Shown in pieces: positions 1 to 64,000 of a stretch of DNA of 64,000 nt. This DNA comes from Campylobacter canadensis (lineage in GTDB: Bacteria; Campylobacterota; Campylobacteria; Campylobacterales; Campylobacteraceae), in NCBI RefSeq assembly GCF_013177655.1, contig NZ_CP035946.1, positions 1,116,001 through 1,180,000 of the forward strand. Direction: 5' to 3'. The notes beneath the pieces are model-generated. The model was not told the DNA's origin, did not search any database, and saw nothing but the letters and a program-made list of their open reading frames with translations. How positions within the stretch are numbered: position 1 is the first letter of the stretch; every line of letters starts with the position of its first letter. Made by a program: the position numbers and the translations under genes.

Positions 1-702
1 AATGCTTGCATCTTCTATTTCTATACATTTATTGGCAACACTATCAATAAAATATCTATCGTGACTAATAAACAACACAGATTTTTTACTATTTTTTAGC
101 ATATTTTCAATAAATCTGCACATATTTACATCAAGATGATTTGTAGGCTCATCTAAAATTAAAATATCAGGATTTTTTAACAATAAACAGGCTAATGAAA
201 GTCTTCTTAACTCTCCACCGCTTAGACTATGTATATTTTGATTAATTAAATCATCTAATTCTAATTCTTTTGTGATTTTTTTTATTTTATTATCTATACT
301 CCAAGCTTCTAAACTATCAATTTCATTACTAAGTCTTGCAATCTCATTTAACAAAAAGGTATTAGTAGTATCTTTTTGTAATTTGATATTCATTTCATTA
401 TATGCGTTAATGGTATCAAAAATATATGAAAGTTCTTTTTTTATATATTCATCAACACTATTAACATCACTTATTTCTACACTTTGCGATAAAATCTCTA
501 TTTTCAAATTTGATGAAACGATTATTCTACCACTATCAGCTTCAATTTGCTTTGTTAAAATCTTTAAAAATGTTGATTTTCCAGCACCATTTTTACCAAT
601 AATTGCAACTTTTTCACCAGAATTTAAAGAAAAATTTACATTTTTTAAAATTACTTTTTCACCATAATTTTTACTAATATCAATTAAATCTACTAAAAGC
701 AA
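1..702 (-). CDS. ABC-F family ATPase (N-terminal part, runs off the window)
   Basis: This is the first 234 codons of a soluble ABC-F type ATPase, a family acting on the ribosome rather than in membranes; the gene continues past base 1. The first nucleotide-binding domain is visible: Walker A GKNGAGKS near residue 35, signature LSGGE near 160, Walker B with ILILDEPTNHLD, and the switch His in FISHDRYF. No membrane segment is seen, and DEPTNHLD is typical of ABC-F proteins. I chose a TTG start at 702 because AAAGG lies just upstream and the product then begins LLLVDLIDIS directly before the ABC fold. The second domain is outside the window, so the subfamily (Uup, EttA, YbiT) is open. Confidence 0.85.
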   Translation of the reverse strand, partial: MLLVDLIDISKNYGEKVILKNVNFSLNSGEKVAIIGKNGAGKSTFLKILTKQIEADSGRIIVSSNLKIEILSQSVEISDVNSVDEYIKKELSYIFDTINAYNEMNIKLQKDTTNTFLLNEIARLSNEIDSLEAWSIDNKIKKITKELELDDLINQNIHSLSGGELRRLSLACLLLKNPDILILDEPTNHLDVNMCRFIENMLKNSKKSVLFISHDRYFIDSVANKCIEIEDASI

Positions 703-719
703 GAATAACCTTTATATAA

Positions 720-737
720 AGAGACCAAAAGGTCTCT
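720..737 (-). terminator. Intrinsic terminator of yceI-like gene
   Basis: A perfect 7-bp inverted repeat, AGAGACC - AAAA - GGTCTCT, lies just past the stop of the yceI-like gene. On the minus strand it is followed by TTTATAT. It separates that gene from the ABC-F gene downstream. Confidence 0.7.
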
Positions 738-752
738 TAAAATTTAAAATAA

Positions 753-1322
753 TTATTTTACATCAACATCAAATGAAATTTCAACTTCTTCGTGAGTAAC
801 TTTTCCATGTAAAGCTGAAATTACTTTATCAGTTGATAATGCTGTGTAAGCTGCTGCTAAATTAAAATCATTTTTCATATTAATTACACCGCTTACAACT
901 AATTTTGAATCTTCTACTTTATAAGTCATAGCAACTTCTTTACTAACACCATTAAATGTAATTACAGCAGTTGCATTACCTGAAATATCATCACCTTTTA
1001 CATCTTTTAAAGTTGCTGTGATTTTACTATCACTTAAAGCTGCGATGAATGTTCTGTGAATATTTTTTTCACGAACCTTATCCTTTGTGTTTTCATCAGC
1101 AAAATCCATTGTTGCACTAGCACCTTCTAATATTTGTGCTACTGAACCATTTGTAGTTTTAAATGTATATTTTGCATTATCAATAACACCAGGAACAGCT
1201 ACTTTAGTTTTTAGTTTAAAACCCTTAAAATGGGTTACAACACTGTTTGCATCAATTTCTAAAGCAGATAAATTAGCACTTAAAAAAGCAAGTGCTGCCA
1301 TTGAAAATAAAACTTTTTTCAT
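753..1322 (-). CDS. YceI family periplasmic protein
   Basis: A 189-residue protein with an N-terminal signal peptide (about residues 1-20, ending ANLSALE) and a mature YceI-type lipocalin-like domain. The family begins with a strand like IDANSVVTHFKGFKLKT and ends with an alternating beta-strand region around EVEISFDVDVK. YceI proteins bind polyisoprenoid chains in the periplasm; in Campylobacter and Helicobacter such secreted proteins occur but the ligand in vivo is unclear. The gene is monocistronic, with AAGGAGAAAT before the ATG and a clear terminator after the stop. Family assignment is good, role is not known. Confidence 0.85.
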   Translation of the reverse strand: MKKVLFSMAALAFLSANLSALEIDANSVVTHFKGFKLKTKVAVPGVIDNAKYTFKTTNGSVAQILEGASATMDFADENTKDKVREKNIHRTFIAALSDSKITATLKDVKGDDISGNATAVITFNGVSKEVAMTYKVEDSKLVVSGVINMKNDFNLAAAYTALSTDKVISALHGKVTHEEVEISFDVDVK

Positions 1323-1494
1323 TTATTTCTCCTTGTTTAAGATAAAAGGCTAATTATATAGCAAAAAATTAATGAGTACTGATTTTTAATTATTTTTTTT
1401 AATAAAATATATAATAATCACTATTATATTTGCTTTAAAAAATATTAAAAAATAAAATATAAAATCTTAGTTTATTTTTAAAAAAAGGACTAAA

Positions 1495-2112
1495 ATGAGA
1501 AAAATATTTATTTATTTAGCTTTATGCTGTGCTTTATTTGCAAATGAAGCAAAATACTATGAATTAAAAAGCCCACTAAACAATAAAGAAAACTCTTTAA
1601 TAGAAATTTTTTCTTACTCTTGCATTCACTGTTATGCACATTTTAAAGAAAAAACATTAGAAAAAATTCACTCAAAATTACCTAATTTACACATTGAATA
1701 CAAGGTTGTAAAAAGCTGGGATTTATTTGCAAATAGACTAGCTCTTATCTTAGCTTACGCAAAATATAAAGATGAGCAAAATAATGCTAATTTTAGCAAC
1801 GGACTTTATGCAAAGATAATTCAAAGTTATTTCAATGAAGTTTTTATAAAAAAGAATAATTTTAATAATAATGTAAATAATTTTGAAAAAATTGGCTTAA
1901 ATATTCTAAAAATCAGTAAAAAGCAACTAGAAAAATTTAAAACTAGCAATATCGCTCAAGGTATTTTAAACGACTTAGATAAAAGTGATGCAATAGCTAA
2001 TGAATATGGCACACCAAGCTTTATTGTAAATGGAAAATACATAATAAATCTTAATGCGGTTCATAGTGTTGATGATTTTGTAAATATTATTAATGAAATA
2101 AATGAAAAATAA
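1495..2112 (+). CDS. DsbA-like thiol:disulfide oxidoreductase
   Basis: A 205-residue periplasmic thioredoxin-fold protein. A signal peptide covers about residues 1-17. The redox motif CIHC is at residues 43-46 in the context IFSYSCIHCYAHF, and the cis-proline loop GTPSF is near residue 174, with a helical insertion between, as in DsbA. It should oxidise cysteine pairs of secreted proteins with a DsbB/DsbI-type partner, which is not in this window. The ATG at 1495 follows an AAAGGAC ribosome site. Downstream it converges on murB and shares a terminator with it. Which Dsb paralogue it is (DsbA1, DsbA2 or a DsbL-like form) cannot be decided here. Confidence 0.85.
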   Translation: MRKIFIYLALCCALFANEAKYYELKSPLNNKENSLIEIFSYSCIHCYAHFKEKTLEKIHSKLPNLHIEYKVVKSWDLFANRLALILAYAKYKDEQNNANFSNGLYAKIIQSYFNEVFIKKNNFNNNVNNFEKIGLNILKISKKQLEKFKTSNIAQGILNDLDKSDAIANEYGTPSFIVNGKYIINLNAVHSVDDFVNIINEINEK

Positions 2113-2130
2113 GCCTTTGTGGCTTATTTT
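2106..2130. terminator. Bidirectional terminator between dsbA-like gene and murB
   Basis: A 10-bp perfect stem (AAAATAAGCC / GGCTTATTTT) with loop TTTGT. It overlaps the stop codons of both convergent genes and is flanked by A and T runs, so it can serve both strands. Confidence 0.8.
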
Positions 2131-2876
2131 AAAATAACAACTTCAGGAATTAGCTCAATGCTAAATTCTTTAAAAACTTTTTCTTTACATAGTTCAATTA
2201 AGCTATAAGCATCATCAAAACTAGCCTTATTAAAATTAATTAAAAAATTAGCGTGTTTTTCACTGATTTTAGCCCCACCAATGCAAAAGCCTTTTAAATT
2301 GCATTTATCAATTAAATACCCAGCACTATAATTTTGCGGATTTTTAAAAATAGAACCAAAACTAGCTCCGCTTGGCTGATTTGCTCTCATATTTTTAAAA
2401 AGTTCAAGCTTTTCTAAACTAAAAGAATTTTCTTTTTTTAATTTTACTGCAAAAATATGCCCTGTAATATCACTACACCTATATGAAAAATTAGCACCTT
2501 GCCACACACCATCAATATTAAGTTCTAAGATATAATTAGCTATTTCAAATTCTTTCATTCCTGCATTCATTTTGCAAAGTCCGCCCATTTGACCTGGTAA
2601 TGAACTTAAAAATTCAAAATTAGCAATATCATTCTTTTTAGCGTATTTATATAAATCATAAGCCTTAGTTTTTGCACCTACTTCTAAATAGTCTTTACAA
2701 TCTTTAATATAAGCAAACTTATCATCTAAAATTGCTAAATTACTAGCATTATTTATTAGCATATTTGAAGCAAGTCCTATTAAATAATAATCGCTCTTAC
2801 AAGCTTCTTTTAAGACTGCGACTTCAATCTTATTACCAATATTTACGCTTGAATACTTTGAAAAATCAATTATCAT
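2124..2876 (-). CDS. murB: UDP-N-acetylenolpyruvoylglucosamine reductase
   Basis: MurB reduces UDP-GlcNAc-enolpyruvate to UDP-MurNAc with NADPH and FAD, the second committed step of peptidoglycan precursor synthesis in the cytoplasm. The 250-residue protein shows the FAD-binding region (LASNMLINN, FLSSLPGQMGGL), the substrate-binding motif YRCSD near 132, the catalytic serine in GASFGSIFKNP (Ser172) and the C-terminal KISEKHANF. It overlaps the upstream FtsB-like gene by 11 bases, so it is probably translated with it as the last gene of the recA-eno-ftsB-murB transcript. In C. jejuni murB also lies near recA, but the exact arrangement here differs from what I remember. Confidence 0.93.
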   Translation of the reverse strand: MIIDFSKYSSVNIGNKIEVAVLKEACKSDYYLIGLASNMLINNASNLAILDDKFAYIKDCKDYLEVGAKTKAYDLYKYAKKNDIANFEFLSSLPGQMGGLCKMNAGMKEFEIANYILELNIDGVWQGANFSYRCSDITGHIFAVKLKKENSFSLEKLELFKNMRANQPSGASFGSIFKNPQNYSAGYLIDKCNLKGFCIGGAKISEKHANFLINFNKASFDDAYSLIELCKEKVFKEFSIELIPEVVILK

Positions 2877-3153
2877 AATCGCCCTGTATGCTTAATAGCT
2901 CAAAATAATCTTTTTGTAATTTTGCATTTTCTTGATTTAGTTTATAAATTTGATTTTGCAAAGCATTTGTCCTTTCATTTAAATCTTGCAGCACCTCAAC
3001 TGAAGAATTTCCAAAAAAAATTAAACCAAAATAAATTCCAAAAAAAACTGCAATAACAATCACAAAAAAGGCTTGTAAAATTAAGCCTTTTTTGCTTTCT
3101 TTTTTATAATTTATTTCATTTATTTTTGCTTGAGTTTCTAAAAGCTCTTGCAT
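2866..3153 (-). CDS. FtsB/DivIC-like septum protein
   Basis: A 95-residue single-pass membrane protein. About 25 charged N-terminal residues precede one hydrophobic helix (about 27-48), followed by a coiled coil with heptad-like leucines (LNERTNALQNQIYKLNQENAKL). This is the layout of FtsB/DivIC, which joins FtsL and FtsQ in the divisome. The position just after eno also fits: a small membrane-protein gene (Cj1671c) follows eno in C. jejuni and ftsB follows eno in many proteobacteria. It overlaps eno by 16 bases and murB by 11. The protein has few conserved residues, so the call rests on topology and context. Confidence 0.75.
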   Translation of the reverse strand: MQELLETQAKINEINYKKESKKGLILQAFFVIVIAVFFGIYFGLIFFGNSSVEVLQDLNERTNALQNQIYKLNQENAKLQKDYFELLSIQGDYDN

Positions 3154-4352
3154 AAATGCTCAATTTCTAAAAGTCTATTATATTTTGCTGTTCTTTCGCC
3201 TCTTGCAGGTGCTCCTGTTTTAATATATTTGCAGCACATTGAAAAATCAGCTATAAAACTATCTTCGCTCTCTCCACTTCTGTGCGACATAATACAATTA
3301 TAATTATTTTTCTTAGCTAAAGTAATTGCATCAATTGTTTGAGAAATTGTACCTATTTGATTAGGTTTAATTAAAATTGCATTTGCTAAACCTTCATCAA
3401 TGCCCTTTTGCAACAATTTTACATTAGTAACAAATAAATCATCGCCAACTAATTGAACCTTATTTTTAAGTTTAGCGCTTAAATGCTTCCAGCCTTCATA
3501 ATCTTCTTCTGCTAAAGCATCTTCAATACTTAAAATAGGATATTTATTTACTAGCTTTTCATAAATTTCACTCATTTGCTCATAGCTTTTTTTGTCATTT
3601 TCATAAGTATAAAAACCATCTTTATAAAATTCGCTAGATGCAACATCTAATGCTAAGCTTATTTTACCACTAAAACCAGCTTTATTAATTGCTTCAAGTA
3701 ATAATTCAATTGCTTCTTCATTAGACGATAAATTAGGTGCAAAACCACCCTCGTCTCCTAATGCAGTATTTAAACCTTTTTGTTTTAAAATATTTTTTAA
3801 AGTATGGTATGTTATTGCGCTTGCAAACAACTTTTCTTTAAAACTTTCAAAACCAGTTGGAAGTAGCATAAATTCTTGAATGTCAATATTATTATCTGCG
3901 TGTGCTCCACCATTTAAAACATTTAGCATAGGGGTTGGAAATTCATAAAACTGACCGCATAAATATTCATATAAAGCTAAATTATGTGCTTTTGCTGCAA
4001 GCTTTGCAATGGCCATTGAAATACCTAAAGTTGCATTCGCTCCAACACTAGAATAATTACTAGTTCCATCAACCTTTAACAAATGTTCATCAATTAATCT
4101 TTGCTCATCTACTCTTAAGCCTAAAATACCTGCTGATAATGCTTTTACATTATTAACCGCCTTTTGTACTCTTTTGCCAAAAAATTCATTTGTACCATCT
4201 CTTAATTCTAAAGCTTCATTAATTCCAGTACTTGCTCCACTTGGCACAATAGCACTAGCGCTTAAACCATTATCTAAACTTGCAATAACTTTAACCGTTG
4301 GGTTTGCCCTACTATCAAGCACTTCTAGTGCATCAATCTTCGCTATCTTCAC
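3138..4352 (-). CDS. eno: Enolase
   Basis: Enolase interconverts 2-phosphoglycerate and phosphoenolpyruvate. At 404 residues it is slightly shorter than the usual 414-430. Visible signatures are DSRANPTV and PSGASTG at the N-terminus, [17 protein letters not shown] with a substrate-loop His, [10 protein letters not shown] and [10 protein letters not shown] with metal-binding acidic residues, VGDDLFVTN, and the C-terminal block LIKPNQIGT and [10 protein letters not shown]. It overlaps recA upstream by 20 bases and the FtsB-like gene downstream by 16, pointing to coupled translation in one operon. Confidence 0.97.
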
Positions 4353-5388
4353 TTACTTCTCCTTCATAATTTAAATTGTTTTCGTTCATTTTGTTTCTAA
4401 TTTTATCTGCTATTTCATCAGCAATTTGCTTATTTTCTTTTAAAAAAGTTTTAGCATTTTCTCTACCTTGCCCTAATTTAGAGCCTTCATAGCTAAGCCA
4501 AGCTCCACTTTTTTCAACAATATCAAATTTAACACCATAATCAATTAATTCGCCTTCATAGCTAATTCCTTGACCATACATAATATCAAATTCAGCAGTT
4601 TTAAATGGTGGTGCAACTTTATTTTTTACAACTTTTGCCTTTGTTCTATTTCCTATTGGTTCTTCACCTTGTTTTAATGTAGCTATTTTTCTAATATCAA
4701 TTCTTACACTAGCATAGAATTTTAAGGCATTTCCGCCTGTTGTTGTCTCTGGAGAACCATAGCCCATCTGACCTATTTTCATACGAATTTGATTAATAAA
4801 AATAACCATTGAACCCATTTTTGAAATAACTGCAGTAAGCTTTCTTAAAGCCTGACTCATTAATCTTGCTTGAAGTCCTACATGAGTATCTCCCATCTCT
4901 CCTTCAATTTCAGCTTTTGGAGTAAGTGCAGCAACGCTATCAACTATTATTACCTCTACCGCACCGCTACTTGCTAAACGCTCAACTATTTCTAAAGCCT
5001 CTTCTCCGCTGTTTGGTTGAGAAAATAATAAATTATCCATATCAACACCTAAAATCTTTGCATAAACAGGGTCAAGTGCATGTTCAGCATCAATAAAAGC
5101 ACAAGTTAAACCACTTTTTTGTGCTTGAGCGATAATTTGCAAGGTTAAAGTAGTTTTTCCACTACTTTCAGGTCCATAAATTTCAATTATTCTTCCTTTA
5201 GGAACACCACCAATTCCTAACGCAATATCAAGCCCTAAAGAACCTGTGCTAATAGGCTCAACTTTTACAACTGGCTTATCTCCATATCTAATAATAGCAC
5301 CTTCGCCACAAGCTTTATTGATACTTTTTAAAGCTGCTTCTAGTGCTTTTTGCTTATCATCACTAACGCTTTCTTTAACCTTAGCCAT
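4333..5388 (-). CDS. recA: Recombinase A
   Basis: RecA is the DNA-dependent ATPase of homologous recombination and SOS control, and in naturally competent Campylobacter it integrates incoming DNA. The 351-residue protein has Walker [10 protein letters not shown] (near residue 70), a Walker B region ending [10 protein letters not shown], loop regions [19 protein letters not shown] and [14 protein letters not shown], and an acidic C-terminus ([10 protein letters not shown]) as in other RecA proteins. The ATG at 5388 follows AAAGGAAAAC. eno begins inside its 3' end. No SOS box is evident, as expected since LexA is missing from most Campylobacter. Confidence 0.98.
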
Positions 5389-5397
5389 TGTTTTCCT

Positions 5398-6570
5398 TTA
5401 CTTTGAATTTAATTTGATTTTTACCCTAAAATTATAAATAAATAAGCATAATGCAATTAAAGCTGCAATTAAAAACGCATCTCTTGGGTGATGTAGATTA
5501 AATAAGCGCATAAATATTTCATCAATAAATGGCGAACAAAACTGCCCTGAAAAAACACAAGCACTTGCAATTGCCATATTTGTTGAAAGAGCAGATTTTT
5601 TACTTTTTATTGATATTTGAGAAAATGCAAAAGGCATTAAAATTCCTACCGCACTTCCGTTGAAAAAACAAGCTATTATTCCAATAATTAGCATTAAATT
5701 TAAATTAAAAACATAGTAATTTTCACTAAATCTTATTGAAAATAACAAAAATGCAATTAAAAAACCTAATGCACCTATATATCTAATTTTTTCTTTTACA
5801 ATAGAAAAAAGTTTTGAGAATTTAAAAGACACAAAGGCTCCGCAAATTCCTGAACTACCCATTAAAATACCAATGAAACTAGGGTTTATTAATTTTTCTT
5901 TTTCATAGATAATTGAAAAATTATTTGTAAAATTAAAAAATAAAACTTGAGTTAAAAATAAAGAAATATAAAAAGGATAAATTATTTTTAAATTTCTTTT
6001 ATCAAGCTCTTTGTGTGTATTTGATAGCATAACCTTTGGTAAATATGTTATATTTAATAAAAAAATAAAAATAACAAAAAAATAAATTAAAAAAGAAAAC
6101 TGCCAAGAAAGTGAAGCTAAAAATCCCGAAATGCTAACAGTTATAACAGCCCCTAATTGATTGCACATTCCGCTTAAGCTCATTAGCTTTACTTGTTCGT
6201 GTTTTTCAAACAAAATCCCAATCAAAGAAACACTAAGCGGTGTTAAAAAACCTGCTCCAATTCCTAATATTGCCCTAGAAATTAATATTAAATAAATATT
6301 ATTTAAAAAGTAAGGAAAAACTCCACCTACTAAAAACAAACAAAAACCAATCATTGCTATATATTTTGCGTTTATAATTTTTGATAACTTTGCAAAAATA
6401 AAGGAAGTAAAAATAATCATAATTGATGGTATAGTAATAATAAGTTTTATCATTATCTCTGCTTCATTACTAAAATATTTTGCAATTAAACCTAAGGCTG
6501 GAGAAACCGCAGCTCCGCTAGTAACAGTAGCTAAAGATATGCTTAAAACACTAAGTTTTAACATATTCAT
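5398..6570 (-). CDS. MFS efflux transporter
   Basis: A 390-residue polytopic membrane protein with 12 predicted hydrophobic segments and the major facilitator layout. It has an N-terminal periplasmic loop (KYFSNEAEIM), a motif-A-like loop AKLSKIINAKYIAMIG between helices 2 and 3, and RAILGIGAGFLTPLSVSLIG at helix 4, reminiscent of drug:proton antiporters of the 12-TM DHA1 group. The C-terminus is short and basic. The stop lies 9 bases before the recA start, so it may share a transcript with recA or read into it. The substrate cannot be inferred. Confidence 0.8.
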   Translation of the reverse strand: MNMLKLSVLSISLATVTSGAAVSPALGLIAKYFSNEAEIMIKLIITIPSIMIIFTSFIFAKLSKIINAKYIAMIGFCLFLVGGVFPYFLNNIYLILISRAILGIGAGFLTPLSVSLIGILFEKHEQVKLMSLSGMCNQLGAVITVSISGFLASLSWQFSFLIYFFVIFIFLLNITYLPKVMLSNTHKELDKRNLKIIYPFYISLFLTQVLFFNFTNNFSIIYEKEKLINPSFIGILMGSSGICGAFVSFKFSKLFSIVKEKIRYIGALGFLIAFLLFSIRFSENYYVFNLNLMLIIGIIACFFNGSAVGILMPFAFSQISIKSKKSALSTNMAIASACVFSGQFCSPFIDEIFMRLFNLHHPRDAFLIAALIALCLFIYNFRVKIKLNSK

Positions 6571-6640
6571 AATTTTTCCTTGTTGCTTTTTTATTTGTAT
6601 TTAATAAATATAATCTGCAAAATCAAATTAAAGGCAAATA

Positions 6641-7264
6641 ATGAAAATTACACTTTTACACCATACACCACTTTTTGTTGTTTCACACGCTATAAGAACT
6701 TGTTGGCAAAGTTTTGCTAAGGGCGATAATGGCGGAGAAGTTGATTGTGAATTAATTGATAGAGTTGGTAATAAAAATAAACATTCAAGCACACTTGAGC
6801 ATTTAAATTATAATTTTTACATTCAAGGAATTTCTCGTGCTTGCTTGCAAGAATTAGCTCGCCACAGACACGCATCTTTAAGTGTAAAAAGCACTCGCTA
6901 CACGCTAAAAGAGCTTAAAAAAGAAGAAGAATTTAAAGAATTTGACTTTGCAAATGCACAAAGATATATTGTTTTAACAGGCAATCGTTTAGTTGATAAT
7001 GCAAGTATTTTAGCTCTTGAAAAGCTTAGAATTATCTTAAATCAAGATAAAATGACCCAAGATATTGCAAAATATTCTTTACCAGAATGCTATAAAACAG
7101 AACTTACTTGGAGTATTAATGCAAGGGCTTTACAAAACTTTTTAAGCCTTAGAACTTCAGCAGCTGCCTTAGCTGAAATTCGCAACCTTGCCTTTGCAAT
7201 ATATGAAGCCCTACCAGATGAACATAAATTCATCTTTAAAGACTGTTTAAATGAAAGAAAATAA
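6641..7264 (+). CDS. thyX: Flavin-dependent thymidylate synthase
   Basis: ThyX methylates dUMP to dTMP using methylene-tetrahydrofolate, NADPH and FAD, replacing ThyA. The signature RHRxxxxxxxS is present (RHR 74-76, Ser84, then TRYT), together with the N-terminal RTCWQSFAKG and the C-terminal LSLRTSAAALAEIRNLA. Length 207 residues matches the short Campylobacter/Helicobacter form. It stands alone, divergent from the MFS gene, with AAAGGC upstream of the ATG and a strong terminator right after the stop. Reliance on ThyX implies that ThyA is absent, as usual in this group. Confidence 0.95.
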   Translation: MKITLLHHTPLFVVSHAIRTCWQSFAKGDNGGEVDCELIDRVGNKNKHSSTLEHLNYNFYIQGISRACLQELARHRHASLSVKSTRYTLKELKKEEEFKEFDFANAQRYIVLTGNRLVDNASILALEKLRIILNQDKMTQDIAKYSLPECYKTELTWSINARALQNFLSLRTSAAALAEIRNLAFAIYEALPDEHKFIFKDCLNERK

Positions 7265-7287
7265 GCTTTTTATAATAAAGCTTATTT
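7259..7287. terminator. Bidirectional terminator between thyX and tonB
   Basis: An 11-bp stem AAATAAGCTTT / AAAGCTTATTT with a 7-base loop, lying over the ends of the convergent genes thyX (+) and tonB (-). The flanking A/T runs allow termination in both directions. Confidence 0.75.
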
Positions 7288-8031
7288 ATTTAACGAGTAA
7301 GTAATAGGTACTACTAATCTTATACTGCGATTTTCTTTTCTTAGCTTATTTGAAGCTTGTTTTGCACTGCTTAATGCGGCATTGTCTAAGATGTCATAAC
7401 CTGATGATTTAAGTATTTTTATTTCTTTAAATTCTGCATTTTTGTAAAGTATTTCTAGTATTACTTTGCCTTTAATTCTTTTTCTTCTTGCTTCTTTTGG
7501 ATAATTTTTTTTAGCATTTGTGATTATTACTTTATTTAAATAAGCAATAAATTCATCTTCTTTAGCGTCCTTACTTAAAATTTGCTCTTGAGAATTTAAG
7601 CTTGGCTCTTTTGTTTTTTGCTCTACTTTTTTTTGCTCTTTTAATTCTTTATTTTTTTGTATTTTATTATGCTCTTTATGTTTTTTTATCTTTTTATGTT
7701 GCTTTTTTACTTTTTTTTCTTTATTTATACTTACTTTTTCTTCCTTAATTTCTTCTTTGATTTCTTCTTTGATTTCTTCCTTGATTTCTTCCTTGATTTC
7801 TTCCTTGATTTCTTCCTTGATTTCTTCTACTTTTTCTTCTACTTTTTCTTCTACTTTTTCTTCTACTTTTTCTTCTACTTCATTAGCATAAAGGCTTAGG
7901 CTAACTATAATTGGTGATTTTTTTTGAGAAAAATCTGTAATTTTTGCTTTATTAAATATAAAATAAAGCAAAATTATATGAAAACATAAGGATAAAATAA
8001 AGGCAATTTTATTTTTGTGTTGCAACAGCAA
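7282..8031 (-). CDS. tonB: TonB energy-transducing protein (first system)
   Basis: TonB carries proton-motive force from ExbB/ExbD to outer-membrane receptors. Of 249 residues, 8-28 form the membrane anchor. A long charged linker follows: four EEKV units, then seven EEIK-type units (about 50-100), then a Lys-rich stretch. The C-terminal TonB domain contains YPKEARRKRIKGKVILEI and SSGYDILDNAALSSAKQA. The linker is Glu/Lys repeats rather than the Pro-rich spacer of E. coli and is coded by near-identical 12-base units, so its length may vary in frame. The start overlaps exbD by 23 bases. It is the last gene of the receptor-exbB-exbD-tonB cluster. Confidence 0.9.
   Translation of the reverse strand: MLLQHKNKIAFILSLCFHIILLYFIFNKAKITDFSQKKSPIIVSLSLYANEVEEKVEEKVEEKVEEKVEEIKEEIKEEIKEEIKEEIKEEIKEEIKEEKVSINKEKKVKKQHKKIKKHKEHNKIQKNKELKEQKKVEQKTKEPSLNSQEQILSKDAKEDEFIAYLNKVIITNAKKNYPKEARRKRIKGKVILEILYKNAEFKEIKILKSSGYDILDNAALSSAKQASNKLRKENRSIRLVVPITYSLNK
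7738..7873 (-). repeat. 12-bp tandem repeats in tonB linker
   Basis: On the + strand two sets of near-identical 12-mers run in tandem, CTTTGATTTCTT/CCTTGATTTCTT and CTACTTTTTCTT. They encode KEEI and KVEE units in TonB. Because the unit is a multiple of three, slippage would change linker length without breaking the frame. Confidence 0.75.
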
Positions 8032-8380
8032 AATTATTAAACTCCATTTCTTTTAAAATATCAAGAACTATAATAAAATTATTAAATTGAGTATTTTTAT
8101 CCGCTCGTAAAATTACGCTAATTTTTTTATCTTTTAAAGCCAATACATTCTTAAGCTCATCTTTATTTAATTCTTTTTTATCAATATAAATAAGCCCATT
8201 TTCATCAATATCAATAAAAAGTTTTTCTTTATCATCAATTGAGCTTGAATTATTAGAATTAGGTAAATTTAAAGGTATTTTCTTTTCAACAACAAAGGTG
8301 CTTATACATAAAATAATGCAAAGTAAAACAAGCATAATATCTATAAAAGGCACTAGGTTTAAACCATCGTTTTTACGCAT
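8009..8380 (-). CDS. exbD: ExbD-like proton channel subunit (first system)
   Basis: A 123-residue protein with a short cytoplasmic N-terminus, one membrane helix (about 10-32) carrying the key aspartate in LVPFIDIMLVLLCI (Asp14), and a periplasmic domain with VILRADKNTQFNNF typical of ExbD/TolR. With ExbB it forms the proton channel driving TonB. It overlaps exbB by 8 bases and tonB by 23, so the three should be made together. Distinguished from TolR by its place beside tonB and a TonB-dependent receptor gene. Confidence 0.9.
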   Translation of the reverse strand: MRKNDGLNLVPFIDIMLVLLCIILCISTFVVEKKIPLNLPNSNNSSSIDDKEKLFIDIDENGLIYIDKKELNKDELKNVLALKDKKISVILRADKNTQFNNFIIVLDILKEMEFNNFAVATQK

Positions 8381-8795
8381 TTTTTAACCTTAAATTGCTT
8401 TGTAAAACTTCTACTTTTCTAAGAAAAATATTGTATAAAATTAAAGTTGGAATAGCCACCAATAAGCCTAAGGCTGTCGCCTTTAACACTAAAGATAAAC
8501 CAATGATAATTTCATTAACACTAAAATCTACACTATTTGCAATATCATAAAATGTAATCATAATTCCACAAACAGTACCCAAAAGCCCCACATAAGGGGC
8601 ATTTTGATACACAATATAAAGACAAGTAAGATTTTTACTAAGCATCACTTGTGCGTGTTTTTCATCTTTAAATTCCATATTTTTTGCCTTTGCAAAAAAT
8701 ATAAATCTTTCAATACTAAACATAAGCACTAAAAAACTCATAAAAAACAAAACTGCAAAAACAGCTAAATCTAAATATTCTTTTAAAAATTGCAT
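8373..8795 (-). CDS. exbB: ExbB-like proton channel subunit (first system)
   Basis: A 140-residue, three-helix membrane protein of the MotA/TolQ/ExbB family. An N-terminal helix (about 8-28) is followed by a cytoplasmic stretch and the paired helices containing APYVGLLGTVCGIMITF and LVLKATALGLLVAIPTLILYN, which hold the conserved Gly/Thr residues lining the channel. It is shorter than E. coli ExbB (244) but normal for Campylobacter. It starts 9 bases after the receptor stop and overlaps exbD. This resembles the C. jejuni Cj0178-Cj0181 order (receptor, exbB1, exbD1, tonB1). Confidence 0.9.
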   Translation of the reverse strand: MQFLKEYLDLAVFAVLFFMSFLVLMFSIERFIFFAKAKNMEFKDEKHAQVMLSKNLTCLYIVYQNAPYVGLLGTVCGIMITFYDIANSVDFSVNEIIIGLSLVLKATALGLLVAIPTLILYNIFLRKVEVLQSNLRLKNA

Positions 8796-8804
8796 TATAA
8801 TTCC

Positions 8805-10850
8805 TTAAAAGCTATATGCAAAACCAAATCTAATGTTTCTTCCTGCCTCATAATCAGTATTTGCTCCCATATTAGCTCCACGAGTTGTGTGAGAAACATA
8901 TAATTTATTAAAGATATTATTTACACTTAAATTAAGTTCAAGATTTTTTACATAGCTTGGATAATATGCCAAATAAACATCACTTACACCAAAACCTGCT
9001 CTTTTACTTTTATCTTCAAGTGTTTTAGAGCTAAAGGCTAAAAGGTTGTATCCTAAAATAGTATCAAGATTTGCAAAATTGTATTCTAAGTTTAAAGTAT
9101 ATTTATCGCCCATATCAGTATAAGCTAAAACATCACCCTTTGCTAAGCTTGTGCTGCCATTTTTTGAACTTGTTTTAAATCCATCTTTATATTTTGTGTC
9201 TTGTTTGGTATAAGAAAAACTAGCACTAAAATCTTTATAAGCTAATTTTGCAAAAAGCTCCATTCCACTAATCTTTGCTCCACCTGTATTTTTTCTTACA
9301 TAGGTTGTGCCGCTTGAACTTGCTAATTCTTTAATTAAATTTTTATAATCAGCATAAAAATATTTTGCTATTGCTTGGATATTTAAATCATCGTTTTCAT
9401 AATTATACGATAAACCACCTTCATATAAAGACCCTGTTTCTGGCTTTAAATCATCACTTATTACGCTAGTTACTATTTGAGAAACTTTAAATACTTCTAC
9501 AGGAGCAGGTCCTCTAAATGCTTTTTGATAACCCGCAAAAACATTTAAACCATTTGTAAAATCATATTCTAAAGCTAATGCAGGAGAAATATTGTTAAAG
9601 CTTTGTTTTTTTGCACCTGAATTATCAAGAGTATATTTATCAACTCTAAGACCTGGTGTTATATAAAAATTATTAATTTTTATTCTATCTTCTAAATAAG
9701 CTGAAAAATTACTTGTTTTATCCTTAGGGCTGTTTGGCATTGGAGTAAAACTTACATTTTGTTTTGAATTATCAATACTAAATTGCTTTATATTACTATT
9801 GTAACCTGTTGTTTTATAATATTCTACGCCGTATCTTAAAGTATTATTAATTTCATCGTTGCCTAAAATAGTTTTGTTATTTATATAAAAACCAAAGGTA
9901 TTTACATTTGAATCTTTAATCGTACTAGGTTTTTTTAAATCAGCCAATAAAATATCTTCTTTAGTAAATTGATGAGATAAGGTATGCTTTGTATTATAAA
10001 ATTTTAAATTAAAATCAATTATATCACTTGGATTATAAGCATAATTGAAAATAAGCGTTTTTCTTGGCGTGCTTTGAGATAATATTGCTGTATTATCTGT
10101 AATACCAAACTCACCTTTTAAAGGATATCTACCTTTATAATCTGTATTTTCATAAGATAATTTAACTTTATGCTCATCTTTTTCATAAGCTAATTTAATT
10201 AAAACATTAGTATCTTTTCCATCAGTGCCGCCTATTCTTTGATTATTTGCACTCTTGCCAAATTCATAAGAATTGTGCTTTGCATAAGCTAAAATACTAA
10301 AACCATGATGAGCACCTGCTAAAGCAAGTGAATTTTGCCATTCTTTGTTGTTTGTTGCGTAAGATGTTTTTACCTTACCACCTACTAAATTACCATCTTG
10401 CAATAAATCAATAGCATCAATAGTACTAAACGCAACACTTCCTCCTAAAGAACCAGAATTGTTAACAACACTTAAAACCCCAGTTCCAACATCAACTGCC
10501 TTTATCATATCTGCATCAATTATCAAATTAGCACTATGATGAAAAATATTACCCATTTGTCTTGCGCCATCAATTGTAATATTGATTGCCTTTTCATTTA
10601 AACCACGAATATGAATTTTTTGATTTAAATTACTAGTTCCACCCATATAAATACCAGGAATTTGCCTTAGTGCATTTCTTATATTTCCTGATGCTTTTTC
10701 ACTAATATCAACATAATCAATGTTATTAGTTCCCAAAGAAGAACTTGTAACTGAAATATTATCTAATTCATATTTTTCTTCATTAACACTAAAAGAATTT
10801 GCTAGTGCTAGTGAAGTTGCAATAGATAAAAGTGTAATTTTTTTAAACAT
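8805..10850 (-). CDS. TonB-dependent outer-membrane receptor, iron/haem type
   Basis: A 681-residue outer-membrane receptor with a signal peptide (about 1-17), a degenerate TonB box near EEKYELDNISVTS, a plug domain (about 40-160, with RNALRQIPGIYMGG and IHIRGLNEKAINITIDGARQ) and a 22-strand barrel ending in a terminal Phe (GRNIRFGFAYSF). The plug IDGARQ motif and FRGPAP loop recall haem/haemoglobin and transferrin receptors. However, the FRAP/NPNL signature of haem receptors is only partly kept, so the ligand is uncertain. Position resembles Cj0178, linked to host transferrin iron. A Fur-box-like site lies about 85 bases upstream. Confidence 0.85.
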   Translation of the reverse strand: MFKKITLLSIATSLALANSFSVNEEKYELDNISVTSSSLGTNNIDYVDISEKASGNIRNALRQIPGIYMGGTSNLNQKIHIRGLNEKAINITIDGARQMGNIFHHSANLIIDADMIKAVDVGTGVLSVVNNSGSLGGSVAFSTIDAIDLLQDGNLVGGKVKTSYATNNKEWQNSLALAGAHHGFSILAYAKHNSYEFGKSANNQRIGGTDGKDTNVLIKLAYEKDEHKVKLSYENTDYKGRYPLKGEFGITDNTAILSQSTPRKTLIFNYAYNPSDIIDFNLKFYNTKHTLSHQFTKEDILLADLKKPSTIKDSNVNTFGFYINNKTILGNDEINNTLRYGVEYYKTTGYNSNIKQFSIDNSKQNVSFTPMPNSPKDKTSNFSAYLEDRIKINNFYITPGLRVDKYTLDNSGAKKQSFNNISPALALEYDFTNGLNVFAGYQKAFRGPAPVEVFKVSQIVTSVISDDLKPETGSLYEGGLSYNYENDDLNIQAIAKYFYADYKNLIKELASSSGTTYVRKNTGGAKISGMELFAKLAYKDFSASFSYTKQDTKYKDGFKTSSKNGSTSLAKGDVLAYTDMGDKYTLNLEYNFANLDTILGYNLLAFSSKTLEDKSKRAGFGVSDVYLAYYPSYVKNLELNLSVNNIFNKLYVSHTTRGANMGANTDYEAGRNIRFGFAYSF

Positions 10851-11275
10851 TTTATTCCTTTGTTATGATTTTAATAATAAAAACTAAAATTATAAAATTG
10901 AAATTAAAATAAAAAATTAATGATTTATAAATTTATAATTATTATCAAATTAAAGGCAAAATAATTTAAAATAAATCTAATAATAAAAATCTCTTTTAAG
11001 CAAATATCTACATATTTTAAATATTGCAAAATAATATTAAGTAATTACTATTTTACAACTTGTATAAAACTAAGCTATTTAATAATTTATAAATAAATTT
11101 AGATTAAATAATATAAAACTAGCCCTTACTAGCTATAAAAATAAATAAAATTAATCTTTTAAAATAAGGCTATTATTTACTTAAAAAATGCAAAAGCAAC
11201 AAGTAAGTTTTCTAAAAATTATAAGAATAAATTAAATAATTTATAAATAAATATTAACTAAATTAGTACTAAAAA
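10851..11275. other. AT-rich intergenic stretch, no gene seen
   Basis: Apart from the Fur-box-like site near 10.94 kb, this stretch is almost pure A/T with no open frame, no strong hairpin and no convincing RNA gene. It holds the promoter of the minus-strand receptor operon and the 3' side of queH. Confidence 0.6.
10933..10947 (-). promoter_or_regulatory. Candidate Fur box upstream of receptor operon
   Basis: Read on the minus strand, TGATAATAATTATAA matches the 7-1-7 Fur core TGATAATnATTATCA at all but one position. It lies about 85 bases upstream of the iron-type receptor gene, where iron repression is expected. The AT-rich background makes chance matches easier. Confidence 0.5.
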
Positions 11276-12316
11276 TCAAAGCAAACAAAATTCAAAATCA
11301 TCAAAAATAATACTTTTTGCAATAATTTCTAATTTTTTTGGAATTTGTTCTAAAATTATAATTGGGTTTAAAGAATAATCTCCAAATAAATGTTTTCTAA
11401 GCTCATTTTGCTTGTTTATACTAATTGCATTTTTACATAATTCATCAAAAGATTTTAAAGAAAAAAATCTATTAGCATAAGCAAAAGTTAGCACACAAAG
11501 CCCATCTTTATTACAGTAATTAACATCTTTATTTGTATCTAAACTAAGTGAAATTTTACTTGTAGTAAAATGAGAATAAAACAAAATAAAAGATTTAAAA
11601 AACTCATTTTTACAAAAAGTTTTTGCATAAAGCAAGCGATAATTTAAGATTTTTTTTCTAATAATCTCATTTTCATCTTTTAAAGATGAAAAAATTTGCA
11701 ATCTTTGTTCTGCTGAAGATGGTAAGATTAAATCCTTGTAAATTGAAGTTGAAAGTTCTTTTATTAGTTCGTTTTCGCTCTTTTGTTTATTAAGCCCATA
11801 AATGCAACCACAATAATTTTGATGGTATAATTTATCTTTTTTTGCAAGTTCTAATTGTTTATTTATACCGCCGTTTTTTCTAAAATCAACACAAAAAAAA
11901 TCTAAATTTTTACCTTTTAAGGCTTCTTGCATTGATAAATTTAATTGTTCTAAATCTTTTTTTGGGCTTGTAAGAAGGGTCGTTGTAAAAGTTTTCTCTC
12001 CTAACTTTACTGCTAAATTTGCACTAGATTCTAATCTAAAATCAAAACATTTTTGACATCTTTTACCTCTTTCAGGCTCGTTTTCATAACCTTTTACATA
12101 ATTAATCCATTCATTATAATCATATTCACCCTTAATAAGCTCAATGCCAAGTTTATCACACGAGCGTTTTACATCAAAATACCTAAGTTCGTATTCACTT
12201 AAAGGGTGGATATTTGGGTCATAAAAATAGCCTATTAATCTTTCTTTAGGTAATAATTTTCTTAATTCCTGTAAAAAATAATGGCTATCTACACTGCAAC
12301 AAATATGCACAAGCAT
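11276..12316 (-). CDS. queH: Epoxyqueuosine reductase QueH
   Basis: QueH (formerly DUF208) reduces epoxyqueuosine in tRNA to queuosine, the last step of Q34 modification, and replaces QueG. The conserved cysteines are visible: HICCSVDS at the N-terminus, RCQKCFDFRL near residue 85 and YHQNYCGCIYG near 170, which ligate a 4Fe-4S cluster and a second iron. The protein is 346 residues, about 150 longer than minimal QueH; the C-terminal extension has no motif I recognise. Its ATG directly follows the stop of the upstream substrate-binding protein gene, so both are probably cotranslated. Confidence 0.9.
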   Translation of the reverse strand: MLVHICCSVDSHYFLQELRKLLPKERLIGYFYDPNIHPLSEYELRYFDVKRSCDKLGIELIKGEYDYNEWINYVKGYENEPERGKRCQKCFDFRLESSANLAVKLGEKTFTTTLLTSPKKDLEQLNLSMQEALKGKNLDFFCVDFRKNGGINKQLELAKKDKLYHQNYCGCIYGLNKQKSENELIKELSTSIYKDLILPSSAEQRLQIFSSLKDENEIIRKKILNYRLLYAKTFCKNEFFKSFILFYSHFTTSKISLSLDTNKDVNYCNKDGLCVLTFAYANRFFSLKSFDELCKNAISINKQNELRKHLFGDYSLNPIIILEQIPKKLEIIAKSIIFDDFEFCLL

Positions 12317-13030
12317 TTATATTTTAATACCCCATTTGATAATTAATCTTTCTAAAGTGCCATCTTCTTTCATACTTTTTAATGCAATATTTATTTTTTC
12401 TATCAATTCTTTGTTATTTGTATCGCTTACATAACCTTGCACGCTCGCATCAATATATTCACAAAAAATTCCTAGCTCTTTGTGTTTTTCAATAAATCTT
12501 AAAGCAGAGTGCTTATCAAGTGCTAAAAAGTCAATTTTATTATTTTTTAGCGCTAAAATTCCTAAATTAATATCATTAAATGCCTTTACATTGCGTTTTA
12601 AATCCTTAAAATAATCATATTGAACACTTGAAAGCTCAGCACCTATTAAAGCATTTACTTTATCTGTGCAATTTGTGTTTAAGGTGTTTTCAACACTAGC
12701 ACCTAAATAAAGCACTGCGTTTATACTATCTTTTACATTTTCGCTAAATAAAACACTTTTTTCTCTTTTTGCTGTTTTTTTCATAATAGAAGCTATAAAA
12801 TCAATTTTTTTTGCCTTTAAAGCAGGGATTAAAGCATCAAAATCCATATAAATATATTTAACATCAACATTCATTCTTTTTGCAATCTCATTTACAACGT
12901 CAACATCAAAGCCCTTAAGTTCTCCATTTTCAATAAATTCATAAGGTGCATAATTTGGTGTAATACCAGCCTTTAAAACATCAGCAAAAAGCATAAAACT
13001 AAAAGATAAAATAGATAATATTTTTCCCAT
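12317..13030 (-). CDS. Amino-acid ABC transporter substrate-binding protein
   Basis: A 237-residue periplasmic binding protein of the SBP family 3 type. A signal peptide covers about 1-16 (ILSFSFMLFADV). The opening strand AGITPNYAPYEFIENGELKGFDVDVVNEIAKRM is the standard polar amino-acid-binding signature, with the ligand-arginine region in KKTAKREKSVLFSE. No lipobox Cys is present, so it is soluble. A strong AAGGAGG site precedes the ATG. No permease or ATPase gene is next to it, so it may serve a transporter elsewhere. The ligand is unknown. Confidence 0.82.
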   Translation of the reverse strand: MGKILSILSFSFMLFADVLKAGITPNYAPYEFIENGELKGFDVDVVNEIAKRMNVDVKYIYMDFDALIPALKAKKIDFIASIMKKTAKREKSVLFSENVKDSINAVLYLGASVENTLNTNCTDKVNALIGAELSSVQYDYFKDLKRNVKAFNDINLGILALKNNKIDFLALDKHSALRFIEKHKELGIFCEYIDASVQGYVSDTNNKELIEKINIALKSMKEDGTLERLIIKWGIKI

Positions 13031-13039
13031 AAATCCTCC

Positions 13040-13510
13040 TTAAAATAAATTCATATTCTTTAGCAAACCTTGAAAAATCAAGCAAAGCATAGCCGCAAAA
13101 AAACCAGCCAATAAATCATCAAGCATTACACCTAAGCCGCCATTTATTTTTTTATCAACTTTACCTATTATGCTAGGCTTTGTTATATCAAAAAATCTAA
13201 ATAAAATAAAAGCAAGAATAAAATGCCAAAAATGATTGTTGTAACTTAAACCAATAGCTAAAAATACACCACAAACTTCATCAATTACAATTTCTTTTGA
13301 GTCGTGAATTTTTACTATTTTTTCATAATTATCAATAATTTTTATGCTTATAAAAAAAATAATTAAGCTAAAAATAATTAAATAAAATTGATTTAAATAA
13401 AATAAAGTTAAATATGCAAAAGGTAAAGCAGCAATACTACCAACAGTACCACTTGCTTTTTTACTTAAACCACTATAAAAAAAAGTTAAATAAAGCTTGG
13501 TAAAAAACAT
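13040..13510 (-). CDS. pgpA: Phosphatidylglycerophosphatase A
   Basis: A 156-residue membrane phosphatase that removes the 3-phosphate of phosphatidylglycerophosphate to give phosphatidylglycerol. Family features are the start region YSGLSKKASGTVGSIAALPFAYL, the catalytic-site motif IVIDEVCGVFLA and the block ILFRFFDITKPSIIGKVDKKINGGLGVMLDDLLAGFFAA. Four hydrophobic helices are visible. It shares one base with the pseudopilin gene upstream (13510) and is spaced 9 bases before the binding-protein gene. Confidence 0.93.
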   Translation of the reverse strand: MFFTKLYLTFFYSGLSKKASGTVGSIAALPFAYLTLFYLNQFYLIIFSLIIFFISIKIIDNYEKIVKIHDSKEIVIDEVCGVFLAIGLSYNNHFWHFILAFILFRFFDITKPSIIGKVDKKINGGLGVMLDDLLAGFFAAMLCLIFQGLLKNMNLF

Positions 13511-13977
13511 TAAAAAACCACCGCATTATAAGCAAGTGGGTAATATATTGTATCATTTGTTTTTAGCGTAACAAAATTAGAACTGCCCTTTGCATCTCTT
13601 GCTGTTAATAAAGCTTCAATTGATTTTATAGCTAAAAATTTTTCGCAAAGTCCATTGGCTTTAATCCCTGCAACTTTTTTAATAATCATATAAGCATCAC
13701 TCTTATCAACGCTAAATTCTAAACATTTTTCATTACCAACCATAAAGAATTTATCATCTTCTAATTTAACATTTGTCATTACTTTTATATCATTAAAATC
13801 TAATTTAGAAGTATAATAAAAGCCAACATCAGAAAGCAAAACTGGTAAATTACTAGCAGCGGTTGCGATTGCTGCATCATCTCTTGTTGCATTTAATTTA
13901 GGAATAGCAAAGGCTGCTAAAATTCCTAAAATTGTTATTACAAAAATAAGTTCAATCATACTAAAAGCTTTTTTCAT
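13510..13977 (-). CDS. Type IV pilin-like (pseudopilin) protein
   Basis: A 155-residue protein with a class III signal: basic MKKA, cleavage before FSMIE, the +5 Glu, and a hydrophobic helix ELIFVITILGILAAFAIPKL. The remainder has two Cys (near 78 and 110) that could form a disulfide loop. Such proteins build the competence pseudopilus in Campylobacter, which lacks classical pili. The start codon overlaps the stop of a second pseudopilin gene by one base. It resembles the pilin-like gene at 51.4-51.8 kb in its N-terminal 40 residues, including PKLNATRDDA. The specific role (major or minor subunit) is not evident. Confidence 0.82.
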   Translation of the reverse strand: MKKAFSMIELIFVITILGILAAFAIPKLNATRDDAAIATAASNLPVLLSDVGFYYTSKLDFNDIKVMTNVKLEDDKFFMVGNEKCLEFSVDKSDAYMIIKKVAGIKANGLCEKFLAIKSIEALLTARDAKGSSNFVTLKTNDTIYYPLAYNAVVF

Positions 13978-14483
13978 TAAAACACCAATTTATTTGTATT
14001 TAAAGATATTTGCATTTTATTTGCATTATGCTCTATTTCAATCATTCTAGCCCTAGGCGAAGTATAAATATTTTTATTTTCATCACTAACATTTGTTTTA
14101 TTTGATATCATATTTTTAACAATTCCTACATTAAAAAATTTATTACATAAATTATCTGTTTTTTTATTTATTTTTAAAATGGTTAAATAACCATCATCGC
14201 TGGTATTAAGTAAATCTAAACTAAAACAATCTTCACCACCTATTGAAAAAATATGTCCATTTTTTAAAGAAACATTACTCATCTTTGCAAAATCACTTGA
14301 TACTTTTGAATGAATTGAATAATACAAACTTAAATCATTAATAATTTTATTCATATTATGTACTGCCTTTGTAATAAGCGCATTATCTCTAATTGATAAA
14401 ACCTTTGGAACGGCAATACCTGATAATAAAGATATAATAACAATTACAAAAATTACTTCAATCAAACTAAAAGCTTTTTTCAT
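13977..14483 (-). CDS. Type IV pilin-like (pseudopilin) protein
   Basis: About 168 residues. The N-terminus MKKAFSLIEVIFVIVIISLLSGIAVPKVLSIRD has the prepilin-peptidase site, Glu+5 and the membrane/assembly helix. The body is low in identity to its neighbour but has the same spacing and a Cys pair (GGEDCF, DNLCNKF). I prefer ATG 14483 to the TTG two codons upstream because AGGA sits seven bases before it and the leader is then the standard MKKA. It lies nine bases after moaE and overlaps the next pilin gene, suggesting one operon. Confidence 0.8.
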   Translation of the reverse strand: MKKAFSLIEVIFVIVIISLLSGIAVPKVLSIRDNALITKAVHNMNKIINDLSLYYSIHSKVSSDFAKMSNVSLKNGHIFSIGGEDCFSLDLLNTSDDGYLTILKINKKTDNLCNKFFNVGIVKNMISNKTNVSDENKNIYTSPRARMIEIEHNANKMQISLNTNKLVF

Positions 14484-14492
14484 AAGCAAATC

Positions 14493-14939
14493 CTAAGATA
14501 ATATTCCTGCATTTTTTAACATAAAACTTCTATCTTTTGCATAAATTCTTTCATTATTAATTAAGTCATACTTCCAAATTGGAGCATTTTTTTTAAAATC
14601 TTCAATAAAATTAGGAAAAAGTTCTAAAGCGTTTTTTCTATGCGAACTAGCAATCGCAGCAAAATAAGAACTTTGCCCTATTAAAACATCTCCAATTGAA
14701 TGAGCAAAAAATAGTTTTACATTCATATTTTCAACCTTCTTACACCATTCATTAAACCATTCTTTTAAAAGCGGCTCGTAAATATCAAAACTAAGTCCAT
14801 TTATATTATCTTCTTTTCTAATAATACCGCTAAAACATACAAATGCTCCGTAATTTAATTTAGCAGCACTTGCACTAAATTTATTATACAAAAATTTATC
14901 ATCTAAAGCACAATTAAATAATAAAAAATTTTCCATCAT
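14493..14939 (-). CDS. moaE: Molybdopterin synthase catalytic subunit
   Basis: MoaE, with MoaD, puts sulfur onto precursor Z (cPMP) to give molybdopterin. About 148 residues, with the family blocks GAFVCFSGIIRKEDN, the Arg/Lys active-site region HSIGDVLIGQSSYFAAIASSHRKNALE and APIWKYDL (active-site Lys). A longer frame to 14993 exists, but ATG 14939 overlaps the moaD stop as ATGA and removes a non-homologous basic leader, so it is the likely start. Molybdopterin is needed for formate dehydrogenase, nitrate reductase and similar enzymes, in keeping with the ModE- and Fdh-like genes at 18.7-19.9 kb. Confidence 0.92.
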   Translation of the reverse strand: MMENFLLFNCALDDKFLYNKFSASAAKLNYGAFVCFSGIIRKEDNINGLSFDIYEPLLKEWFNEWCKKVENMNVKLFFAHSIGDVLIGQSSYFAAIASSHRKNALELFPNFIEDFKKNAPIWKYDLINNERIYAKDRSFMLKNAGILS

Positions 14940-15157
14940 CCACCGCAAACTGGAGGTAAAATATTTACAATATCGCCGTCTTTTAAAGCACAATCAATAC
15001 TGCTTATAAATTTATCATTAACCGCTATAGCACTTATTTTTAACCACTCATAAAGTTCTTTATCTTTACTTAAAACTTCTTTTAATTCAAACAAAGACTT
15101 AACTTCTACCTTTATACTATCTTTTTTAATTGGTCCTAAAAAATTTACTTCTACCAT
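14936..15157 (-). CDS. moaD: Molybdopterin synthase sulfur carrier subunit
   Basis: A 73-residue ubiquitin-fold protein ending in the diagnostic Gly-Gly (LPPVCGG), whose terminal carboxylate is activated and thiolated to carry sulfur to MoaE. The central VNDKFISSIDCALKDGDIVNIL region is typical. It overlaps moaE by four bases (ATGA) and begins on the last base of the GGDEF-EAL gene upstream. Confidence 0.93.
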   Translation of the reverse strand: MVEVNFLGPIKKDSIKVEVKSLFELKEVLSKDKELYEWLKISAIAVNDKFISSIDCALKDGDIVNILPPVCGG

Positions 15158-17481
15158 TACATAACCTTCTTTAAAAACTCTTCTTCAGGAACAGGTTTTG
15201 AAAAATAATAACCTTGATATTCATCACAACCTTGCTCTTGTAAAAATTGTAAGCTTTCTAAGTTTTCAACCCCTTCAGCTATTGATTTTTTGTTTAAAGA
15301 TTTTACCAATTCTAAAATAAATCTAACTAATTGTTGAGATTTTTTATCTTTGTGAATATTTCTTATAAAACTTTTATCAATTTTTACAATATCAAAATCT
15401 AAGTCATTATCGTTTAAATAAGATAATGATGAGTATCCTTTACCAAAATCATCCATACTTAATCCAACTCTTAAGCCTTTAATCTGTTTAACAACTTCTT
15501 TATCGGTTAAATTTTCAATAGCAAAATTTTCAGTAATTTCAAATTCAATTAAGTTAGGGTCAATGCCTTTTAAATTTTCTTCAATAGTTGAAATGATTGT
15601 ATCGCTTAATAACTGCTTAGAGCTTAAATTAATACTTAATTTTAAATTAAGCCCCATTTTAATCCATTTTTTTTGTGTTTCACAAGCCATTCTTATAATA
15701 TCATTACCTAGCATAATAATAAGATTTGACCTTTCACAAATACCAATAAATTCATCAGGCATTACAATCTTATCGCCTCTTTTCCACCTAACTAAAGCTT
15801 CGGCTCCTACAACCTTTCCGCTTTTACAATCAATTTTTGGTTGATAATAAAGCACAAATTCTTTATTTTCAATACCCTTTCTAATGTCTTGCTGTAAATG
15901 TAAGTTTTGAGTTGTTAATTCTCCAATTGCTTTTGTATAACCAAAAACACAATTTTTATATTTAGCAAGTTTATTATTAATAGCTAAATCAGCTAAATGC
16001 ACACAATTAATAATGTTTTCACTATCATCAGGATACACGCTATAACCAACCTTAGCACTAATTTTAAAAGGTTGATATTCAACATTGTTTGAATTTGATT
16101 TTATAATTATACTTCTTGCACTAAGGCATTTGTGATATTTTTGCGCAAGCTCATCTGCTTGAGTGTGTTTATTTATTTCTTCAACTAAAATAAATTCATC
16201 AGCGCCAATTCTAGCAATAGCAAAAAATCTATCATCAAGATGGCTAAATTCAAATTTATTATTTTTTATATAATATTGTGCTTCAAAATGCTCTTCATCT
16301 CCTATTGCAATATCCATACCAAGACAATATAATCTATAAGCAACAACTTTTAAAACCTCATCGCCAAACTCTCTGCCATACATACTATTTAGCGTTTTAA
16401 AACCTTCAATATTAAAAAAGCAAAAGACTAATTTATTATCATCTTTTACTGTATAATTTTTTAAACTCATATTTAAACTTAACATATTCATAAGTCTTGT
16501 AATTGGGTCAATAAAAGCCATTTTTTTAATATCATTATCTTTTTGCTTAACTTTTTTTAAGAATTTTAAAATACCTATGCTTAATTCCCTAAATTCTTGA
16601 TATTTAAAATCACACTTAACTTGTTTATCGTCTAAAATAGATAAAAAATATTCAGAAGCATGAGAAATTTCTTGTTTTACCATATTTTTCTTAGTTAGGG
16701 CAAAAATTAACAAGAAAATAAAACTTATTCCTATTGATAAGAATATAAATGTTGCTTGAACTAAGAAATTTTTATATTTTGTATCTTTAGCTAATTCTAA
16801 TGATTTTTCTAATTCTTTTATATTAATTTTATAGCTAAAACTTATCCAAAAATTTCTATTGTAACATTGCATTGAATCTTTTTGTGTATCGCAATAAAAA
16901 TGCTCTGTATTGTTATAATTAAAATCCATTGGTAATTTTTCAACACTAAAATCACTAAGCGCATAATTATGTAAATTTTTAATGTTTTTTAGTGCAACAT
17001 CAAAAGAAGCTGAAAGATACTTTTCATCACTTATACTAATTTTTAATAGTTTATTGTTTTCTAATTTAATATATCTTGCGTGGTGTAAATAATTTTTCTC
17101 AACCTCGCTAACTATGTTTAATTCTATAGGATAACCAACTGATGAAAATAAAAACTGCAAAGCATTTTCTTGATTGCTTTGCGAGTCTAAATAAGCATCA
17201 AGTAATAAATATAAATTATCAATAATCTCTTTTGCGCTGCCATTTAAATAAGCGTATTCTACTTGTAAATATTTATTAATATTAGTTACTTCTTCTTTTA
17301 TGTATTTATTTAAACTTATATCTACTTGATTATTAAAATCTTCTTGTAATTTTTTTACATCTTCATTGTAATTAAATTTTGAAATTCCAAAACCTACTAA
17401 AAGCATAAATGATAGTATTAAAACAATATAAATTAATAACTCTTTTACCGATTTTTCTAAAATAGATACACTTTGTTTCAT
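15157..17481 (-). CDS. Membrane GGDEF-EAL protein, probable c-di-GMP phosphodiesterase
   Basis: 774 residues. One membrane helix (about 14-34), a periplasmic sensor region of some 210 residues and a second helix (about 243-264) lead to a GGDEF domain (about 315-500) and a C-terminal EAL domain (about 520-774). The GGDEF site reads RIGADEF, a one-residue change that may still bind GTP. The EAL domain looks intact: GAEALVRW, LSINLSSKQL, EFEITEN, MDDFGKGYSS, VKIDKSF, IAEGVEN, QGYYFSKP. Net phosphodiesterase activity is therefore more likely. It is the first gene of a chain running into moaD, divergent from nspC. Confidence 0.88.
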   Translation of the reverse strand: MKQSVSILEKSVKELLIYIVLILSFMLLVGFGISKFNYNEDVKKLQEDFNNQVDISLNKYIKEEVTNINKYLQVEYAYLNGSAKEIIDNLYLLLDAYLDSQSNQENALQFLFSSVGYPIELNIVSEVEKNYLHHARYIKLENNKLLKISISDEKYLSASFDVALKNIKNLHNYALSDFSVEKLPMDFNYNNTEHFYCDTQKDSMQCYNRNFWISFSYKINIKELEKSLELAKDTKYKNFLVQATFIFLSIGISFIFLLIFALTKKNMVKQEISHASEYFLSILDDKQVKCDFKYQEFRELSIGILKFLKKVKQKDNDIKKMAFIDPITRLMNMLSLNMSLKNYTVKDDNKLVFCFFNIEGFKTLNSMYGREFGDEVLKVVAYRLYCLGMDIAIGDEEHFEAQYYIKNNKFEFSHLDDRFFAIARIGADEFILVEEINKHTQADELAQKYHKCLSARSIIIKSNSNNVEYQPFKISAKVGYSVYPDDSENIINCVHLADLAINNKLAKYKNCVFGYTKAIGELTTQNLHLQQDIRKGIENKEFVLYYQPKIDCKSGKVVGAEALVRWKRGDKIVMPDEFIGICERSNLIIMLGNDIIRMACETQKKWIKMGLNLKLSINLSSKQLLSDTIISTIEENLKGIDPNLIEFEITENFAIENLTDKEVVKQIKGLRVGLSMDDFGKGYSSLSYLNDNDLDFDIVKIDKSFIRNIHKDKKSQQLVRFILELVKSLNKKSIAEGVENLESLQFLQEQGCDEYQGYYFSKPVPEEEFLKKVM

Positions 17482-17520
17482 TCTTTTTATAATTTCCTAT
17501 TATTTAAATAATGATTATAG

Positions 17521-17526
17521 TATAAT
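17521..17526 (+). promoter_or_regulatory. Likely -10 box for nspC
   Basis: A perfect TATAAT sits 34 bases before the nspC ATG in the short divergent spacer, preceded by AT-rich sequence as in Campylobacter housekeeping promoters, which often lack a clear -35. Confidence 0.45.
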
Positions 17527-17560
17527 AGCTTTCTTTAAATAAAAATAAAAAGGCATATTA

Positions 17561-18700
17561 ATGTATTATAATTTAAAAACACCTTATTATATTTGCTATG
17601 AAAATAAGTTAAAAAAGAACTTAGAATTATTAAAATATATAAAAGATGAAAGCGGAGTAAAGATTTTACTTGCTTTAAAAGGCTTTGCTTTTACACAAGC
17701 ACTTGATTTAGTCGCAAAATACCTTGATGGTGCAACCGCTAGCGGGCTTTGGGAAGCAAAATTATCAAAAGAATTTATAAATAAACAAACACACACTTAT
17801 GCACCTGCTTTTAGCGAAGATGATTTAGAAGAAATTGTAAAAATAAGTGAGCATTTAGTAGTAAATAGTATAAATGAATTTAAAAAAGTTCAAAAATATA
17901 AACCTAAAAGCTTGGCAATAAGATGTAATTTAGAGCATTCTTTTGCACCAACTCAAGCTTATAATCCTTGTGCAAAATTTTCAAGACTTGGAATAAGAGC
18001 AAAAGATTTATTAAATAGCGATATAAAGCCTAATGGATTACATTTTCACGCTTTATGTGAAGAAAGTTTTGAAAGTCTAGAAAAAACTTTTTTAGTTTTT
18101 GAAGAAAATTTTTTAAAACCAATGCTTGAAAAATGCAATCTTGAATATATTAATTTAGGCGGAGGGCATCATATCACAAAGCAAGGTTATAATGTAAATG
18201 GATTAATAAATTTTATAAAAAATATTAAAGCTAAATATAATCTTGATGTTTATTTAGAACCAGGCGAAGCTATTGGCTGGGAATGCGGGGATTTAGTGGC
18301 TAGCGTGCTTGATATAGTAGATAATGAAAAAAAAATAGCAATATTAGATGTAAGTGCTGAAGCGCATATGCCTGATACTATTTTAATGCCTTATACTAGC
18401 AAGGTAGAAAATGCAACAATACTAGCAAGTAAAGATGAAATTTTTAATGTAAAAAGCACTGATACAAGCTATATTCTAGCAGCAAACACCTGTCTTGCTG
18501 GAGATGTGATGGGTGAATATAAATTTAATAAAAAACTACAAATTAATGATAAAATAATTTTCAAAGACCAAATTCACTACACAATAGTAAAAAATAATAC
18601 CTTTAATGGAGTAAAACTGCCGAGTTTAGTTTTTGCTAAAGAAAACGGTGAATTATTGGTTAAAGAATTTGATTATTTTGATTATTCAAGGAGAAATTAA
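17561..18700 (+). CDS. nspC: Carboxynorspermidine/carboxyspermidine decarboxylase
   Basis: A 379-residue PLP enzyme of the alanine-racemase/group IV decarboxylase fold. It decarboxylates carboxyspermidine (or carboxynorspermidine), the last step of the alternative spermidine pathway used by Campylobacter. The PLP lysine is in ILLALKGFAF (near Lys43). The phosphate-binding GGGHH, LEPGEAIGW and the C-terminal NTCLAGD motif supplying the active-site Cys are all present. It overlaps fdhC by one base, as the first gene of nspC-fdhC-modE-yedF-selD. Confidence 0.93.
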   Translation: MYYNLKTPYYICYENKLKKNLELLKYIKDESGVKILLALKGFAFTQALDLVAKYLDGATASGLWEAKLSKEFINKQTHTYAPAFSEDDLEEIVKISEHLVVNSINEFKKVQKYKPKSLAIRCNLEHSFAPTQAYNPCAKFSRLGIRAKDLLNSDIKPNGLHFHALCEESFESLEKTFLVFEENFLKPMLEKCNLEYINLGGGHHITKQGYNVNGLINFIKNIKAKYNLDVYLEPGEAIGWECGDLVASVLDIVDNEKKIAILDVSAEAHMPDTILMPYTSKVENATILASKDEIFNVKSTDTSYILAANTCLAGDVMGEYKFNKKLQINDKIIFKDQIHYTIVKNNTFNGVKLPSLVFAKENGELLVKEFDYFDYSRRN

Positions 18701-19590
18701 TGAACAAAATAGCTTTTTTATTATTTACAACTTCGCTTTTTGCAAGTGATTTAACAACTAGCGGAAGAATTACAAATATCACTCAATACGAGCTTGGGCA
18801 TTTATGGACAAGTATTAATCCTTATTTTGCACCACTAGCCTTAATTGCAATGATTGCTGTTCTTAGCGCATTTGCTTTGCATTATATGGTAATTGGCCCT
18901 AAAAAATTTAGCCACGATGGTAATAAAATCTATGCCTTTTCAATGTTTGAAAGAATTTTCCATTTAATTGCAGCTATTTCTTGGATAATATTAATTCCTA
19001 CTGGGCTTATAATTATGAATGGTCATTTTTTTAATGGCGGACTTTTTGTAAGAACTGCTAAAAACCTGCACGGTATTGCTACTATACTTTTTTTAATTAG
19101 CATTTTACCTATGTTCTTTTGCTGGATAAAAAGAATGCTACCTGCAAGCTATGATATAAAATGGCTTATGATAGTTGGTGGATATTTAAGCAAGGTTAAA
19201 AAACCTGTACCTGCTGGTAAATTTAATTTTGGTCAAAAAATGTGGTATTACATTGCTGTATTTGGTGGTGCTATTATGATTATTACTGGTGCTTTTATGT
19301 TCTTTTTGGATTTTCAAAGCGATTTTGTACAAAAACTTTTAGGAATAAGCCATATAAATATTTTAAGACTAAGCGCAATCACTCATAATATTTTAGGAAT
19401 ACTATGCTTAGTAATGTTTTTAGTTCATTTATATATGGCTGTTTTTGCAATTAAAGGCTCAATTCACAGTATGATTACTGGTTATAAAGAAGAAGAAGAA
19501 GTATATATCTTACATTCAAAATGGTATCAAGAATTAAAAGATAAAAATCAAATTAAAGCAAGTTATGAATATGAAAAAAATCAAAATTAA
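18700..19590 (+). CDS. fdhC: Formate dehydrogenase cytochrome b subunit
   Basis: A 296-residue inner-membrane dihaem cytochrome b of the FdhI/FdnI type, passing electrons from periplasmic formate dehydrogenase to menaquinone. A signal-like N-terminus is followed by four main helices with haem-ligand histidines in FERIFHLIAAISW, NLHGIATILF and ITHNILGILCLVMFLVHLYMAVFA. In C. jejuni the neighbours are fdhA and fdhB. Here those genes are absent: nspC lies directly upstream and the modE-like gene overlaps its end. So it either serves an Fdh encoded elsewhere or another periplasmic dehydrogenase. Confidence 0.88.
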   Translation: MNKIAFLLFTTSLFASDLTTSGRITNITQYELGHLWTSINPYFAPLALIAMIAVLSAFALHYMVIGPKKFSHDGNKIYAFSMFERIFHLIAAISWIILIPTGLIIMNGHFFNGGLFVRTAKNLHGIATILFLISILPMFFCWIKRMLPASYDIKWLMIVGGYLSKVKKPVPAGKFNFGQKMWYYIAVFGGAIMIITGAFMFFLDFQSDFVQKLLGISHINILRLSAITHNILGILCLVMFLVHLYMAVFAIKGSIHSMITGYKEEEEVYILHSKWYQELKDKNQIKASYEYEKNQN

Positions 19591-19908
19591 AATCTGGATT
19601 GAAGATGATGAAAAAATCTTTGGTAAAGGTAATTACGAATTATTAAAAGCTATTGAAGAATGCGGCTCAATAAACCAAGCGGCAAAAAAATTAAATATGA
19701 GTTATAAAAAAGCTTGGCTTAAAAAAGAACAAACTCAAGACTTTTTAGGTGGAGAAATTTTTATAAGCAAAAAGGGGGTGCAAGTTTAGATAGTGGTACT
19801 AAACTAAGCCCTAGAGCTAAAGGCTTTTTAGATTTTTACACCGAACTTGAAAAAGAACTAGAAGAAAATGCAAATATAAAATTTAAGGAAAAAAAGGAGA
19901 ATGAATGA
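19565..19908 (+). pseudogene. ModE-like regulator, frameshifted at a G5 run
   Basis: The first 74 codons encode a ModE/LysR-type winged-helix domain (ELLKAIEECGSINQAAKKLNMSYKKAW), then meet TAG just after AAAAAGGGGG at 19770-19779. Adding one G restores a reading frame giving KKGGASLDSGTKLSPRAKGF and a 40-residue Glu/Lys-rich tail, ending at TGA 19906-19908 overlapping yedF. ModE proteins have exactly this Gly-rich GGAxLT wing, so the break is a one-base loss from a G6 run. It could be real decay, slippage or a sequencing error. The truncated product keeps the helix-turn-helix only. Position matches Cj1507c, the molybdate/tungstate regulator beside fdhC. Confidence 0.8.
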
Positions 19909-20456
19909 AATTAGATTTTACAAATAAAGCCTGCCCTATTCCTGTAATAGAAAGCAAAAAAGCTTTAATGAATATGAATGAAAATGAAGAATTTATAATT
20001 ATTGTTGATAATCAAGCTGCTAAAGAAAATATAACTAGATTGCTTAAAGAGTTAAAACAAGATTTTAAGCTTAACGACTTTACATTCACAGGCACAAAAA
20101 GTAATATTGTCTTAAGCAAAAATGAAAAAGAAGAAAATACAAAAGAATGTTTGTTTTTAAAAGCACAAAAGGTTGGAGATGGAGAGCTTGGATATATGCT
20201 TACAGTAGGCTTTTTGACCGCATTAAAAGAGAAAAAAATTGATAGAATTATCCTTGTAAATGATGCTATTTTTATGGCTTGTGATGAAAATCATCAGGCT
20301 TTTAATATTTTAAAAGAACTTGAATCTTTAGGTGTAGAAGTTTTATCTTGCGCAAACTGTCTTAATTATTTTTCACTAAGTCCTAAAATAGGAAGAAGCG
20401 CTAATGCTATGGAAATTGTTGAGTGCTTATTTTCATACAAGGTGCTTAGCTTATGA
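19905..20456 (+). CDS. yedF: YedF-like selenium metabolism protein (TusA + DsrE-like)
   Basis: 183 residues with two parts. An N-terminal TusA/SirA domain (about 1-72) contains the conserved CPIPVIESKKAL motif (Cys9). A DsrE-like C-terminal domain follows, with VNDAIFMACDENHQAF and CANCLNYF. This two-domain protein is found next to selD in many selenium-using bacteria and is thought to handle selenium or sulfur as a persulfide/perselenide carrier. Its stop overlaps the true selD start (TTATGA). Equivalent to Cj1505c by position. Confidence 0.88.
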   Translation: MKLDFTNKACPIPVIESKKALMNMNENEEFIIIVDNQAAKENITRLLKELKQDFKLNDFTFTGTKSNIVLSKNEKEENTKECLFLKAQKVGDGELGYMLTVGFLTALKEKKIDRIILVNDAIFMACDENHQAFNILKELESLGVEVLSCANCLNYFSLSPKIGRSANAMEIVECLFSYKVLSL

Positions 20457-21466
20457 GGTTAATTAATAGCGTTAAATTCAATGGTTGAAGCACAAAAATA
20501 AATCAGGCTGATTTAAACAAGGTGCTATCAAAACAAGAATTTAACCCCTTTATTAAAAGCTCACAAAATAGCAACGAAGATGCTTATGTGATTGATTTGT
20601 CTGCTTTTATGCAAGATGATTTAAATAATTACAATTTAGTACTAAGTTGTGATTTTATAAGTCCAGTTTGCGATGATGCTTATATGTATGGAAAAATAGC
20701 AGCAGCAAATGCTTTAAGCGATATTTACGCTATGGGTGCAAGAGTGTTTTCTTGTATGAATTTAATATCTTTTAATGAAGAATTTAGCAACGATGTTTTA
20801 GCACAAATCATTCAAGGTTTAAACGATAAAAGTAAAGAAGCAAATGCAATTTTATCAGGTGGTCATAGTGTAAAAGGTAGTGATATTTTAGCAGGATTAA
20901 GCGTAAATGGTATTTGTAAAAAAGATAAACATTTAAGCAATAATAGTGCAAAATATAACGATGTTTTAATAGCTACAAAAAAGTTAGGTACAAGTACAAA
21001 TATACTTGCAAATAAAGCTGATTTATTAAATGCACAAGATTTAAATTACACTTTAAATCAAATGCAACAATTAAATTCATTTTTGCCAAGTGTTAAAATA
21101 AATGCTTGTACTGATATTACCGGCTTTGGTTTAATTGGGCATTTAAGTGAGATGCTAAATGATGATATTAGCATTGAGCTTGATAGTTCTTCTTTAGAAT
21201 TTTTACCATCTGTTATGGAATTTGCAAAAATAGGCTTAATTAGCGCTAATGCTTATTGCAACAAAGAACAAATATCTGTTAAGATTAAAAGCTTTATTGA
21301 TGATGATATTTTACTTTACGCTCCTGAAACTAGCGGTGGGTTAATTTTTAGTGTAAATGAAAAAGATGTAAATAAATGCCTTGATGAATTAAATAAGGCT
21401 AATTTTAATGCCTTTGCCTTTGCTAAAATTAATAAAAAACAAGATTTTGATATTTTTATATACTAA
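20453..21466 (+). CDS. selD: Selenophosphate synthetase, itself a selenoprotein (in-frame UGA)
   Basis: SelD makes selenophosphate from ATP and selenide for selenocysteine synthesis. A plain open frame only begins at 20522, but that lacks the active site. Reading from ATG 20453, which overlaps the yedF stop, gives MRLINSVKFNG, then TGA at 20486-20488, then STKINQADLNKVLS, matching the family pattern G-(C/U)-x-x-K. The UGA stands exactly at the catalytic Cys/Sec position (residue 12, Lys15 following). Downstream motifs are normal: DFISPVCDDAYMYGKIAAANALSDIYAMGA, ILSGGHSV, TDITGFGLIGHL and ETSGGLIF. Product 337 residues. Campylobacter SelD is known as a selenoprotein. Confidence 0.93.
20489..20526 (+). 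ncRNA. SECIS-like hairpin in selD mRNA
   Basis: Directly after the UGA, AGCAC (20489-20493) can pair with GTGCT (20522-20526). Inside this, AAATCA and TGATTT (20500-20505, 20509-20514) form an upper stem capped by GGC. Bacterial SECIS elements lie right after the Sec codon and have a GG/GU-bearing apical loop for SelB. The lower stem is separated by AT-rich internal loops, so folding is plausible rather than proved. Confidence 0.65.
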
Positions 21467-21472
21467 TAATTA

Positions 21473-21499
21473 TTTTTGCTCTAATAATTAGAGCAAAAA
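21473..21499 (+). terminator. Terminator after selD
   Basis: A 12-bp stem TTTTTGCTCTAA / TTAGAGCAAAAA with loop TAA, starting 7 bases after the selD stop. The stem is strong for this genome and marks the end of the nspC-selD operon, although no long T run follows on the + strand. Confidence 0.6.
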
Positions 21500-21959
21500 A
21501 GCACATAAAAGCTTAATTAAATAAGTTTGATAGTAGTAAAATATAAATAAACGCTGCAAATAATTTTTAGCTTAATAAAATCAAAATGTAAATTACCTTT
21601 AAAAAGGAGTAAAAATAATAGAATTTAGTACTAAAACCAAGTAGTTTTTGCTAAAAAATGCTTTTTACTTAGACTCTAATATCCTAATTTATAGCTCAAA
21701 GGACTTTAATTTAAGCTCTTTTATATTTTAATGTATTTTATTTGTATATTATTTTTAAACATAAAAAAACAAAGTACATAAAGATTTATTTTAACTCTTT
21801 GTAGATTTTTAACTTAGCTCTTTTACTTATATTTTTACTTTTTAAATAGTAAATTTCTTCTTGGTTTAACAAGCTTATATTAATTTAAATAGTAGTTATT
21901 TAATACGAGTTTTTATTTTTAGCTAAATTGCTATTTATATTATATTGCTTATAATCTTT

Positions 21960-21994
21960 AAAGCACAATAAATACACTATTTTTATTGTGCTTT
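21960..21994 (-). terminator. Terminator after mscS-like gene
   Basis: A 13-bp stem AAAGCACAATAAA / TTTATTGTGCTTT with a 9-base loop, located just past the mscS stop on the minus strand. Confidence 0.65.
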
Positions 21995-22021
21995 GTTTAT
22001 TAGCTAAAATTATTTTTATTT

Positions 22022-22768
22022 TTATTTAAATACTTCTGATAATTCTTCTTGCAGTAAGGCAAAAGCTTGTAGGTATTCTTCATTTTTTACCCAGCAAATA
22101 ATATCAATATCAAGGCTACTATCATTAAAAGAAGCAACATTAACTTGATAATTTTTATCTTTTAAAATCTGTTTATTTGCTTGCATAATTGCATCAATTT
22201 GACTTCTTTTATCAGCTAATTGGCTATGAGCAATGCTTTTTCTAATTTGAATTCTTCTTATTTTTTCTCTTGAATAATTTGTAATATTTTCATTAATAAT
22301 TTTAGAATTTGGCATAATTACATTTACATTATCAACTGTTCTTAAAATTACACAATAAAGACTAATCTCTAAAACAACCCCATTTACACTAGCAATTGCT
22401 ATTTCATCGCCAACTTTAAATGGGCGAAAAATTATAATAAGCACTCCAGCAGCAATATTAGAAAAAGACTGCTGAAAAGCAAAAGATATAGCAAGAGATG
22501 AAGCAGTAAATAAAGCAACAAAAGAAGTTGTGTTTATGCCTAAATTATTTAAAGCTGCAAGTATGCTTAAAATAATAAAAATCACCTTAAAAAGCTTTAT
22601 TAAAAACGAACTAAGCGTTATATCAACCTTAGCCTTTACAAAGGCAATATTCATAATTTTTACACATATTTTCATTAAAATATATGCAATTATTAATATG
22701 CAAATTGAACCTAAAATTTTTACCCCATAATTAAGCACAGCAGTATTATTTAAAAAATCTTCTAACAT
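22022..22768 (-). CDS. Small-conductance mechanosensitive channel (MscS family)
   Basis: A 248-residue inner-membrane protein with three hydrophobic helices. The pore-lining third helix is the Gly/Ala-rich LFTASSLAISFAFQQSFSNIAAGVLIII. After it come the beta domain motif FRPFKVGDEIAI, VVLEISLYCVILRTVDNVNVIMPNSKI and the C-terminal alpha/beta cage. It would open under hypo-osmotic stress to release solutes. The gene starts 8 bases after the ilvD stop and ends in its own terminator. Confidence 0.92.
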   Translation of the reverse strand: MLEDFLNNTAVLNYGVKILGSICILIIAYILMKICVKIMNIAFVKAKVDITLSSFLIKLFKVIFIILSILAALNNLGINTTSFVALFTASSLAISFAFQQSFSNIAAGVLIIIFRPFKVGDEIAIASVNGVVLEISLYCVILRTVDNVNVIMPNSKIINENITNYSREKIRRIQIRKSIAHSQLADKRSQIDAIMQANKQILKDKNYQVNVASFNDSSLDIDIICWVKNEEYLQAFALLQEELSEVFK

Positions 22769-22776
22769 TTATTTCC

Positions 22777-24468
22777 TTATTTTAAATTATCAACATCAAG
22801 CACAGCTCCATTACTTGCATTGCTAACTAATTTAGCATACATATTTAACCATCTTGAATTTATTTTTTTATTTATAGCTTTAAAATTAGCACGACGCTTA
22901 GCAAATTCTTCATCACTAATTAATAAATTAATAGTGCAATTTATTGTATCAATTTCTATTTCGTCGCCATCTTCTATTAAAGCTATTTCGCCACCTTCAG
23001 CAGCCTCAGGAGAACAATGTCCAACACTAAAACCACGAGTAGCTCCACTAAACCTTCCATCAGTAAGCAAAGCAACACAAGAACCTAAGCCACGACCCAT
23101 AATAAGACTAGTTGGGCTTAACATCTCTTGCATACCAGGACCACCTTTTGGACCTTCATATCTAATTACAACACAATCACCTGCTTTTACCTTAGAAGAG
23201 CTAATTCCTTTAATCGCTTCTTCTTGAGAGTTAAAGCAAACACATTTACCACGAAAAATCTTTTCTCCTATTATTCCTGCAGTCTTAATCACAGCACCTT
23301 CTTTAGCGATATTGCCAAATAAAACACACAAGCCGCCACGATTTGAATAAGCATTATTAAGTTTTTTAATAGCCTTATCATCTGCATTTGAATTTTTAAT
23401 TACATCAATTATTTTTTCACCTGTAATACTTAAAGTATCTTTGCTAAAAAAGATATTATCACTAACCTCATTCATAATAGCACTTATTCCGCCACTTTTA
23501 TGTACATCTTGCATATGAGTTCCTGGTAATGATGGAGAAACCTTTGCAATATGTGGAGTAACTTGAGCTATTTCGTGAATTAATTTTAAGTTAATTTCAT
23601 CTGCTTTTGCTTCTTTTGCTATTGCTAGAGTGTGTAAAATTGTATTTGTACTTCCACCCATAGCCATATCGCATACTAAGGCATTTTTAATACTTTTATT
23701 ATTTACTATATTTCTTATTTTAAATTCATTACACAATTTTTCATCTTTAGCAATTTCACAAATTCTTTTTGCAGCTTTTATTAATAACTCTTTTCTTTCT
23801 TCACTTAAAGCTAAAGCAGTTCCGTTATTTTTTAAAGCAATTCCTAAACTTTCCATTAATGAATTCATAGAATTAGCAGTAAACATTCCACTACAGCTTC
23901 CTGCGCCTGGACAAGCTTTACATTCAATTTCTTTTAATTTTGTTTCATTAATCTTACCTACTTCAAATTCTCCAACCGCCTCAAAAGCAGTATTTAAATC
24001 AATATGGCTTCCATCTTCTAAAACTCCAGCAGCCATTGCTCCACCACTTACAAAAATAGTAGGCACATTTACTCTTAAAGCCCCCATTATCATACCAGGA
24101 GTAATCTTATCACAGTTTGGAATGCCAATCATTGCATCAAGCTTATGTGCATTCATAACCGTTTCAATACTATTTGCAATTAATTCACGACTAGGTAAAG
24201 AATAAAGCATACCATCATGACCCATCGCAATGCCATCATCAACACCAATACAGTTAAATTCAAATGGAATACAGCCATTTTTTCTAATTTCATCTTTTAT
24301 AATTTTTGAATATTCATTTAAGAAAAAATGTCCTGGAATTATTTCAATAAAAGAATTGCAAACCCCAATAAATGGTTTAGCAAAATCTTCGTCTTTTAAA
24401 CCAACTGCTCTTAACAAAGAACGAGAAGGCGCCTTTGTATAACCTTTTTTAATTTCATCACTTCTCAT
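22777..24468 (-). CDS. ilvD: Dihydroxy-acid dehydratase
   Basis: IlvD dehydrates 2,3-dihydroxy-isovalerate and its isoleucine counterpart in branched-chain amino-acid synthesis, using an Fe-S cluster. At 563 residues it has full length. Signatures include the cluster and substrate cysteines in [12 protein letters not shown] and [19 protein letters not shown], the metal-binding [16 protein letters not shown], and the C-terminal [15 protein letters not shown] and [27 protein letters not shown]. The ATG at 24468 follows AAAAGGAGACTTT. It is followed closely by the mscS gene. Confidence 0.96.
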
Positions 24469-24529
24469 AAAGTCTCCTTTTTTAATTATATTTATTTTAA
24501 AATACGCCCCCTAAAAACTCTCCTTTCTT

Positions 24530-25297
24530 TTAATTTAAATATTCTTTTTTTAAATAATTTTTTATATAGTCTTTTTTTATAATTATTGCTATTAAACCTT
24601 TAAAATAAGGTTGAATTACATATGGATTATAAAGCAAAACTAAATAATCATCAATTAAAAAATAATTTTGGCTAATAAAAGAACTTTCACTAATATTATA
24701 AGCTTCGTTTGAGATTAAAGTTGAGTCATAAAAACTATCATTAATTTTTTTAATCACAAGATTACTAAAAGCTTGATAATCATCAAACAAATCTTGCAGT
24801 TGTAATTTTTGATTGTCTTTATAAGAAGAACAGTCTAAATCTTTTACACCGTGCGCTGCTCCATTATAATAATTATATGAACTATTGCAAAAACTATAAT
24901 AATTTTGTTTATAATCTACTAAAATACTTGCTCTTTCGCAAATATCGCCTTCATTACATTCATAGTAAAAATCTAAATACTGATGATTTTTGGTGTAGTT
25001 ATAATAAAATTTTTTAGAAACTTGCTTTTCTTGTATGTCAAAGTCTAACTTTTTAGATAATTTTTTGTATTTATTTATTTTAAATGACTTTTTAATATTC
25101 ATTAAAATATTATATTTATCTTGGAAAAAGAACTGAAAAGAATTTTTAATAGCAATATCTTCATCTATGTGTATTTTTTTTACAACGCTAAAAACAGAAC
25201 TATCATTAAAAAATATCTTTTCATTCTTATCTTCATAAAAATAAGATTTTGCAAATACAAAATAAGAGCAAAAGCATAATAAAATAATCTTTTTCAT
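24530..25297 (-). CDS. Secreted DUF3298/RsiV-like protein
   Basis: 255 residues with a signal peptide (about 1-16, CFCSYFVFAKS). The C-terminal half carries the motif YNYYNGAAHGVKD and a later KLQLQDLFDD, the pattern of DUF3298-type domains in the RsiV family and lipoprotein-like exported proteins. Four cysteines in the middle (YECNEGDICE, FCNSSY, LDCSS) could form disulfides in the periplasm. It lies 8 bases after the large GGDEF-EAL gene, so it is probably the last gene of that operon. Function unknown. Confidence 0.65.
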   Translation of the reverse strand: MKKIILLCFCSYFVFAKSYFYEDKNEKIFFNDSSVFSVVKKIHIDEDIAIKNSFQFFFQDKYNILMNIKKSFKINKYKKLSKKLDFDIQEKQVSKKFYYNYTKNHQYLDFYYECNEGDICERASILVDYKQNYYSFCNSSYNYYNGAAHGVKDLDCSSYKDNQKLQLQDLFDDYQAFSNLVIKKINDSFYDSTLISNEAYNISESSFISQNYFLIDDYLVLLYNPYVIQPYFKGLIAIIIKKDYIKNYLKKEYLN

Positions 25298-25305
25298 ATT
25301 TAAAT

Positions 25306-28008
25306 CTACTCGTTAAAATTAGCTTTTAAATAAGGAAATATCTCTTCTGCTTCTTTTGGTTCGCTTAAAACATAGCCTTGTGCTTTATTGATTTGTAGAT
25401 TTCTTACAATTTCTAAAATCTCAGTATCACTTACAAATTCAGCAACAACTGCATAATTTTGTTTTTTAGCAAAATCTACAATTAATTTTAAAATATCAGC
25501 ATTTTTGCTGTCTGTTTTAAGACCTTGAATAATACTTCCATCAATCTTTAAGTAATCAAAATTAACCTTTAACAAACGATAAAAATTTGAATATCCACTA
25601 CCAAAATCATCAATTGCTATCTTAGAACCAAATCTTTTTATCTCACTTAAAAAGTATGCTATTTCATCGTACTTTTCAATACCTTCACTCTCTAAGATTT
25701 CAATACATAAATTCTGCGGTTTTGAACATTCTTTTAACTTACTTAAAAAATATTTACTTGTTTCAATATCTACGATATCTGAATTTGCCATATTTATTGA
25801 AAAACAAGCATTTGTTTGCTCAATTAATTCAAACGCCTTTGTCATAACTATTTTTTGAATTTCTTTATAATAACCTACTTTTTTTGCAATTTCTAAGAAA
25901 TAATATGGAGATTTTACATTTCCGTCCTTATCTCTCATACGAACTAATATTTCATAATATTCTACAGGATAAGTAGAATTAGCAATACTATGTACTCCTT
26001 GACAAACAACAAAAAATCCGTTATTTGCAATAGCATAACGAATATCGTTTTCTACTTTTTGTTGATGAGCATATTTTTCTTCAATACCAAGTCTTTTATC
26101 TTTATCATAAATACAAAATGCAGCTCTTGTATTAATTGTTTCATAACTTGCTAAAATAGCTTGAGCTAAACGATTTATAACCTCAAACGAAGAAGAATAA
26201 TCATCGCTATTATAATAGTTTGAATGTCTTGTAATATCACTATCGCTTGAAATACCAATGTTTAATTCAATATCACTTACTTTTTTATCATTATAAAAAG
26301 CTAAATCAAATTTTTGTTTTAATGGGATTTCATCTTGAATATGCTCTGATTTTATTTTTTGCTTATTAAAATGCCAAACGATTGAATATGCAATATTTAT
26401 AGCTTGTTCTTTTGTCTCGCAAGCAATACAAAATTCATCAAGTTGTAAATGATAAAACTTAGTTTGTCCTAAACTTTCTTTAAATTCCGATTGAAAAATA
26501 GCATTTTTTAAAGATTGCACAAAACATCTAATAATATCATCAACAATTACAGTTGAATAATTTAATCTAATATCATTAAAATTATCAATCTTAATATATA
26601 CAAATATCTTTTTTAAATCATTTTTACTATCTTCTTGCAATGCTCTTAAAGAAAGTAAGCCTGTAAGTTCATCTGTGGTTAATTTATTTTTTAAATTATT
26701 TGCTAAGTCTTTATAGGTTTTAATTTGAAAGATTTTTTTAGATACATCAACCTTGTTTATCAGGTCGTAATCAGTATCAATTTCTTTTTTAAATACACTA
26801 AAGAATTTTGTATCTCTATTTGTGTTAATATTATTTTCATTATAAAGTTCTATTTTATTATGACTTTCTTGTACTATTGAACCAAAATTAAATGTTTTTA
26901 AATCTTGCTTATCAAAAATACCTAAAGTATTTAACGAATCATAAAAATTATTTGCTTGCACCTTTCTTGATTGATAGCTTTGCTCTCCAACATTTACACC
27001 GTAAGCAAATGTTTCATTTACAAAACTAATATTGTAATCATCATTATGCTTTTTTACTAAAATTTGCTGAATTGGAGAAAATATAAAAGCTTTATATAAA
27101 ACCCTTACAAGGTTTGAAATCTGCCAAGAATATCTATATAAAAACAATATACATAAAGCAAAAAGCATTAACACAATAGCTGCATTTACTGAGATTTCAT
27201 TTTTATCATTATGTAAAGTGCTTATTTTTGTTTGTGTTTTTTGTAAAATTTCTTGTAATTGAGTGTTTATATCATCAAATTTTAAAATCTGCTCTCTTTG
27301 TTTTCTTAAATCTAATAAACTTTGCAATAAATTATAACCTTGTGAAAAAAAACTAAATAACTCTTCTTGATTTTCTAGTTCTTCATTTAACGACTTTATG
27401 CTTTTCACATTATCTTTTTGCTGAACTATTTTATTTTTTAATTCACTTTTTTTACCTTCAATACTTAATATTAATTGCTTTAACTTATTTTGAATATTTT
27501 TTATTTCATAACTTTGAACTTTATTATTAAAAACAAGCTCTAAAATATCTTTTTTATATGAACTTTTTATATCGCTATCATATAAGATATTAAAACTTTT
27601 ATATTGACTAGCACTGTTTGCTAAAATACTATTAAAATCAACTATATAACCACCCAAAGTATTAAGAGAATTTATAAAAATCGCTTCTTTAGAACTGTCT
27701 AATAAATCAAAATATATAGCCTGTTTTATAATACTTCTTGTTTTTGAGTTTATATCTTCTGTTTGATAATTAATACTATCAAAATCAGTGTAAATTGTTG
27801 GTCTTTCAATATTAAATAACAATTCTTTATTTTCTAAAATCAATGATTTTATTGATTGAGAAAGGTTATTATAAGCATTTATTTTTTGTGTCTTATCTAC
27901 AAATAAAAACAAGCACAATAAAAAAATACTAAACAATAAAACACTAATAAATTTTAATATTTTTAATGCAAAAATTTTAATTTCTAAATTCTTATATTCT
28001 ATATTCAT
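25306..28008 (-). CDS. Membrane GGDEF-EAL protein with degenerate GGDEF site
   Basis: 900 residues. A first membrane helix (about 16-36), a long helical/coiled-coil periplasmic region (about 165-270) and a second helix (about 275-292) precede a GGDEF domain (about 440-630) and an EAL domain (about 650-900). The GGDEF catalytic motif is HLQLDEF, so diguanylate cyclase activity is unlikely. The EAL site reads YEILVRM, FSINMAN, CIEILESEG, IDDFGSGYSN, LKIDGSI, AEFVSD, QGYVLSEP. Most metal ligands are kept, so phosphodiesterase or c-di-GMP binding is possible. The start overlaps the dihaem protein stop by four bases, linking it to the fur-family gene upstream. Confidence 0.83.
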   Translation of the reverse strand: MNIEYKNLEIKIFALKILKFISVLLFSIFLLCLFLFVDKTQKINAYNNLSQSIKSLILENKELLFNIERPTIYTDFDSINYQTEDINSKTRSIIKQAIYFDLLDSSKEAIFINSLNTLGGYIVDFNSILANSASQYKSFNILYDSDIKSSYKKDILELVFNNKVQSYEIKNIQNKLKQLILSIEGKKSELKNKIVQQKDNVKSIKSLNEELENQEELFSFFSQGYNLLQSLLDLRKQREQILKFDDINTQLQEILQKTQTKISTLHNDKNEISVNAAIVLMLFALCILFLYRYSWQISNLVRVLYKAFIFSPIQQILVKKHNDDYNISFVNETFAYGVNVGEQSYQSRKVQANNFYDSLNTLGIFDKQDLKTFNFGSIVQESHNKIELYNENNINTNRDTKFFSVFKKEIDTDYDLINKVDVSKKIFQIKTYKDLANNLKNKLTTDELTGLLSLRALQEDSKNDLKKIFVYIKIDNFNDIRLNYSTVIVDDIIRCFVQSLKNAIFQSEFKESLGQTKFYHLQLDEFCIACETKEQAINIAYSIVWHFNKQKIKSEHIQDEIPLKQKFDLAFYNDKKVSDIELNIGISSDSDITRHSNYYNSDDYSSSFEVINRLAQAILASYETINTRAAFCIYDKDKRLGIEEKYAHQQKVENDIRYAIANNGFFVVCQGVHSIANSTYPVEYYEILVRMRDKDGNVKSPYYFLEIAKKVGYYKEIQKIVMTKAFELIEQTNACFSINMANSDIVDIETSKYFLSKLKECSKPQNLCIEILESEGIEKYDEIAYFLSEIKRFGSKIAIDDFGSGYSNFYRLLKVNFDYLKIDGSIIQGLKTDSKNADILKLIVDFAKKQNYAVVAEFVSDTEILEIVRNLQINKAQGYVLSEPKEAEEIFPYLKANFNE

Positions 28009-28868
28009 CTTTTATCCAAAATTTCTGGTCTTTGCCCTTCTAGGCTTTTTAAAAACGCTAGGATATTCTCCACCTCACTATCTTCTAATATAACTCCAAC
28101 TTGACATACTGCCATTATTTTCACCATATCTTCAAGATTATTAAAAACCCCGCTATATCCATAAGGAGCACTTAAAGTAATATTCCTTAAAGTCGGTACT
28201 TTTACATTCTCAGGCAAAATATCGCATAATGGTGAAAATACTGTATTAATTTTAGCCTTAATATTAGTTCCAAAATTAAAACCACTATGACAGGTATTGC
28301 AGCCATAATATTTAAACAAGGCATAACCTATTTTTGCCTCATCGCTAATTGCTTTATCATCTCCTTTTAAATATTTATCAAAAGGAGCGTTTAATGTTAC
28401 TAAAGCCTTTTCAAATTCTACTAAAGAATTTATAAAATTATCGTAATCAAGTTTAAATCCGTATGAAGAAAATAAATGAGTGTATTTATTATCATTAATA
28501 ATATTATTTTCTATCCACTCTTTATCAACTCCCATATCTTCTTTTAAGGTTCTTATTATTTGCTCTTTTAAATTCCTTTGCGCACCATCTTTAAAAAATA
28601 AATAAGAATAAGCAGCATTTAAAACCGTAGGAGGATTTATTAAATTATCTTTATTTACTCCACTATCATTAGTGCCAGAGCCATCAATATCTAAATTATG
28701 GCAATAATTACAAGACATTTTACGAGAACTTATATTTGTATCAAAATATAATTTTTTCCCTATTTGCGCTAAGTTTTTATCATAAGGAATTGCCTCTAAA
28801 GCCTTTAAACGAAAATCACCACAATACATTAGTGATAAATTAAGAAAAATAAAAAATAAAATTCTCAC
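28005..28868 (-). CDS. Dihaem cytochrome c peroxidase-like protein
   Basis: 287 residues with a signal peptide (about 1-17) and two c-type haem sites, CNYCH (53-57) and CNTCH (189-193). The CCP/MauG family motifs IGKKLYFDTNISS, NPPTVLNAAYSYLFFKDG and VPTLRNITLSAPYGYSG are present. Such periplasmic enzymes reduce hydrogen peroxide with electrons from cytochrome c, or oxidise proteins in the MauG case. It is shorter than typical CCP (320-345). It overlaps both the Fur-family gene and the GGDEF-EAL gene by four bases, suggesting metal- or peroxide-linked expression. Confidence 0.88.
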   Translation of the reverse strand: MRILFFIFLNLSLMYCGDFRLKALEAIPYDKNLAQIGKKLYFDTNISSRKMSCNYCHNLDIDGSGTNDSGVNKDNLINPPTVLNAAYSYLFFKDGAQRNLKEQIIRTLKEDMGVDKEWIENNIINDNKYTHLFSSYGFKLDYDNFINSLVEFEKALVTLNAPFDKYLKGDDKAISDEAKIGYALFKYYGCNTCHSGFNFGTNIKAKINTVFSPLCDILPENVKVPTLRNITLSAPYGYSGVFNNLEDMVKIMAVCQVGVILEDSEVENILAFLKSLEGQRPEILDKR

Positions 28869-29218
28869 TCTTCTTCCTCACATTCATCACAAACACCTTT
28901 TATTAATACTGAATTAATGTGTAAATTATCAATTTTAGGTAAATCAATACCCTTTGTGTGATGGCAAATATCGCATACAAAAAGAGCGTTTGAACCTGTA
29001 TTGAGTTTATAATATCCCTTGCCGTTAATTTCAATTTTTAAAAGTAAATTATTACTTTCAAATAATTCTATATTACGATAAAAAGTAGTCTTATTCATCT
29101 TACTAGCAAAGTCATCGTAACATAAGGCATCTTTTGATTTAATAAACTCATCAATAATCAATAACCTTAAATCAGTAACATTAATCTTATATTTTTGTAA
29201 AAGTTTAACCGCATTCAT
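28865..29218 (-). CDS. Fur-family metalloregulator, probably Zur-like
   Basis: A 117-residue regulator. An N-terminal winged helix with the Fur-type recognition segment MNKTTFYRNIELFESNNLL is followed by a metal-binding domain with two Cys pairs, CDIC (82-85, next to HH) and CDEC (110-113), the structural zinc site of the family. It is shorter than Fur or PerR (about 135-155). It is divergent from znuA with only 109 bases between, and a near-perfect inverted repeat lies there, so control of zinc uptake is the most economical idea. It leads a four-gene operon with a dihaem peroxidase. Confidence 0.82.
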   Translation of the reverse strand: MNAVKLLQKYKINVTDLRLLIIDEFIKSKDALCYDDFASKMNKTTFYRNIELFESNNLLLKIEINGKGYYKLNTGSNALFVCDICHHTKGIDLPKIDNLHINSVLIKGVCDECEEEE

Positions 29219-29257
29219 AAGGCGAATAATAGCAAAAAAAGTTTAAAAAAAAATATT

Positions 29258-29276
29258 AATGCAACTAAGTTACATT
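29258..29276. promoter_or_regulatory. Candidate Zur/Fur-family operator between regulator and znuA
   Basis: A 19-bp inverted repeat AATGCAAC-TAA-GTTACATT (7 of 8 pairs match). It lies 16 bases upstream of TATACT (29292-29297), a likely -10 for znuA, so it would cover the -35 region. Its position between a Fur-family gene and a zinc operon fits an operator serving both directions. Confidence 0.55.
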
Positions 29277-29291
29277 TAAGATATTTTGTAT

Positions 29292-29297
29292 TATACT
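29292..29297 (+). promoter_or_regulatory. Likely -10 box for znuA operon
   Basis: TATACT located 31 bases before the znuA ATG, directly downstream of the inverted repeat. Confidence 0.4.
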
Positions 29298-29327
29298 AGC
29301 AACCTAATTTTAAGAAAGGGAATAATT

Positions 29328-30260
<933 letters not shown>

Positions 30261-31457
30261 CATAAAAGTATTTGCGTGTGCTTTATGCGCATTGCAAATA
30301 CCTAGCGTTCATATTAGTTTTGACCTGCACCATGTAAGCTGGAAATTCAATGAGCAATTTAGTTTAAATCTAATTAACGACTACGATGAGAATGAAAATT
30401 TAAAATTAGATGAAAATGAATTAAAAATAATTGAAGAAAAGTTGCTATCTTACTTAAAGCCAAGAAAATATTTAATGCAATTAAGTTATTATGATTTACC
30501 ATTTGGCTACAGTAAAGAGCTTGATTTTAAAGTTGAAAATGTAAAAGTTAGCTTTGATGGGCTTTTAAAACTTGATTATGATATTATTTATAATTTTACT
30601 CCACAAAATCAAAGAGTTTTAAACCTTAATTTTGAAGATAACGAAGGTTTTTTTAATTTTGCATTTATTGAAAATAAAATTGTAAATAAAGATTTTAATG
30701 TTATTGAAAACTATAACTTAAACGCTGCTTTTTATGAATTTAGCACAGAAAACAAAATAGTAAAAAATACAAAAAGCTTTTCGCAAAACATAGCTTATTT
30801 ATTAAATGCCTTTTTAGAATTATTATTAAAACATTTAAGGCAATTATCAATTTTAGTTTATCCTATAGCATTTGCTTATGGTTTTTTTCACGCTCTTATG
30901 CCTGGTCATTCTAAATTACTTTGTGCAGCATTGTTTTTAAATTCTAAAAAATCAGCTGCAATATTTTCTCTAAAAATAGCATTTTTTCACTTATTTAATG
31001 CCTTCATTTATGCTTTTATTTTTACTAGCTTAAATTATTTAAAATTAAATATAATTTCTAGCTTATTTGTATGTTTATTAGCACTTTTTTTAATTTTTAT
31101 GAAAATTAAAAAAATAAAAATAAGTAAAATAAGCAAAACAAATAATATAAAAAAATTTTACACAAAACATACTCAAAGTAAAATTTTAAATATAATAAAA
31201 AAAGAAAGCGTAATTGATAGTTTTTATGCTTTTGTTTTAAGTTTATTACCTTGCCCTGGTTTAATATTTGTTATTGCTTTAGTTAGTTCTTTTGGTAAAA
31301 TAGCTTTTTTTGCTGCAATTTTAATTGCACTTGGAATGGCATTAGCAATATTTTTAAGTGCTTTTTATGCAAAAAAAATTAATATTTCAAATAAATACCA
31401 ACTTGTATTTTTACTACTAGTTTTTATAATATCTTTAATTGTATTTATAGGAGAATT

Positions 31458-32171
31458 ATGATAAATATTAAAAATCTTTCTTATGCTTATAATAACGATT
31501 TAGTTTTAAGCGATGTTAGCTTTGATGTAAAAAAAGGTGAATTTGTGGGCATTATTGGTCCAAATGGTGGCGGTAAAAGCACTTTGTTAAATTTAATTTT
31601 AAATAAATTAAGTCCAAAAAGTGGCACCATAGAACTTTTAAGCAATAAAATAAGCTATGTAGCACAATATTCAAAGGTAAATGATAGCTTTCCGATTTCA
31701 GTTTTTGATTTAGTTTTAACAGGAATTTTAACAAAAAAATCAACCTTTTTTTACAAAAAAGAAGAAAAGCAAAAAGCACTAAAGGCTTTAGAGCTTACAA
31801 ATATGCTTGCTTTTAAAGATGAATTATATAAAAATCTTAGCGGCGGACAAAAACAAAGGGTGTTAATCTCTCGTGCATTAATTAGCGAATGTGATATATT
31901 ATTACTAGATGAACCTACTGCAAGTATTGATGTTAATGGGCAAATGCAGATTTTTGAATTACTTAAAAACTTAAAAAATATAAGCATACTTTGCGTTTGT
32001 CATGATATAGCTTTAATTAGCTCTTATGCAAATAAAATTATTCATATTCAAAAAAATGCTTACATACACGAAGATTTAACTGCATTTAAAAAGGATAAAA
32101 TAAAATCAATGCTAAAAGCAAATTCACATATTTGTCCTATTGATTTAGTAGGAAAATGCAAATGTTTTTAG
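31458..32171 (+). CDS. znuC: Zinc ABC transporter ATP-binding protein
   Basis: A 237-residue ABC ATPase with Walker A GPNGGGKST, Q-loop VAQYSKVNDSFP, signature LSGGQKQR, Walker B ILLLDEPTAS and switch VCHD. The C-terminal tail ends with a Cys/His cluster (HICPIDLVGKCKCF), perhaps a metal-sensing site. It overlaps the genes on both sides by 4-16 bases within the zinc operon. Confidence 0.93.
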   Translation: MINIKNLSYAYNNDLVLSDVSFDVKKGEFVGIIGPNGGGKSTLLNLILNKLSPKSGTIELLSNKISYVAQYSKVNDSFPISVFDLVLTGILTKKSTFFYKKEEKQKALKALELTNMLAFKDELYKNLSGGQKQRVLISRALISECDILLLDEPTASIDVNGQMQIFELLKNLKNISILCVCHDIALISSYANKIIHIQKNAYIHEDLTAFKKDKIKSMLKANSHICPIDLVGKCKCF

Positions 32172-32980
32172 AATATTTAAAATTAGATTTTATACAAAAT
32201 GCAATCTTAGCATCTTTTTTTATAAGTGTTTTATGCGCAATAATTGGACCTTTAATTTTAGTAAATAGACTAAGTTCAATTGTAGGAGGCGTAGCACATG
32301 CAGCGTATGGTGGAATTGGTATTTCGCTGTACTTTGGAATTAGTGTTATATTTTCATCTTTAGCTTTTTGTATCTTTTGTGCTTTAATAATTGCTTTTTT
32401 ATCAAAACAAAAAAGCAATCAAGATGCTGTTATTAGTGTTATTTGGGCGTTTGGAATGAGTCTTGGATTGCTGCTTAGTGATTTAAGTACGAATTTTAAT
32501 GCAGTGATTTTAAACTACTTATTTGGTGCTATTTTAACCGTTGAAAAAATAGATTTTTATGCAATGATTATTGCTTTACTTATAATCATTCCTTTAGTTT
32601 TTATTTTCTATCGTCAATTAGTTTGTGTTTGTGTAGATAGTGAATTTGCAGGAATTCGCCACATAAAAGCTGATTTAATATATTATTTGATAGTTATTTT
32701 TTCAGCTGTTTGTGTTGTGCTTGGTTTAAGAGTTGTAGGACTTATAATGATAATAGCTTTAATTAGTATCCCAGCTTATATTTCTTTAATGTTTGTAAAA
32801 AGTCTATTTTATAGTATGCTTTTAAGTGCAATTTTAAGTTTTTTATTTTGCTTTTTTGGCTTAATGATTAGCATTGTTTATAATCTAAGTACAAGTTCTT
32901 GCATAATACTTCTTGCTTGTATTTGCTTTGCCATCGCTTATTTAATTAAAAAATTTACAAAATTACATAATTTGTCTTAA
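32156..32980 (+). CDS. znuB: Zinc ABC transporter permease
   Basis: A 274-residue membrane protein of the ABC-3 family (ZnuB/MntB) with eight hydrophobic helices. Family motifs are LVNRLSSIVGGVAHAAYGGIG near the N-terminus and SEFAGIRHIKADLIYYL, GLRVVGLIMIIALISIPAYISL in the second half. It starts within the end of znuC and its 3' end overlaps the convergent trmL by 18 bases. Confidence 0.93.
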   Translation: MQMFLEYLKLDFIQNAILASFFISVLCAIIGPLILVNRLSSIVGGVAHAAYGGIGISLYFGISVIFSSLAFCIFCALIIAFLSKQKSNQDAVISVIWAFGMSLGLLLSDLSTNFNAVILNYLFGAILTVEKIDFYAMIIALLIIIPLVFIFYRQLVCVCVDSEFAGIRHIKADLIYYLIVIFSAVCVVLGLRVVGLIMIIALISIPAYISLMFVKSLFYSMLLSAILSFLFCFFGLMISIVYNLSTSSCIILLACICFAIAYLIKKFTKLHNLS

Positions 32981-33415
32981 AGCTTCAGAGCTAAAAAAAC
33001 CAACACTCATAGCAAGGTTTAGCGACCTTGCATTTTTACCCATTGGAATTAAAAAGGTATTTTCATAAGTTAAAACATCATTGAATTTACTTTTACTAAG
33101 CCCGTAAGTTTCATTACCAAAAATTATAAAATCACCCTTATTAAATTTTGCATTAAAATAAGAATTATTAGATTTAGTACTAGCAAACTTCATTTTATTT
33201 AAATCATTTTTATCTAAAAATTCTTGAGCATTATCCCAAAAAACTGGCTTTAGCTTAAACCAATAATCAAGCCCTGCTCTCATAATTTTTTTATCATCAT
33301 AATCTAAAAAATGAGGTCCAATTAAATGCAAGGTAAAATCTAAATTATAGCAAGTTCTACCTATTGTACCTACATTTGCTGCTATTCTTGGCTCTACTAA
33401 AACAATATTTATCAT
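32963..33415 (-). CDS. trmL: tRNA (cytidine/uridine-34 2'-O)-methyltransferase TrmL
   Basis: A 150-residue SPOUT methyltransferase that methylates the ribose of the wobble base of certain leucine tRNAs with SAM. The trefoil-knot motifs are [20 protein letters not shown], the FGNETYGL loop, and [26 protein letters not shown]. Length matches the minimal TrmL family. Its start overlaps the putP stop by four bases, so the two are probably cotranscribed. Confidence 0.92.
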
Positions 33416-34923
33416 TTTAAATTCTTTAGCATTTTTTCGTGAATTAAATATGAATCATCTTTTTTAAGCAAAGAACCAATAATTATAAACACAACAGCAA
33501 CAATAAAAGCAGGAATTATTGAATAAAGCTCAAATATAGCACTTTTAAATAGCATATTTGCCTGAATGCTTTCCCAAATTATTACACAAATAGCCCCAGC
33601 AGCCATTCCTAAAATAGCGCCAAATCTACTCATATTTTTCCAAAACAATGAAAGCAAAATAACAGAGCCAAAAGAAGCCCCAAAACCAGCCCAAGCATAG
33701 CTTACAATTTTTAAAATACTTGAATTTTCATTAGTTGAAAGTAAAAAAGCAATTAAAGAAACTATTAAAACGCTAAGTCTTGAAATAAACATAATAGTTT
33801 TATTGCTTGCATCTTTTTTAAAAATCTTTTTATAAAAATCCTGTGCTAAGGTTGAACTTGATACTAAAAGCTGAGAACTTGCTGTACTCATAATTGCAGC
33901 TAAGATTGCACTTAGTAAAATACCAGCAACCCAAGGATTAAAAAGTATTTGCGACATTAAAATAAAAATCCTTTCAGGGTCATTTAAACTAACATTAGAC
34001 ACTTTTAAATAAGCAATGCCTAAAAATCCAACCATAATAGCGCCAAGCAAAGAAATAACCATCCAAGAAATACCTATAAATGTTGCTTGTTTTATATCAT
34101 TTACACTTTTAATACTCATAAAACGCACTAAAATATGTGGCTGACCAAAGTATCCAAGCCCCCAAGCTAAAGAAGAAATAATAGCAATAATTCCAACATC
34201 GCTGCTTAATGATAAATAATTAATATTGTTGGTAATTGATAAATCTTTTATAACACTTATTGCTTTATCAAAACCACCTATTTCATTAAGCATTGTAATA
34301 GGAACAACAATTAAAGCAAGCATCATTAATAAACCCTGTATTAAATCAGTCCAACAAACTGCTTTATATCCTCCTAAAAAAGTATAAAAAACAATGATAA
34401 AAGTGCCTATTATTAAAGCTGTGTTGTAATTAATTAAAAATAATTTTTCAAATAATTTTGCTCCAGCAACCAGACCGCTTGAAATATAAATAGTAAAAAA
34501 AACTAAAATTACAAAGGCACAAATTATTCTTAAAATGTGTTTTTCATCATTAAATCTACTTTCAAAAAAATCAGGAATAGTTATACAATCTTCTTTAATA
34601 TCAGTATAAATTCTAAGTCTTTTTGCTACTATTAGCCAATTAAGAGTAGCCCCAATACTAAGCCCAATTGCAATATAAGTTTGCCCTAGTCCAAGTGCTA
34701 AAACCGCTCCAGGCAAGCCCATAAGAAGCCAAGCACTCATATCAGATGCACCAGCACTTAAAGCTGATACAACAGGACCCATATTTTTATCTCCTAAAAA
34801 ATAATCATGAGAATTTTTATTTTTACGCCAAAAATAAAAGCCAATAAAAATCATAAGCAAGCTATATAAAATAAAATCAACAATAATAGCTGTGTTAAAA
34901 TGCACAACTTCAAAACTATTCAT
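33412..34923 (-). CDS. putP: Sodium/proline symporter
   Basis: A 503-residue solute:sodium symporter with 12-13 hydrophobic helices. PutP-specific segments are visible: [16 protein letters not shown] at the first loop, [19 protein letters not shown] with sodium-site residues, [24 protein letters not shown] and [18 protein letters not shown]. Proline is a main carbon source for Campylobacter. No putA is adjacent. It is followed by trmL and is divergent from the gnnB gene. Confidence 0.92.
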
Positions 34924-35045
34924 AAAATATCCTTAATAATAAAAAAGAACTTATCTTAGCAATAAATTTAAAATAAATCGTTTAAGTTATTTATTTTTTA
35001 ATCTATTTTATTTATTATTTGCAAATTAATTTTCAAGGATAAACT

Positions 35046-36128
35046 ATGTTTTCATTCATTAATTTACAAGCACAATATAAAGCATACAAGGAAGAAATTG
35101 ACTTAGAAATAAGCAAAATTTTAAATCAAGCACAATTTATAGCTGCTCCTTGTGTAAAAGAATTAGAAAGCAATTTAAGCAAATATATAAAAATTAAACA
35201 TAGCATTAGCTGCTCAAACGGTACTAGTGCATTACTTGCAGCATTAAATGCTATTGATATTAAAGAAGATGATGAAATAATTACAAGTGCATTTACTTTT
35301 ATTGCAAGTGCTGAAATGATAGCTCTTTGTAAGGCTAAGGTTGTTTTTGTAGATATTAATATGCAAGATTTAAATCTTGATATTAATGAAGTAAAAAAGG
35401 CTATTACTCCTAAAACTAAAGCTATTTTAGCTGTAAGTATTTTTGGTCAAATGCCTAATTTGCTTGAACTTAAAAAAATAGCAGAAGAAAATAACATTTA
35501 TTTAATTGAAGATGCAGCGCAAAGTTTTGGTGCAAAAGATAATAAAAATAATATTTCAGGTAGTATTGCTCATATTTCTACTACTTCGTTTTTTCCATCA
35601 AAACCACTAGGCTGTTATGGTGATGGTGGAGCTGTTTTTACAAATGATGATTTTTTAGCTGAAAAAATAAGATTATTTGTAAATCACGGCTCAAAACAAA
35701 GATATTTACATGAAATAATAGGAGTAAATGCAAGACTAGATAGCATTCAAGCTGCAGTTTTAAATGTTAAATTAAAACATTTTGATGAAGAACTAGCAAA
35801 AAGACAGGAATTAGCAAAAATATATGATGATAATTTAATAAATTGCAAAAAAATAAAAATAAAAGATTCTTACACAAGCGTATATGCTCAATATAGCATT
35901 TTGGTTGATGATAGAGAAAAAATTATAAATGAATTTATTAAAAACGATTTGCCTTATGCTGTGCATTATCCTATGCCTTTACATAAGCAACCTTGTTTTA
36001 AAGAATACAACAAGCTAACACTTAAAAATACAGAATATGTTTGCAAACACATAATCTCTTTACCATTTTGTGCTTTTTTAGATAAAAACAATCAAGAAAA
36101 GGTTATTTCAATGTTTAAAAATTTATAA
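35046..36128 (+). CDS. gnnB: DegT/DnrJ-type sugar aminotransferase, probable GnnB
   Basis: A 360-residue PLP aminotransferase. It opens with FINLQAQYKAYKEEIDLEI, has the PLP phosphate region CSNGTSALLAAL, the Asp in LIEDAAQSFGA and the catalytic Lys in TTSFFPSKPLGCYGDGGA, then NHGSKQRYLHEIIGVNARLDSIQAAVL, typical of UDP-sugar 3-aminotransferases. With the oxidoreductase encoded at 37268-38092 it fits GnnB/GnnA, which make UDP-2,3-diamino-2,3-dideoxyglucose so that lipid A carries amide-linked chains, as in C. jejuni (Cj0504-Cj0505). Here a MetE-like gene separates the pair. Confidence 0.82.
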   Translation: MFSFINLQAQYKAYKEEIDLEISKILNQAQFIAAPCVKELESNLSKYIKIKHSISCSNGTSALLAALNAIDIKEDDEIITSAFTFIASAEMIALCKAKVVFVDINMQDLNLDINEVKKAITPKTKAILAVSIFGQMPNLLELKKIAEENNIYLIEDAAQSFGAKDNKNNISGSIAHISTTSFFPSKPLGCYGDGGAVFTNDDFLAEKIRLFVNHGSKQRYLHEIIGVNARLDSIQAAVLNVKLKHFDEELAKRQELAKIYDDNLINCKKIKIKDSYTSVYAQYSILVDDREKIINEFIKNDLPYAVHYPMPLHKQPCFKEYNKLTLKNTEYVCKHIISLPFCAFLDKNNQEKVISMFKNL

Positions 36129-36158
36129 ATAAAATCAAATTAAAACAAAGGAGAAAAA

Positions 36159-37271
36159 ATGAAACTAGACCAAGTTGGTTCTTTTTTAAGAGAAGAAAAA
36201 CTAAAACAAGCAAGAAAAGATTTTGAAGATAAAAAAATTGATTTAAATTCTTTAAGAAATATTGAAAACGAATGTATAAAAAATCTTTTAAAAAAATGTG
36301 ATGAAATCGGACTTTATTATTTAAGTGATGGGGAGTTAAGACGCTCTTGGTGGCATTTAGATTTTTATTGGCAGCTTGATGGTGTAATTAAGATTATAAA
36401 AGAGCAAGGCTACGCTTTTAAAGGCTTGCAAACTCGTGCGGAAGGATTAAAAATAGTTGATAAAATCTCTTGTAAAAATCACAATTTTATTAATGATTTT
36501 AAAGAGCTTATAAAAATAGCAAAGCAATTAAATATTGATATTTCAAGGCTAAAACTTACCATTCCAAGTCCATCAATGTTTTTATATATGCTTTTTGTAA
36601 GAGGTAAAAATGAGACAAATTTTGCTTATTACAACACAAATTATTCTTTATTAAAAGATGATATTTTACAAGCTTATAAGGACTTTTACGAATTGTTTTT
36701 TGAAGCTGGTGGAAGATATTTGCAGCTTGATGATACTTCTTATGGTTCGCTTTGTGATGATGAATTTTGCAAAATTAATGAGCTTGATTATGAAAAAACC
36801 TGCCTTGAATATGTAGATTTTTTAAATCAAAGCCTTAGTTCTATGCCTAAAGGTTTAACTAGTGCTATTCATATTTGTCGTGGAAATTACCGCTCAAGAT
36901 ATGCAGCAAGCGGTGCTTATAGCAAGATTGCCCATATTTTATTTAAAGATTTAAAAATTGATAAATTCTTTTTAGAATTTGATGATGAGCGTTCTGGTGG
37001 TTTTGAAGCCTTAAAATATATACAAAATCAAGAAGTTGTTTTAGGAATTTTAACTACAAAAACAATTCAAAACCCAAGCTTAGAAGACTTAGAAAAAAGA
37101 GTATTGCAAGCAAGTTCGTATATGGATAAAAAACAGCTTAGTATAAGCACACAATGCGGCTTTTCTTCTACTGAAGAAGGCAATGAAATAAGCATACAAA
37201 CACAATGGGATAAAATTCTTTTATTAAAAGAACTTGCAAATAGATTAAATAACAAAGGCTTTAATATATGA
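36159..37271 (+). CDS. MetE C-domain-like (YxjG/YxjH type) methyltransferase
   Basis: A 370-residue cobalamin-independent methionine-synthase-like protein without the N-terminal MetE half. It opens DQVGSFLREEKLKQARK. It has LSDGELRRSWWHLDF, the zinc-site His/Cys in AIHICRGNYRSRY, the acidic LEFDDERSGGFEAL and the final SISTQCGFSSTEEGN supplying another zinc Cys. The family transfers a methyl group to homocysteine or a related thiol. The methyl donor is not known. It lies 30 bases after gnnB with AAAGGAGAAA before its ATG and overlaps gnnA by four bases. Confidence 0.82.
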   Translation: MKLDQVGSFLREEKLKQARKDFEDKKIDLNSLRNIENECIKNLLKKCDEIGLYYLSDGELRRSWWHLDFYWQLDGVIKIIKEQGYAFKGLQTRAEGLKIVDKISCKNHNFINDFKELIKIAKQLNIDISRLKLTIPSPSMFLYMLFVRGKNETNFAYYNTNYSLLKDDILQAYKDFYELFFEAGGRYLQLDDTSYGSLCDDEFCKINELDYEKTCLEYVDFLNQSLSSMPKGLTSAIHICRGNYRSRYAASGAYSKIAHILFKDLKIDKFFLEFDDERSGGFEALKYIQNQEVVLGILTTKTIQNPSLEDLEKRVLQASSYMDKKQLSISTQCGFSSTEEGNEISIQTQWDKILLLKELANRLNNKGFNI

Positions 37272-38092
37272 AATTAGCAATAATTGGCTTAGGTGTAATG
37301 GGCAAAAATCATTACACCGAGCTTAAAAAAGAAAATATAAATTTATATTGCTTTGATATTGTAAAAGCAGATTTTTTAAGTAAAGATGATAATTTTTATT
37401 TAGATTTAGATGAATTAATAAAAAACGACTTAGACGCTGCAATAATAGCAACACCAACCAAATTTCATTTTGATATTTTTGTAAAAATTCATAAAAAAGT
37501 AAAAAATATTTTAATTGAAAAACCACTTAGTTTTAATTTAGAACAAGCTTATAAAATAAAAGAACTTGCAAAAAACAACAATGTTTGTGTAGGCTTTTGT
37601 GAAAGATTTAACCCTGTTAGTTTAGCCTTTAAAGAATTATTAAAAGAAAATGAAGAAATTCTTTATGCAAAATTTATTAGAGCTTCTAGCTATCCTGCAA
37701 GAATTAGCGATGTTGGCGTAGATATGGATTTAAGTGTTCATGATATTGATTTAGCTAATTTTTTTGGAATAAAAAGCACTTTTGAAATTAGTAAAAATTA
37801 TAAAAACAATTTGTGTTCAAGTATAAAATTAAACTCAAATAAACTTGATATTTTGGCTAGTTGGGAATTTAATTGCAAAATTAGAAGAGCTTTTATAAAT
37901 ACTAATCTAGCTAGTTATGAACTTGATTTTTTAAATTCAAAATTGTTTAAAAATAACGAAGAAATAAAAATAACTTTAAGCTCAAGTTTAAAGCAAGAGC
38001 ATAAAGCCTTTATAAATTTAATTAAAACTAACAATATGGGATTTTTAGCAAATATTGATGATGCTATTTACACCCAAGAACTTTTATCCTAA
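37268..38092 (+). CDS. gnnA: Gfo/Idh/MocA oxidoreductase, probable GnnA
   Basis: A 274-residue NAD(P)-dependent sugar dehydrogenase. The Rossmann motif IIGLGVMGKNHY is at the N-terminus, then AAIIATPTKFHF and the catalytic Lys in ILIEKPLSFN (EKP motif), then SVHDIDLANFF with the conserved Asp/His. GnnA oxidises the 3-hydroxyl of UDP-GlcNAc so that GnnB can aminate it. Small size fits the Campylobacter GnnA. It overlaps the MetE-like gene by four bases and ends the operon. Confidence 0.8.
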   Translation: MKLAIIGLGVMGKNHYTELKKENINLYCFDIVKADFLSKDDNFYLDLDELIKNDLDAAIIATPTKFHFDIFVKIHKKVKNILIEKPLSFNLEQAYKIKELAKNNNVCVGFCERFNPVSLAFKELLKENEEILYAKFIRASSYPARISDVGVDMDLSVHDIDLANFFGIKSTFEISKNYKNNLCSSIKLNSNKLDILASWEFNCKIRRAFINTNLASYELDFLNSKLFKNNEEIKITLSSSLKQEHKAFINLIKTNNMGFLANIDDAIYTQELLS

Positions 38093-38230
38093 ACAATACT
38101 TACAAATATATTATATAAAATTCTTTTTTTATATAATATAAAACTCTATTATTTAATATTTTTTTTATTTTTAATATATTTTTTTATATAAAAAAATATT
38201 TTTGATATTAATTTTTAATTTAATTTTAAG

Positions 38231-38244
38231 TTATCTTATGATAA
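38231..38244 (+). promoter_or_regulatory. Candidate promoter/Fur site upstream of haem operon
   Basis: TTATC-TTAT-GATAA is an inverted repeat that includes TATGAT (38237-38242), a usable -10 box 42 bases before the first gene of the haem operon. Iron control is expected by analogy with chuABCD. The match to a full Fur box is weak. Confidence 0.3.
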
Positions 38245-38283
38245 ATTCATTTTAATATTAATTATTAAAATTAGGAGAAAAAT

Positions 38284-38865
38284 TTGTATCATTATTTAGA
38301 AGAAGGTGGGATATTTATGTGGCCTATTTTTGCACTTTTATTACTTTCTAGTGCAATAATACTTGAAAAATTACACATACTTTTCATAAAACAAAAAAGT
38401 ATAAATATAGCTTTTAAAAATACTGTAAAAGCAAAAATAAAAGCAAAAAAGTTTCAAGAATTAAATGAATATTTAAAAAACTATAACAATAGCATTGCAG
38501 TAGTTTTAAAACAAATAATAAATGAAGATGATGAAATCACAATAGAACAATGTTATCAAAATGAAATAAAAAGACTAGAGCATCTTTCTTATTTTCTTGG
38601 AATAAGCATAACAATAGCACCTCAACTTGGATTATTAGGCACAGTTACAGGTATGATACAGTCTTTTAAAGCCCTTTCAAATGCTGATGAAAGCGTTGTT
38701 GCTAGTGGTATAAGCCAAGCTCTGCTTACAACCGCTTTTGGCTTATGTGTTGCTATTTTTGCTTTATTTTTTCATATTATTTTTAATAAAAAAATAGATT
38801 ATTTAAACAATGAAATATATTTATATTTAAATAATTTAATCAAGGCAAAGAATGAAAAAAATTAG
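38284..38865 (+). CDS. exbB: ExbB-like proton channel subunit (second system)
   Basis: A 193-residue MotA/TolQ/ExbB family protein with three helices. It includes MWPIFALLLLSSAIILEKLH at the N-terminus and the channel blocks IAPQLGLLGTVTGMIQSFKAL and ISQALLTTAFGLCVAIFALFFHI. It is longer than the other ExbB in this window and not its close copy. A TTG start at 38284 is preceded by AGGAGAAAAA. First gene of the haem operon; it overlaps exbD by 14 bases. Confidence 0.9.
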   Translation: MYHYLEEGGIFMWPIFALLLLSSAIILEKLHILFIKQKSINIAFKNTVKAKIKAKKFQELNEYLKNYNNSIAVVLKQIINEDDEITIEQCYQNEIKRLEHLSYFLGISITIAPQLGLLGTVTGMIQSFKALSNADESVVASGISQALLTTAFGLCVAIFALFFHIIFNKKIDYLNNEIYLYLNNLIKAKNEKN

Positions 38866-39247
38866 TAGAAAAAAGCCTGAATTTGTAGAAATTTCAATGC
38901 TTAATTTAATTGATGTTATCTTTGTTATGTTGATTTTTTTTATGCTTTGTTCAAGTTTTAAGCATTATTGGCAGTTTGATGTTTTGCTACCTAAAGAAGA
39001 GGGCAAAAGTCAAAATACATTTGAAAATATATTAGAAATATCACTAAATAACAATAAAGAATTATTTGTAAAAGATAAAAAAGAAATCAAAATGATTAAT
39101 TACGAAGAACTAAAAGGATATCTAAATGAGAAAAAAATAATAATTTTAAATGCGGACAAAAAGATAGATTACGGTGATGTTATTAATTTAATAGCATTTT
39201 TACAAGCTCAAAATCAAGAGCAAATAAAATTAAATATTCAAAGGTAA
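38852..39247 (+). CDS. exbD: ExbD-like proton channel subunit (second system)
   Basis: 131 residues. A cytoplasmic N-terminus RKKPEFVEISMLNLIDVIFVMLIFFML contains the membrane helix with the key Asp in NLIDVIF, followed by a periplasmic domain ending INLIAFLQAQNQEQIKLNIQR. Partner of the upstream ExbB; four bases separate it from the receptor gene. Confidence 0.9.
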   Translation: MKKISRKKPEFVEISMLNLIDVIFVMLIFFMLCSSFKHYWQFDVLLPKEEGKSQNTFENILEISLNNNKELFVKDKKEIKMINYEELKGYLNEKKIIILNADKKIDYGDVINLIAFLQAQNQEQIKLNIQR

Positions 39248-39251
39248 AAAA

Positions 39252-41222
39252 ATGAAAAAATACTTATTATTAAGCGTAGTTACACTTAGCGCTTTAGCAA
39301 ATACAAATATTTTACAAACACAAGTTATATCTTCAAGTGGTTTTACTCAAAGCCTAAAAGATACTAGTCATAATGTTTTAGTTTTAAGCAAAGAAGATAT
39401 AGAAAATAAAGGCTATAAAGATATTTACGATGCATTAAAGACCTTTCCGTCAATTAGCATAGCAAGAACAGGCACAAGCGATAGTATTGATATTCGTGGG
39501 CAGGGAGCTAAGGCTAATACAAGGGTTAAAATATTTATAGATGGAGTCTTAATAAATCCTAGTGATAACTCTCACCTTGCAACTCCGCTTGATTTTATTA
39601 ATATTGACGAGGTTGAACAAATTGAAGTTATTGCTGGTGGAGGTAGTGTAATTTATGGAGATGGTGCTGTTGGTGGAGTTGTAAATATTATTAGTAAAAA
39701 ATATAGCAAAATGAAAGATTATGCAAATATTAGGCTAAAAACAGGCTCTTTTGATCATAAATCACTTAGTTTAAACGCTGGTACATTTTTACAAGATAGG
39801 GTTTTTTTAAATCTATCATATAATAAAATTGATGAAGGAGGATATCAAAGAGCAGACAAAAATAAATCAGACTCAGCAAGTCTTGCTTTAAAATTTTTAC
39901 TAAGCGATAATACAGACCTTAGTTTTGATACAAGTTATAAAGAAGAAAAAATAAAACAAAGCGCTATGCTTGATGCTGCAACTTTACTAAACGATAGACG
40001 CTCAGGCGGTTTAATACAAACTGCTTTTTATCCAAAACCAGCTTATATAAATGCTGCAGAGCAGGATTTTACAATAAATAAATATCTAAGCACTAGTTTA
40101 AAATTAAATTATCATAATGAAGATTTTGAATTAGCAATAATTCCTTATTATTTTAATTATTCTTATGATGATTCTAATCTTAAAGATGAAAAAGTTGCAC
40201 TAACAATTAAAAGTATTTTTAATGCAAATGAGATTACAAAACTTAGTTTAGGATATGATTATTCGTATAATAATGGCTTAAGAAATCAAGGTAGTATTAA
40301 AAACGAAGTAAATAAAACAACTAATTCTCTTTTTGCAAATTCTCTTTTTGCTTTAAATGCTTTTGATTTATCTTTTGGTCTTAGATTTGAGAATTCTAAA
40401 TACAATGTTAAAAGGTTTTCAAGTAATATTTTAGCATTAAGTGATGATAATAATTATAATAATCTTGCTTTTAATACAATTTTTTCTAAGGCTTTAAATG
40501 ATGATTTAAAAGCATATTTTAAATTTGAAAGCGGTTTTAGCTCTCCTACACCTTATGAGCTTACCGATAAGGTAAATAATGAATATAAAATCAACAATGT
40601 AAAAGCAGAAAAATATCTAACATACGAACTTGGTTTAAAAGGTCTTGTGTTTGATAATTTTGCACAATTGGCATTCTTTTACACCGATACAAAAGATGAA
40701 ATTTATATAAATATGACTAGCGGCAGACCACCACACGCAACAGGCTTGCAATGGACATATAATAATATTTCAAAAACACAAAGATACGGAGCAGAGCTTA
40801 GCCTAAATCAAATGCTTTTAGATGATACTCTTTCATTAAACGAAAGTTTTTCTTATATAAATGCTAAGGTAAAAAATGATGAATTAAATCCTTACAAAAA
40901 CAAACAATACATACCTTTAGTGCCAAAATATAAAATTAACTTAAACGCCTCATATGAATTTATAAATAATTATTTTGCAAGGATAAATTATTCTTATCTT
41001 TCAAAGCAAAATTGGGATTTTGCAAAAGATACAAACAATAATTACCAAGGCGGTTATGGCTTAGTTGATATTGGTTTTAGCATAAAAGCTATTAAGAATT
41101 TAGATATAAATATTGATGCTAAAAATATTTTTGCAAAAGAATATAATATTTATTGCAGCAATAATTTATGCCAACCAGCAGCAAAACAAACATTTTATTT
41201 AGAAACAAGGTATAGTTTTTAA
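39252..41222 (+). CDS. chuA: TonB-dependent haem receptor, ChuA-like
   Basis: A 656-residue outer-membrane receptor. A signal peptide (about 1-16, SVVTLSALA) precedes the plug (about 30-155, with DALKTFPSISIARTG, IDIRGQGAKANTRVKIFIDG, VIAGGGSVIYGDGAVGGVVNIIS) and a beta barrel ending in ETRYSF. The surrounding genes encode a haem-type ABC transporter and ChuZ-like haem oxygenase, so haem is the likely ligand, as for C. jejuni ChuA. Sequence alone does not fix the ligand. Its last base is shared with the next gene start. Confidence 0.85.
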   Translation: MKKYLLLSVVTLSALANTNILQTQVISSSGFTQSLKDTSHNVLVLSKEDIENKGYKDIYDALKTFPSISIARTGTSDSIDIRGQGAKANTRVKIFIDGVLINPSDNSHLATPLDFINIDEVEQIEVIAGGGSVIYGDGAVGGVVNIISKKYSKMKDYANIRLKTGSFDHKSLSLNAGTFLQDRVFLNLSYNKIDEGGYQRADKNKSDSASLALKFLLSDNTDLSFDTSYKEEKIKQSAMLDAATLLNDRRSGGLIQTAFYPKPAYINAAEQDFTINKYLSTSLKLNYHNEDFELAIIPYYFNYSYDDSNLKDEKVALTIKSIFNANEITKLSLGYDYSYNNGLRNQGSIKNEVNKTTNSLFANSLFALNAFDLSFGLRFENSKYNVKRFSSNILALSDDNNYNNLAFNTIFSKALNDDLKAYFKFESGFSSPTPYELTDKVNNEYKINNVKAEKYLTYELGLKGLVFDNFAQLAFFYTDTKDEIYINMTSGRPPHATGLQWTYNNISKTQRYGAELSLNQMLLDDTLSLNESFSYINAKVKNDELNPYKNKQYIPLVPKYKINLNASYEFINNYFARINYSYLSKQNWDFAKDTNNNYQGGYGLVDIGFSIKAIKNLDINIDAKNIFAKEYNIYCSNNLCQPAAKQTFYLETRYSF

Positions 41223-42190
41223 TGAAAAAATATATTGTTTTTGCTCTAATTTCAATTGCTTTTATAATTTTGTCTCTTGGTCTTAGTGCAAGTAATAGCA
41301 TTTATGGATTTAAGTCTCTTTTAGACTTAATCCTTATGCAAGCAGACGATAATACACAAATAGTATTTTTACAATTAAAGCTACCTAGAATTTTATTATG
41401 CTTTTTGGTAGGAATGCTACTTGCAAGTAGTGCGGCTGTGGTTCAAAGCGTATTTTTAAATCCACTTGCAGACCCTTATATAATAGGAATTGCAAGTGCT
41501 GCAACCTTTGGTGCTGTGCTTGCTTATTTGCTAAATATAAGTGAGATTTTTTATGGGCTTTTTGCCTTTATTTTTTCTATGATTTTATGCTTTATTATCT
41601 TAGCAATTTATAAAGAAAATAAAAATATTTCAACCTTGCTTATTTTAGGTATAGCAATATCTGCTTTTTTAGCATCTTTTACTTCTTTTTTTATTTACTT
41701 AATTGGGCAAGATTCGTTTAAAATAACAGCTTGGCTAATGGGTTATTTTGGTGCAGCAACTTGGTTTAAGGTTATTATTGTTTTTATTGTTAGCCTTATT
41801 AGCTTAACTTATTTTTATCTAAAAAGATATGAATTAGATATTTTATTGTGTGCTGATGAAGAAGCAAGCACTCTTGGACTTAATGTTGAAAAATGCAAAA
41901 AGAATTTAATAATTATGTCTTGTCTTTGTGTGTCTTTTAGCGTTGCTTTTTGCGGTATGATAGCTTTTGTAGGGCTTATTATTCCACATATATTAAGAAT
42001 GTTTTTAAAAAATTCTAGCAATGTTTTAATAATACCACTTTCATCAATGTTGGGCGGTATATTTTTACTAGCTTGCGATAATATCTCAAGGCTAATTATG
42101 TACCCTACTGAAATTCCTGTAGGAGTGATTACATCGTTTTTTGGCGCTCCTTTTTTTATTTATTTGGCATTAGGAAAGAAAAATGCTTAA
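41222..42190 (+). CDS. chuB: FecCD-family haem/iron ABC permease, ChuB-like
   Basis: A 322-residue inner-membrane permease of the BtuC/FecCD type with about ten helices. Typical segments: LKLPRILLCFLVGMLLASSAAVVQSVFLNPLADPYIIGI, ILGIAISAFLASFTSF, AWLMGYFGAATW and FVGLIIPHILRMFL, and the C-terminal PTEIPVGVITSFFGAPFFIYLAL. It starts on the last base of the receptor gene and overlaps the ATPase gene by eight bases. Confidence 0.9.
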   Translation: MKKYIVFALISIAFIILSLGLSASNSIYGFKSLLDLILMQADDNTQIVFLQLKLPRILLCFLVGMLLASSAAVVQSVFLNPLADPYIIGIASAATFGAVLAYLLNISEIFYGLFAFIFSMILCFIILAIYKENKNISTLLILGIAISAFLASFTSFFIYLIGQDSFKITAWLMGYFGAATWFKVIIVFIVSLISLTYFYLKRYELDILLCADEEASTLGLNVEKCKKNLIIMSCLCVSFSVAFCGMIAFVGLIIPHILRMFLKNSSNVLIIPLSSMLGGIFLLACDNISRLIMYPTEIPVGVITSFFGAPFFIYLALGKKNA

Positions 42191-42920
42191 GATAGAAAAC
42201 TTAAAATTAAATTATGAAAATAATCTAATTTTAAATCAAGTAAATTATGAATTTAATTTAGGTAAATTTTATGCTATTTTAGGTGCTAATGGTTGTGGTA
42301 AAAGTTCTTTACTAAAATGTATTTTAAATCTAAACAATTATGAAGGAAGTATAAGCTATAAAAACACAAATTTAAAAACATTAAATTCTAAAGAATTAGC
42401 AAAAATAATATCTTACATACCACAAAAATCAAGTATTTTTATGCCTTTTATTGTAAAAGATTTTATTTTAATGGGCTTGTTTAAAAATAAAGCTTATTTT
42501 TTTTCATACAATAAAGATGATTATAAAAAACTTGATGAAGTTTTAGAACTTTTAGAATTAAAAAACTATAAAAATAGACTTATTCAAAGCCTTAGCGGTG
42601 GAGAATTTGCTAGAGTTTTAATGGCAAGAGCCTTGATTGAAAAACCAAAAATATTGTTAATTGATGAGGTTAATGCCGCACTTGATATTAATTATTCTAT
42701 TTACATAATGAATTTATGCAAAAAATTAGCAAAAGAAAATATATGCGTAATAATGGTAATTCACGATTTATATTTAGCGCTAAATTATTGCAGTGATTTT
42801 ATTTTTATACAAGATAAAAAAATAGCTTACACTGACTTTAACGCTAATTCAATTAAAAATATTTTTAAAATTGAAAACCAAATCCACAATATAAACAATA
42901 AAAAAGTTTTAATTTATTAG
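42183..42920 (+). CDS. chuC: Haem/iron ABC transporter ATPase, ChuC-like
   Basis: A 245-residue ABC ATPase: Walker A GANGCGKSS, signature LSGGEFAR, Walker B ILLIDEVNAAL (a Val where Pro is usual in the DEP motif), switch VIHD. Matches FecE/BtuD-type partners of FecCD permeases. Lies between the permease and binding-protein genes. Confidence 0.9.
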   Translation: MLKIENLKLNYENNLILNQVNYEFNLGKFYAILGANGCGKSSLLKCILNLNNYEGSISYKNTNLKTLNSKELAKIISYIPQKSSIFMPFIVKDFILMGLFKNKAYFFSYNKDDYKKLDEVLELLELKNYKNRLIQSLSGGEFARVLMARALIEKPKILLIDEVNAALDINYSIYIMNLCKKLAKENICVIMVIHDLYLALNYCSDFIFIQDKKIAYTDFNANSIKNIFKIENQIHNINNKKVLIY

Positions 42921-42928
42921 GAGATAAA

Positions 42929-43705
42929 ATGAAAAAAATAATTTTATTATTTTTAAGTGCCATATTATTAAATGCAAAAAGTCTAGTGGTTTTAGAACCA
43001 AGCGCAGTAGAAATTTTGCTTAAATTAGGTGCAAAAGACAATATTTTAGCAATAGCAAAAACACAAAGCTCAAAAATAGAACCTGAGTATTTAAGCAAAG
43101 ATTTAGATAGTGTTGGAACATATATTAGAGTTAATATGGAAAAAATAATCTCACTAAATCCTGATTTAGTACTCTATTCTCATCATTCTTTAAATGTTGA
43201 ACAATTAGACAAATTTAACATAAAAAGAAAAAGTATTGAAGCAAATAACTTAGAAGATATTAAACAAAATATTAAATTTCTTGCTCAAATTAGTAATAAA
43301 GAAAGTAATGGAGAAAAATTACTTTTAGAATTTAATAATTATTTAAGTAAAACAAAGAATGTTATAAAAAATAAAAGCGCAATTATTGTATTTTCGGCAA
43401 ATCCTTTAATGCTTTTTTGTAGTAATAATTTAGCCAATGATGTAATTAATCACATTGGAGTAAAAAATATTTGCACACAAAAAGAGCAAAGTCCAATAGT
43501 AAATATTGAATATATTCTAAGCTCTAATCCTGATGTAATTATTTATTTTGGCAATAAAGAAGAGTTAATAAAACAATATCCATTATTAAAATTAAGTAAG
43601 GCATATAAAGATAATAAAATATTAACAAGCAACTCAGCAAGTTTATTAAGAGCTAGTTATAACATTACTAAAACAATAAGCACATTAATAGAGCAAATCC
43701 AATGA
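42929..43705 (+). CDS. chuD: Haem/iron periplasmic binding protein, ChuD-like
   Basis: 258 residues. A signal peptide (about 1-16, LLFLSAILLNAKS) precedes a cluster A-II (BtuF/FhuD type) binding protein: VVLEPSAVEILLKLGAKDNILAIAK, NPDLVLYSHHSL, then the second lobe with NIEYILSSNPDVIIYFG. The opening VVLEPSAVEIL is typical of this family. It carries haem or another ligand to the ABC permease. Overlaps the tonB gene by four bases. Confidence 0.88.
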   Translation: MKKIILLFLSAILLNAKSLVVLEPSAVEILLKLGAKDNILAIAKTQSSKIEPEYLSKDLDSVGTYIRVNMEKIISLNPDLVLYSHHSLNVEQLDKFNIKRKSIEANNLEDIKQNIKFLAQISNKESNGEKLLLEFNNYLSKTKNVIKNKSAIIVFSANPLMLFCSNNLANDVINHIGVKNICTQKEQSPIVNIEYILSSNPDVIIYFGNKEELIKQYPLLKLSKAYKDNKILTSNSASLLRASYNITKTISTLIEQIQ

Positions 43706-44388
43706 GATATTACATTATTGCATTATTTATTAATTTGTTAATTCTTAGCATACCAGTAAATGCAAATTATAAAGAAAAACAAAATAATAAAATTCAAATT
43801 AGTCTTTATGAGAATAAAAATAAAGAAGAGATGAAAGAAGAGTTTAAAGAAGAGAGTAGCGAAGAAATTAAAGAAGAAATTAAAGAAGAAATTAAAGAAG
43901 AAATTAAAGAAGAAATTGAAAAAGAGAGTGAAGTAGAAAGTAAAGAAGAAATAATAAAGAAAAAAATTGAGAAAAAAATTGAGAAAAAAATTAAAAACAA
44001 TAATAAAGTAATAAATAAAAATTCACAAAATAAAAATAGCAAAAAAACAACTAATGCTAAGCAAGAAAACAATACTAAAAATAATATAAATAATGAAAAT
44101 AATACACAAAGTATAAATGAAAATATTTGTGCAAGCGCAATTAAATTTTATAACATAAAAAACAATTATCCCAAAAAAGCAATTAAATTGTCTCTTTATG
44201 GAAGATATGCAGTAAAAATAATTTTTAGTATAGACAAAAATAAAAATATAAGAATAATAAAAGCAACAGGCAAAGAGCCTTTTTTAAGTGAAGCAAAAAA
44301 GGCAATACTAAAAATAGATTATGAGATTTATAATTTTAATTTCACACTTTGTGAATATGAAAAAACAATAATTTACGAATTAAAATAA
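43702..44388 (+). CDS. tonB: TonB energy-transducing protein (second system)
   Basis: 228 residues. An N-terminal anchor (about 2-21) is followed by a long Glu/Lys/Ile/Asn linker with five tandem KEEI units coded by near-identical 12-base repeats (43867-43916), then an Asn/Lys-rich stretch. A diverged TonB C-terminal domain shows NNYPKKAIKLSLYGRYAVKIIFSI and ATGKEPFLSEAKKAILK. Co-location with its own exbBD and receptor genes suggests a dedicated energiser for haem uptake. Confidence 0.85.
   Translation: MRYYIIALFINLLILSIPVNANYKEKQNNKIQISLYENKNKEEMKEEFKEESSEEIKEEIKEEIKEEIKEEIEKESEVESKEEIIKKKIEKKIEKKIKNNNKVINKNSQNKNSKKTTNAKQENNTKNNINNENNTQSINENICASAIKFYNIKNNYPKKAIKLSLYGRYAVKIIFSIDKNKNIRIIKATGKEPFLSEAKKAILKIDYEIYNFNFTLCEYEKTIIYELK
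43858..43920 (+). repeat. 12-bp tandem repeats in second tonB
   Basis: GAAATTAAAGAA recurs in tandem about five times and codes for EEIK units. As in the first tonB, gain or loss of units keeps the frame. Confidence 0.75.
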
Positions 44389-44398
44389 AGGAGTTAAC

Positions 44399-44404
44399 AT
44401 GTAA
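44399..44404 (+). other. Start-stop element (ATG TAA) with strong ribosome site
   Basis: AAGGAG (44388-44393), a five-base spacer, then ATG immediately followed by TAA. It lies between tonB and the haem oxygenase gene. It could stall or recycle ribosomes, or be a relic of a lost start. Confidence 0.5.
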
Positions 44405-44457
44405 AATAATATTTAAAAATACAAAATACAAAATAGTAATTATTAAAAGGAGAAAAA

Positions 44458-45186
44458 ATGAATGAAAAATTAAAAAATGCCCTAGAGCATATGAATAAAG
44501 AACATATTGATAGTATTAAAAATTTAGTTAAATTTCACAAAAATGTTGATGCAAAAGAAGCAAAACTAACGCATTTAGACTATGAAAAAATTACAATAAA
44601 TTATGATGGTAATGAATTTAGTATTAATTACGATAATAAAGCAAATGATGAAACATTGCATTATGAAATAATTAATTTATGTACAAAAGCAAAGCCTAAA
44701 GAAGATGGCTCAAAATTAAACGAAGAAATAAAAAATTATATGCACTCTTTTAAAAGTGTTGTAATTGCAAGTGGCGATGAAAATGGCTTTATATCATCTT
44801 ATGCACCTATTATTTTTAATGGTGATGAAATATTTATTTTTATAAGTGAAGTTGCCGAACATTACACAACTATTAGTAAAAATCCAAATATTGAAATTAT
44901 GTTTTTACAAGATGAAAAAGAAGCAAAAACAGTATTTGCAAGAATAAGATTAAGATATCAAGTAAAGGCTACAATTCTTCCAAGAGAAGAAAGGTTTGAA
45001 GAGCTTTTTAGTATTCTTAAACAAAGATTTAGCGAAGCTTCTGTTTTTGCTGCTATGAAAGATTTTCATTTTGTAAAATTGAGTATAAAAAGCGGTAGAT
45101 ATGTAAAAGGTTTTGGCGCAGCATTTAGCATTGATGAGCATAATAATGCAAGTGCAATTCGCATAGAAAAACCACATAAGGTATAA
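44458..45186 (+). CDS. chuZ: Haem oxygenase of the HugZ/ChuZ type
   Basis: A 242-residue split-barrel haem oxygenase that opens imported haem to release iron. The N-terminal MNKEHIDSIKNLVKFH helix and the FMN-like barrel with SFKSVVIASGDENGFISSYAPIIF, FISEVAEHYTTISKNPNIEIMF and RLRYQVKATILPREE match HugZ. The C-terminal loop SGRYVKGFGAAFSID contains the conserved G-F-G-x-A motif and His region of this family. Lies after the chu/tonB operon with its own AAAAGGAGAAAAA site; the next gene starts one base after its stop. Confidence 0.93.
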   Translation: MNEKLKNALEHMNKEHIDSIKNLVKFHKNVDAKEAKLTHLDYEKITINYDGNEFSINYDNKANDETLHYEIINLCTKAKPKEDGSKLNEEIKNYMHSFKSVVIASGDENGFISSYAPIIFNGDEIFIFISEVAEHYTTISKNPNIEIMFLQDEKEAKTVFARIRLRYQVKATILPREERFEELFSILKQRFSEASVFAAMKDFHFVKLSIKSGRYVKGFGAAFSIDEHNNASAIRIEKPHKV

Positions 45187-45187
45187 A

Positions 45188-46006
45188 ATGAAATTAAGCA
45201 ATTTATCACAAAGTTTATTTATAACTTTATATTATAAAGCATTGGAATTTTCGCATAAAAAAGCTATTTTAAAAGATGAAAAAGCCTTTAATCTTGTAAA
45301 AATTATTGATTATGATTTTTCAAAGATTAAAGATGTAAAATTAAGCAGAGTTGCTACTTGCATAAGAAGTGCTTATTTTGATAAAAAATGTAAAGAATTT
45401 ATAAATAAAAATGATAATTGCTTAATCTTAATTTTAGCTGCAGGGCTTGATGCAAGATATGATAGATTAAATGCTAGTTTAATGAAAAATGCTTATTTTG
45501 TTGAATGTGATTTAGGCGAAGTAATTGAGTTAAAAAAACAATATTTTACACCTAATTTTAATCAAGAATTTATAAGTGCTGATGTTTTAGATGATGATTT
45601 TTTAAATAAAATTGATTTTAAAAACAAAAAAATATTAGTAATAATTGAAGGTTTATTTATGTATTTTAGTAATGAACAAATAAAAAAAGTAATGGCTAAT
45701 TTATCAAAACTGCAAGAATTTGAGCTTTTGTGCGACTTTGTTGGTAGTAGATTTTTTAAAAAAATTAAAAATAATGTTATAAAAAAAATGAATATTTCTT
45801 ATCTTGGCAAAATAAATAGCCCAAAAGATTTTTTTACCTTATGTAATAATTACGAATGCACTAAAATAGAAGCTAAAAATTTTATGAGTGAGCATATTTT
45901 AAGATGGGGTTTTGTTGGAATTTTAAATTTATTTTTTACTAAAAAATTCTCTTTTAAATTTGCTTTTATGCTGCATTCAAAACTAAAACACAAAGTAAAT
46001 TCATAA
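45188..46006 (+). CDS. SAM methyltransferase, PPM1/Tcmp family
   Basis: 272 residues of the leucine carboxyl methyltransferase/TcmP-like class. Motifs are RVATCIRSAYFDKK, the SAM-binding LILILAAGLDARYDRL (G-x-D-x-R-x-x-R pattern) and VECDLGEVIELKKQ, and VIIEGLFMYF. Bacterial members act on small molecules such as polyketides, but the substrate here is unknown. It starts one base after chuZ, with no ribosome site beyond the chuZ end, so it is probably coupled to it. Whether it has a role in haem use is unclear. Confidence 0.78.
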   Translation: MKLSNLSQSLFITLYYKALEFSHKKAILKDEKAFNLVKIIDYDFSKIKDVKLSRVATCIRSAYFDKKCKEFINKNDNCLILILAAGLDARYDRLNASLMKNAYFVECDLGEVIELKKQYFTPNFNQEFISADVLDDDFLNKIDFKNKKILVIIEGLFMYFSNEQIKKVMANLSKLQEFELLCDFVGSRFFKKIKNNVIKKMNISYLGKINSPKDFFTLCNNYECTKIEAKNFMSEHILRWGFVGILNLFFTKKFSFKFAFMLHSKLKHKVNS

Positions 46007-46063
46007 CTTCTTTTAAATAAAAAGCTTGTAAAATGCCTAAATATTTTTATTAAAAGGTTATTT

Positions 46064-46774
46064 ATGAAAGATGAAGTTTTTAGTGAAAAAATCATAAAAC
46101 AATTTGAATTTGATGAAAAGGTAGTCCGTGTTTTTGATGATATGGTTACAAGAAGTGTGCCTTTTTATAAACAAAATGAAAAAATTTTGTGTGATATTTT
46201 ATTTAAAAACGCAAAAGAAAATGCAAAAATTCTTGATATAGGCTGCTCAACTGCAAATACACTAATAGCGCTAGCAAATAAAAAAGATTATGAGCTTTTT
46301 GGGCTTGATAGCAGCAAATGTATGATAGATAAAGCTTCAACAAAGGCTAAAGATTTAAATATTAATATAACTTTCATACACGATGAAATTGAGAATTTAG
46401 ACAAAATAAATACAAGTTTTGATGTGATAATTTGCGCTTACACCTTGCATTTTATAAGACCCTTAAAAAGACAAGAAATTTTAGAAAAAATATATAAAAA
46501 ACTTAATAATAATTCTATTTTTATTTTATGCGAAAAAGTACTTTTTGAAAATAACACCTTTCAAAAAAATATAATTGATATTTATGAAGATTACAAAGAA
46601 AGTATGGGTTATTCACGCTATGAAATAGCACAAAAAAGAGCAGCCTTAGAAAATGTTTTAATCCCTTTTACATACAATGAAAATGTAAAAATACTATCCA
46701 ATGCTGGTTTTAAACACATTGATAGTTTTTTTCGTTGGGCTAATTTTGCATCTTTTATTGCTTTTAAAGAATAA
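46064..46774 (+). CDS. cmoA: Carboxy-SAM synthase CmoA
   Basis: A 236-residue class I methyltransferase fold enzyme that makes carboxy-S-adenosylmethionine from SAM and prephenate for cmo5U34 wobble modification of tRNA with CmoB. Characteristic features: FDEKVVRVFDDMVTRSVPFYK at the N-terminus, ILDIGCSTANTLIALA, SKCMIDKA and a C-terminal KRAALENVLIPFTYNENVKILSNAGF. cmoB is not in this window. AAAGG precedes its ATG. Confidence 0.9.
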   Translation: MKDEVFSEKIIKQFEFDEKVVRVFDDMVTRSVPFYKQNEKILCDILFKNAKENAKILDIGCSTANTLIALANKKDYELFGLDSSKCMIDKASTKAKDLNINITFIHDEIENLDKINTSFDVIICAYTLHFIRPLKRQEILEKIYKKLNNNSIFILCEKVLFENNTFQKNIIDIYEDYKESMGYSRYEIAQKRAALENVLIPFTYNENVKILSNAGFKHIDSFFRWANFASFIAFKE

Positions 46775-46818
46775 TTTGTGTAAAAATGTAACAAAATATC
46801 ATTTTTTTAAAAAAAATC

Positions 46819-46848
46819 TTGACATTAATTAATTTTTATGCTTAAAAT
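46819..46848 (+). promoter_or_regulatory. sigma-70 promoter of metNIQ transcript
   Basis: TTGACA (46819-46824), an 18-base spacer and TAAAAT (46843-46848). This is the clearest -35/-10 pair in the window. The predicted start near 46855 gives a leader of about 200 bases before metN. Confidence 0.65.
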
Positions 46849-46864
46849 AAGCAAAAAAATTAAT
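46828..46864. repeat. 37-bp inverted repeat over the metN promoter
   Basis: Two 17-base arms (46828-46844 and 46848-46864) match as inverted repeats at 16 of 17 positions around a central AAA, with core TGCTTA-AAA-TAAGCA. It covers the -10 box. It could be an operator, or an RNA hairpin ending the cmoA transcript. Confidence 0.65.
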
Positions 46865-46879
46865 TTTAAGGATAAAAAG

Positions 46880-46900
46880 ATGATGATGCAAATGCGTTAG
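46880..46900 (+). CDS. Met-rich leader peptide (MMMQMR)
   Basis: A six-codon frame ATG ATG ATG CAA ATG CGT TAG, with AAGGA seven bases upstream, in the metNIQ leader. Four of six codons are Met. Placement just downstream of a strong promoter, just upstream of nested hairpins and before a methionine transporter operon points to a regulatory leader peptide sensing Met-tRNA or translation rate. It is a prediction, since such short frames can occur by chance. Confidence 0.65.
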   Translation: MMMQMR

Positions 46901-46937
46901 CATCTGATTAAAAAACTTTTCTTTTTTAGTCAGATGC
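46900..46937 (+). promoter_or_regulatory. Leader hairpin (B:C) in metN transcript
   Basis: GCATCTGATTAAAAAA (46900-46915) pairs with TTTTTTAGTCAGATGC (46922-46937), 15 Watson-Crick pairs and one G-U, loop CTTTTC. The left arm begins on the last base of the leader stop codon. The left arm can also pair with GATGC inside the leader ORF, and the right arm with GACTAAAGAAG (46961-46971), so alternative folds exist. Confidence 0.7.
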
Positions 46938-46958
46938 AAAAAATACATACTAAAGCAA

Positions 46959-46996
46959 GCGACTAAAGAAGAAAAGTAAAATCTTTGTAGCTTTTT
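46959..46996 (+). terminator. Candidate attenuator terminator before metN
   Basis: GCGACTAAAGA (46959-46969) can pair, with a one-base bulge and one mismatch, with TCTTTGTAGC (46982-46991), followed by TTTTTAT. Its left arm is also the partner of the upstream segment CTTTTTTAGTC (46921-46931), so terminator and antiterminator folds would exclude each other. Confidence 0.5.
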
Positions 46997-47054
46997 ATAA
47001 CTTCAAAAACTTCAAATGAATTTTATTTTTCTTTCAAATAAAAAAGGAAAGAAA

Positions 47055-48017
47055 ATGATAAAAATTAACAATTTAAAAAAGTTTTACGGTAAAACTTGTG
47101 TTATAAACGATGTTTCATTGCAAATTAACAAAGGCGATATTTATGCAATCGTAGGACACAGTGGAGCTGGCAAAAGCACTTTACTTCGTTGTATTAACGG
47201 GCTTGAAAGTTACCAAGAAGGTAGCTTAAAAGTCTTTAATCAAGAAGTAAAAGATTTAAAAGAAAGAGATTTAAGAAAATTAAGAACAAAGGTTGGAATG
47301 ATTTTTCAACATTTTGCACTAGAAAGTAGAAAAACAGCTTATGAAAATATCGCAATGCCTTTGCTTTTGCAAAATAAAAGTAAGGATTTTATAAAGCAAA
47401 GAGTTTTTACACTTTTAGATTTAGTTGGCTTAGAAAATAAAGCCTATTCCTATCCAAAAGAGCTTAGCGGTGGGCAAAAACAAAGAGTTGCTATAGCAAG
47501 AGCCTTAGCCTTAAATCCTGAAATTATTTTAAGCGATGAAGCAACAAGTGCGCTTGACCCATCAACAACAAATCAAATTCTTGATTTATTAAAGCAAATT
47601 AACAAAGAATTAAACATAAGTGTGGTTTTAGTAACTCACGAAATGGAGGCAGTAAAAAGAATAGCAAATAAAGCTTGTTTGCTAAATGGCGGCAATATCA
47701 TTGCTAATTCTTGTGTAAATGATATCTTCTTAAAACCTAGCAAAAAAATGAAAGAATTTTTAAGCGAAGATGAGCATTTGCCTAAAGGTGGAGTAAATAT
47801 TAAGCTTATTTTTCCCGATGATGTAGCAAATAAAAGCATTATTTCTCAAATGGCAAGAGAGTTAAATATTGATTTTTCAATAGTTTGGGGAAAAATTGAA
47901 TTAATAAACGAAAAAGCAGTTGGTACATTAATTATAAACACGCAAAAAGCTAACCAAGATTTAATTACAAATTTTGTTAGCAAATGCGCTATTAATTGGG
48001 AGTTATGTGATGAGTGA
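47055..48017 (+). CDS. metN: Methionine ABC transporter ATPase
   Basis: 320 residues with an ABC domain (Walker [10 protein letters not shown], signature LSGGQKQR, Walker [13 protein letters not shown], switch VTHE) and a C-terminal NIL domain (about 240-320) that binds methionine and inhibits transport when methionine is plentiful. A longer frame starts at 47016, but ATG 47055 follows AAAAAAGGAAAGAAA and gives the standard [12 protein letters not shown] start. First structural gene of the metNIQQ operon, matching Cj0774c. Confidence 0.93.
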
Positions 48018-48765
48018 TATTTTAAATATTTTTAATACTTTCTTAACGCATTATAATAATATTTTAAAAAATGCTTTATTTGAGACAATTTATATGAGCG
48101 TATTTTCAACCTTAGGTGGTTTTATACTTGGAAGCTTAATTGGAATTTTACTTTTTGTTAGCAAAAAAGGCTCTTTGTTTGAAAATAAAATTCTTTATAG
48201 AATTTTAGATGTTTTTGTAAATATTTTTAGGTCTTTTCCATTTTTGGTTTTGATAATTGCACTCATTCCATTTACTAAATTTTTAATTGGAAAAAGCATA
48301 GGTACAAATGCAATTATAGTTCCACTTACAATAGGAATAGCTCCCTTTATTGCAAAATTAATTCAAGAAGCTTTTAATAATGTTGATTATTCAATAATTG
48401 AAGCAGCAAAAAGTTATGGAGCAAATAGATTTCAAATAATATTTAAAATTATACTAAATGAAAGCTTGCCAGCAATATGCAGTGCTTTAACTCTAACTTT
48501 AATTATAGTTATAGGTTATAGTGCAATGGCAGGAATAGTTGGAGCAGGAGGACTTGGAGATGTAGCTATTAGATTTGGTTATCAAAGATTTAAAACAGAT
48601 GTTATGATTGAAACTGTGATTGTATTAATAATCTTGGTTCAATTTGTACAATTAGTAGGCGATGTGGTTTTAAAATCACTCAATAAAGGTAAAAATAAAG
48701 CATTTTATATTTATATTTTAGCTCTTATTTTACTTACAATTTTTAGTTATTTTAAATTAAATTAA
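48010..48765 (+). CDS. metI: Methionine ABC transporter permease
   Basis: About 251 residues, five to six helices, with the ABC permease EAA loop ([28 protein letters not shown]) and [31 protein letters not shown] typical of MetI. ATG 48010 overlaps the metN stop by eight bases and is preferred over an in-frame start at 47974, which would add 12 residues coded within metN. Confidence 0.93.
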
Positions 48766-48775
48766 AGGAAAAAAA

Positions 48776-49537
48776 ATGAAAAAATTATTATTATCAGTAA
48801 CACTTTGTGCAAGTATTTTTGCATTAGATATTAAAGTTGGTGCTACACCTGTTCCACACGCTGAAATCTTAGAAGTAGCAAAAAAAATTCTAAGTAAAGA
48901 TGGGCATAATTTACAAATAGTTGAATTTAATGATTATGTTTTACCTAATCTTGCAGTTGATGATGATGAGCTTGATGCAAACTTTTTTCAACACAAGCCA
49001 TATTTAGATGAATTTAACAAGCAAAAAGGTACAAAACTAAGTCCTATTGTTGCTGTACATTTAGAACCAATGGGAGTTTATTCAAAAAGTATAAAAAATC
49101 TTAGTGATTTAAAAGAAAATGCTTTAGTTTATATTCCCAACGACCCAACAAATGAATCAAGGGCTTTGGATATTTTAGCGGCTAATGGCTTGATAAGTCT
49201 TGATGAAAGTGTAGAATTAAAAACTCCACTTGATATTGTTAAAAACCCTAAGAATTTAAAGTTTAAAGAACTTGAAGCTGCGCAATTGCCAAGAGTTTTA
49301 GATGAATGCGATTTAGCAGTTATTAATTCTAATTTTGCACTAGCTGCTAATTTAAATCCTAGCAAGGATGCAGTTGTTTTAGAAGATAAAAACAGCCCAT
49401 ATTCAAATATAGTGGTGGTAAAAACTTCAAATGTAAATAATGAAAAATCACAACTTTTAATAAAGGCATTAAAAAGTGATGAAGTAAAAAAATTCATTGA
49501 AGAAAAATACCAAGGTGCAATTATTCCTAGTTTTTAA
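48776..49537 (+). CDS. metQ: Methionine-binding protein MetQ (first copy)
   Basis: A 253-residue NlpA/MetQ-family binding protein. A signal peptide ends near SIFALD. The family motifs follow: KVGATPVPHAEILEVAK, VEFNDYVLPNLAVDDDELDANFFQHKPYL, IPNDPTNESRAL and LDECDLAVINSNFALAA. No lipobox Cys at the cleavage site, so it is a soluble periplasmic protein unlike E. coli MetQ. It may bind L- or D-methionine or derivatives. It is followed nine bases later by a paralogue. Confidence 0.92.
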   Translation: MKKLLLSVTLCASIFALDIKVGATPVPHAEILEVAKKILSKDGHNLQIVEFNDYVLPNLAVDDDELDANFFQHKPYLDEFNKQKGTKLSPIVAVHLEPMGVYSKSIKNLSDLKENALVYIPNDPTNESRALDILAANGLISLDESVELKTPLDIVKNPKNLKFKELEAAQLPRVLDECDLAVINSNFALAANLNPSKDAVVLEDKNSPYSNIVVVKTSNVNNEKSQLLIKALKSDEVKKFIEEKYQGAIIPSF

Positions 49538-49546
49538 GGAGATAAG

Positions 49547-50308
49547 ATGAAAAAGATTTTACTAGCATTTAGCCTGCTTTTTTCCCTTAATGCTAAGGAG
49601 CTTAGGGTTGGAATCACTCCATACCCTAACGCCTTTATTTTAGAAAATATAAAAGACGATTTAAAAGAGATTGGCTATGAGTTAAAGATTATTGAATTTA
49701 ACGATTATATTTTGCCTAATCTTGCCTTAGAAGATGGTGAGCTTGATTTAAATATGTTTCAACACGAACCATTTATGAATGAATTTAACGAAAGCAAAAA
49801 AACTCATATAGTAAAGGTTAGCGAGGTTTTTTTACCACCAATGGCAATTTATTCTAAGAAAGTAAAAAATATAGCTAATGTAAAAAACAATGCCTTAATC
49901 TATGTACCAAACGACCCAACAAATGAATCAAGGGCTTTAGAGCTTTTAGAGGCAGCTAATTTAATTAAGCTTGATGAAAATGCTAAATTTAAAACCGTGC
50001 TTGATATTAGCCACAATCCTAAAAATCTAATTATAAAAGAACTTGAAGCAGCACAAGTTCCAAGAGTTTTAGATGAATGCGATTTAGCAGTTATTAATAC
50101 AAATTATGCTCTTGCAGCAAAGCTAAATCCAATAAGTGATTCTATTTTTATTGAAAGTTTAAATAGTCCTTATGTAAATATTGTTGCTGCTAAAAAAGGT
50201 AACGAAAACTCAAAGCAAGCACAAGATTTCATAAAGGCTTTAAAAACACCTAAAATGAAGGAACTAATTTTAAAAGAATTCAAAGGCGCAATCATACCAG
50301 CTTGGTAA
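49547..50308 (+). CDS. metQ: Methionine-binding protein MetQ (second copy)
   Basis: A 253-residue paralogue of the gene before it, same length and aligned throughout (RVGITPYPNAFILE, EFNDYILPNLALEDGELDLNMFQHEPF, YVPNDPTNESRALELLEA, LDECDLAVINTNYALAAK). Differences near the pocket (TPYPNAF against TPVPHAE) may shift ligand preference. C. jejuni carries a similar run of MetQ paralogues (Cj0770c-Cj0772c). The gene ends the operon with a strong terminator. Confidence 0.92.
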   Translation: MKKILLAFSLLFSLNAKELRVGITPYPNAFILENIKDDLKEIGYELKIIEFNDYILPNLALEDGELDLNMFQHEPFMNEFNESKKTHIVKVSEVFLPPMAIYSKKVKNIANVKNNALIYVPNDPTNESRALELLEAANLIKLDENAKFKTVLDISHNPKNLIIKELEAAQVPRVLDECDLAVINTNYALAAKLNPISDSIFIESLNSPYVNIVAAKKGNENSKQAQDFIKALKTPKMKELILKEFKGAIIPAW

Positions 50309-50313
50309 AAGTA

Positions 50314-50343
50314 AGTAAAAAGCTTTAATTTAAGCTTTTTACT
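50314..50343 (+). terminator. Terminator of metNIQQ operon
   Basis: A 12-bp perfect stem AGTAAAAAGCTT / AAGCTTTTTACT with a 6-base loop, 6 bases past the second metQ stop. Confidence 0.75.
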
Positions 50344-50558
50344 AAATTATATTTAATATAAAAAGTAAATTTTAAAAATATAAATATTTTTTGAAAATAT
50401 ATAATAAAATTAAATAATTTAATATAAATAAATTATTAATTAAAATTATAAAATAATTTAAATTAAATTTTATTGAAGATACTGTCTTGCAATCTTTATA
50501 GCATTTGTAACATTACTAATCTTTTCAGAGTTGAGAATTTAATTTCCTACCATTTTTC

Positions 50559-50601
50559 ACTATAAACTTAAAAATACATTAAATTAAGTTTTATTTAAGC
50601 T
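50559..50601. repeat. Dispersed element RL, copy 1
   Basis: First of eight copies of a conserved AT-rich element with core CATTAAATTAAGTTTTATTT, preceded by TATAAACTTAA and ending AAGCT. AAACTTAA and TTAAGTTT within it can form an 8-bp stem. It runs directly into the 9-bp array at 50.6-50.8 kb. Confidence 0.75.
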
Positions 50602-50605
50602 CTTT

Positions 50606-50801
50606 TTCCCAACCTTCCCAACCTTCCCAACCTTCCCAACCTTCCCAACCTTCCCAACCTTCCCAACCTTCCCAACCTTCCCAACCTTCCCAACCTTCCC
50701 AACCTTCCCAACCTTCCCAACCTTCCCAACCTTCCCAACCTTCCCAACCTTCCCAACCTTCCCAACCTTCCCAACCTTCCCAACCTTCCCAACCTTCCCA
50801 A
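50606..50801. repeat. 9-bp tandem array A, TTCCCAACC x 21
   Basis: Twenty-one perfect copies of TTCCCAACC plus a partial unit, in a genome otherwise poor in C. On the minus strand this is (GGTTGGGAA)n, with dense G runs. It is open in all frames (GRL repeated on the minus strand), but no gene start, ribosome site or flanking coding sequence supports translation. Confidence 0.95.
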
Positions 50802-50860
50802 ACTCTTCTTAACTCTTCTTAACTCTTTGCAATGCCATAAATTTATCTCTCATTTTAAAT

Positions 50861-50910
50861 ATTAGCTTAAAAATACATTAAATTAAGTTTTATTTAAACT
50901 TATAGTTGGG
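50861..50910. repeat. Dispersed element RL, copy 2
   Basis: GCTTAAAAATACATTAAATT then AAGTTTTATTTAAACTTATA, leading into a G/T-rich spacer (GTTGGGGTTGTTTATTG, 50904-50920). Confidence 0.75.
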
Positions 50911-51190
50911 GTTGTTTATTGTTTTTTGGTTGGGGGTAAAGTTTGAATGGTTGGATAGCGTAAAAATATTTTAGGGTATTGATAAGCGGAGTAAGGATTG
51001 ATTGTTGGTGGAAGTGGGACTGAAAATTGGTAGGATTGAATGATGATTTGTTGTGATAAAAATGGTGTTGGGGTTATAAATATTTTGAGTGATTAGATAG
51101 TTTTTAAAAATGCTTTTTTATATTGTAGGGTTAAATATTGGTAGTTTCTGCAATTTCCCTAAATGTTGTTAATTTAATCTTGTGTTTTTT

Positions 51191-51240
51191 ACTATAAACT
51201 TAAGAACACATTAAATTAAGTTTTATTTAAGCTTGTAGTT
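51191..51240. repeat. Dispersed element RL, copy 3
   Basis: TATAAACTTAAGAACACATT then AAATTAAGTTTTATTTAAGC and TTGTAGTT. It lies between two G/T-rich spacers, 110 bases from the 3' end of the pilin-like gene. Confidence 0.75.
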
Positions 51241-51312
51241 GGGTGTTTTGATGGTGGTGAATGAGTTAAGTTGTGTGTTTTTTACTTGTTTGAAGGTTTA
51301 AAAAGTGTAAGT

Positions 51313-51340
51313 AAAAAGGTAGTTTTTAGGCTACCTTTTT
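51313..51340. terminator. Terminator of pilin-like gene
   Basis: A 10-bp perfect stem AAAAAGGTAG / CTACCTTTTT with an 8-base loop, just past the stop on the minus strand; T runs follow on both strands. Confidence 0.8.
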
Positions 51341-51353
51341 GTTTTTGTTTTTA

Positions 51354-51842
51354 TTAGAAATCTAATTTAACACCTGAAGCTGAATAGTCGATTGTGTGAG
51401 TATTTGCGCCACTAGCTGTTAAATCTTTACCACCAAAAGCTGCTTTTACTGTTGATAATTTTAAAGTTTCTTTACAAGCATTCTTACTACTAGTTGTATT
51501 TCCTTTAAATGTTACTTTGCCATTCGTGTTTATTTGTAAAGTTAAGCATTTATCATCTCCGCCAATTTTCATTGTATAATCACTGGTACTGCTAGCACTA
51601 CCACTAGTTCCAGTAGCTTTTGTTAATGCAACATTAGTCATTTTTGTAATATCTGCATTAAATTCCCCCTGAGCCGTATAATAAGACCCTAAATCCCCAA
51701 TTAAAGTAACAATATTTTGAGCTGACTTAACCTTCTCCGCATCATCTCTAGTAGCATTAATCTTAGGAATAGCCACAGCAGCTAATATACCTAAAATAAC
51801 AATAACAAAGATTAGTTCAATCATTGTAAAACCTTTTTTCAT
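51354..51842 (-). CDS. Type IV pilin-like protein inside the repeat region
   Basis: 162 residues. The class III signal MKKG, cleavage before FTMIE, Glu+5 and the helix ELIFVIVILGILAAVAIPKI are exact type IV pilin features. A Ser/Thr/Gly-rich region (KATGTSGSASSTSDYT) and two cysteines (GGDDKC, KNAC) that may enclose a D-loop follow. N-terminal 50 residues match the two pseudopilins at 13.5-14.5 kb, but this one has a canonical Gly at -1 and a strong AAGGAG site, suggesting a major subunit. It is monocistronic and embedded among repeats. Function in competence or adhesion is inferred. Confidence 0.85.
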   Translation of the reverse strand: MKKGFTMIELIFVIVILGILAAVAIPKINATRDDAEKVKSAQNIVTLIGDLGSYYTAQGEFNADITKMTNVALTKATGTSGSASSTSDYTMKIGGDDKCLTLQINTNGKVTFKGNTTSSKNACKETLKLSTVKAAFGGKDLTASGANTHTIDYSASGVKLDF

Positions 51843-52100
51843 AATAACTCCTTGTAAAAAATAATTTATCTTTTTACTTTTTGTGCAAGAAATTAAAATA
51901 AGTACTTGGTTTTAAATTATTATGCATAAATACTTTTATAGCTTTAGCTTATATTTTAATACATAACTTTTTAGCTTTTTTTAAGCTTTAAAATTACTAA
52001 TTAAAGTTGATTATTTAGTACTTTTAAAGATGCTTTTTTGTGTTAGTAAGTAAGATAAATAAATAAAGATAATAACATTTAGTAAAAATACATAATAACA
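51843..52100. other. AT-rich upstream region of pilin-like gene
   Basis: Holds the pilin ribosome site and presumably its promoter. It is AT-rich without an evident hairpin or open frame, up to the first degenerate RL copy. Confidence 0.5.
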
Positions 52101-52145
52101 AATAATAAACTTATAAATATATTAAGTTAGGTTTGATTGAAGTTG
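52101..52145. repeat. Dispersed element RL, copy 4 (degenerate)
   Basis: AATAAACTTATAAATATATT then AAGTTAGGTTTGATTGAAG, a diverged RL copy immediately before the degenerate 9-bp array at 52153-52206. Confidence 0.6.
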
Positions 52146-52152
52146 CTTTTTT

Positions 52153-52206
52153 CTAACTCTTACAACTATTCCAACTCTTCCAAGCATTCCAACTATTCTA
52201 AACCTT
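52153..52206. repeat. Degenerate 9-bp tandem array B (6 units)
   Basis: Six consecutive 9-mers related to CCAACTATT: CTAACTCTT, ACAACTATT, CCAACTCTT, CCAAGCATT, CCAACTATT, CTAAACCTT. The pattern CCNANCNTT is shared with arrays A and C. Confidence 0.75.
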
Positions 52207-52240
52207 CGTAATACTGCAAATTTATTCTTGTATTTTAACT

Positions 52241-52290
52241 ATTGGCTTAAAAATACATTAAATTAAGTTTTATTTAAGCTTGTAGTTAGG
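52241..52290. repeat. Dispersed element RL, copy 5
   Basis: GGCTTAAAAATACATTAAAT then TAAGTTTTATTTAAGCTTGT and AGTTAGG, followed by the G/T-rich spacer. Confidence 0.75.
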
Positions 52291-52410
52291 GTTGTTGATT
52301 GTTTTTTTAGGGTTGAATGATGGTTTGTTGTTAAAAAATGGAGTGGGTAAAGTTGGGTATTCTCAAAACTTTCTAAACCTTCGTAATATTGTGAATTTAA
52401 TTGTACTTTT

Positions 52411-52462
52411 TACTATAAACTTAAGAATAGATTAAATTCAGTTTTATTTAAGCTTGTAGTTG
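52411..52462. repeat. Dispersed element RL, copy 6
   Basis: TATAAACTTAAGAATAGATT then AAATTCAGTTTTATTTAAGC and TTGTAGTTGG, preceded by the conserved CTTCGTAATATTGTGAATTT segment. Confidence 0.75.
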
Positions 52463-52499
52463 GAGTTGTTGATTGTTTTTTGGGGTGTAGATAAGAAAA

Positions 52500-52735
52500 T
52501 TAAAAGAAAGTAAAAGAATTGAAAACAGTATAAATAAAGTTAAAAAAGCAAAAGAGACTAAAAGAAAACTAAAAAAGCTAAAAGAATTTAGAGAAACAAA
52601 AATAGTTGGGGGGGGGGGATGCAATAGTGATTTTTAGTTAGGGGACAAATAAGAAAGCAAAAAAAGTTTAAAAAAAGTAAAAGAAATTAAAAGAATTGAA
52701 AAAGCTAAAAAAACTAAAAAATTTAAAAGAATTTC
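52500..52735. other. Purine-rich spacer with a G11 run
   Basis: About 230 bases almost entirely A and G on the + strand, with recurring AAAGTAAAAGAA, AAAAGAATTGAAAA and AAGCTAAAAAA words. A run of eleven G lies at 52608-52618. No coding frame is supported. Confidence 0.7.
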
Positions 52736-52768
52736 CCTAAATGATGCAATTTTAATCTTATGTTTTTT

Positions 52769-52811
52769 ACTACAAACTTAAGAATAGATTAAATTAAGTT
52801 TTATTTAAGCT
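52769..52811. repeat. Dispersed element RL, copy 7
   Basis: TACAAACTTAAGAATAGATT then AAATTAAGTTTTATTTAAGC, running straight into array C at 52.82 kb. Confidence 0.75.
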
Positions 52812-52819
52812 ACTTTCTT

Positions 52820-53175
52820 CCATCCATTCCATCCATTCCATCCATTCCATCCATTCCATCCATTCCATCCATTCCATCCATTCCATCCATTCCATCCATT
52901 CCATCCATTCCATCCATTCCATCCATTCCATCCATTCCATCCATTCCATCCATTCCATCCATTCCATCCATTCCATCCATTCCATCCATTCCATCCATTC
53001 CATCCATTCCATCCATTCCATCCATTCCATTCCATCCATTCCATCCATTCCATCCATTCCATCCATTCCATCCATTCCATCCATTCCATCCATTCCATCC
53101 ATTCCATCCATTCCATCCATTCCATCCATTCCAATCATTCCAATCATTCCAATCATTCCAATCATTCCAATCATT
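52820..53175. repeat. 9-bp tandem array C, CCATCCATT x 34 plus CCAATCATT x 5
   Basis: Twenty-three perfect CCATCCATT units (52820-53026), a 5-base fragment CCATT, eleven more units (53032-53130), then five CCAATCATT variant units (53131-53175). Minus-strand frames read MEW, MDG and WNG repeats, but no start or flanking coding sequence supports a gene. Confidence 0.95.
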
Positions 53176-53226
53176 CTAAAACTTCAAACCCTTCGCAATA
53201 TTGTAAATTCAATCTTGTGTTTTTTG

Positions 53227-53275
53227 CTATAAACTTAAGAATATATTAAATTCAGTTTTATTTAAGTTTGTAGTT
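53227..53275. repeat. Dispersed element RL, copy 8
   Basis: TATAAACTTAAGAATATATT then AAATTCAGTTTTATTTAAGT and TTGTAGTTT, preceded by the CCTTCGCAATATTGTAAATT segment. Confidence 0.75.
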
Positions 53276-53740
53276 TGAGATTGAAGGTAGATGGTGGATA
53301 ATTGTTTTTTTGGTGGGTAAAGTTTAAGTGGTGGATAGTTATTTTATTGGTGGGGTAAAGTTTAAGTGGTTGGATAATTGTGCGGGAGTAAAAACTAATG
53401 ATGAGATGTTGTAAAAAGAAGATTTGTGGGCTAAGCAAAATAAAGATTAGTGTTTGTGTAGGGTTAAATATAAATTGATGTGTTAAAAGATAAAATAAAT
53501 TAAATTCTAGGCATTTACTTTTAAAAAATTGAAAAAAAGCGGGGGGGGTCTTAATTAGTATAACTTGTAGTATTTGGTATTAGCTTGTAGCAAGATAGAT
53601 TAAGCTAAACTAGCTATTTACAACTCTTTTAATCTTCTAAGATTTTTAAGCTTTTCAATCTCTTATTTTTTATTTATTTTAGCAATGCAAGTAAAAATAT
53701 TTTAATGAACTTTATTTAAACATATATTTTAAATAATACC
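53276..53740. other. G/T-rich to AT-rich spacer, no gene seen
   Basis: Begins G/T-rich (repeated GGTGGATAATTG and GTAAAGTTTAAGTGG words), contains a G8 run at 53541-53548, then becomes ordinary AT-rich sequence before the glycan locus. No frame with start, ribosome site and family motif was found. Confidence 0.55.
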
Positions 53741-54730
53741 CTATAAATAAGCTTTAATTAAGCTTATTTTTGTTTGAGTGGGGGGGGTAAATCTTAATTT
53801 TGAAAAAAAGCATAAATAATAATGTTTAAGCTTTGTAAAAAAACTAAAATTAAAAGAATAATAAAGACTTAAAATCTCTTCTTCATTTAACATTCTTTCA
53901 TCAATCTTTGTACCTAAAAGCTCTTTATGCCTTTCTTTAAATTCATCTAGGCTAAGCCAAGTATCATCTTTTTGTATTTGTCTTGATTTTTTTATAAATG
54001 GAAAATGTAAGTTAGTTAATTTATATCTTTTAACTTTATGTGTTTTTAAAGATAAAAGCTCGTAAGAATTTAAATTTGTATATTTATCTCTTTCTTCAAA
54101 TAAAACCTCATTCCAATTCATAGAATCACCATCAACTAGCACTTCTTTCCATTTTAAATCATCATTTTTTACAAGCCAATGGTCAACTACATCAATGTAA
54201 TAATTAGGCACCACATAAACTTTATTTTCATAAACAGCCACATTTAGCCTTGCAATACTTACAAGGTCGTTATCTTTTTTAGCTAAATAAAAAGAAGAAA
54301 AAAGCTTTTTAGCATCATAAATATGATCTACATCAATCTTAACAAGCCACTGCCCTTTAGGAATAAAAGAAGCCGCCCAGTTATAATAAGAATAAAGTTT
54401 GTTTTCTTCATTTTTAGGGTTTTGTATTTGTACATTGTAAGGATATTTTTTAGGAATAAAGCTTGGATATTGTTTGCAAAATTCTAAGATTATTTCTTCG
54501 CTTTTATCATCACAATCGTTGTAGGCTATAATGCCCCTTTGAATGGCAGGTAAAATACTTTCAAGCGACGCTCTTAGCGTAATATCTTCGTTTTTAACCC
54601 TAATATACGCCCAAGGATTTAAGGCTGAATTTTCATCTTTAGCCTTTTTATCATAATCAAAATACCCTTTATGCTTTCCCCCATAGATATTTTTATTAAT
54701 ATTTATAAAATATTTATTATTTTTTTTCAT
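53741..54730 (-). CDS. CgtA-like glycosyltransferase with C8 tract near 3' end
   Basis: 329 residues resembling Campylobacter CgtA, the beta-1,4-N-acetylgalactosaminyltransferase of lipooligosaccharide. Shared blocks are the N-terminal [97 protein letters not shown] (DVDH metal/nucleotide site) and [11 protein letters not shown]. Donor and acceptor sugars cannot be read from sequence. A C8 run (G8 at 53780-53787 on +) lies at codon 315, so slippage changes only the last 10-15 residues. It overlaps the upstream GT2 gene by 14 bases. Confidence 0.85.
53745..53769 (-). terminator. Hairpin at end of glycan locus
   Basis: A 10-bp stem AAATAAGCTT / AAGCTTATTT with loop TAATT, lying over the last codons of the CgtA-like gene and followed by TTTATAG on the minus strand. 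Confidence 0.5.
53780..53787. repeat. G8 homopolymer tract
   Basis: Eight G on + (C8 in the coding strand) within codons 315-317 of the CgtA-like gene. Poly-G tracts of this length are the usual phase-variation element in Campylobacter. Confidence 0.85.
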
Positions 54731-56114
54731 AAAGTTTTTTTACATTTTTTATAAAAGAAAAAATTGCTCCCTTATACCAATTTTTCTTTAAATTTATAAG
54801 CTCTTGCCCTAATTTATATGTTTTATGTTCTTTTAGTTGTAAAGCTGCATTATAGTCTTGATATTGCTTTATAAATGATAAATTACAATTTTTTATCTTT
54901 TCGTTTTTATGAGCTTTAGCAACCTTTATAAGTAAAAAAGGTAATTTTATTTTATCTTTAATATTTATACAAGCTAAACCTAATTTATAAGCAAGGCTAG
55001 TTCGCACTCTTATTCTTGCGCCAAAATTAGCATAATTATTATCTTTTAAATATTCTTCAATTTCTTCAAAATATTTTAAGCAATTATTAGGATAAACATA
55101 AAACTTAGCCAAAGAAAGCAAGTGATTATAATAAAAACACACTATATTATGTGCTATTTGCCCATATTTACCATGTGCTTTAAAAAACAACATTATATTG
55201 TATGCGGAAATTAAATAGCCTTTAAAATTATAAAATCTTTTTGCCATATCATAATCATTAAAAAATATATCTTGTAATTCTTTAAAATGCGGCAAAATGC
55301 TATCTTTTGTAATTTTTTTATCAAAATTACAAGATGAATTTACTCTTACTCTATAAAAATACAATTGCTTATTTAAAACATAAACACTACTCGCTTGTAA
55401 AAATAACATTAAGCCAAAATAATGGTCTTCTGCATAACCATCATTTAATAAACTTAAATCAAGTTTTTTAAGATAGCTAAAATTAATAAGCCCATCAACC
55501 ATAAAAGGAAATTGTGTTGTTTGATGTTCTTTAAATAAGTTAATAATGTCTTGATTTTTTAAAATAATATCTTTATTAAAATCGTATTTTCTCATTCTAT
55601 TCCAACTAGGGTTAAAACTCTCATCAAGCTCATCAGTAAACATTTTAAAGTCAAACCATACAATGTCATTGCTAAGAGCATTTTTAGCACATAAAGATAA
55701 AATATCTTCATGCCAATAATCATCAGAATCTAAAAAAATAATATGAGTTATTGAAGTTACTTTTAATTGCTTTTTCTTTCTTGAACAAATAATATTTTTT
55801 ATATCTTTTTTGTTAGTACTTTTATAATAAATAAAATCATCATCTTTTTTATCTAAAGTAAAAGAAATCTCGTTTTTAAAATAAGCAATTGCATTGTTTC
55901 TTGCTGCTGATTGACCTTTATTTACTTTATCAATTATAAAAAATCTTTTATCTTTTTTTACATATTCAAGTGCGATTTTTAAACTATCATCACTGCTACC
56001 ATCATTAATAAGGCAAACTTCAAAATTATTGAATTTTTGCTTTAAAATACTATCTAAACACTCTTTTAAATATTCTTGAGTGTTGTAAATAGGAACTGCT
56101 ATTCCAACCTTCAT
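54717..56114 (-). CDS. Family 2 glycosyltransferase
   Basis: 465 residues. An N-terminal GT-A fold opens with [22 protein letters not shown] and has NDGSSDDS and the DxD-like [15 protein letters not shown] near 130. It is followed by a long helical region (about 240-465) rich in Lys and Tyr, seen in Campylobacter LOS/capsule transferases. An insertion of about 45 residues separates the first part from the DSDD motif. Same family as the three GT genes at 57-62 kb, but only distantly similar. It overlaps the downstream CgtA-like gene by 14 bases. Sugar specificity unknown. Confidence 0.83.
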
Positions 56115-56131
56115 TTTTTATCCTTTTTTGT

Positions 56132-56899
56132 TTATTTTAAAATTTCATCTATTTTTTTATTGCAATATGCTATAAAATCAGGATTTAACAAATCTTGTTT
56201 ATTAAATGTTATTTCTTTTAATTCAGGGTAAGTTAATATTAGCCCACCAGCATTAATCAAAACAGCATAAGCTGCAGCAATATCCCACTCCATAGTTGGA
56301 GCAATTCTTGGATAAATATGTGCTTTATTTATAGCTAAATAACAAATTTTTAATGAAGAACCAAAATTTTTAATTTTTATATTTTTTGTGCTTTTTATAC
56401 TAGCTATAAAATCTTGAGTTTTAGAATTTAAATGACTTTTTGAAGCAACAATAATTAAATCATCTTTATTCTCAACAAAATTAAACTTTTTTTGATTATA
56501 AAAACACTCATTATTGTAAGCAGAAAAAAGCTCATTTAAGCAAGGTGCATAAACTACACCTAAAATTGGCTTATTTTTATGTAATAAAGCAATATTTATT
56601 GTCCATTCTTTGCTTTTATTAATAAATTCTTTAGTCCCATCAAGCGGGTCAATCATAAAAATATATTCTTCATCTTTGCGTTTTTCATACTCAATTTGCT
56701 TATTTTCTTCGCTAATAATCATAATATTTGGATATAGTTTTTTTAATTCATTTACGATTATTTCGTTGCTAGCCAAATCAGCTTGTGTTAAAGGCGAGTT
56801 ATCTTCTTTATAATCAATATTATAACTTTTATTAAAAATATCTAAAGCAGCAAGTCCAGCCTTTAAAGCAATTTCTTCAATTTTTTTTAAATTAAACAT
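56132..56899 (-). CDS. cysQ: CysQ-like 3'(2'),5'-bisphosphate nucleotidase
   Basis: A 255-residue inositol-monophosphatase-fold enzyme. Metal-site motifs are intact: SEEN near residue 60, MIDPLDGTKEFI (90s) and TMEWDIAAAYAVLINAGG near 205. DGTKEFI is characteristic of CysQ, which removes the 3'-phosphate of PAP (the product of PAPS-dependent sulfation) to give AMP. It lies among glycan genes a few kb from a cysC-like kinase and a sulfotransferase-like gene, so clearing PAP or a similar 3'-phosphonucleotide is a sensible role. Inositol or histidinol phosphatase activity is less likely. Confidence 0.87.
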   Translation of the reverse strand: MFNLKKIEEIALKAGLAALDIFNKSYNIDYKEDNSPLTQADLASNEIIVNELKKLYPNIMIISEENKQIEYEKRKDEEYIFMIDPLDGTKEFINKSKEWTINIALLHKNKPILGVVYAPCLNELFSAYNNECFYNQKKFNFVENKDDLIIVASKSHLNSKTQDFIASIKSTKNIKIKNFGSSLKICYLAINKAHIYPRIAPTMEWDIAAAYAVLINAGGLILTYPELKEITFNKQDLLNPDFIAYCNKKIDEILK

Positions 56900-56900
56900 T

Positions 56901-58061
56901 CTACCCCCTTTTTAAAATATTTAAAAAACTTCTTTTTTTATTAGCATTAAAATATTTTATTGCTATTTGATTTACATCTCTCATCATATTTTTTATAATA
57001 GGATATTTTTCTTTTAACTTAAGTGGGTCCTTTTCAAATTTAAAAAGCTCTAAACTATAAAAAATTAATTCTTGATAAAAAAGTAAAATAAACTCATCTT
57101 TATATTCACTTTTGTTTTCTTGAATAAAATCATAAGTTTTAATTGCTGTTAAAAATAATGATGAAATTTTATAATATTCTTTAGTTGTCTTTGCATCTAA
57201 AAACTCATCATATAAATAATAAATAGCAGGATTTAGGTTATCTTTTGTAATTTGCTTATCGTAACTCATTATTGAATTAGCTCTTATTCTATAAAAATAG
57301 ATTTTATCTTTTAAAACATAAATCTTTTTTGCTTGCATAAATAAACACATTCCAAAATAATGGTCTTCATGAATTATATTATTAATAAATTCAAGCTTGA
57401 TATTGCTTAAAAAATCAAAATCAATCATTCCGTGTCTGCCAAACCAAAATGCTCTTTTGTTATTAGTATTAATTAACTTAAGCCATTCTTTAGTATTTAT
57501 AATCATATCTTTTTTAATATTATATAAATCAAGTTGGGTAGGAGTATTTAAGTCACTAATATTATCATAATACCTTGCAAAATCAGCCCACACCACATTT
57601 ATATCCTTATCTTTTTGAAAGGCATTTAAGCATTTGCTTAGTGCGTCTTTGCTTAAAAAATCATCGCTATCAACAAAATAAATATATTTAATCTTAGATA
57701 CTTTTAACTCGTTTTTAGTATAAAGTGCTTTTATTTGATGTGGATTATTATTTGTAATTTTATAAGTATTTAAATTAGCATTATTTATCTTTTCAAAATT
57801 ATATTTGTTTTGATAAAAATGTATGCCAACATTTCTAGCATTTCCTAGACCACCATTTATTTTATCAATTACTATTATTCTTTCATCTTTTAAGGCAAAT
57901 TCTTTTGCTAGTTCTAAATTATTTTGCTTTGTGCTACCATCGTTTATTAATAAGATTTCTATATTTTCATAATCTTGATTTAAAAGTGAATTTACGCATT
58001 CACTTAAGTATTCTAAAACATTGTAAATTGGTACTACAAGGGCGATTTTTTCTTTATTCAT
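56901..58061 (-). CDS. Family 2 glycosyltransferase, copy 1 of repeat family
   Basis: 386 residues: IALVVPIYNVLEYLSECVNSLL, LLINDGSTKQNN, then YIYFVDSDDFLSKDAL (DSDD nucleotide-sugar/metal site) and FGRHGMIDFDFLS. The first about 290 residues are identical to the gene at 59081-60211, after which the C-terminus switches to an unrelated-looking tail (TTKEYYKISSLFL onward). So this is a mosaic formed by recombination within the tandem duplication. It overlaps the CgtA-like gene upstream by eight bases. Sugar specificity unknown. Confidence 0.85.
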   Translation of the reverse strand: MNKEKIALVVPIYNVLEYLSECVNSLLNQDYENIEILLINDGSTKQNNLELAKEFALKDERIIVIDKINGGLGNARNVGIHFYQNKYNFEKINNANLNTYKITNNNPHQIKALYTKNELKVSKIKYIYFVDSDDFLSKDALSKCLNAFQKDKDINVVWADFARYYDNISDLNTPTQLDLYNIKKDMIINTKEWLKLINTNNKRAFWFGRHGMIDFDFLSNIKLEFINNIIHEDHYFGMCLFMQAKKIYVLKDKIYFYRIRANSIMSYDKQITKDNLNPAIYYLYDEFLDAKTTKEYYKISSLFLTAIKTYDFIQENKSEYKDEFILLFYQELIFYSLELFKFEKDPLKLKEKYPIIKNMMRDVNQIAIKYFNANKKRSFLNILKRG

Positions 58062-58998
58062 TACTTCTCCAATTAAGATTATTGTATATATTTAAAATTA
58101 ATTTTTCATCTAAAAAATCTTTTTTTATTAATCTACCTATGTATTTAGTATCATTTTTTATAAAATCTTGCAAGCTAATATCCCACTGCGTTAATTCGCT
58201 TGCAAATCTATCTTTTTTAACTGCATAAAAATGATAATTATTTAAAATACTTCTAATTATTCTTCTATCATTAAATCTTAATATTTCTATACTTCTTCCA
58301 TATTGAGTAAGATATTCTTGCCATTTTAAATTATCATTATAAATAAGCCAATGGTCAACCACATCTCTATAAATATCACCCGTATCAGATGGTGTAATAT
58401 AAACTTTATTATTATTTATAACAAAATTTACCCTTGCTATGCTTAAAACATCTTTTTTATTCTTTACAAGAAAAAAAGAATTAAATAATTTTTTTGCATC
58501 ATAAATATGGTCAACATCTAATTTTATTAGCCACTCATTTTTAGGTATAAAAGAAGCTACATAATTATAATATGAATAAAGCTTTTCATCTTCATTAGCA
58601 GGTTTAAAATCTTTTACACTAAAAGGATATTTTATCGCTTTAAAGCTAGGGAATTTTTCACAAAATTCTAAAATCACTTCTTCACTTCCATCATCACAAT
58701 CATTGTAACCAATAACGCCTCTTTGCACAGCTGGTAAAATTGAATAAAGCGATGCTTTTAAGGTTATAATTTCATTTTTTACCCTAATATAAGCCCAAGG
58801 ATTTAAGGCTGAATTAGGCTTACTTGCTTCTTTTATATAAGAAAAATAACCTTTATGTATAGCTTTATCGTAATATTTATTAAAATCTTCATTTTTAATA
58901 TTCAAGGTTTTAAGCTTGTACAATAATGGAATATGCTTATTAAATTCTTTTAAATCAACTACATTATTAGTAATTATTTTTTTAGTAAATAAACCCAT
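58054..58998 (-). CDS. CgtA-like glycosyltransferase, duplicate 1
   Basis: 314 residues related to Cgt[97 protein letters not shown] (DVDH), VDHWLIYNDNLKWQEYL. Identical in protein sequence to the copy at 60204-61148. The chosen ATG (58998) lies five bases after a G10 run that sits where the ribosome site should be; a second ATG just before the run (59015) is out of frame at G10 and in frame at G11. Tract length therefore probably sets expression. Confidence 0.85.
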   Translation of the reverse strand: MGLFTKKIITNNVVDLKEFNKHIPLLYKLKTLNIKNEDFNKYYDKAIHKGYFSYIKEASKPNSALNPWAYIRVKNEIITLKASLYSILPAVQRGVIGYNDCDDGSEEVILEFCEKFPSFKAIKYPFSVKDFKPANEDEKLYSYYNYVASFIPKNEWLIKLDVDHIYDAKKLFNSFFLVKNKKDVLSIARVNFVINNNKVYITPSDTGDIYRDVVDHWLIYNDNLKWQEYLTQYGRSIEILRFNDRRIIRSILNNYHFYAVKKDRFASELTQWDISLQDFIKNDTKYIGRLIKKDFLDEKLILNIYNNLNWRSNE

Positions 58999-59003
58999 AA
59001 TTA

Positions 59004-59013
59004 CCCCCCCCCC
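59004..59013. repeat. C10/G10 tract at the start of CgtA-like gene, duplicate 1
   Basis: Ten G on the coding strand between an upstream ATG and the ATG of the CgtA-like gene. At G10 the upstream ATG reads M-G-G-G-stop; at G11 it is in frame. Confidence 0.9.
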
Positions 59014-59080
59014 ATAATTCTTATAAAAACACTAAATAACAAAAAATAATTTATTCTTGCACTTGTCATTTCTTACCTTC

Positions 59081-60211
59081 TTATTGATTTTTGCTTAGCA
59101 TATAACATATATTTTTATGAAATACAAATAATATATTTACCAAATTTAAAAATTTTTCCTTTGCTAATTTTGGGTCTTTGTTAAAAGTCATTATATCTTT
59201 AGATAAAATGAGCAAATATGGAGCAAAAAGTATCAAAAATTTTTGAGCTAAATCTTTATTTTCATATTTATTTGCAAAATTTACAAAGGCTTCAAGATTT
59301 CTTATTAAAGAAAAGCATTTGTGATATTTTTTAGCTAAACTTGCATCTAAAAACTCATCATATAAATAATAAATAGCAGGATTTAGGTTATCTTTTGTAA
59401 TTTGCTTATCGTAACTCATTATTGAATTAGCTCTTATTCTATAAAAATAGATTTTATCTTTTAAAACATAAATCTTTTTTGCTTGCATAAATAAACACAT
59501 TCCAAAATAATGGTCTTCATGAATTATATTATTAATAAATTCAAGCTTGATATTGCTTAAAAAATCAAAATCAATCATTCCGTGTCTGCCAAACCAAAAT
59601 GCTCTTTTGTTATTAGTATTAATTAACTTAAGCCATTCTTTAGTATTTATAATCATATCTTTTTTAATATTATATAAATCAAGTTGGGTAGGAGTATTTA
59701 AGTCACTAATATTATCATAATACCTTGCAAAATCAGCCCACACCACATTTATATCCTTATCTTTTTGAAAGGCATTTAAGCATTTGCTTAGTGCGTCTTT
59801 GCTTAAAAAATCATCGCTATCAACAAAATAAATATATTTAATCTTAGATACTTTTAACTCGTTTTTAGTATAAAGTGCTTTTATTTGATGTGGATTATTA
59901 TTTGTAATTTTATAAGTATTTAAATTAGCATTATTTATCTTTTCAAAATTATATTTGTTTTGATAAAAATGTATGCCAACATTTCTAGCATTTCCTAGAC
60001 CACCATTTATTTTATCAATTACTATTATTCTTTCATCTTTTAAGGCAAATTCTTTTGCTAGTTCTAAATTATTTTGCTTTGTGCTACCATCGTTTATTAA
60101 TAAGATTTCTATATTTTCATAATCTTGATTTAAAAGTGAATTTACGCATTCACTTAAGTATTCTAAAACATTGTAAATTGGTACTACAAGGGCGATTTTT
60201 TCTTTATTCAT
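59081..60211 (-). CDS. Family 2 glycosyltransferase, copy 2 of repeat family
   Basis: 376 residues. The N-terminal about 290 residues match copy 1 exactly; the last about 85 residues (SLAKKYHKCFSLIRNLEAFV to MLSKNQ) match the third copy. GT-A motifs: VVPIYNVLEYL, LLINDGSTKQ, FVDSDDFL, FGRHGMIDFDF. It overlaps the following CgtA-like start by eight bases, exactly as in the other repeat unit. Sugar specificity unknown. Confidence 0.85.
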   Translation of the reverse strand: MNKEKIALVVPIYNVLEYLSECVNSLLNQDYENIEILLINDGSTKQNNLELAKEFALKDERIIVIDKINGGLGNARNVGIHFYQNKYNFEKINNANLNTYKITNNNPHQIKALYTKNELKVSKIKYIYFVDSDDFLSKDALSKCLNAFQKDKDINVVWADFARYYDNISDLNTPTQLDLYNIKKDMIINTKEWLKLINTNNKRAFWFGRHGMIDFDFLSNIKLEFINNIIHEDHYFGMCLFMQAKKIYVLKDKIYFYRIRANSIMSYDKQITKDNLNPAIYYLYDEFLDASLAKKYHKCFSLIRNLEAFVNFANKYENKDLAQKFLILFAPYLLILSKDIMTFNKDPKLAKEKFLNLVNILFVFHKNICYMLSKNQ

Positions 60212-61148
60212 TACTTCTCCAATTAAGATTATTGTATATATTTAAAATTAATTTTTCATCTAAAAAATCTTTTTTTATTAATCTACCTATGTATTTAGTA
60301 TCATTTTTTATAAAATCTTGCAAGCTAATATCCCACTGCGTTAATTCGCTTGCAAATCTATCTTTTTTAACTGCATAAAAATGATAATTATTTAAAATAC
60401 TTCTAATTATTCTTCTATCATTAAATCTTAATATTTCTATACTTCTTCCATATTGAGTAAGATATTCTTGCCATTTTAAATTATCATTATAAATAAGCCA
60501 ATGGTCAACCACATCTCTATAAATATCACCCGTATCAGATGGTGTAATATAAACTTTATTATTATTTATAACAAAATTTACCCTTGCTATGCTTAAAACA
60601 TCTTTTTTATTCTTTACAAGAAAAAAAGAATTAAATAATTTTTTTGCATCATAAATATGGTCAACATCTAATTTTATTAGCCACTCATTTTTAGGTATAA
60701 AAGAAGCTACATAATTATAATATGAATAAAGCTTTTCATCTTCATTAGCAGGTTTAAAATCTTTTACACTAAAAGGATATTTTATCGCTTTAAAGCTAGG
60801 GAATTTTTCACAAAATTCTAAAATCACTTCTTCACTTCCATCATCACAATCATTGTAACCAATAACGCCTCTTTGCACAGCTGGTAAAATTGAATAAAGC
60901 GATGCTTTTAAGGTTATAATTTCATTTTTTACCCTAATATAAGCCCAAGGATTTAAGGCTGAATTAGGCTTACTTGCTTCTTTTATATAAGAAAAATAAC
61001 CTTTATGTATAGCTTTATCGTAATATTTATTAAAATCTTCATTTTTAATATTCAAGGTTTTAAGCTTGTACAATAATGGAATATGCTTATTAAATTCTTT
61101 TAAATCAACTACATTATTAGTAATTATTTTTTTAGTAAATAAACCCAT
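60204..61148 (-). CDS. CgtA-like glycosyltransferase, duplicate 2
   Basis: 314 residues, protein identical to the copy 2150 bases away, with the same DVDH motif and [13 protein letters not shown] block. Its G10 tract (61154-61163) has the same length as the first. Two identical transferase genes with separate switches would give redundancy: the product would be lost only if both are off. Confidence 0.85.
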   Translation of the reverse strand: MGLFTKKIITNNVVDLKEFNKHIPLLYKLKTLNIKNEDFNKYYDKAIHKGYFSYIKEASKPNSALNPWAYIRVKNEIITLKASLYSILPAVQRGVIGYNDCDDGSEEVILEFCEKFPSFKAIKYPFSVKDFKPANEDEKLYSYYNYVASFIPKNEWLIKLDVDHIYDAKKLFNSFFLVKNKKDVLSIARVNFVINNNKVYITPSDTGDIYRDVVDHWLIYNDNLKWQEYLTQYGRSIEILRFNDRRIIRSILNNYHFYAVKKDRFASELTQWDISLQDFIKNDTKYIGRLIKKDFLDEKLILNIYNNLNWRSNE

Positions 61149-61153
61149 AATTA

Positions 61154-61163
61154 CCCCCCCCCC
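61154..61163. repeat. C10/G10 tract at the start of CgtA-like gene, duplicate 2
   Basis: Same arrangement as the tract 2150 bases earlier: G run at ribosome-site distance from the ATG, out-of-frame upstream ATG. Confidence 0.9.
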
Positions 61164-61230
61164 ATAATTCTTATAAAAACACTAAATAACAAAAAATAAT
61201 TTATTCTTGCACTTGTCATTTCTTACCTTC

Positions 61231-63534
61231 TTATTGATTTTTGCTTAGCATATAACATATATTTTTATGAAATACAAATAATATATTTACCAAATTTAAA
61301 AATTTTTCCTTTGCTAATTTTGGGTCTTTGTTAAAAGTCATTATATCTTTAGATAAAATGAGCAAATATGGAGCAAAAAGTATCAAAAATTTTTGAGCTA
61401 AATCTTTATTTTCATATTTATTTGCAAAATTTACAAAGGCTTCAAGATTTCTTATTAAAGAAAAGCATTTGTGATATTTTTTAGCTAAACTTGCATCTAA
61501 AAACTCATCATATAAATAATAAATAGCAGGATTTAGGTTATCTTTTGTAATTTGCTTATCGTAACTCATTATTGAATTAGCTCTTATTCTATAAAAATAG
61601 ATTTTATCTTTTAAAACATAAATCTTTTTTGCTTGCATAAATAAACACATTCCAAAATAATGGTCTTCATGAATTATATTATTAATAAATTCAAGCTTGA
61701 TATTGCTTAAAAAATCAAAATCAATCATTCCGTGTCTGCCAAAATACATTCCTAAAACATTGTTTTTAGCTATTAAATCAATAAAATCATTAACATTAAT
61801 TACGCAAGAATTCTTAAAATTTAATTTATCAATTAAAGACTTATAATTATCATTTTGCATACCAAAACTCTTTTCATTAGCCCACACCACATTTATATCC
61901 TTATCTTTTTGAAAGGCATTTAAGCATTTACTTAGTGCGTCTTTGCTTAAAAAATCATCGCTATCAACAAAATAAATATATTTAATCTTAGATACTTTTA
62001 ACTCGTTTTTAGTATAAAGTGCTTTTATTTGATGTGGATTATTATTTGTAATTTTATAAGTATTTAAATTAGCCTTATTTATCTTTTCAAAATTATATTT
62101 GTTTTGATAAAAATGTATGCCAACATTTCTAGCATTTCCTAGACCACCATTTATTTTATCAATTACTATTATTCTTTCATCTTTTAAGGCAAATTCTTTT
62201 GCTAGTTCTAAATTATTTTGCTTTGTGCTACCATCGTTTATTAATAAGATTTCTATATTTTCATAATCTTGATTTAAAAGTGAATTTACGCATTCACTTA
62301 AGTATTCTAAAACATTGTAAATTGGTACTACAAGGGCGATTTTACCCCCCCCATTATCTATTATCCTCTCATTTTTAAAAAATTTCTTAAAAAACATTTT
62401 TGCTCCTTTTTCTTTTTTATTATTATCTTGTATTTGCTTTTGTAAATTAATTATTTGTACATTTAATTCGTTAATTTTACTATTTTTATCAGATAAAATT
62501 TTAGCAAGCATTTGTGCTATTATTTCTAAATTATCATCAGTATTTTTATCTGTAAAATGAAATTTTTCTTCTAAAAACAATTTTTCTTGCTTTGGAAAAT
62601 ATTTATTTTTTATAATTTCATTGTCTTTTTCATAAAAATTTTTAATAAAAGCCACTTCTTCTTCGCTAAAAATACAATATTTAAAAGAACTTTTAAAAAA
62701 CATATTAAAATACGCATTAATTCCAACACGATTTTTATTGGTATTATTATCAATAAATTGTGGTAAATATTTATTGATTTTACTAAGTAGCTTAACCCCT
62801 TGTAAATTTAAAGAAATATTACTGCTTTCACAAAAAGTAAAGCTTTCTTGGTTTAAATTAAGCTGATATAAAAAATCGCTTATTAAATTATTATTTTTAA
62901 AATGATTTTTTTCAAAAATATTAATTTTTAAAGCCTCTTTGCCAAAAACTTTTTCATAATTATTTATTGTTTGTAAATGGTTACATATAAAATGAAAATG
63001 GCTCATTTTTTTCTTATAAAATGAAACAAATTTTAAATCATCTTCTTTAGCCAAATCATAAACATTAAATTCCCCATCAATTTCATCCCATTTTATTGCT
63101 TCTTGGTATAAAGATTGCAATAAGCTAACCTGCTCTCTAATATAAAAAATCACCACAAATTCATCAAAACCAAAATCTATTAAAACTTCTTTTAGTCTAT
63201 TTATCTCATCAATGCTAGTAAGTCTTGAATGTATTAATTCACAAGTGAATAAAACATTTTCTTTACCTTTAAATTCTTGCTTTAATTCATATAATAATTT
63301 TTCTTTATATTTAGCTCTTTTTTCCTTATCAATTAATTTATTTTGCAAAATAAAAGAATCGTTTTTATCATCATCATAAGCTAAAAATCCTAAATGCCAA
63401 TGAGATTTACTGTAATAATAAGTATTTGCTATATAAATATTATTTTTATTAAATTCTTCTTTGTTTAAAAAAATAAAATCTTGTAATGTCGTAGAGCCTG
63501 TTTTTTCAATACCTATGTGTAATATTGCTTTCAT
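61231..63534 (-). CDS. Sulfotransferase-like protein fused to family 2 glycosyltransferase
   Basis: One 767-codon frame with two proteins' worth of sequence. Residues 1 to about 340 look like a PAPS-type sulfotransferase: P-loop-like LHIGIEKTGSTTLQ (5'-phosphosulfate site) and YIREQVSLLQSLYQEAIK (3'-phosphate site), followed by a coiled coil (about 350-375). Residues 400-767 are a GT-A glycosyltransferase nearly identical to copies 1 and 2, except a swapped middle segment (NEKSFGMQND to NNVLGM). At the joint lies an internal ATG (62397, Met380) with an ideal AAGGAG five bases upstream, and a G8 run at residues 395-397. So the GT may also be made alone, switched by the tract. Specificities unknown. 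Confidence 0.8.
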   Translation of the reverse strand: MKAILHIGIEKTGSTTLQDFIFLNKEEFNKNNIYIANTYYYSKSHWHLGFLAYDDDKNDSFILQNKLIDKEKRAKYKEKLLYELKQEFKGKENVLFTCELIHSRLTSIDEINRLKEVLIDFGFDEFVVIFYIREQVSLLQSLYQEAIKWDEIDGEFNVYDLAKEDDLKFVSFYKKKMSHFHFICNHLQTINNYEKVFGKEALKINIFEKNHFKNNNLISDFLYQLNLNQESFTFCESSNISLNLQGVKLLSKINKYLPQFIDNNTNKNRVGINAYFNMFFKSSFKYCIFSEEEVAFIKNFYEKDNEIIKNKYFPKQEKLFLEEKFHFTDKNTDDNLEIIAQMLAKILSDKNSKINELNVQIINLQKQIQDNNKKEKGAKMFFKKFFKNERIIDNGGGKIALVVPIYNVLEYLSECVNSLLNQDYENIEILLINDGSTKQNNLELAKEFALKDERIIVIDKINGGLGNARNVGIHFYQNKYNFEKINKANLNTYKITNNNPHQIKALYTKNELKVSKIKYIYFVDSDDFLSKDALSKCLNAFQKDKDINVVWANEKSFGMQNDNYKSLIDKLNFKNSCVINVNDFIDLIAKNNVLGMYFGRHGMIDFDFLSNIKLEFINNIIHEDHYFGMCLFMQAKKIYVLKDKIYFYRIRANSIMSYDKQITKDNLNPAIYYLYDEFLDASLAKKYHKCFSLIRNLEAFVNFANKYENKDLAQKFLILFAPYLLILSKDIMTFNKDPKLAKEKFLNLVNILFVFHKNICYMLSKNQ
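62345..62352. repeat. C8/G8 tract inside fused sulfotransferase-GT frame
   Basis: Eight G on the coding strand encode Gly-Gly-Gly just before the GT domain. Any length not equal to 8 modulo 3 would cut off the GT while leaving the sulfotransferase-like part. Confidence 0.9.
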
Positions 63535-64000
63535 TTTAAATATCCTTTATGCTTTAAAAAGTCTAAAATTATAGCAACATTTGTTTGCACACTGTTACTT
63601 TCGTTATTAAGATGTATTTGTGCGTTTAGTGGTTTTTCATAAGCACTGCTTATTCCTGTAAAATTACTAATTTGCCCACTTCTTGCTTTTTTGTATAAAC
63701 CTTTTGGGTCTCTTCTTTCGCACTCATCTAACGAAGTATCCACAAAAACTTCTATAAATTCATCTTCTTCAACCAATTCTCTTGCTAATCTTCTATCGCT
63801 TCTAAAAGGAGAAATAAAAGCGCTAATTACAATAATGCCACTATCAACAAAAAGCTTTGCAAGCTCTGCTATTCTTCTTATATTTTCTTTTCTTGATTTA
63901 TCGCTAAAATCTAAGTCTTTATTAAGCCCTAATCTTACATTATCTCCATCTAATAAATAAGTGTGATAGTTTAATTTAAAAAGCTCTACTTCAAGTGCAT
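63531..64000 (-). CDS. cysC: Adenylylsulfate kinase-like protein CysC (partial)
   Basis: About 156 codons from the window edge to the stop; the start and Walker A lie beyond base 64000. Visible: LLDGDNVRLGLNKDLDFSDKSRKENIRRIAELAKLF (the APS-binding DGDNVR and the FSDKSRKENIRR block), VISAFISPFRSDRRLARELV, EVFVDTSLDECERRDPKGLYKKARSGQISNFTGISSAYEKP. All match APS kinase, which makes PAPS. In C. jejuni capsule loci a CysC-like enzyme (Cj1415) instead phosphorylates cytidine diphosphoramidate for the O-methyl phosphoramidate branch, so substrate is not certain. Overlaps the sulfotransferase-like gene by four bases. Confidence 0.88.
   Translation of the reverse strand, partial: ALEVELFKLNYHTYLLDGDNVRLGLNKDLDFSDKSRKENIRRIAELAKLFVDSGIIVISAFISPFRSDRRLARELVEEDEFIEVFVDTSLDECERRDPKGLYKKARSGQISNFTGISSAYEKPLNAQIHLNNESNSVQTNVAIILDFLKHKGYLK

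Follow-up and report, generated by a model that had tools for sequence, protein, structure and literature searches.

The window, the whole 64,000-nucleotide stretch of Campylobacter DNA analysed here, carries upstream of its methionine transporter genes an RNA leader that is probably a leader-peptide-controlled translational attenuator responding to a shortage of charged Met-tRNA. Such a switch would probably let the methionine-import genes be translated only when methionine is short. Judged from the sequences, the element is real, conserved and functional-looking, and its Met codons, its translational output and its extendable relay would be its distinguishing traits. Its features are collected in Table 1; the coordinates and sequence given in the original prediction match the DNA base for base.

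Table 1 The metN leader and the genes that follow it (window positions)
Feature	Position	Strand	Remarks
Promoter-like TTGACA-18-TAAAAT	46819..46848	+	TTGACA 46819-46824, spacer 18, TAAAAT 46843-46848; 11/12 consensus bases; TTGACA recurs here before metN in three other genomes of the genus
Leader Shine-Dalgarno (SD) AAGGA	46868..46872	+	kept in nearly all copies
Leader ORF MMMQMR, ATGATGATGCAAATGCGTTAG	46880..46900	+	C. jejuni counterpart MMYQMR with Ribo-seq support
Segment A	46882..46895		within the leader ORF
Segment B	46900..46915	+	starts inside the stop codon; partner A or C; a ribosome at the stop codon would cover it
Segment C, CTTTTCTTTTTTAGTCAGATGC	46916..46937	+	46922-46937 pairs with B, 46916-46931 with D
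Octamer AAGCAAGC	46953..46960	+	invariant in all copies; unpaired in predicted states
Segment D	46961..46982	+	46961-46976 pairs with C, 46971-46982 with F
Segment E and T-run	46982..46996	+	E 46982-46991, then TTTTT; unsupported as terminator
Segment F, ATTTTATTTTTCTTTC	47020..47035	+	partner D or metN SD region
metN SD AAGGA and start codon	47044..47057	+	SD 47044-47048, start 47055-47057; proposed switch output
metN, ATP-binding subunit with NIL domain	47055..48017	+	controlled gene; Pfam ABC_tran and NIL; NCBIfam best match ABC_MetN, below cut-off
metI, permease	48010..48765	+	NCBIfam MetI above cut-off
metQ, binding protein 1	48776..49537	+	Pfam Lipoprotein_9 (NlpA) 3e-94
metQ, binding protein 2	49547..50308	+	Pfam Lipoprotein_9 (NlpA) 1e-87

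The upstream neighbour of the leader is a cmoA-like gene that ends at 46774. The promoter-like pair proposed in between is present exactly as described, and its TTGACA is found again at this position before metN in three other members of the window's genus; promoter-like matches in the region are nevertheless no more numerous than in shuffled sequence (2 found, 2.3 expected). Transcription would be expected to start near 46855. Elsewhere in the window, we observed two tandem arrays of 9-base units, perfect or nearly so, that lie near each other downstream of both metQ genes (50606-50801 and 52818-53169), with the repeats TTCCCAACC (22 copies) and TTCCATCCA (40 copies), both of them open in several minus-strand frames. 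A 12-base repeat in 12 copies at 43817-43965 encodes KEEIKEEIKEE, a Glu/Lys-rich part of a TonB-like protein.

The predicted Met-rich, translatable leader ORF with its own SD in front of a methionine transporter is indeed there and is conserved in relatives. Four of its six codons are Met codons, and the arrangement agrees with that of leader-peptide attenuators in general, a short ORF with an SD and several codons of the amino acid that the following genes serve. M-M-x-Q-M is kept, while codon 6 and the type of stop codon (TAG or TAA) vary, as does codon 3 (ATG, ACA, TCT, CCT, TAT, CAT or ACT). Nearly all copies have AAGGA 4-9 nt upstream of the ATG of this ORF, with AAAGG in G110 and G111. 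In two copies the ORF is exactly one codon shorter, yet in all 19 distinct leaders, these two included, B starts 2-3 nt downstream of the stop codon's first base. The conservation of CAGATG is not purely coding, since it also belongs to the A:B hairpin. In C. jejuni the ORF has already been published: CJsORF19, encoding MMYQMR upstream of Cj0772c, is translated according to Ribo-seq and was called a possible new leader peptide (PMC11955535), with no mechanism given there. The peptides of genomes G096 and G100 are identical to it, and the window's element is likewise an MMxQM(R) ORF before a MetQ or MetN gene.

The original prediction pointed to conservation of MMMQMR-type ORFs as a check, and both ORF and hairpins are kept in 25 copies from 22 genomes of two Campylobacteraceae genera, the window's own and that of C. 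jejuni; every copy sits before a metN or metQ-type gene. In the window's genus, the leader precedes metN in 4 of 4 genomes, and three of them (G001, G002 and G003) have an extra copy before a solitary metQ, with the peptides MIQMR in G001 and MMQMR in G002. These solitary second metQ genes with their own leaders lie at loci L120, L119 and L036 of G001, G002 and G003, and in G001 and G002 a methyltransferase-like gene follows. Neither the metN nor the solitary-metQ copies of this genus are described in PMC11955535. Of 49 genomes of the C. jejuni genus, 18 carry the motif in the metI-metQ spacer, and several others of that genus are without it. One genome, G118, has a degenerate version with the peptide MKVSMR plus the octamer. 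The metI-metQ spacer of G091 (L205) has neither ORF nor octamer and holds a remnant resembling GAGTGATTTTAAGATT of related leaders, an apparent loss of the element.

For the wider search we built a covariance model from 15 copies; many of its matches are training sequences or near duplicates, and the five least similar copies, all outside the model (G098, G110, G111 and the metQ copies of G001 and G002), were recovered at E values of 2e-13 to 9e-7. Across 153 genomes of the family and 399 of the order Campylobacterales, no third genus was found under strict filters that may hide weak relatives. Matches at E 0.02-0.06 in G083, G092, G125, G088, G089 and G112 were set aside, the inspected ones being coding starts or interiors and hence chance. 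A scan of plus-strand loci in other genera gave no Met-rich ORF upstream of metN.

We compared the alternative pairings of the leader, all of which, A:B, B:C and C:D, exist where they had been predicted and are mutually exclusive. The leader folds better than 200 of 200 dinucleotide shuffles (z = -4.4), and the single-hairpin energies in the window are -6.0 kcal/mol for A:B, -19.9 for B:C and -19.7 for C:D. In every leader B:C and C:D were better than with shuffled partners (p 0.002-0.046 per leader). Over eight distinct types, the seven core pairs of B:C have 100% of cells paired against at most 44% in slid controls, and double changes at 3 of 7 pairs; C:D shows double changes at 4 of 7 pairs, and none of 500 shuffles reached its observed score. 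Both alignments are small and were hand-cut around the predicted helices, and the paired percentage is therefore biased upward, the double changes being less affected. An alignment-free comparison agreed: cognate duplexes were stronger than non-cognate ones for C:D (p=0.003 in the window's genus, 5e-5 in the C. jejuni genus), for B:C (p=0.02 and 1e-4, respectively) and for D:F (p=0.01), with no signal for A:B or F:SD. The p values of the cognate and shuffled-partner tests ignore relatedness among leaders, and the window's genus supplies only seven copies, mutually related. Since C covaries with both B and D, B:C and C:D are alternatives and not one fixed fold, which gives the mutually exclusive, conserved RNA pairings of an attenuator. 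B had been predicted to pair with either the leader ORF or C; the pairing with C is strong and covarying, whereas the one with the ORF (A:B, GATGC:GCATC) is present but rarely better than with shuffled partners, most leaders being at chance level. The ORF, the pairings, their conservation and the covariation of B:C and C:D are shown by the sequences themselves.

The two genera differ in how D reaches the start site. In the C. jejuni genus, D (TGACTA) immediately precedes the metQ SD, and the pyrimidines that border C on its 5' side complement the SD region and vary together with the D/SD segment (UUCCU:AGGAA, CUUUCU:AGAAAG, UUUCA:UGAAA and GUUUUC:GAAAAC); C:D therefore closes the metQ SD. In the window's genus, D and the SD are about 70-90 nt apart, or 50-65 nt in two short metQ copies, and the proposed link between them is F, just upstream of the metN SD. 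The pyrimidine tract of F is conserved in 4 of 4 metN leaders and its complementarity to D is kept in the metQ copies, for example as GAAAAGUAAAAU:AUUUUAUUUUUC in the window, AAAGAAAAUAAG:CUUAUUUUCUUU in the G003 metQ leader and AAAGAAAAUG:CAUUUUCUUU in that of G001. D:F reaches -15.2 kcal/mol in the window and is mostly above chance against shuffled partners (p 0.004-0.07). F is also able to pair with AAGGAAAA-type SDs (F:SD, -6.5 kcal/mol in the window), although just two of the seven copies had a better F:SD than shuffled F gave. By its sequence, D resembles an SD serving as bait for F, and likewise resembles B as bait for C.

To compare SD access, we folded each leader with its ribosome-covered part held single-stranded, placing the ribosome either at Met codon 2 or at the stop codon. 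In all 19 distinct leaders, a ribosome at Met codon 2 left the SD more open than one at the stop codon did, with a mean shift of +0.37 compared with -0.002 in shuffled leaders, and none of 16 settings of footprint edge and 3' length clearly reversed this direction. For the window, the shift was clear without coding sequence (0.92 versus 0.45) and only 0.02-0.14 with 12-60 nt of metN included; the switch there therefore needs co-transcriptional folding order, is weak, or has another output. A buried versus a free SD, the mark of a translational attenuator, is thus found directly through C:D in the C. jejuni genus, and in the window clearly only without coding sequence.

In the mechanism that we propose, a ribosome supplied with enough methionine would reach the stop codon of MMMQMR and cover B. 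C would then pair with D, and F, left free, would pair with the SD and start region of metN and keep translation low. When Met-tRNA is short, the ribosome would instead wait at Met codons 2-3, covering A and not B; the exposed B would pair with C, and the released D would pair with F, leaving the metN SD open for high translation. Charged Met-tRNA would thus be the signal, the ribosome footprint would select the fold, and D:F versus F:SD would be the output step; we infer that the controlled step is translation, not RNA decay or transcription. The device of the C. jejuni genus would be shorter, C:D closing the metQ SD directly, and the sign would be the same in both genera because the window's genus adds two links (F and the SD).

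The original prediction had read the leader as amino-acid attenuation with D:E as an intrinsic terminator, so that stalling at Met codons would favour termination. Its Met leader and exclusive hairpins stand, but this end point does not. D:E can form in the window with TTTTT next to it, yet it has a 12-base loop and only -4.5 to -5.2 kcal/mol, against the far stronger D:F. A terminator scan of the region gave no terminator-like site, and E and its T-run are not conserved in relatives; the conserved intrinsic terminator before the structural gene that marks a transcription attenuator was not found. Moreover, D directly adjoins the SD in the copies of the C. jejuni genus, which leaves no space for a terminator, and the inverted sign would be wrong for an importer. 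Transcription attenuation through D:E with inverted logic is thus very unlikely. The sign puzzle arose because E was taken as the output. Once translation initiation is taken as the read-out, the sign is normal, since in both genera a ribosome stalled at Met codons would lead to B:C, release D and open the SD; the prediction had itself allowed that the folds might differ or that control might act at initiation or translation, and it is one of these ways out that we adopt.

The octamer AAGCAAGC stands apart from the pairing scheme. Its distance to C and D varies among copies, and it is kept even in the degenerate G118 leader (L211), where B, C and D have decayed. By eye, no conserved pairing partner for it was seen within the leaders, with partial complements in some copies, such as GCTTACTT in G003, and it has no Rfam match. 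It is also frequent genome-wide, with counts that differ strongly between species, from 103 in the window's genome to 463 in G113 (among G000, G002, G096, G112 and G113); a reversed-octamer control for these counts is unfair in that it contains CG. In 30 loci it is about twice as common as its own rotations, a biased comparison in that the loci were picked for holding it. This abundance possibly reflects codon usage (Lys-Gln-Ala) or a genome motif, and in the leaders the octamer may serve as a pause signal or as a site for a protein, an RNA or a ligand. A two-input methionine switch, combining the Met-codon leader, a relay of genus-dependent length (B-C-D/SD or B-C-D-F-SD) with the same sign, and a second sensor or partner recognising the unpaired AAGCAAGC, is a speculative and rather unlikely extension.

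The invariance of the octamer despite its varying spacing, together with its survival in G118, would also suit a different device, in which an unclassified riboswitch for SAM, methionine or another ligand, or a protein or sRNA switch, recognises AAGCAAGC and the ORF is secondary or a second input. The B:C and C:D switching is equally suited to a ligand. Rfam covariance models for SAM, SAH and Met riboswitches or other families, however, gave no hit at E<=5 in the window and none at gathering in nine relatives, and a lone motif of eight bases would be small for a ligand pocket. Further points against such a device are that the frame of the ORF, its length in whole codons, its tandem Met codons and its stop-to-B spacing are all kept, and that the C. 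jejuni ORF is translated (PMC11955535). We therefore regard it as unlikely.

Two further alternatives retain the hairpins and change the input or the output. Leader translation may steer folding while the signal is not methionine but a general initiation or translation stress, or antibiotic stalling at the start of the short ORF. In so short an ORF, any ribosome arrested at the start would act alike, and Met codons double as start codons. Against this, the tandem M-M at codons 1-2 is present in all copies except the G001 metQ copy, in which it is lost (MIQMR), the third Met codon is present in 4 of 4 metN leaders of the window's genus, and the element is found exclusively beside Met-import genes, which makes a signal other than methionine distinctly improbable. 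Alternatively, the switch in the window's genus may act on mRNA stability or through Rho-dependent termination in the untranslated leader, in keeping with the statistical weakness of F:SD and the small shift of the window's SD once coding sequence is included. As D and F remain complementary in both the metN and the metQ copies, the position of the SD beside F is kept, and the copies of the C. jejuni genus act at the SD, we give this output only the slimmest of chances. The translational attenuator responding to charged Met-tRNA hence remains our preferred reading.

The usual methionine regulators are absent from C. jejuni and its relatives: C. jejuni is reported to be without MetJ, MetR, SahR and SamR and without the SAM/SAH riboswitches that were searched for (PMC11774046), which makes a Met sensor of another kind plausible. 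For the import system of these bacteria, the leader is a candidate for the direct methionine sensor that has been missing. Amino-acid leader-peptide control of translation is rare compared with transcription attenuation, and the two genera illustrate that a switch of this kind can acquire two pairing steps and move 80 bases away from its target with its sign unchanged. In the literature outside subscription papers, we found no published account of an RNA switch before metN or metQ in Campylobacter.

Among known systems, CJsORF19 is the same peptide as in G096 and G100, at the same site before metQ and after metI, and a leader peptide was suggested for it; RNA structures, mechanism and wider distribution are not given in that paper (PMC11955535). 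The ORF is not the C. jejuni MetL, a different element of 20 codons that precedes metBA (PMC3847290). With the classical transcription attenuators (trp and leu of E. coli; LeuL, TrpL and MetL of C. jejuni, PMC3847290) the leader shares its alternative hairpins and the abundance of codons for the regulated amino acid in its ORF, but here there is no conserved terminator and the output is the SD. The LEU element upstream of actinobacterial leuA also has a leader ORF with regulatory codons and an RNA that engages the SD of the next gene; there, however, the Leu codons themselves pair with the SD, codon changes are not attenuation-like, and sequence and taxa are different (PMC1262725). The rtpA (anti-TRAP) leader of Bacillus subtilis is under leader-peptide translational control by uncharged tRNA-Trp (Chen and Yanofsky 2004, as cited in PMC4027176). 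Amino-acid codons in a short leader ORF likewise gate the start site of the next gene, with starvation giving more translation, whereas the amino acid is Trp and not Met, the host belongs to the Firmicutes, a T-box lies in front and the sequence is unrelated. To our knowledge, a multi-step relay of the D:F type is not known for rtpA. Translational attenuators of the erm type are induced by a macrolide, which acts on the nascent chain. There, as proposed here, stalling in the leader ORF frees a downstream SD through re-pairing of RNA segments, but the likely signal in the metN leader is charged Met-tRNA instead of a macrolide.
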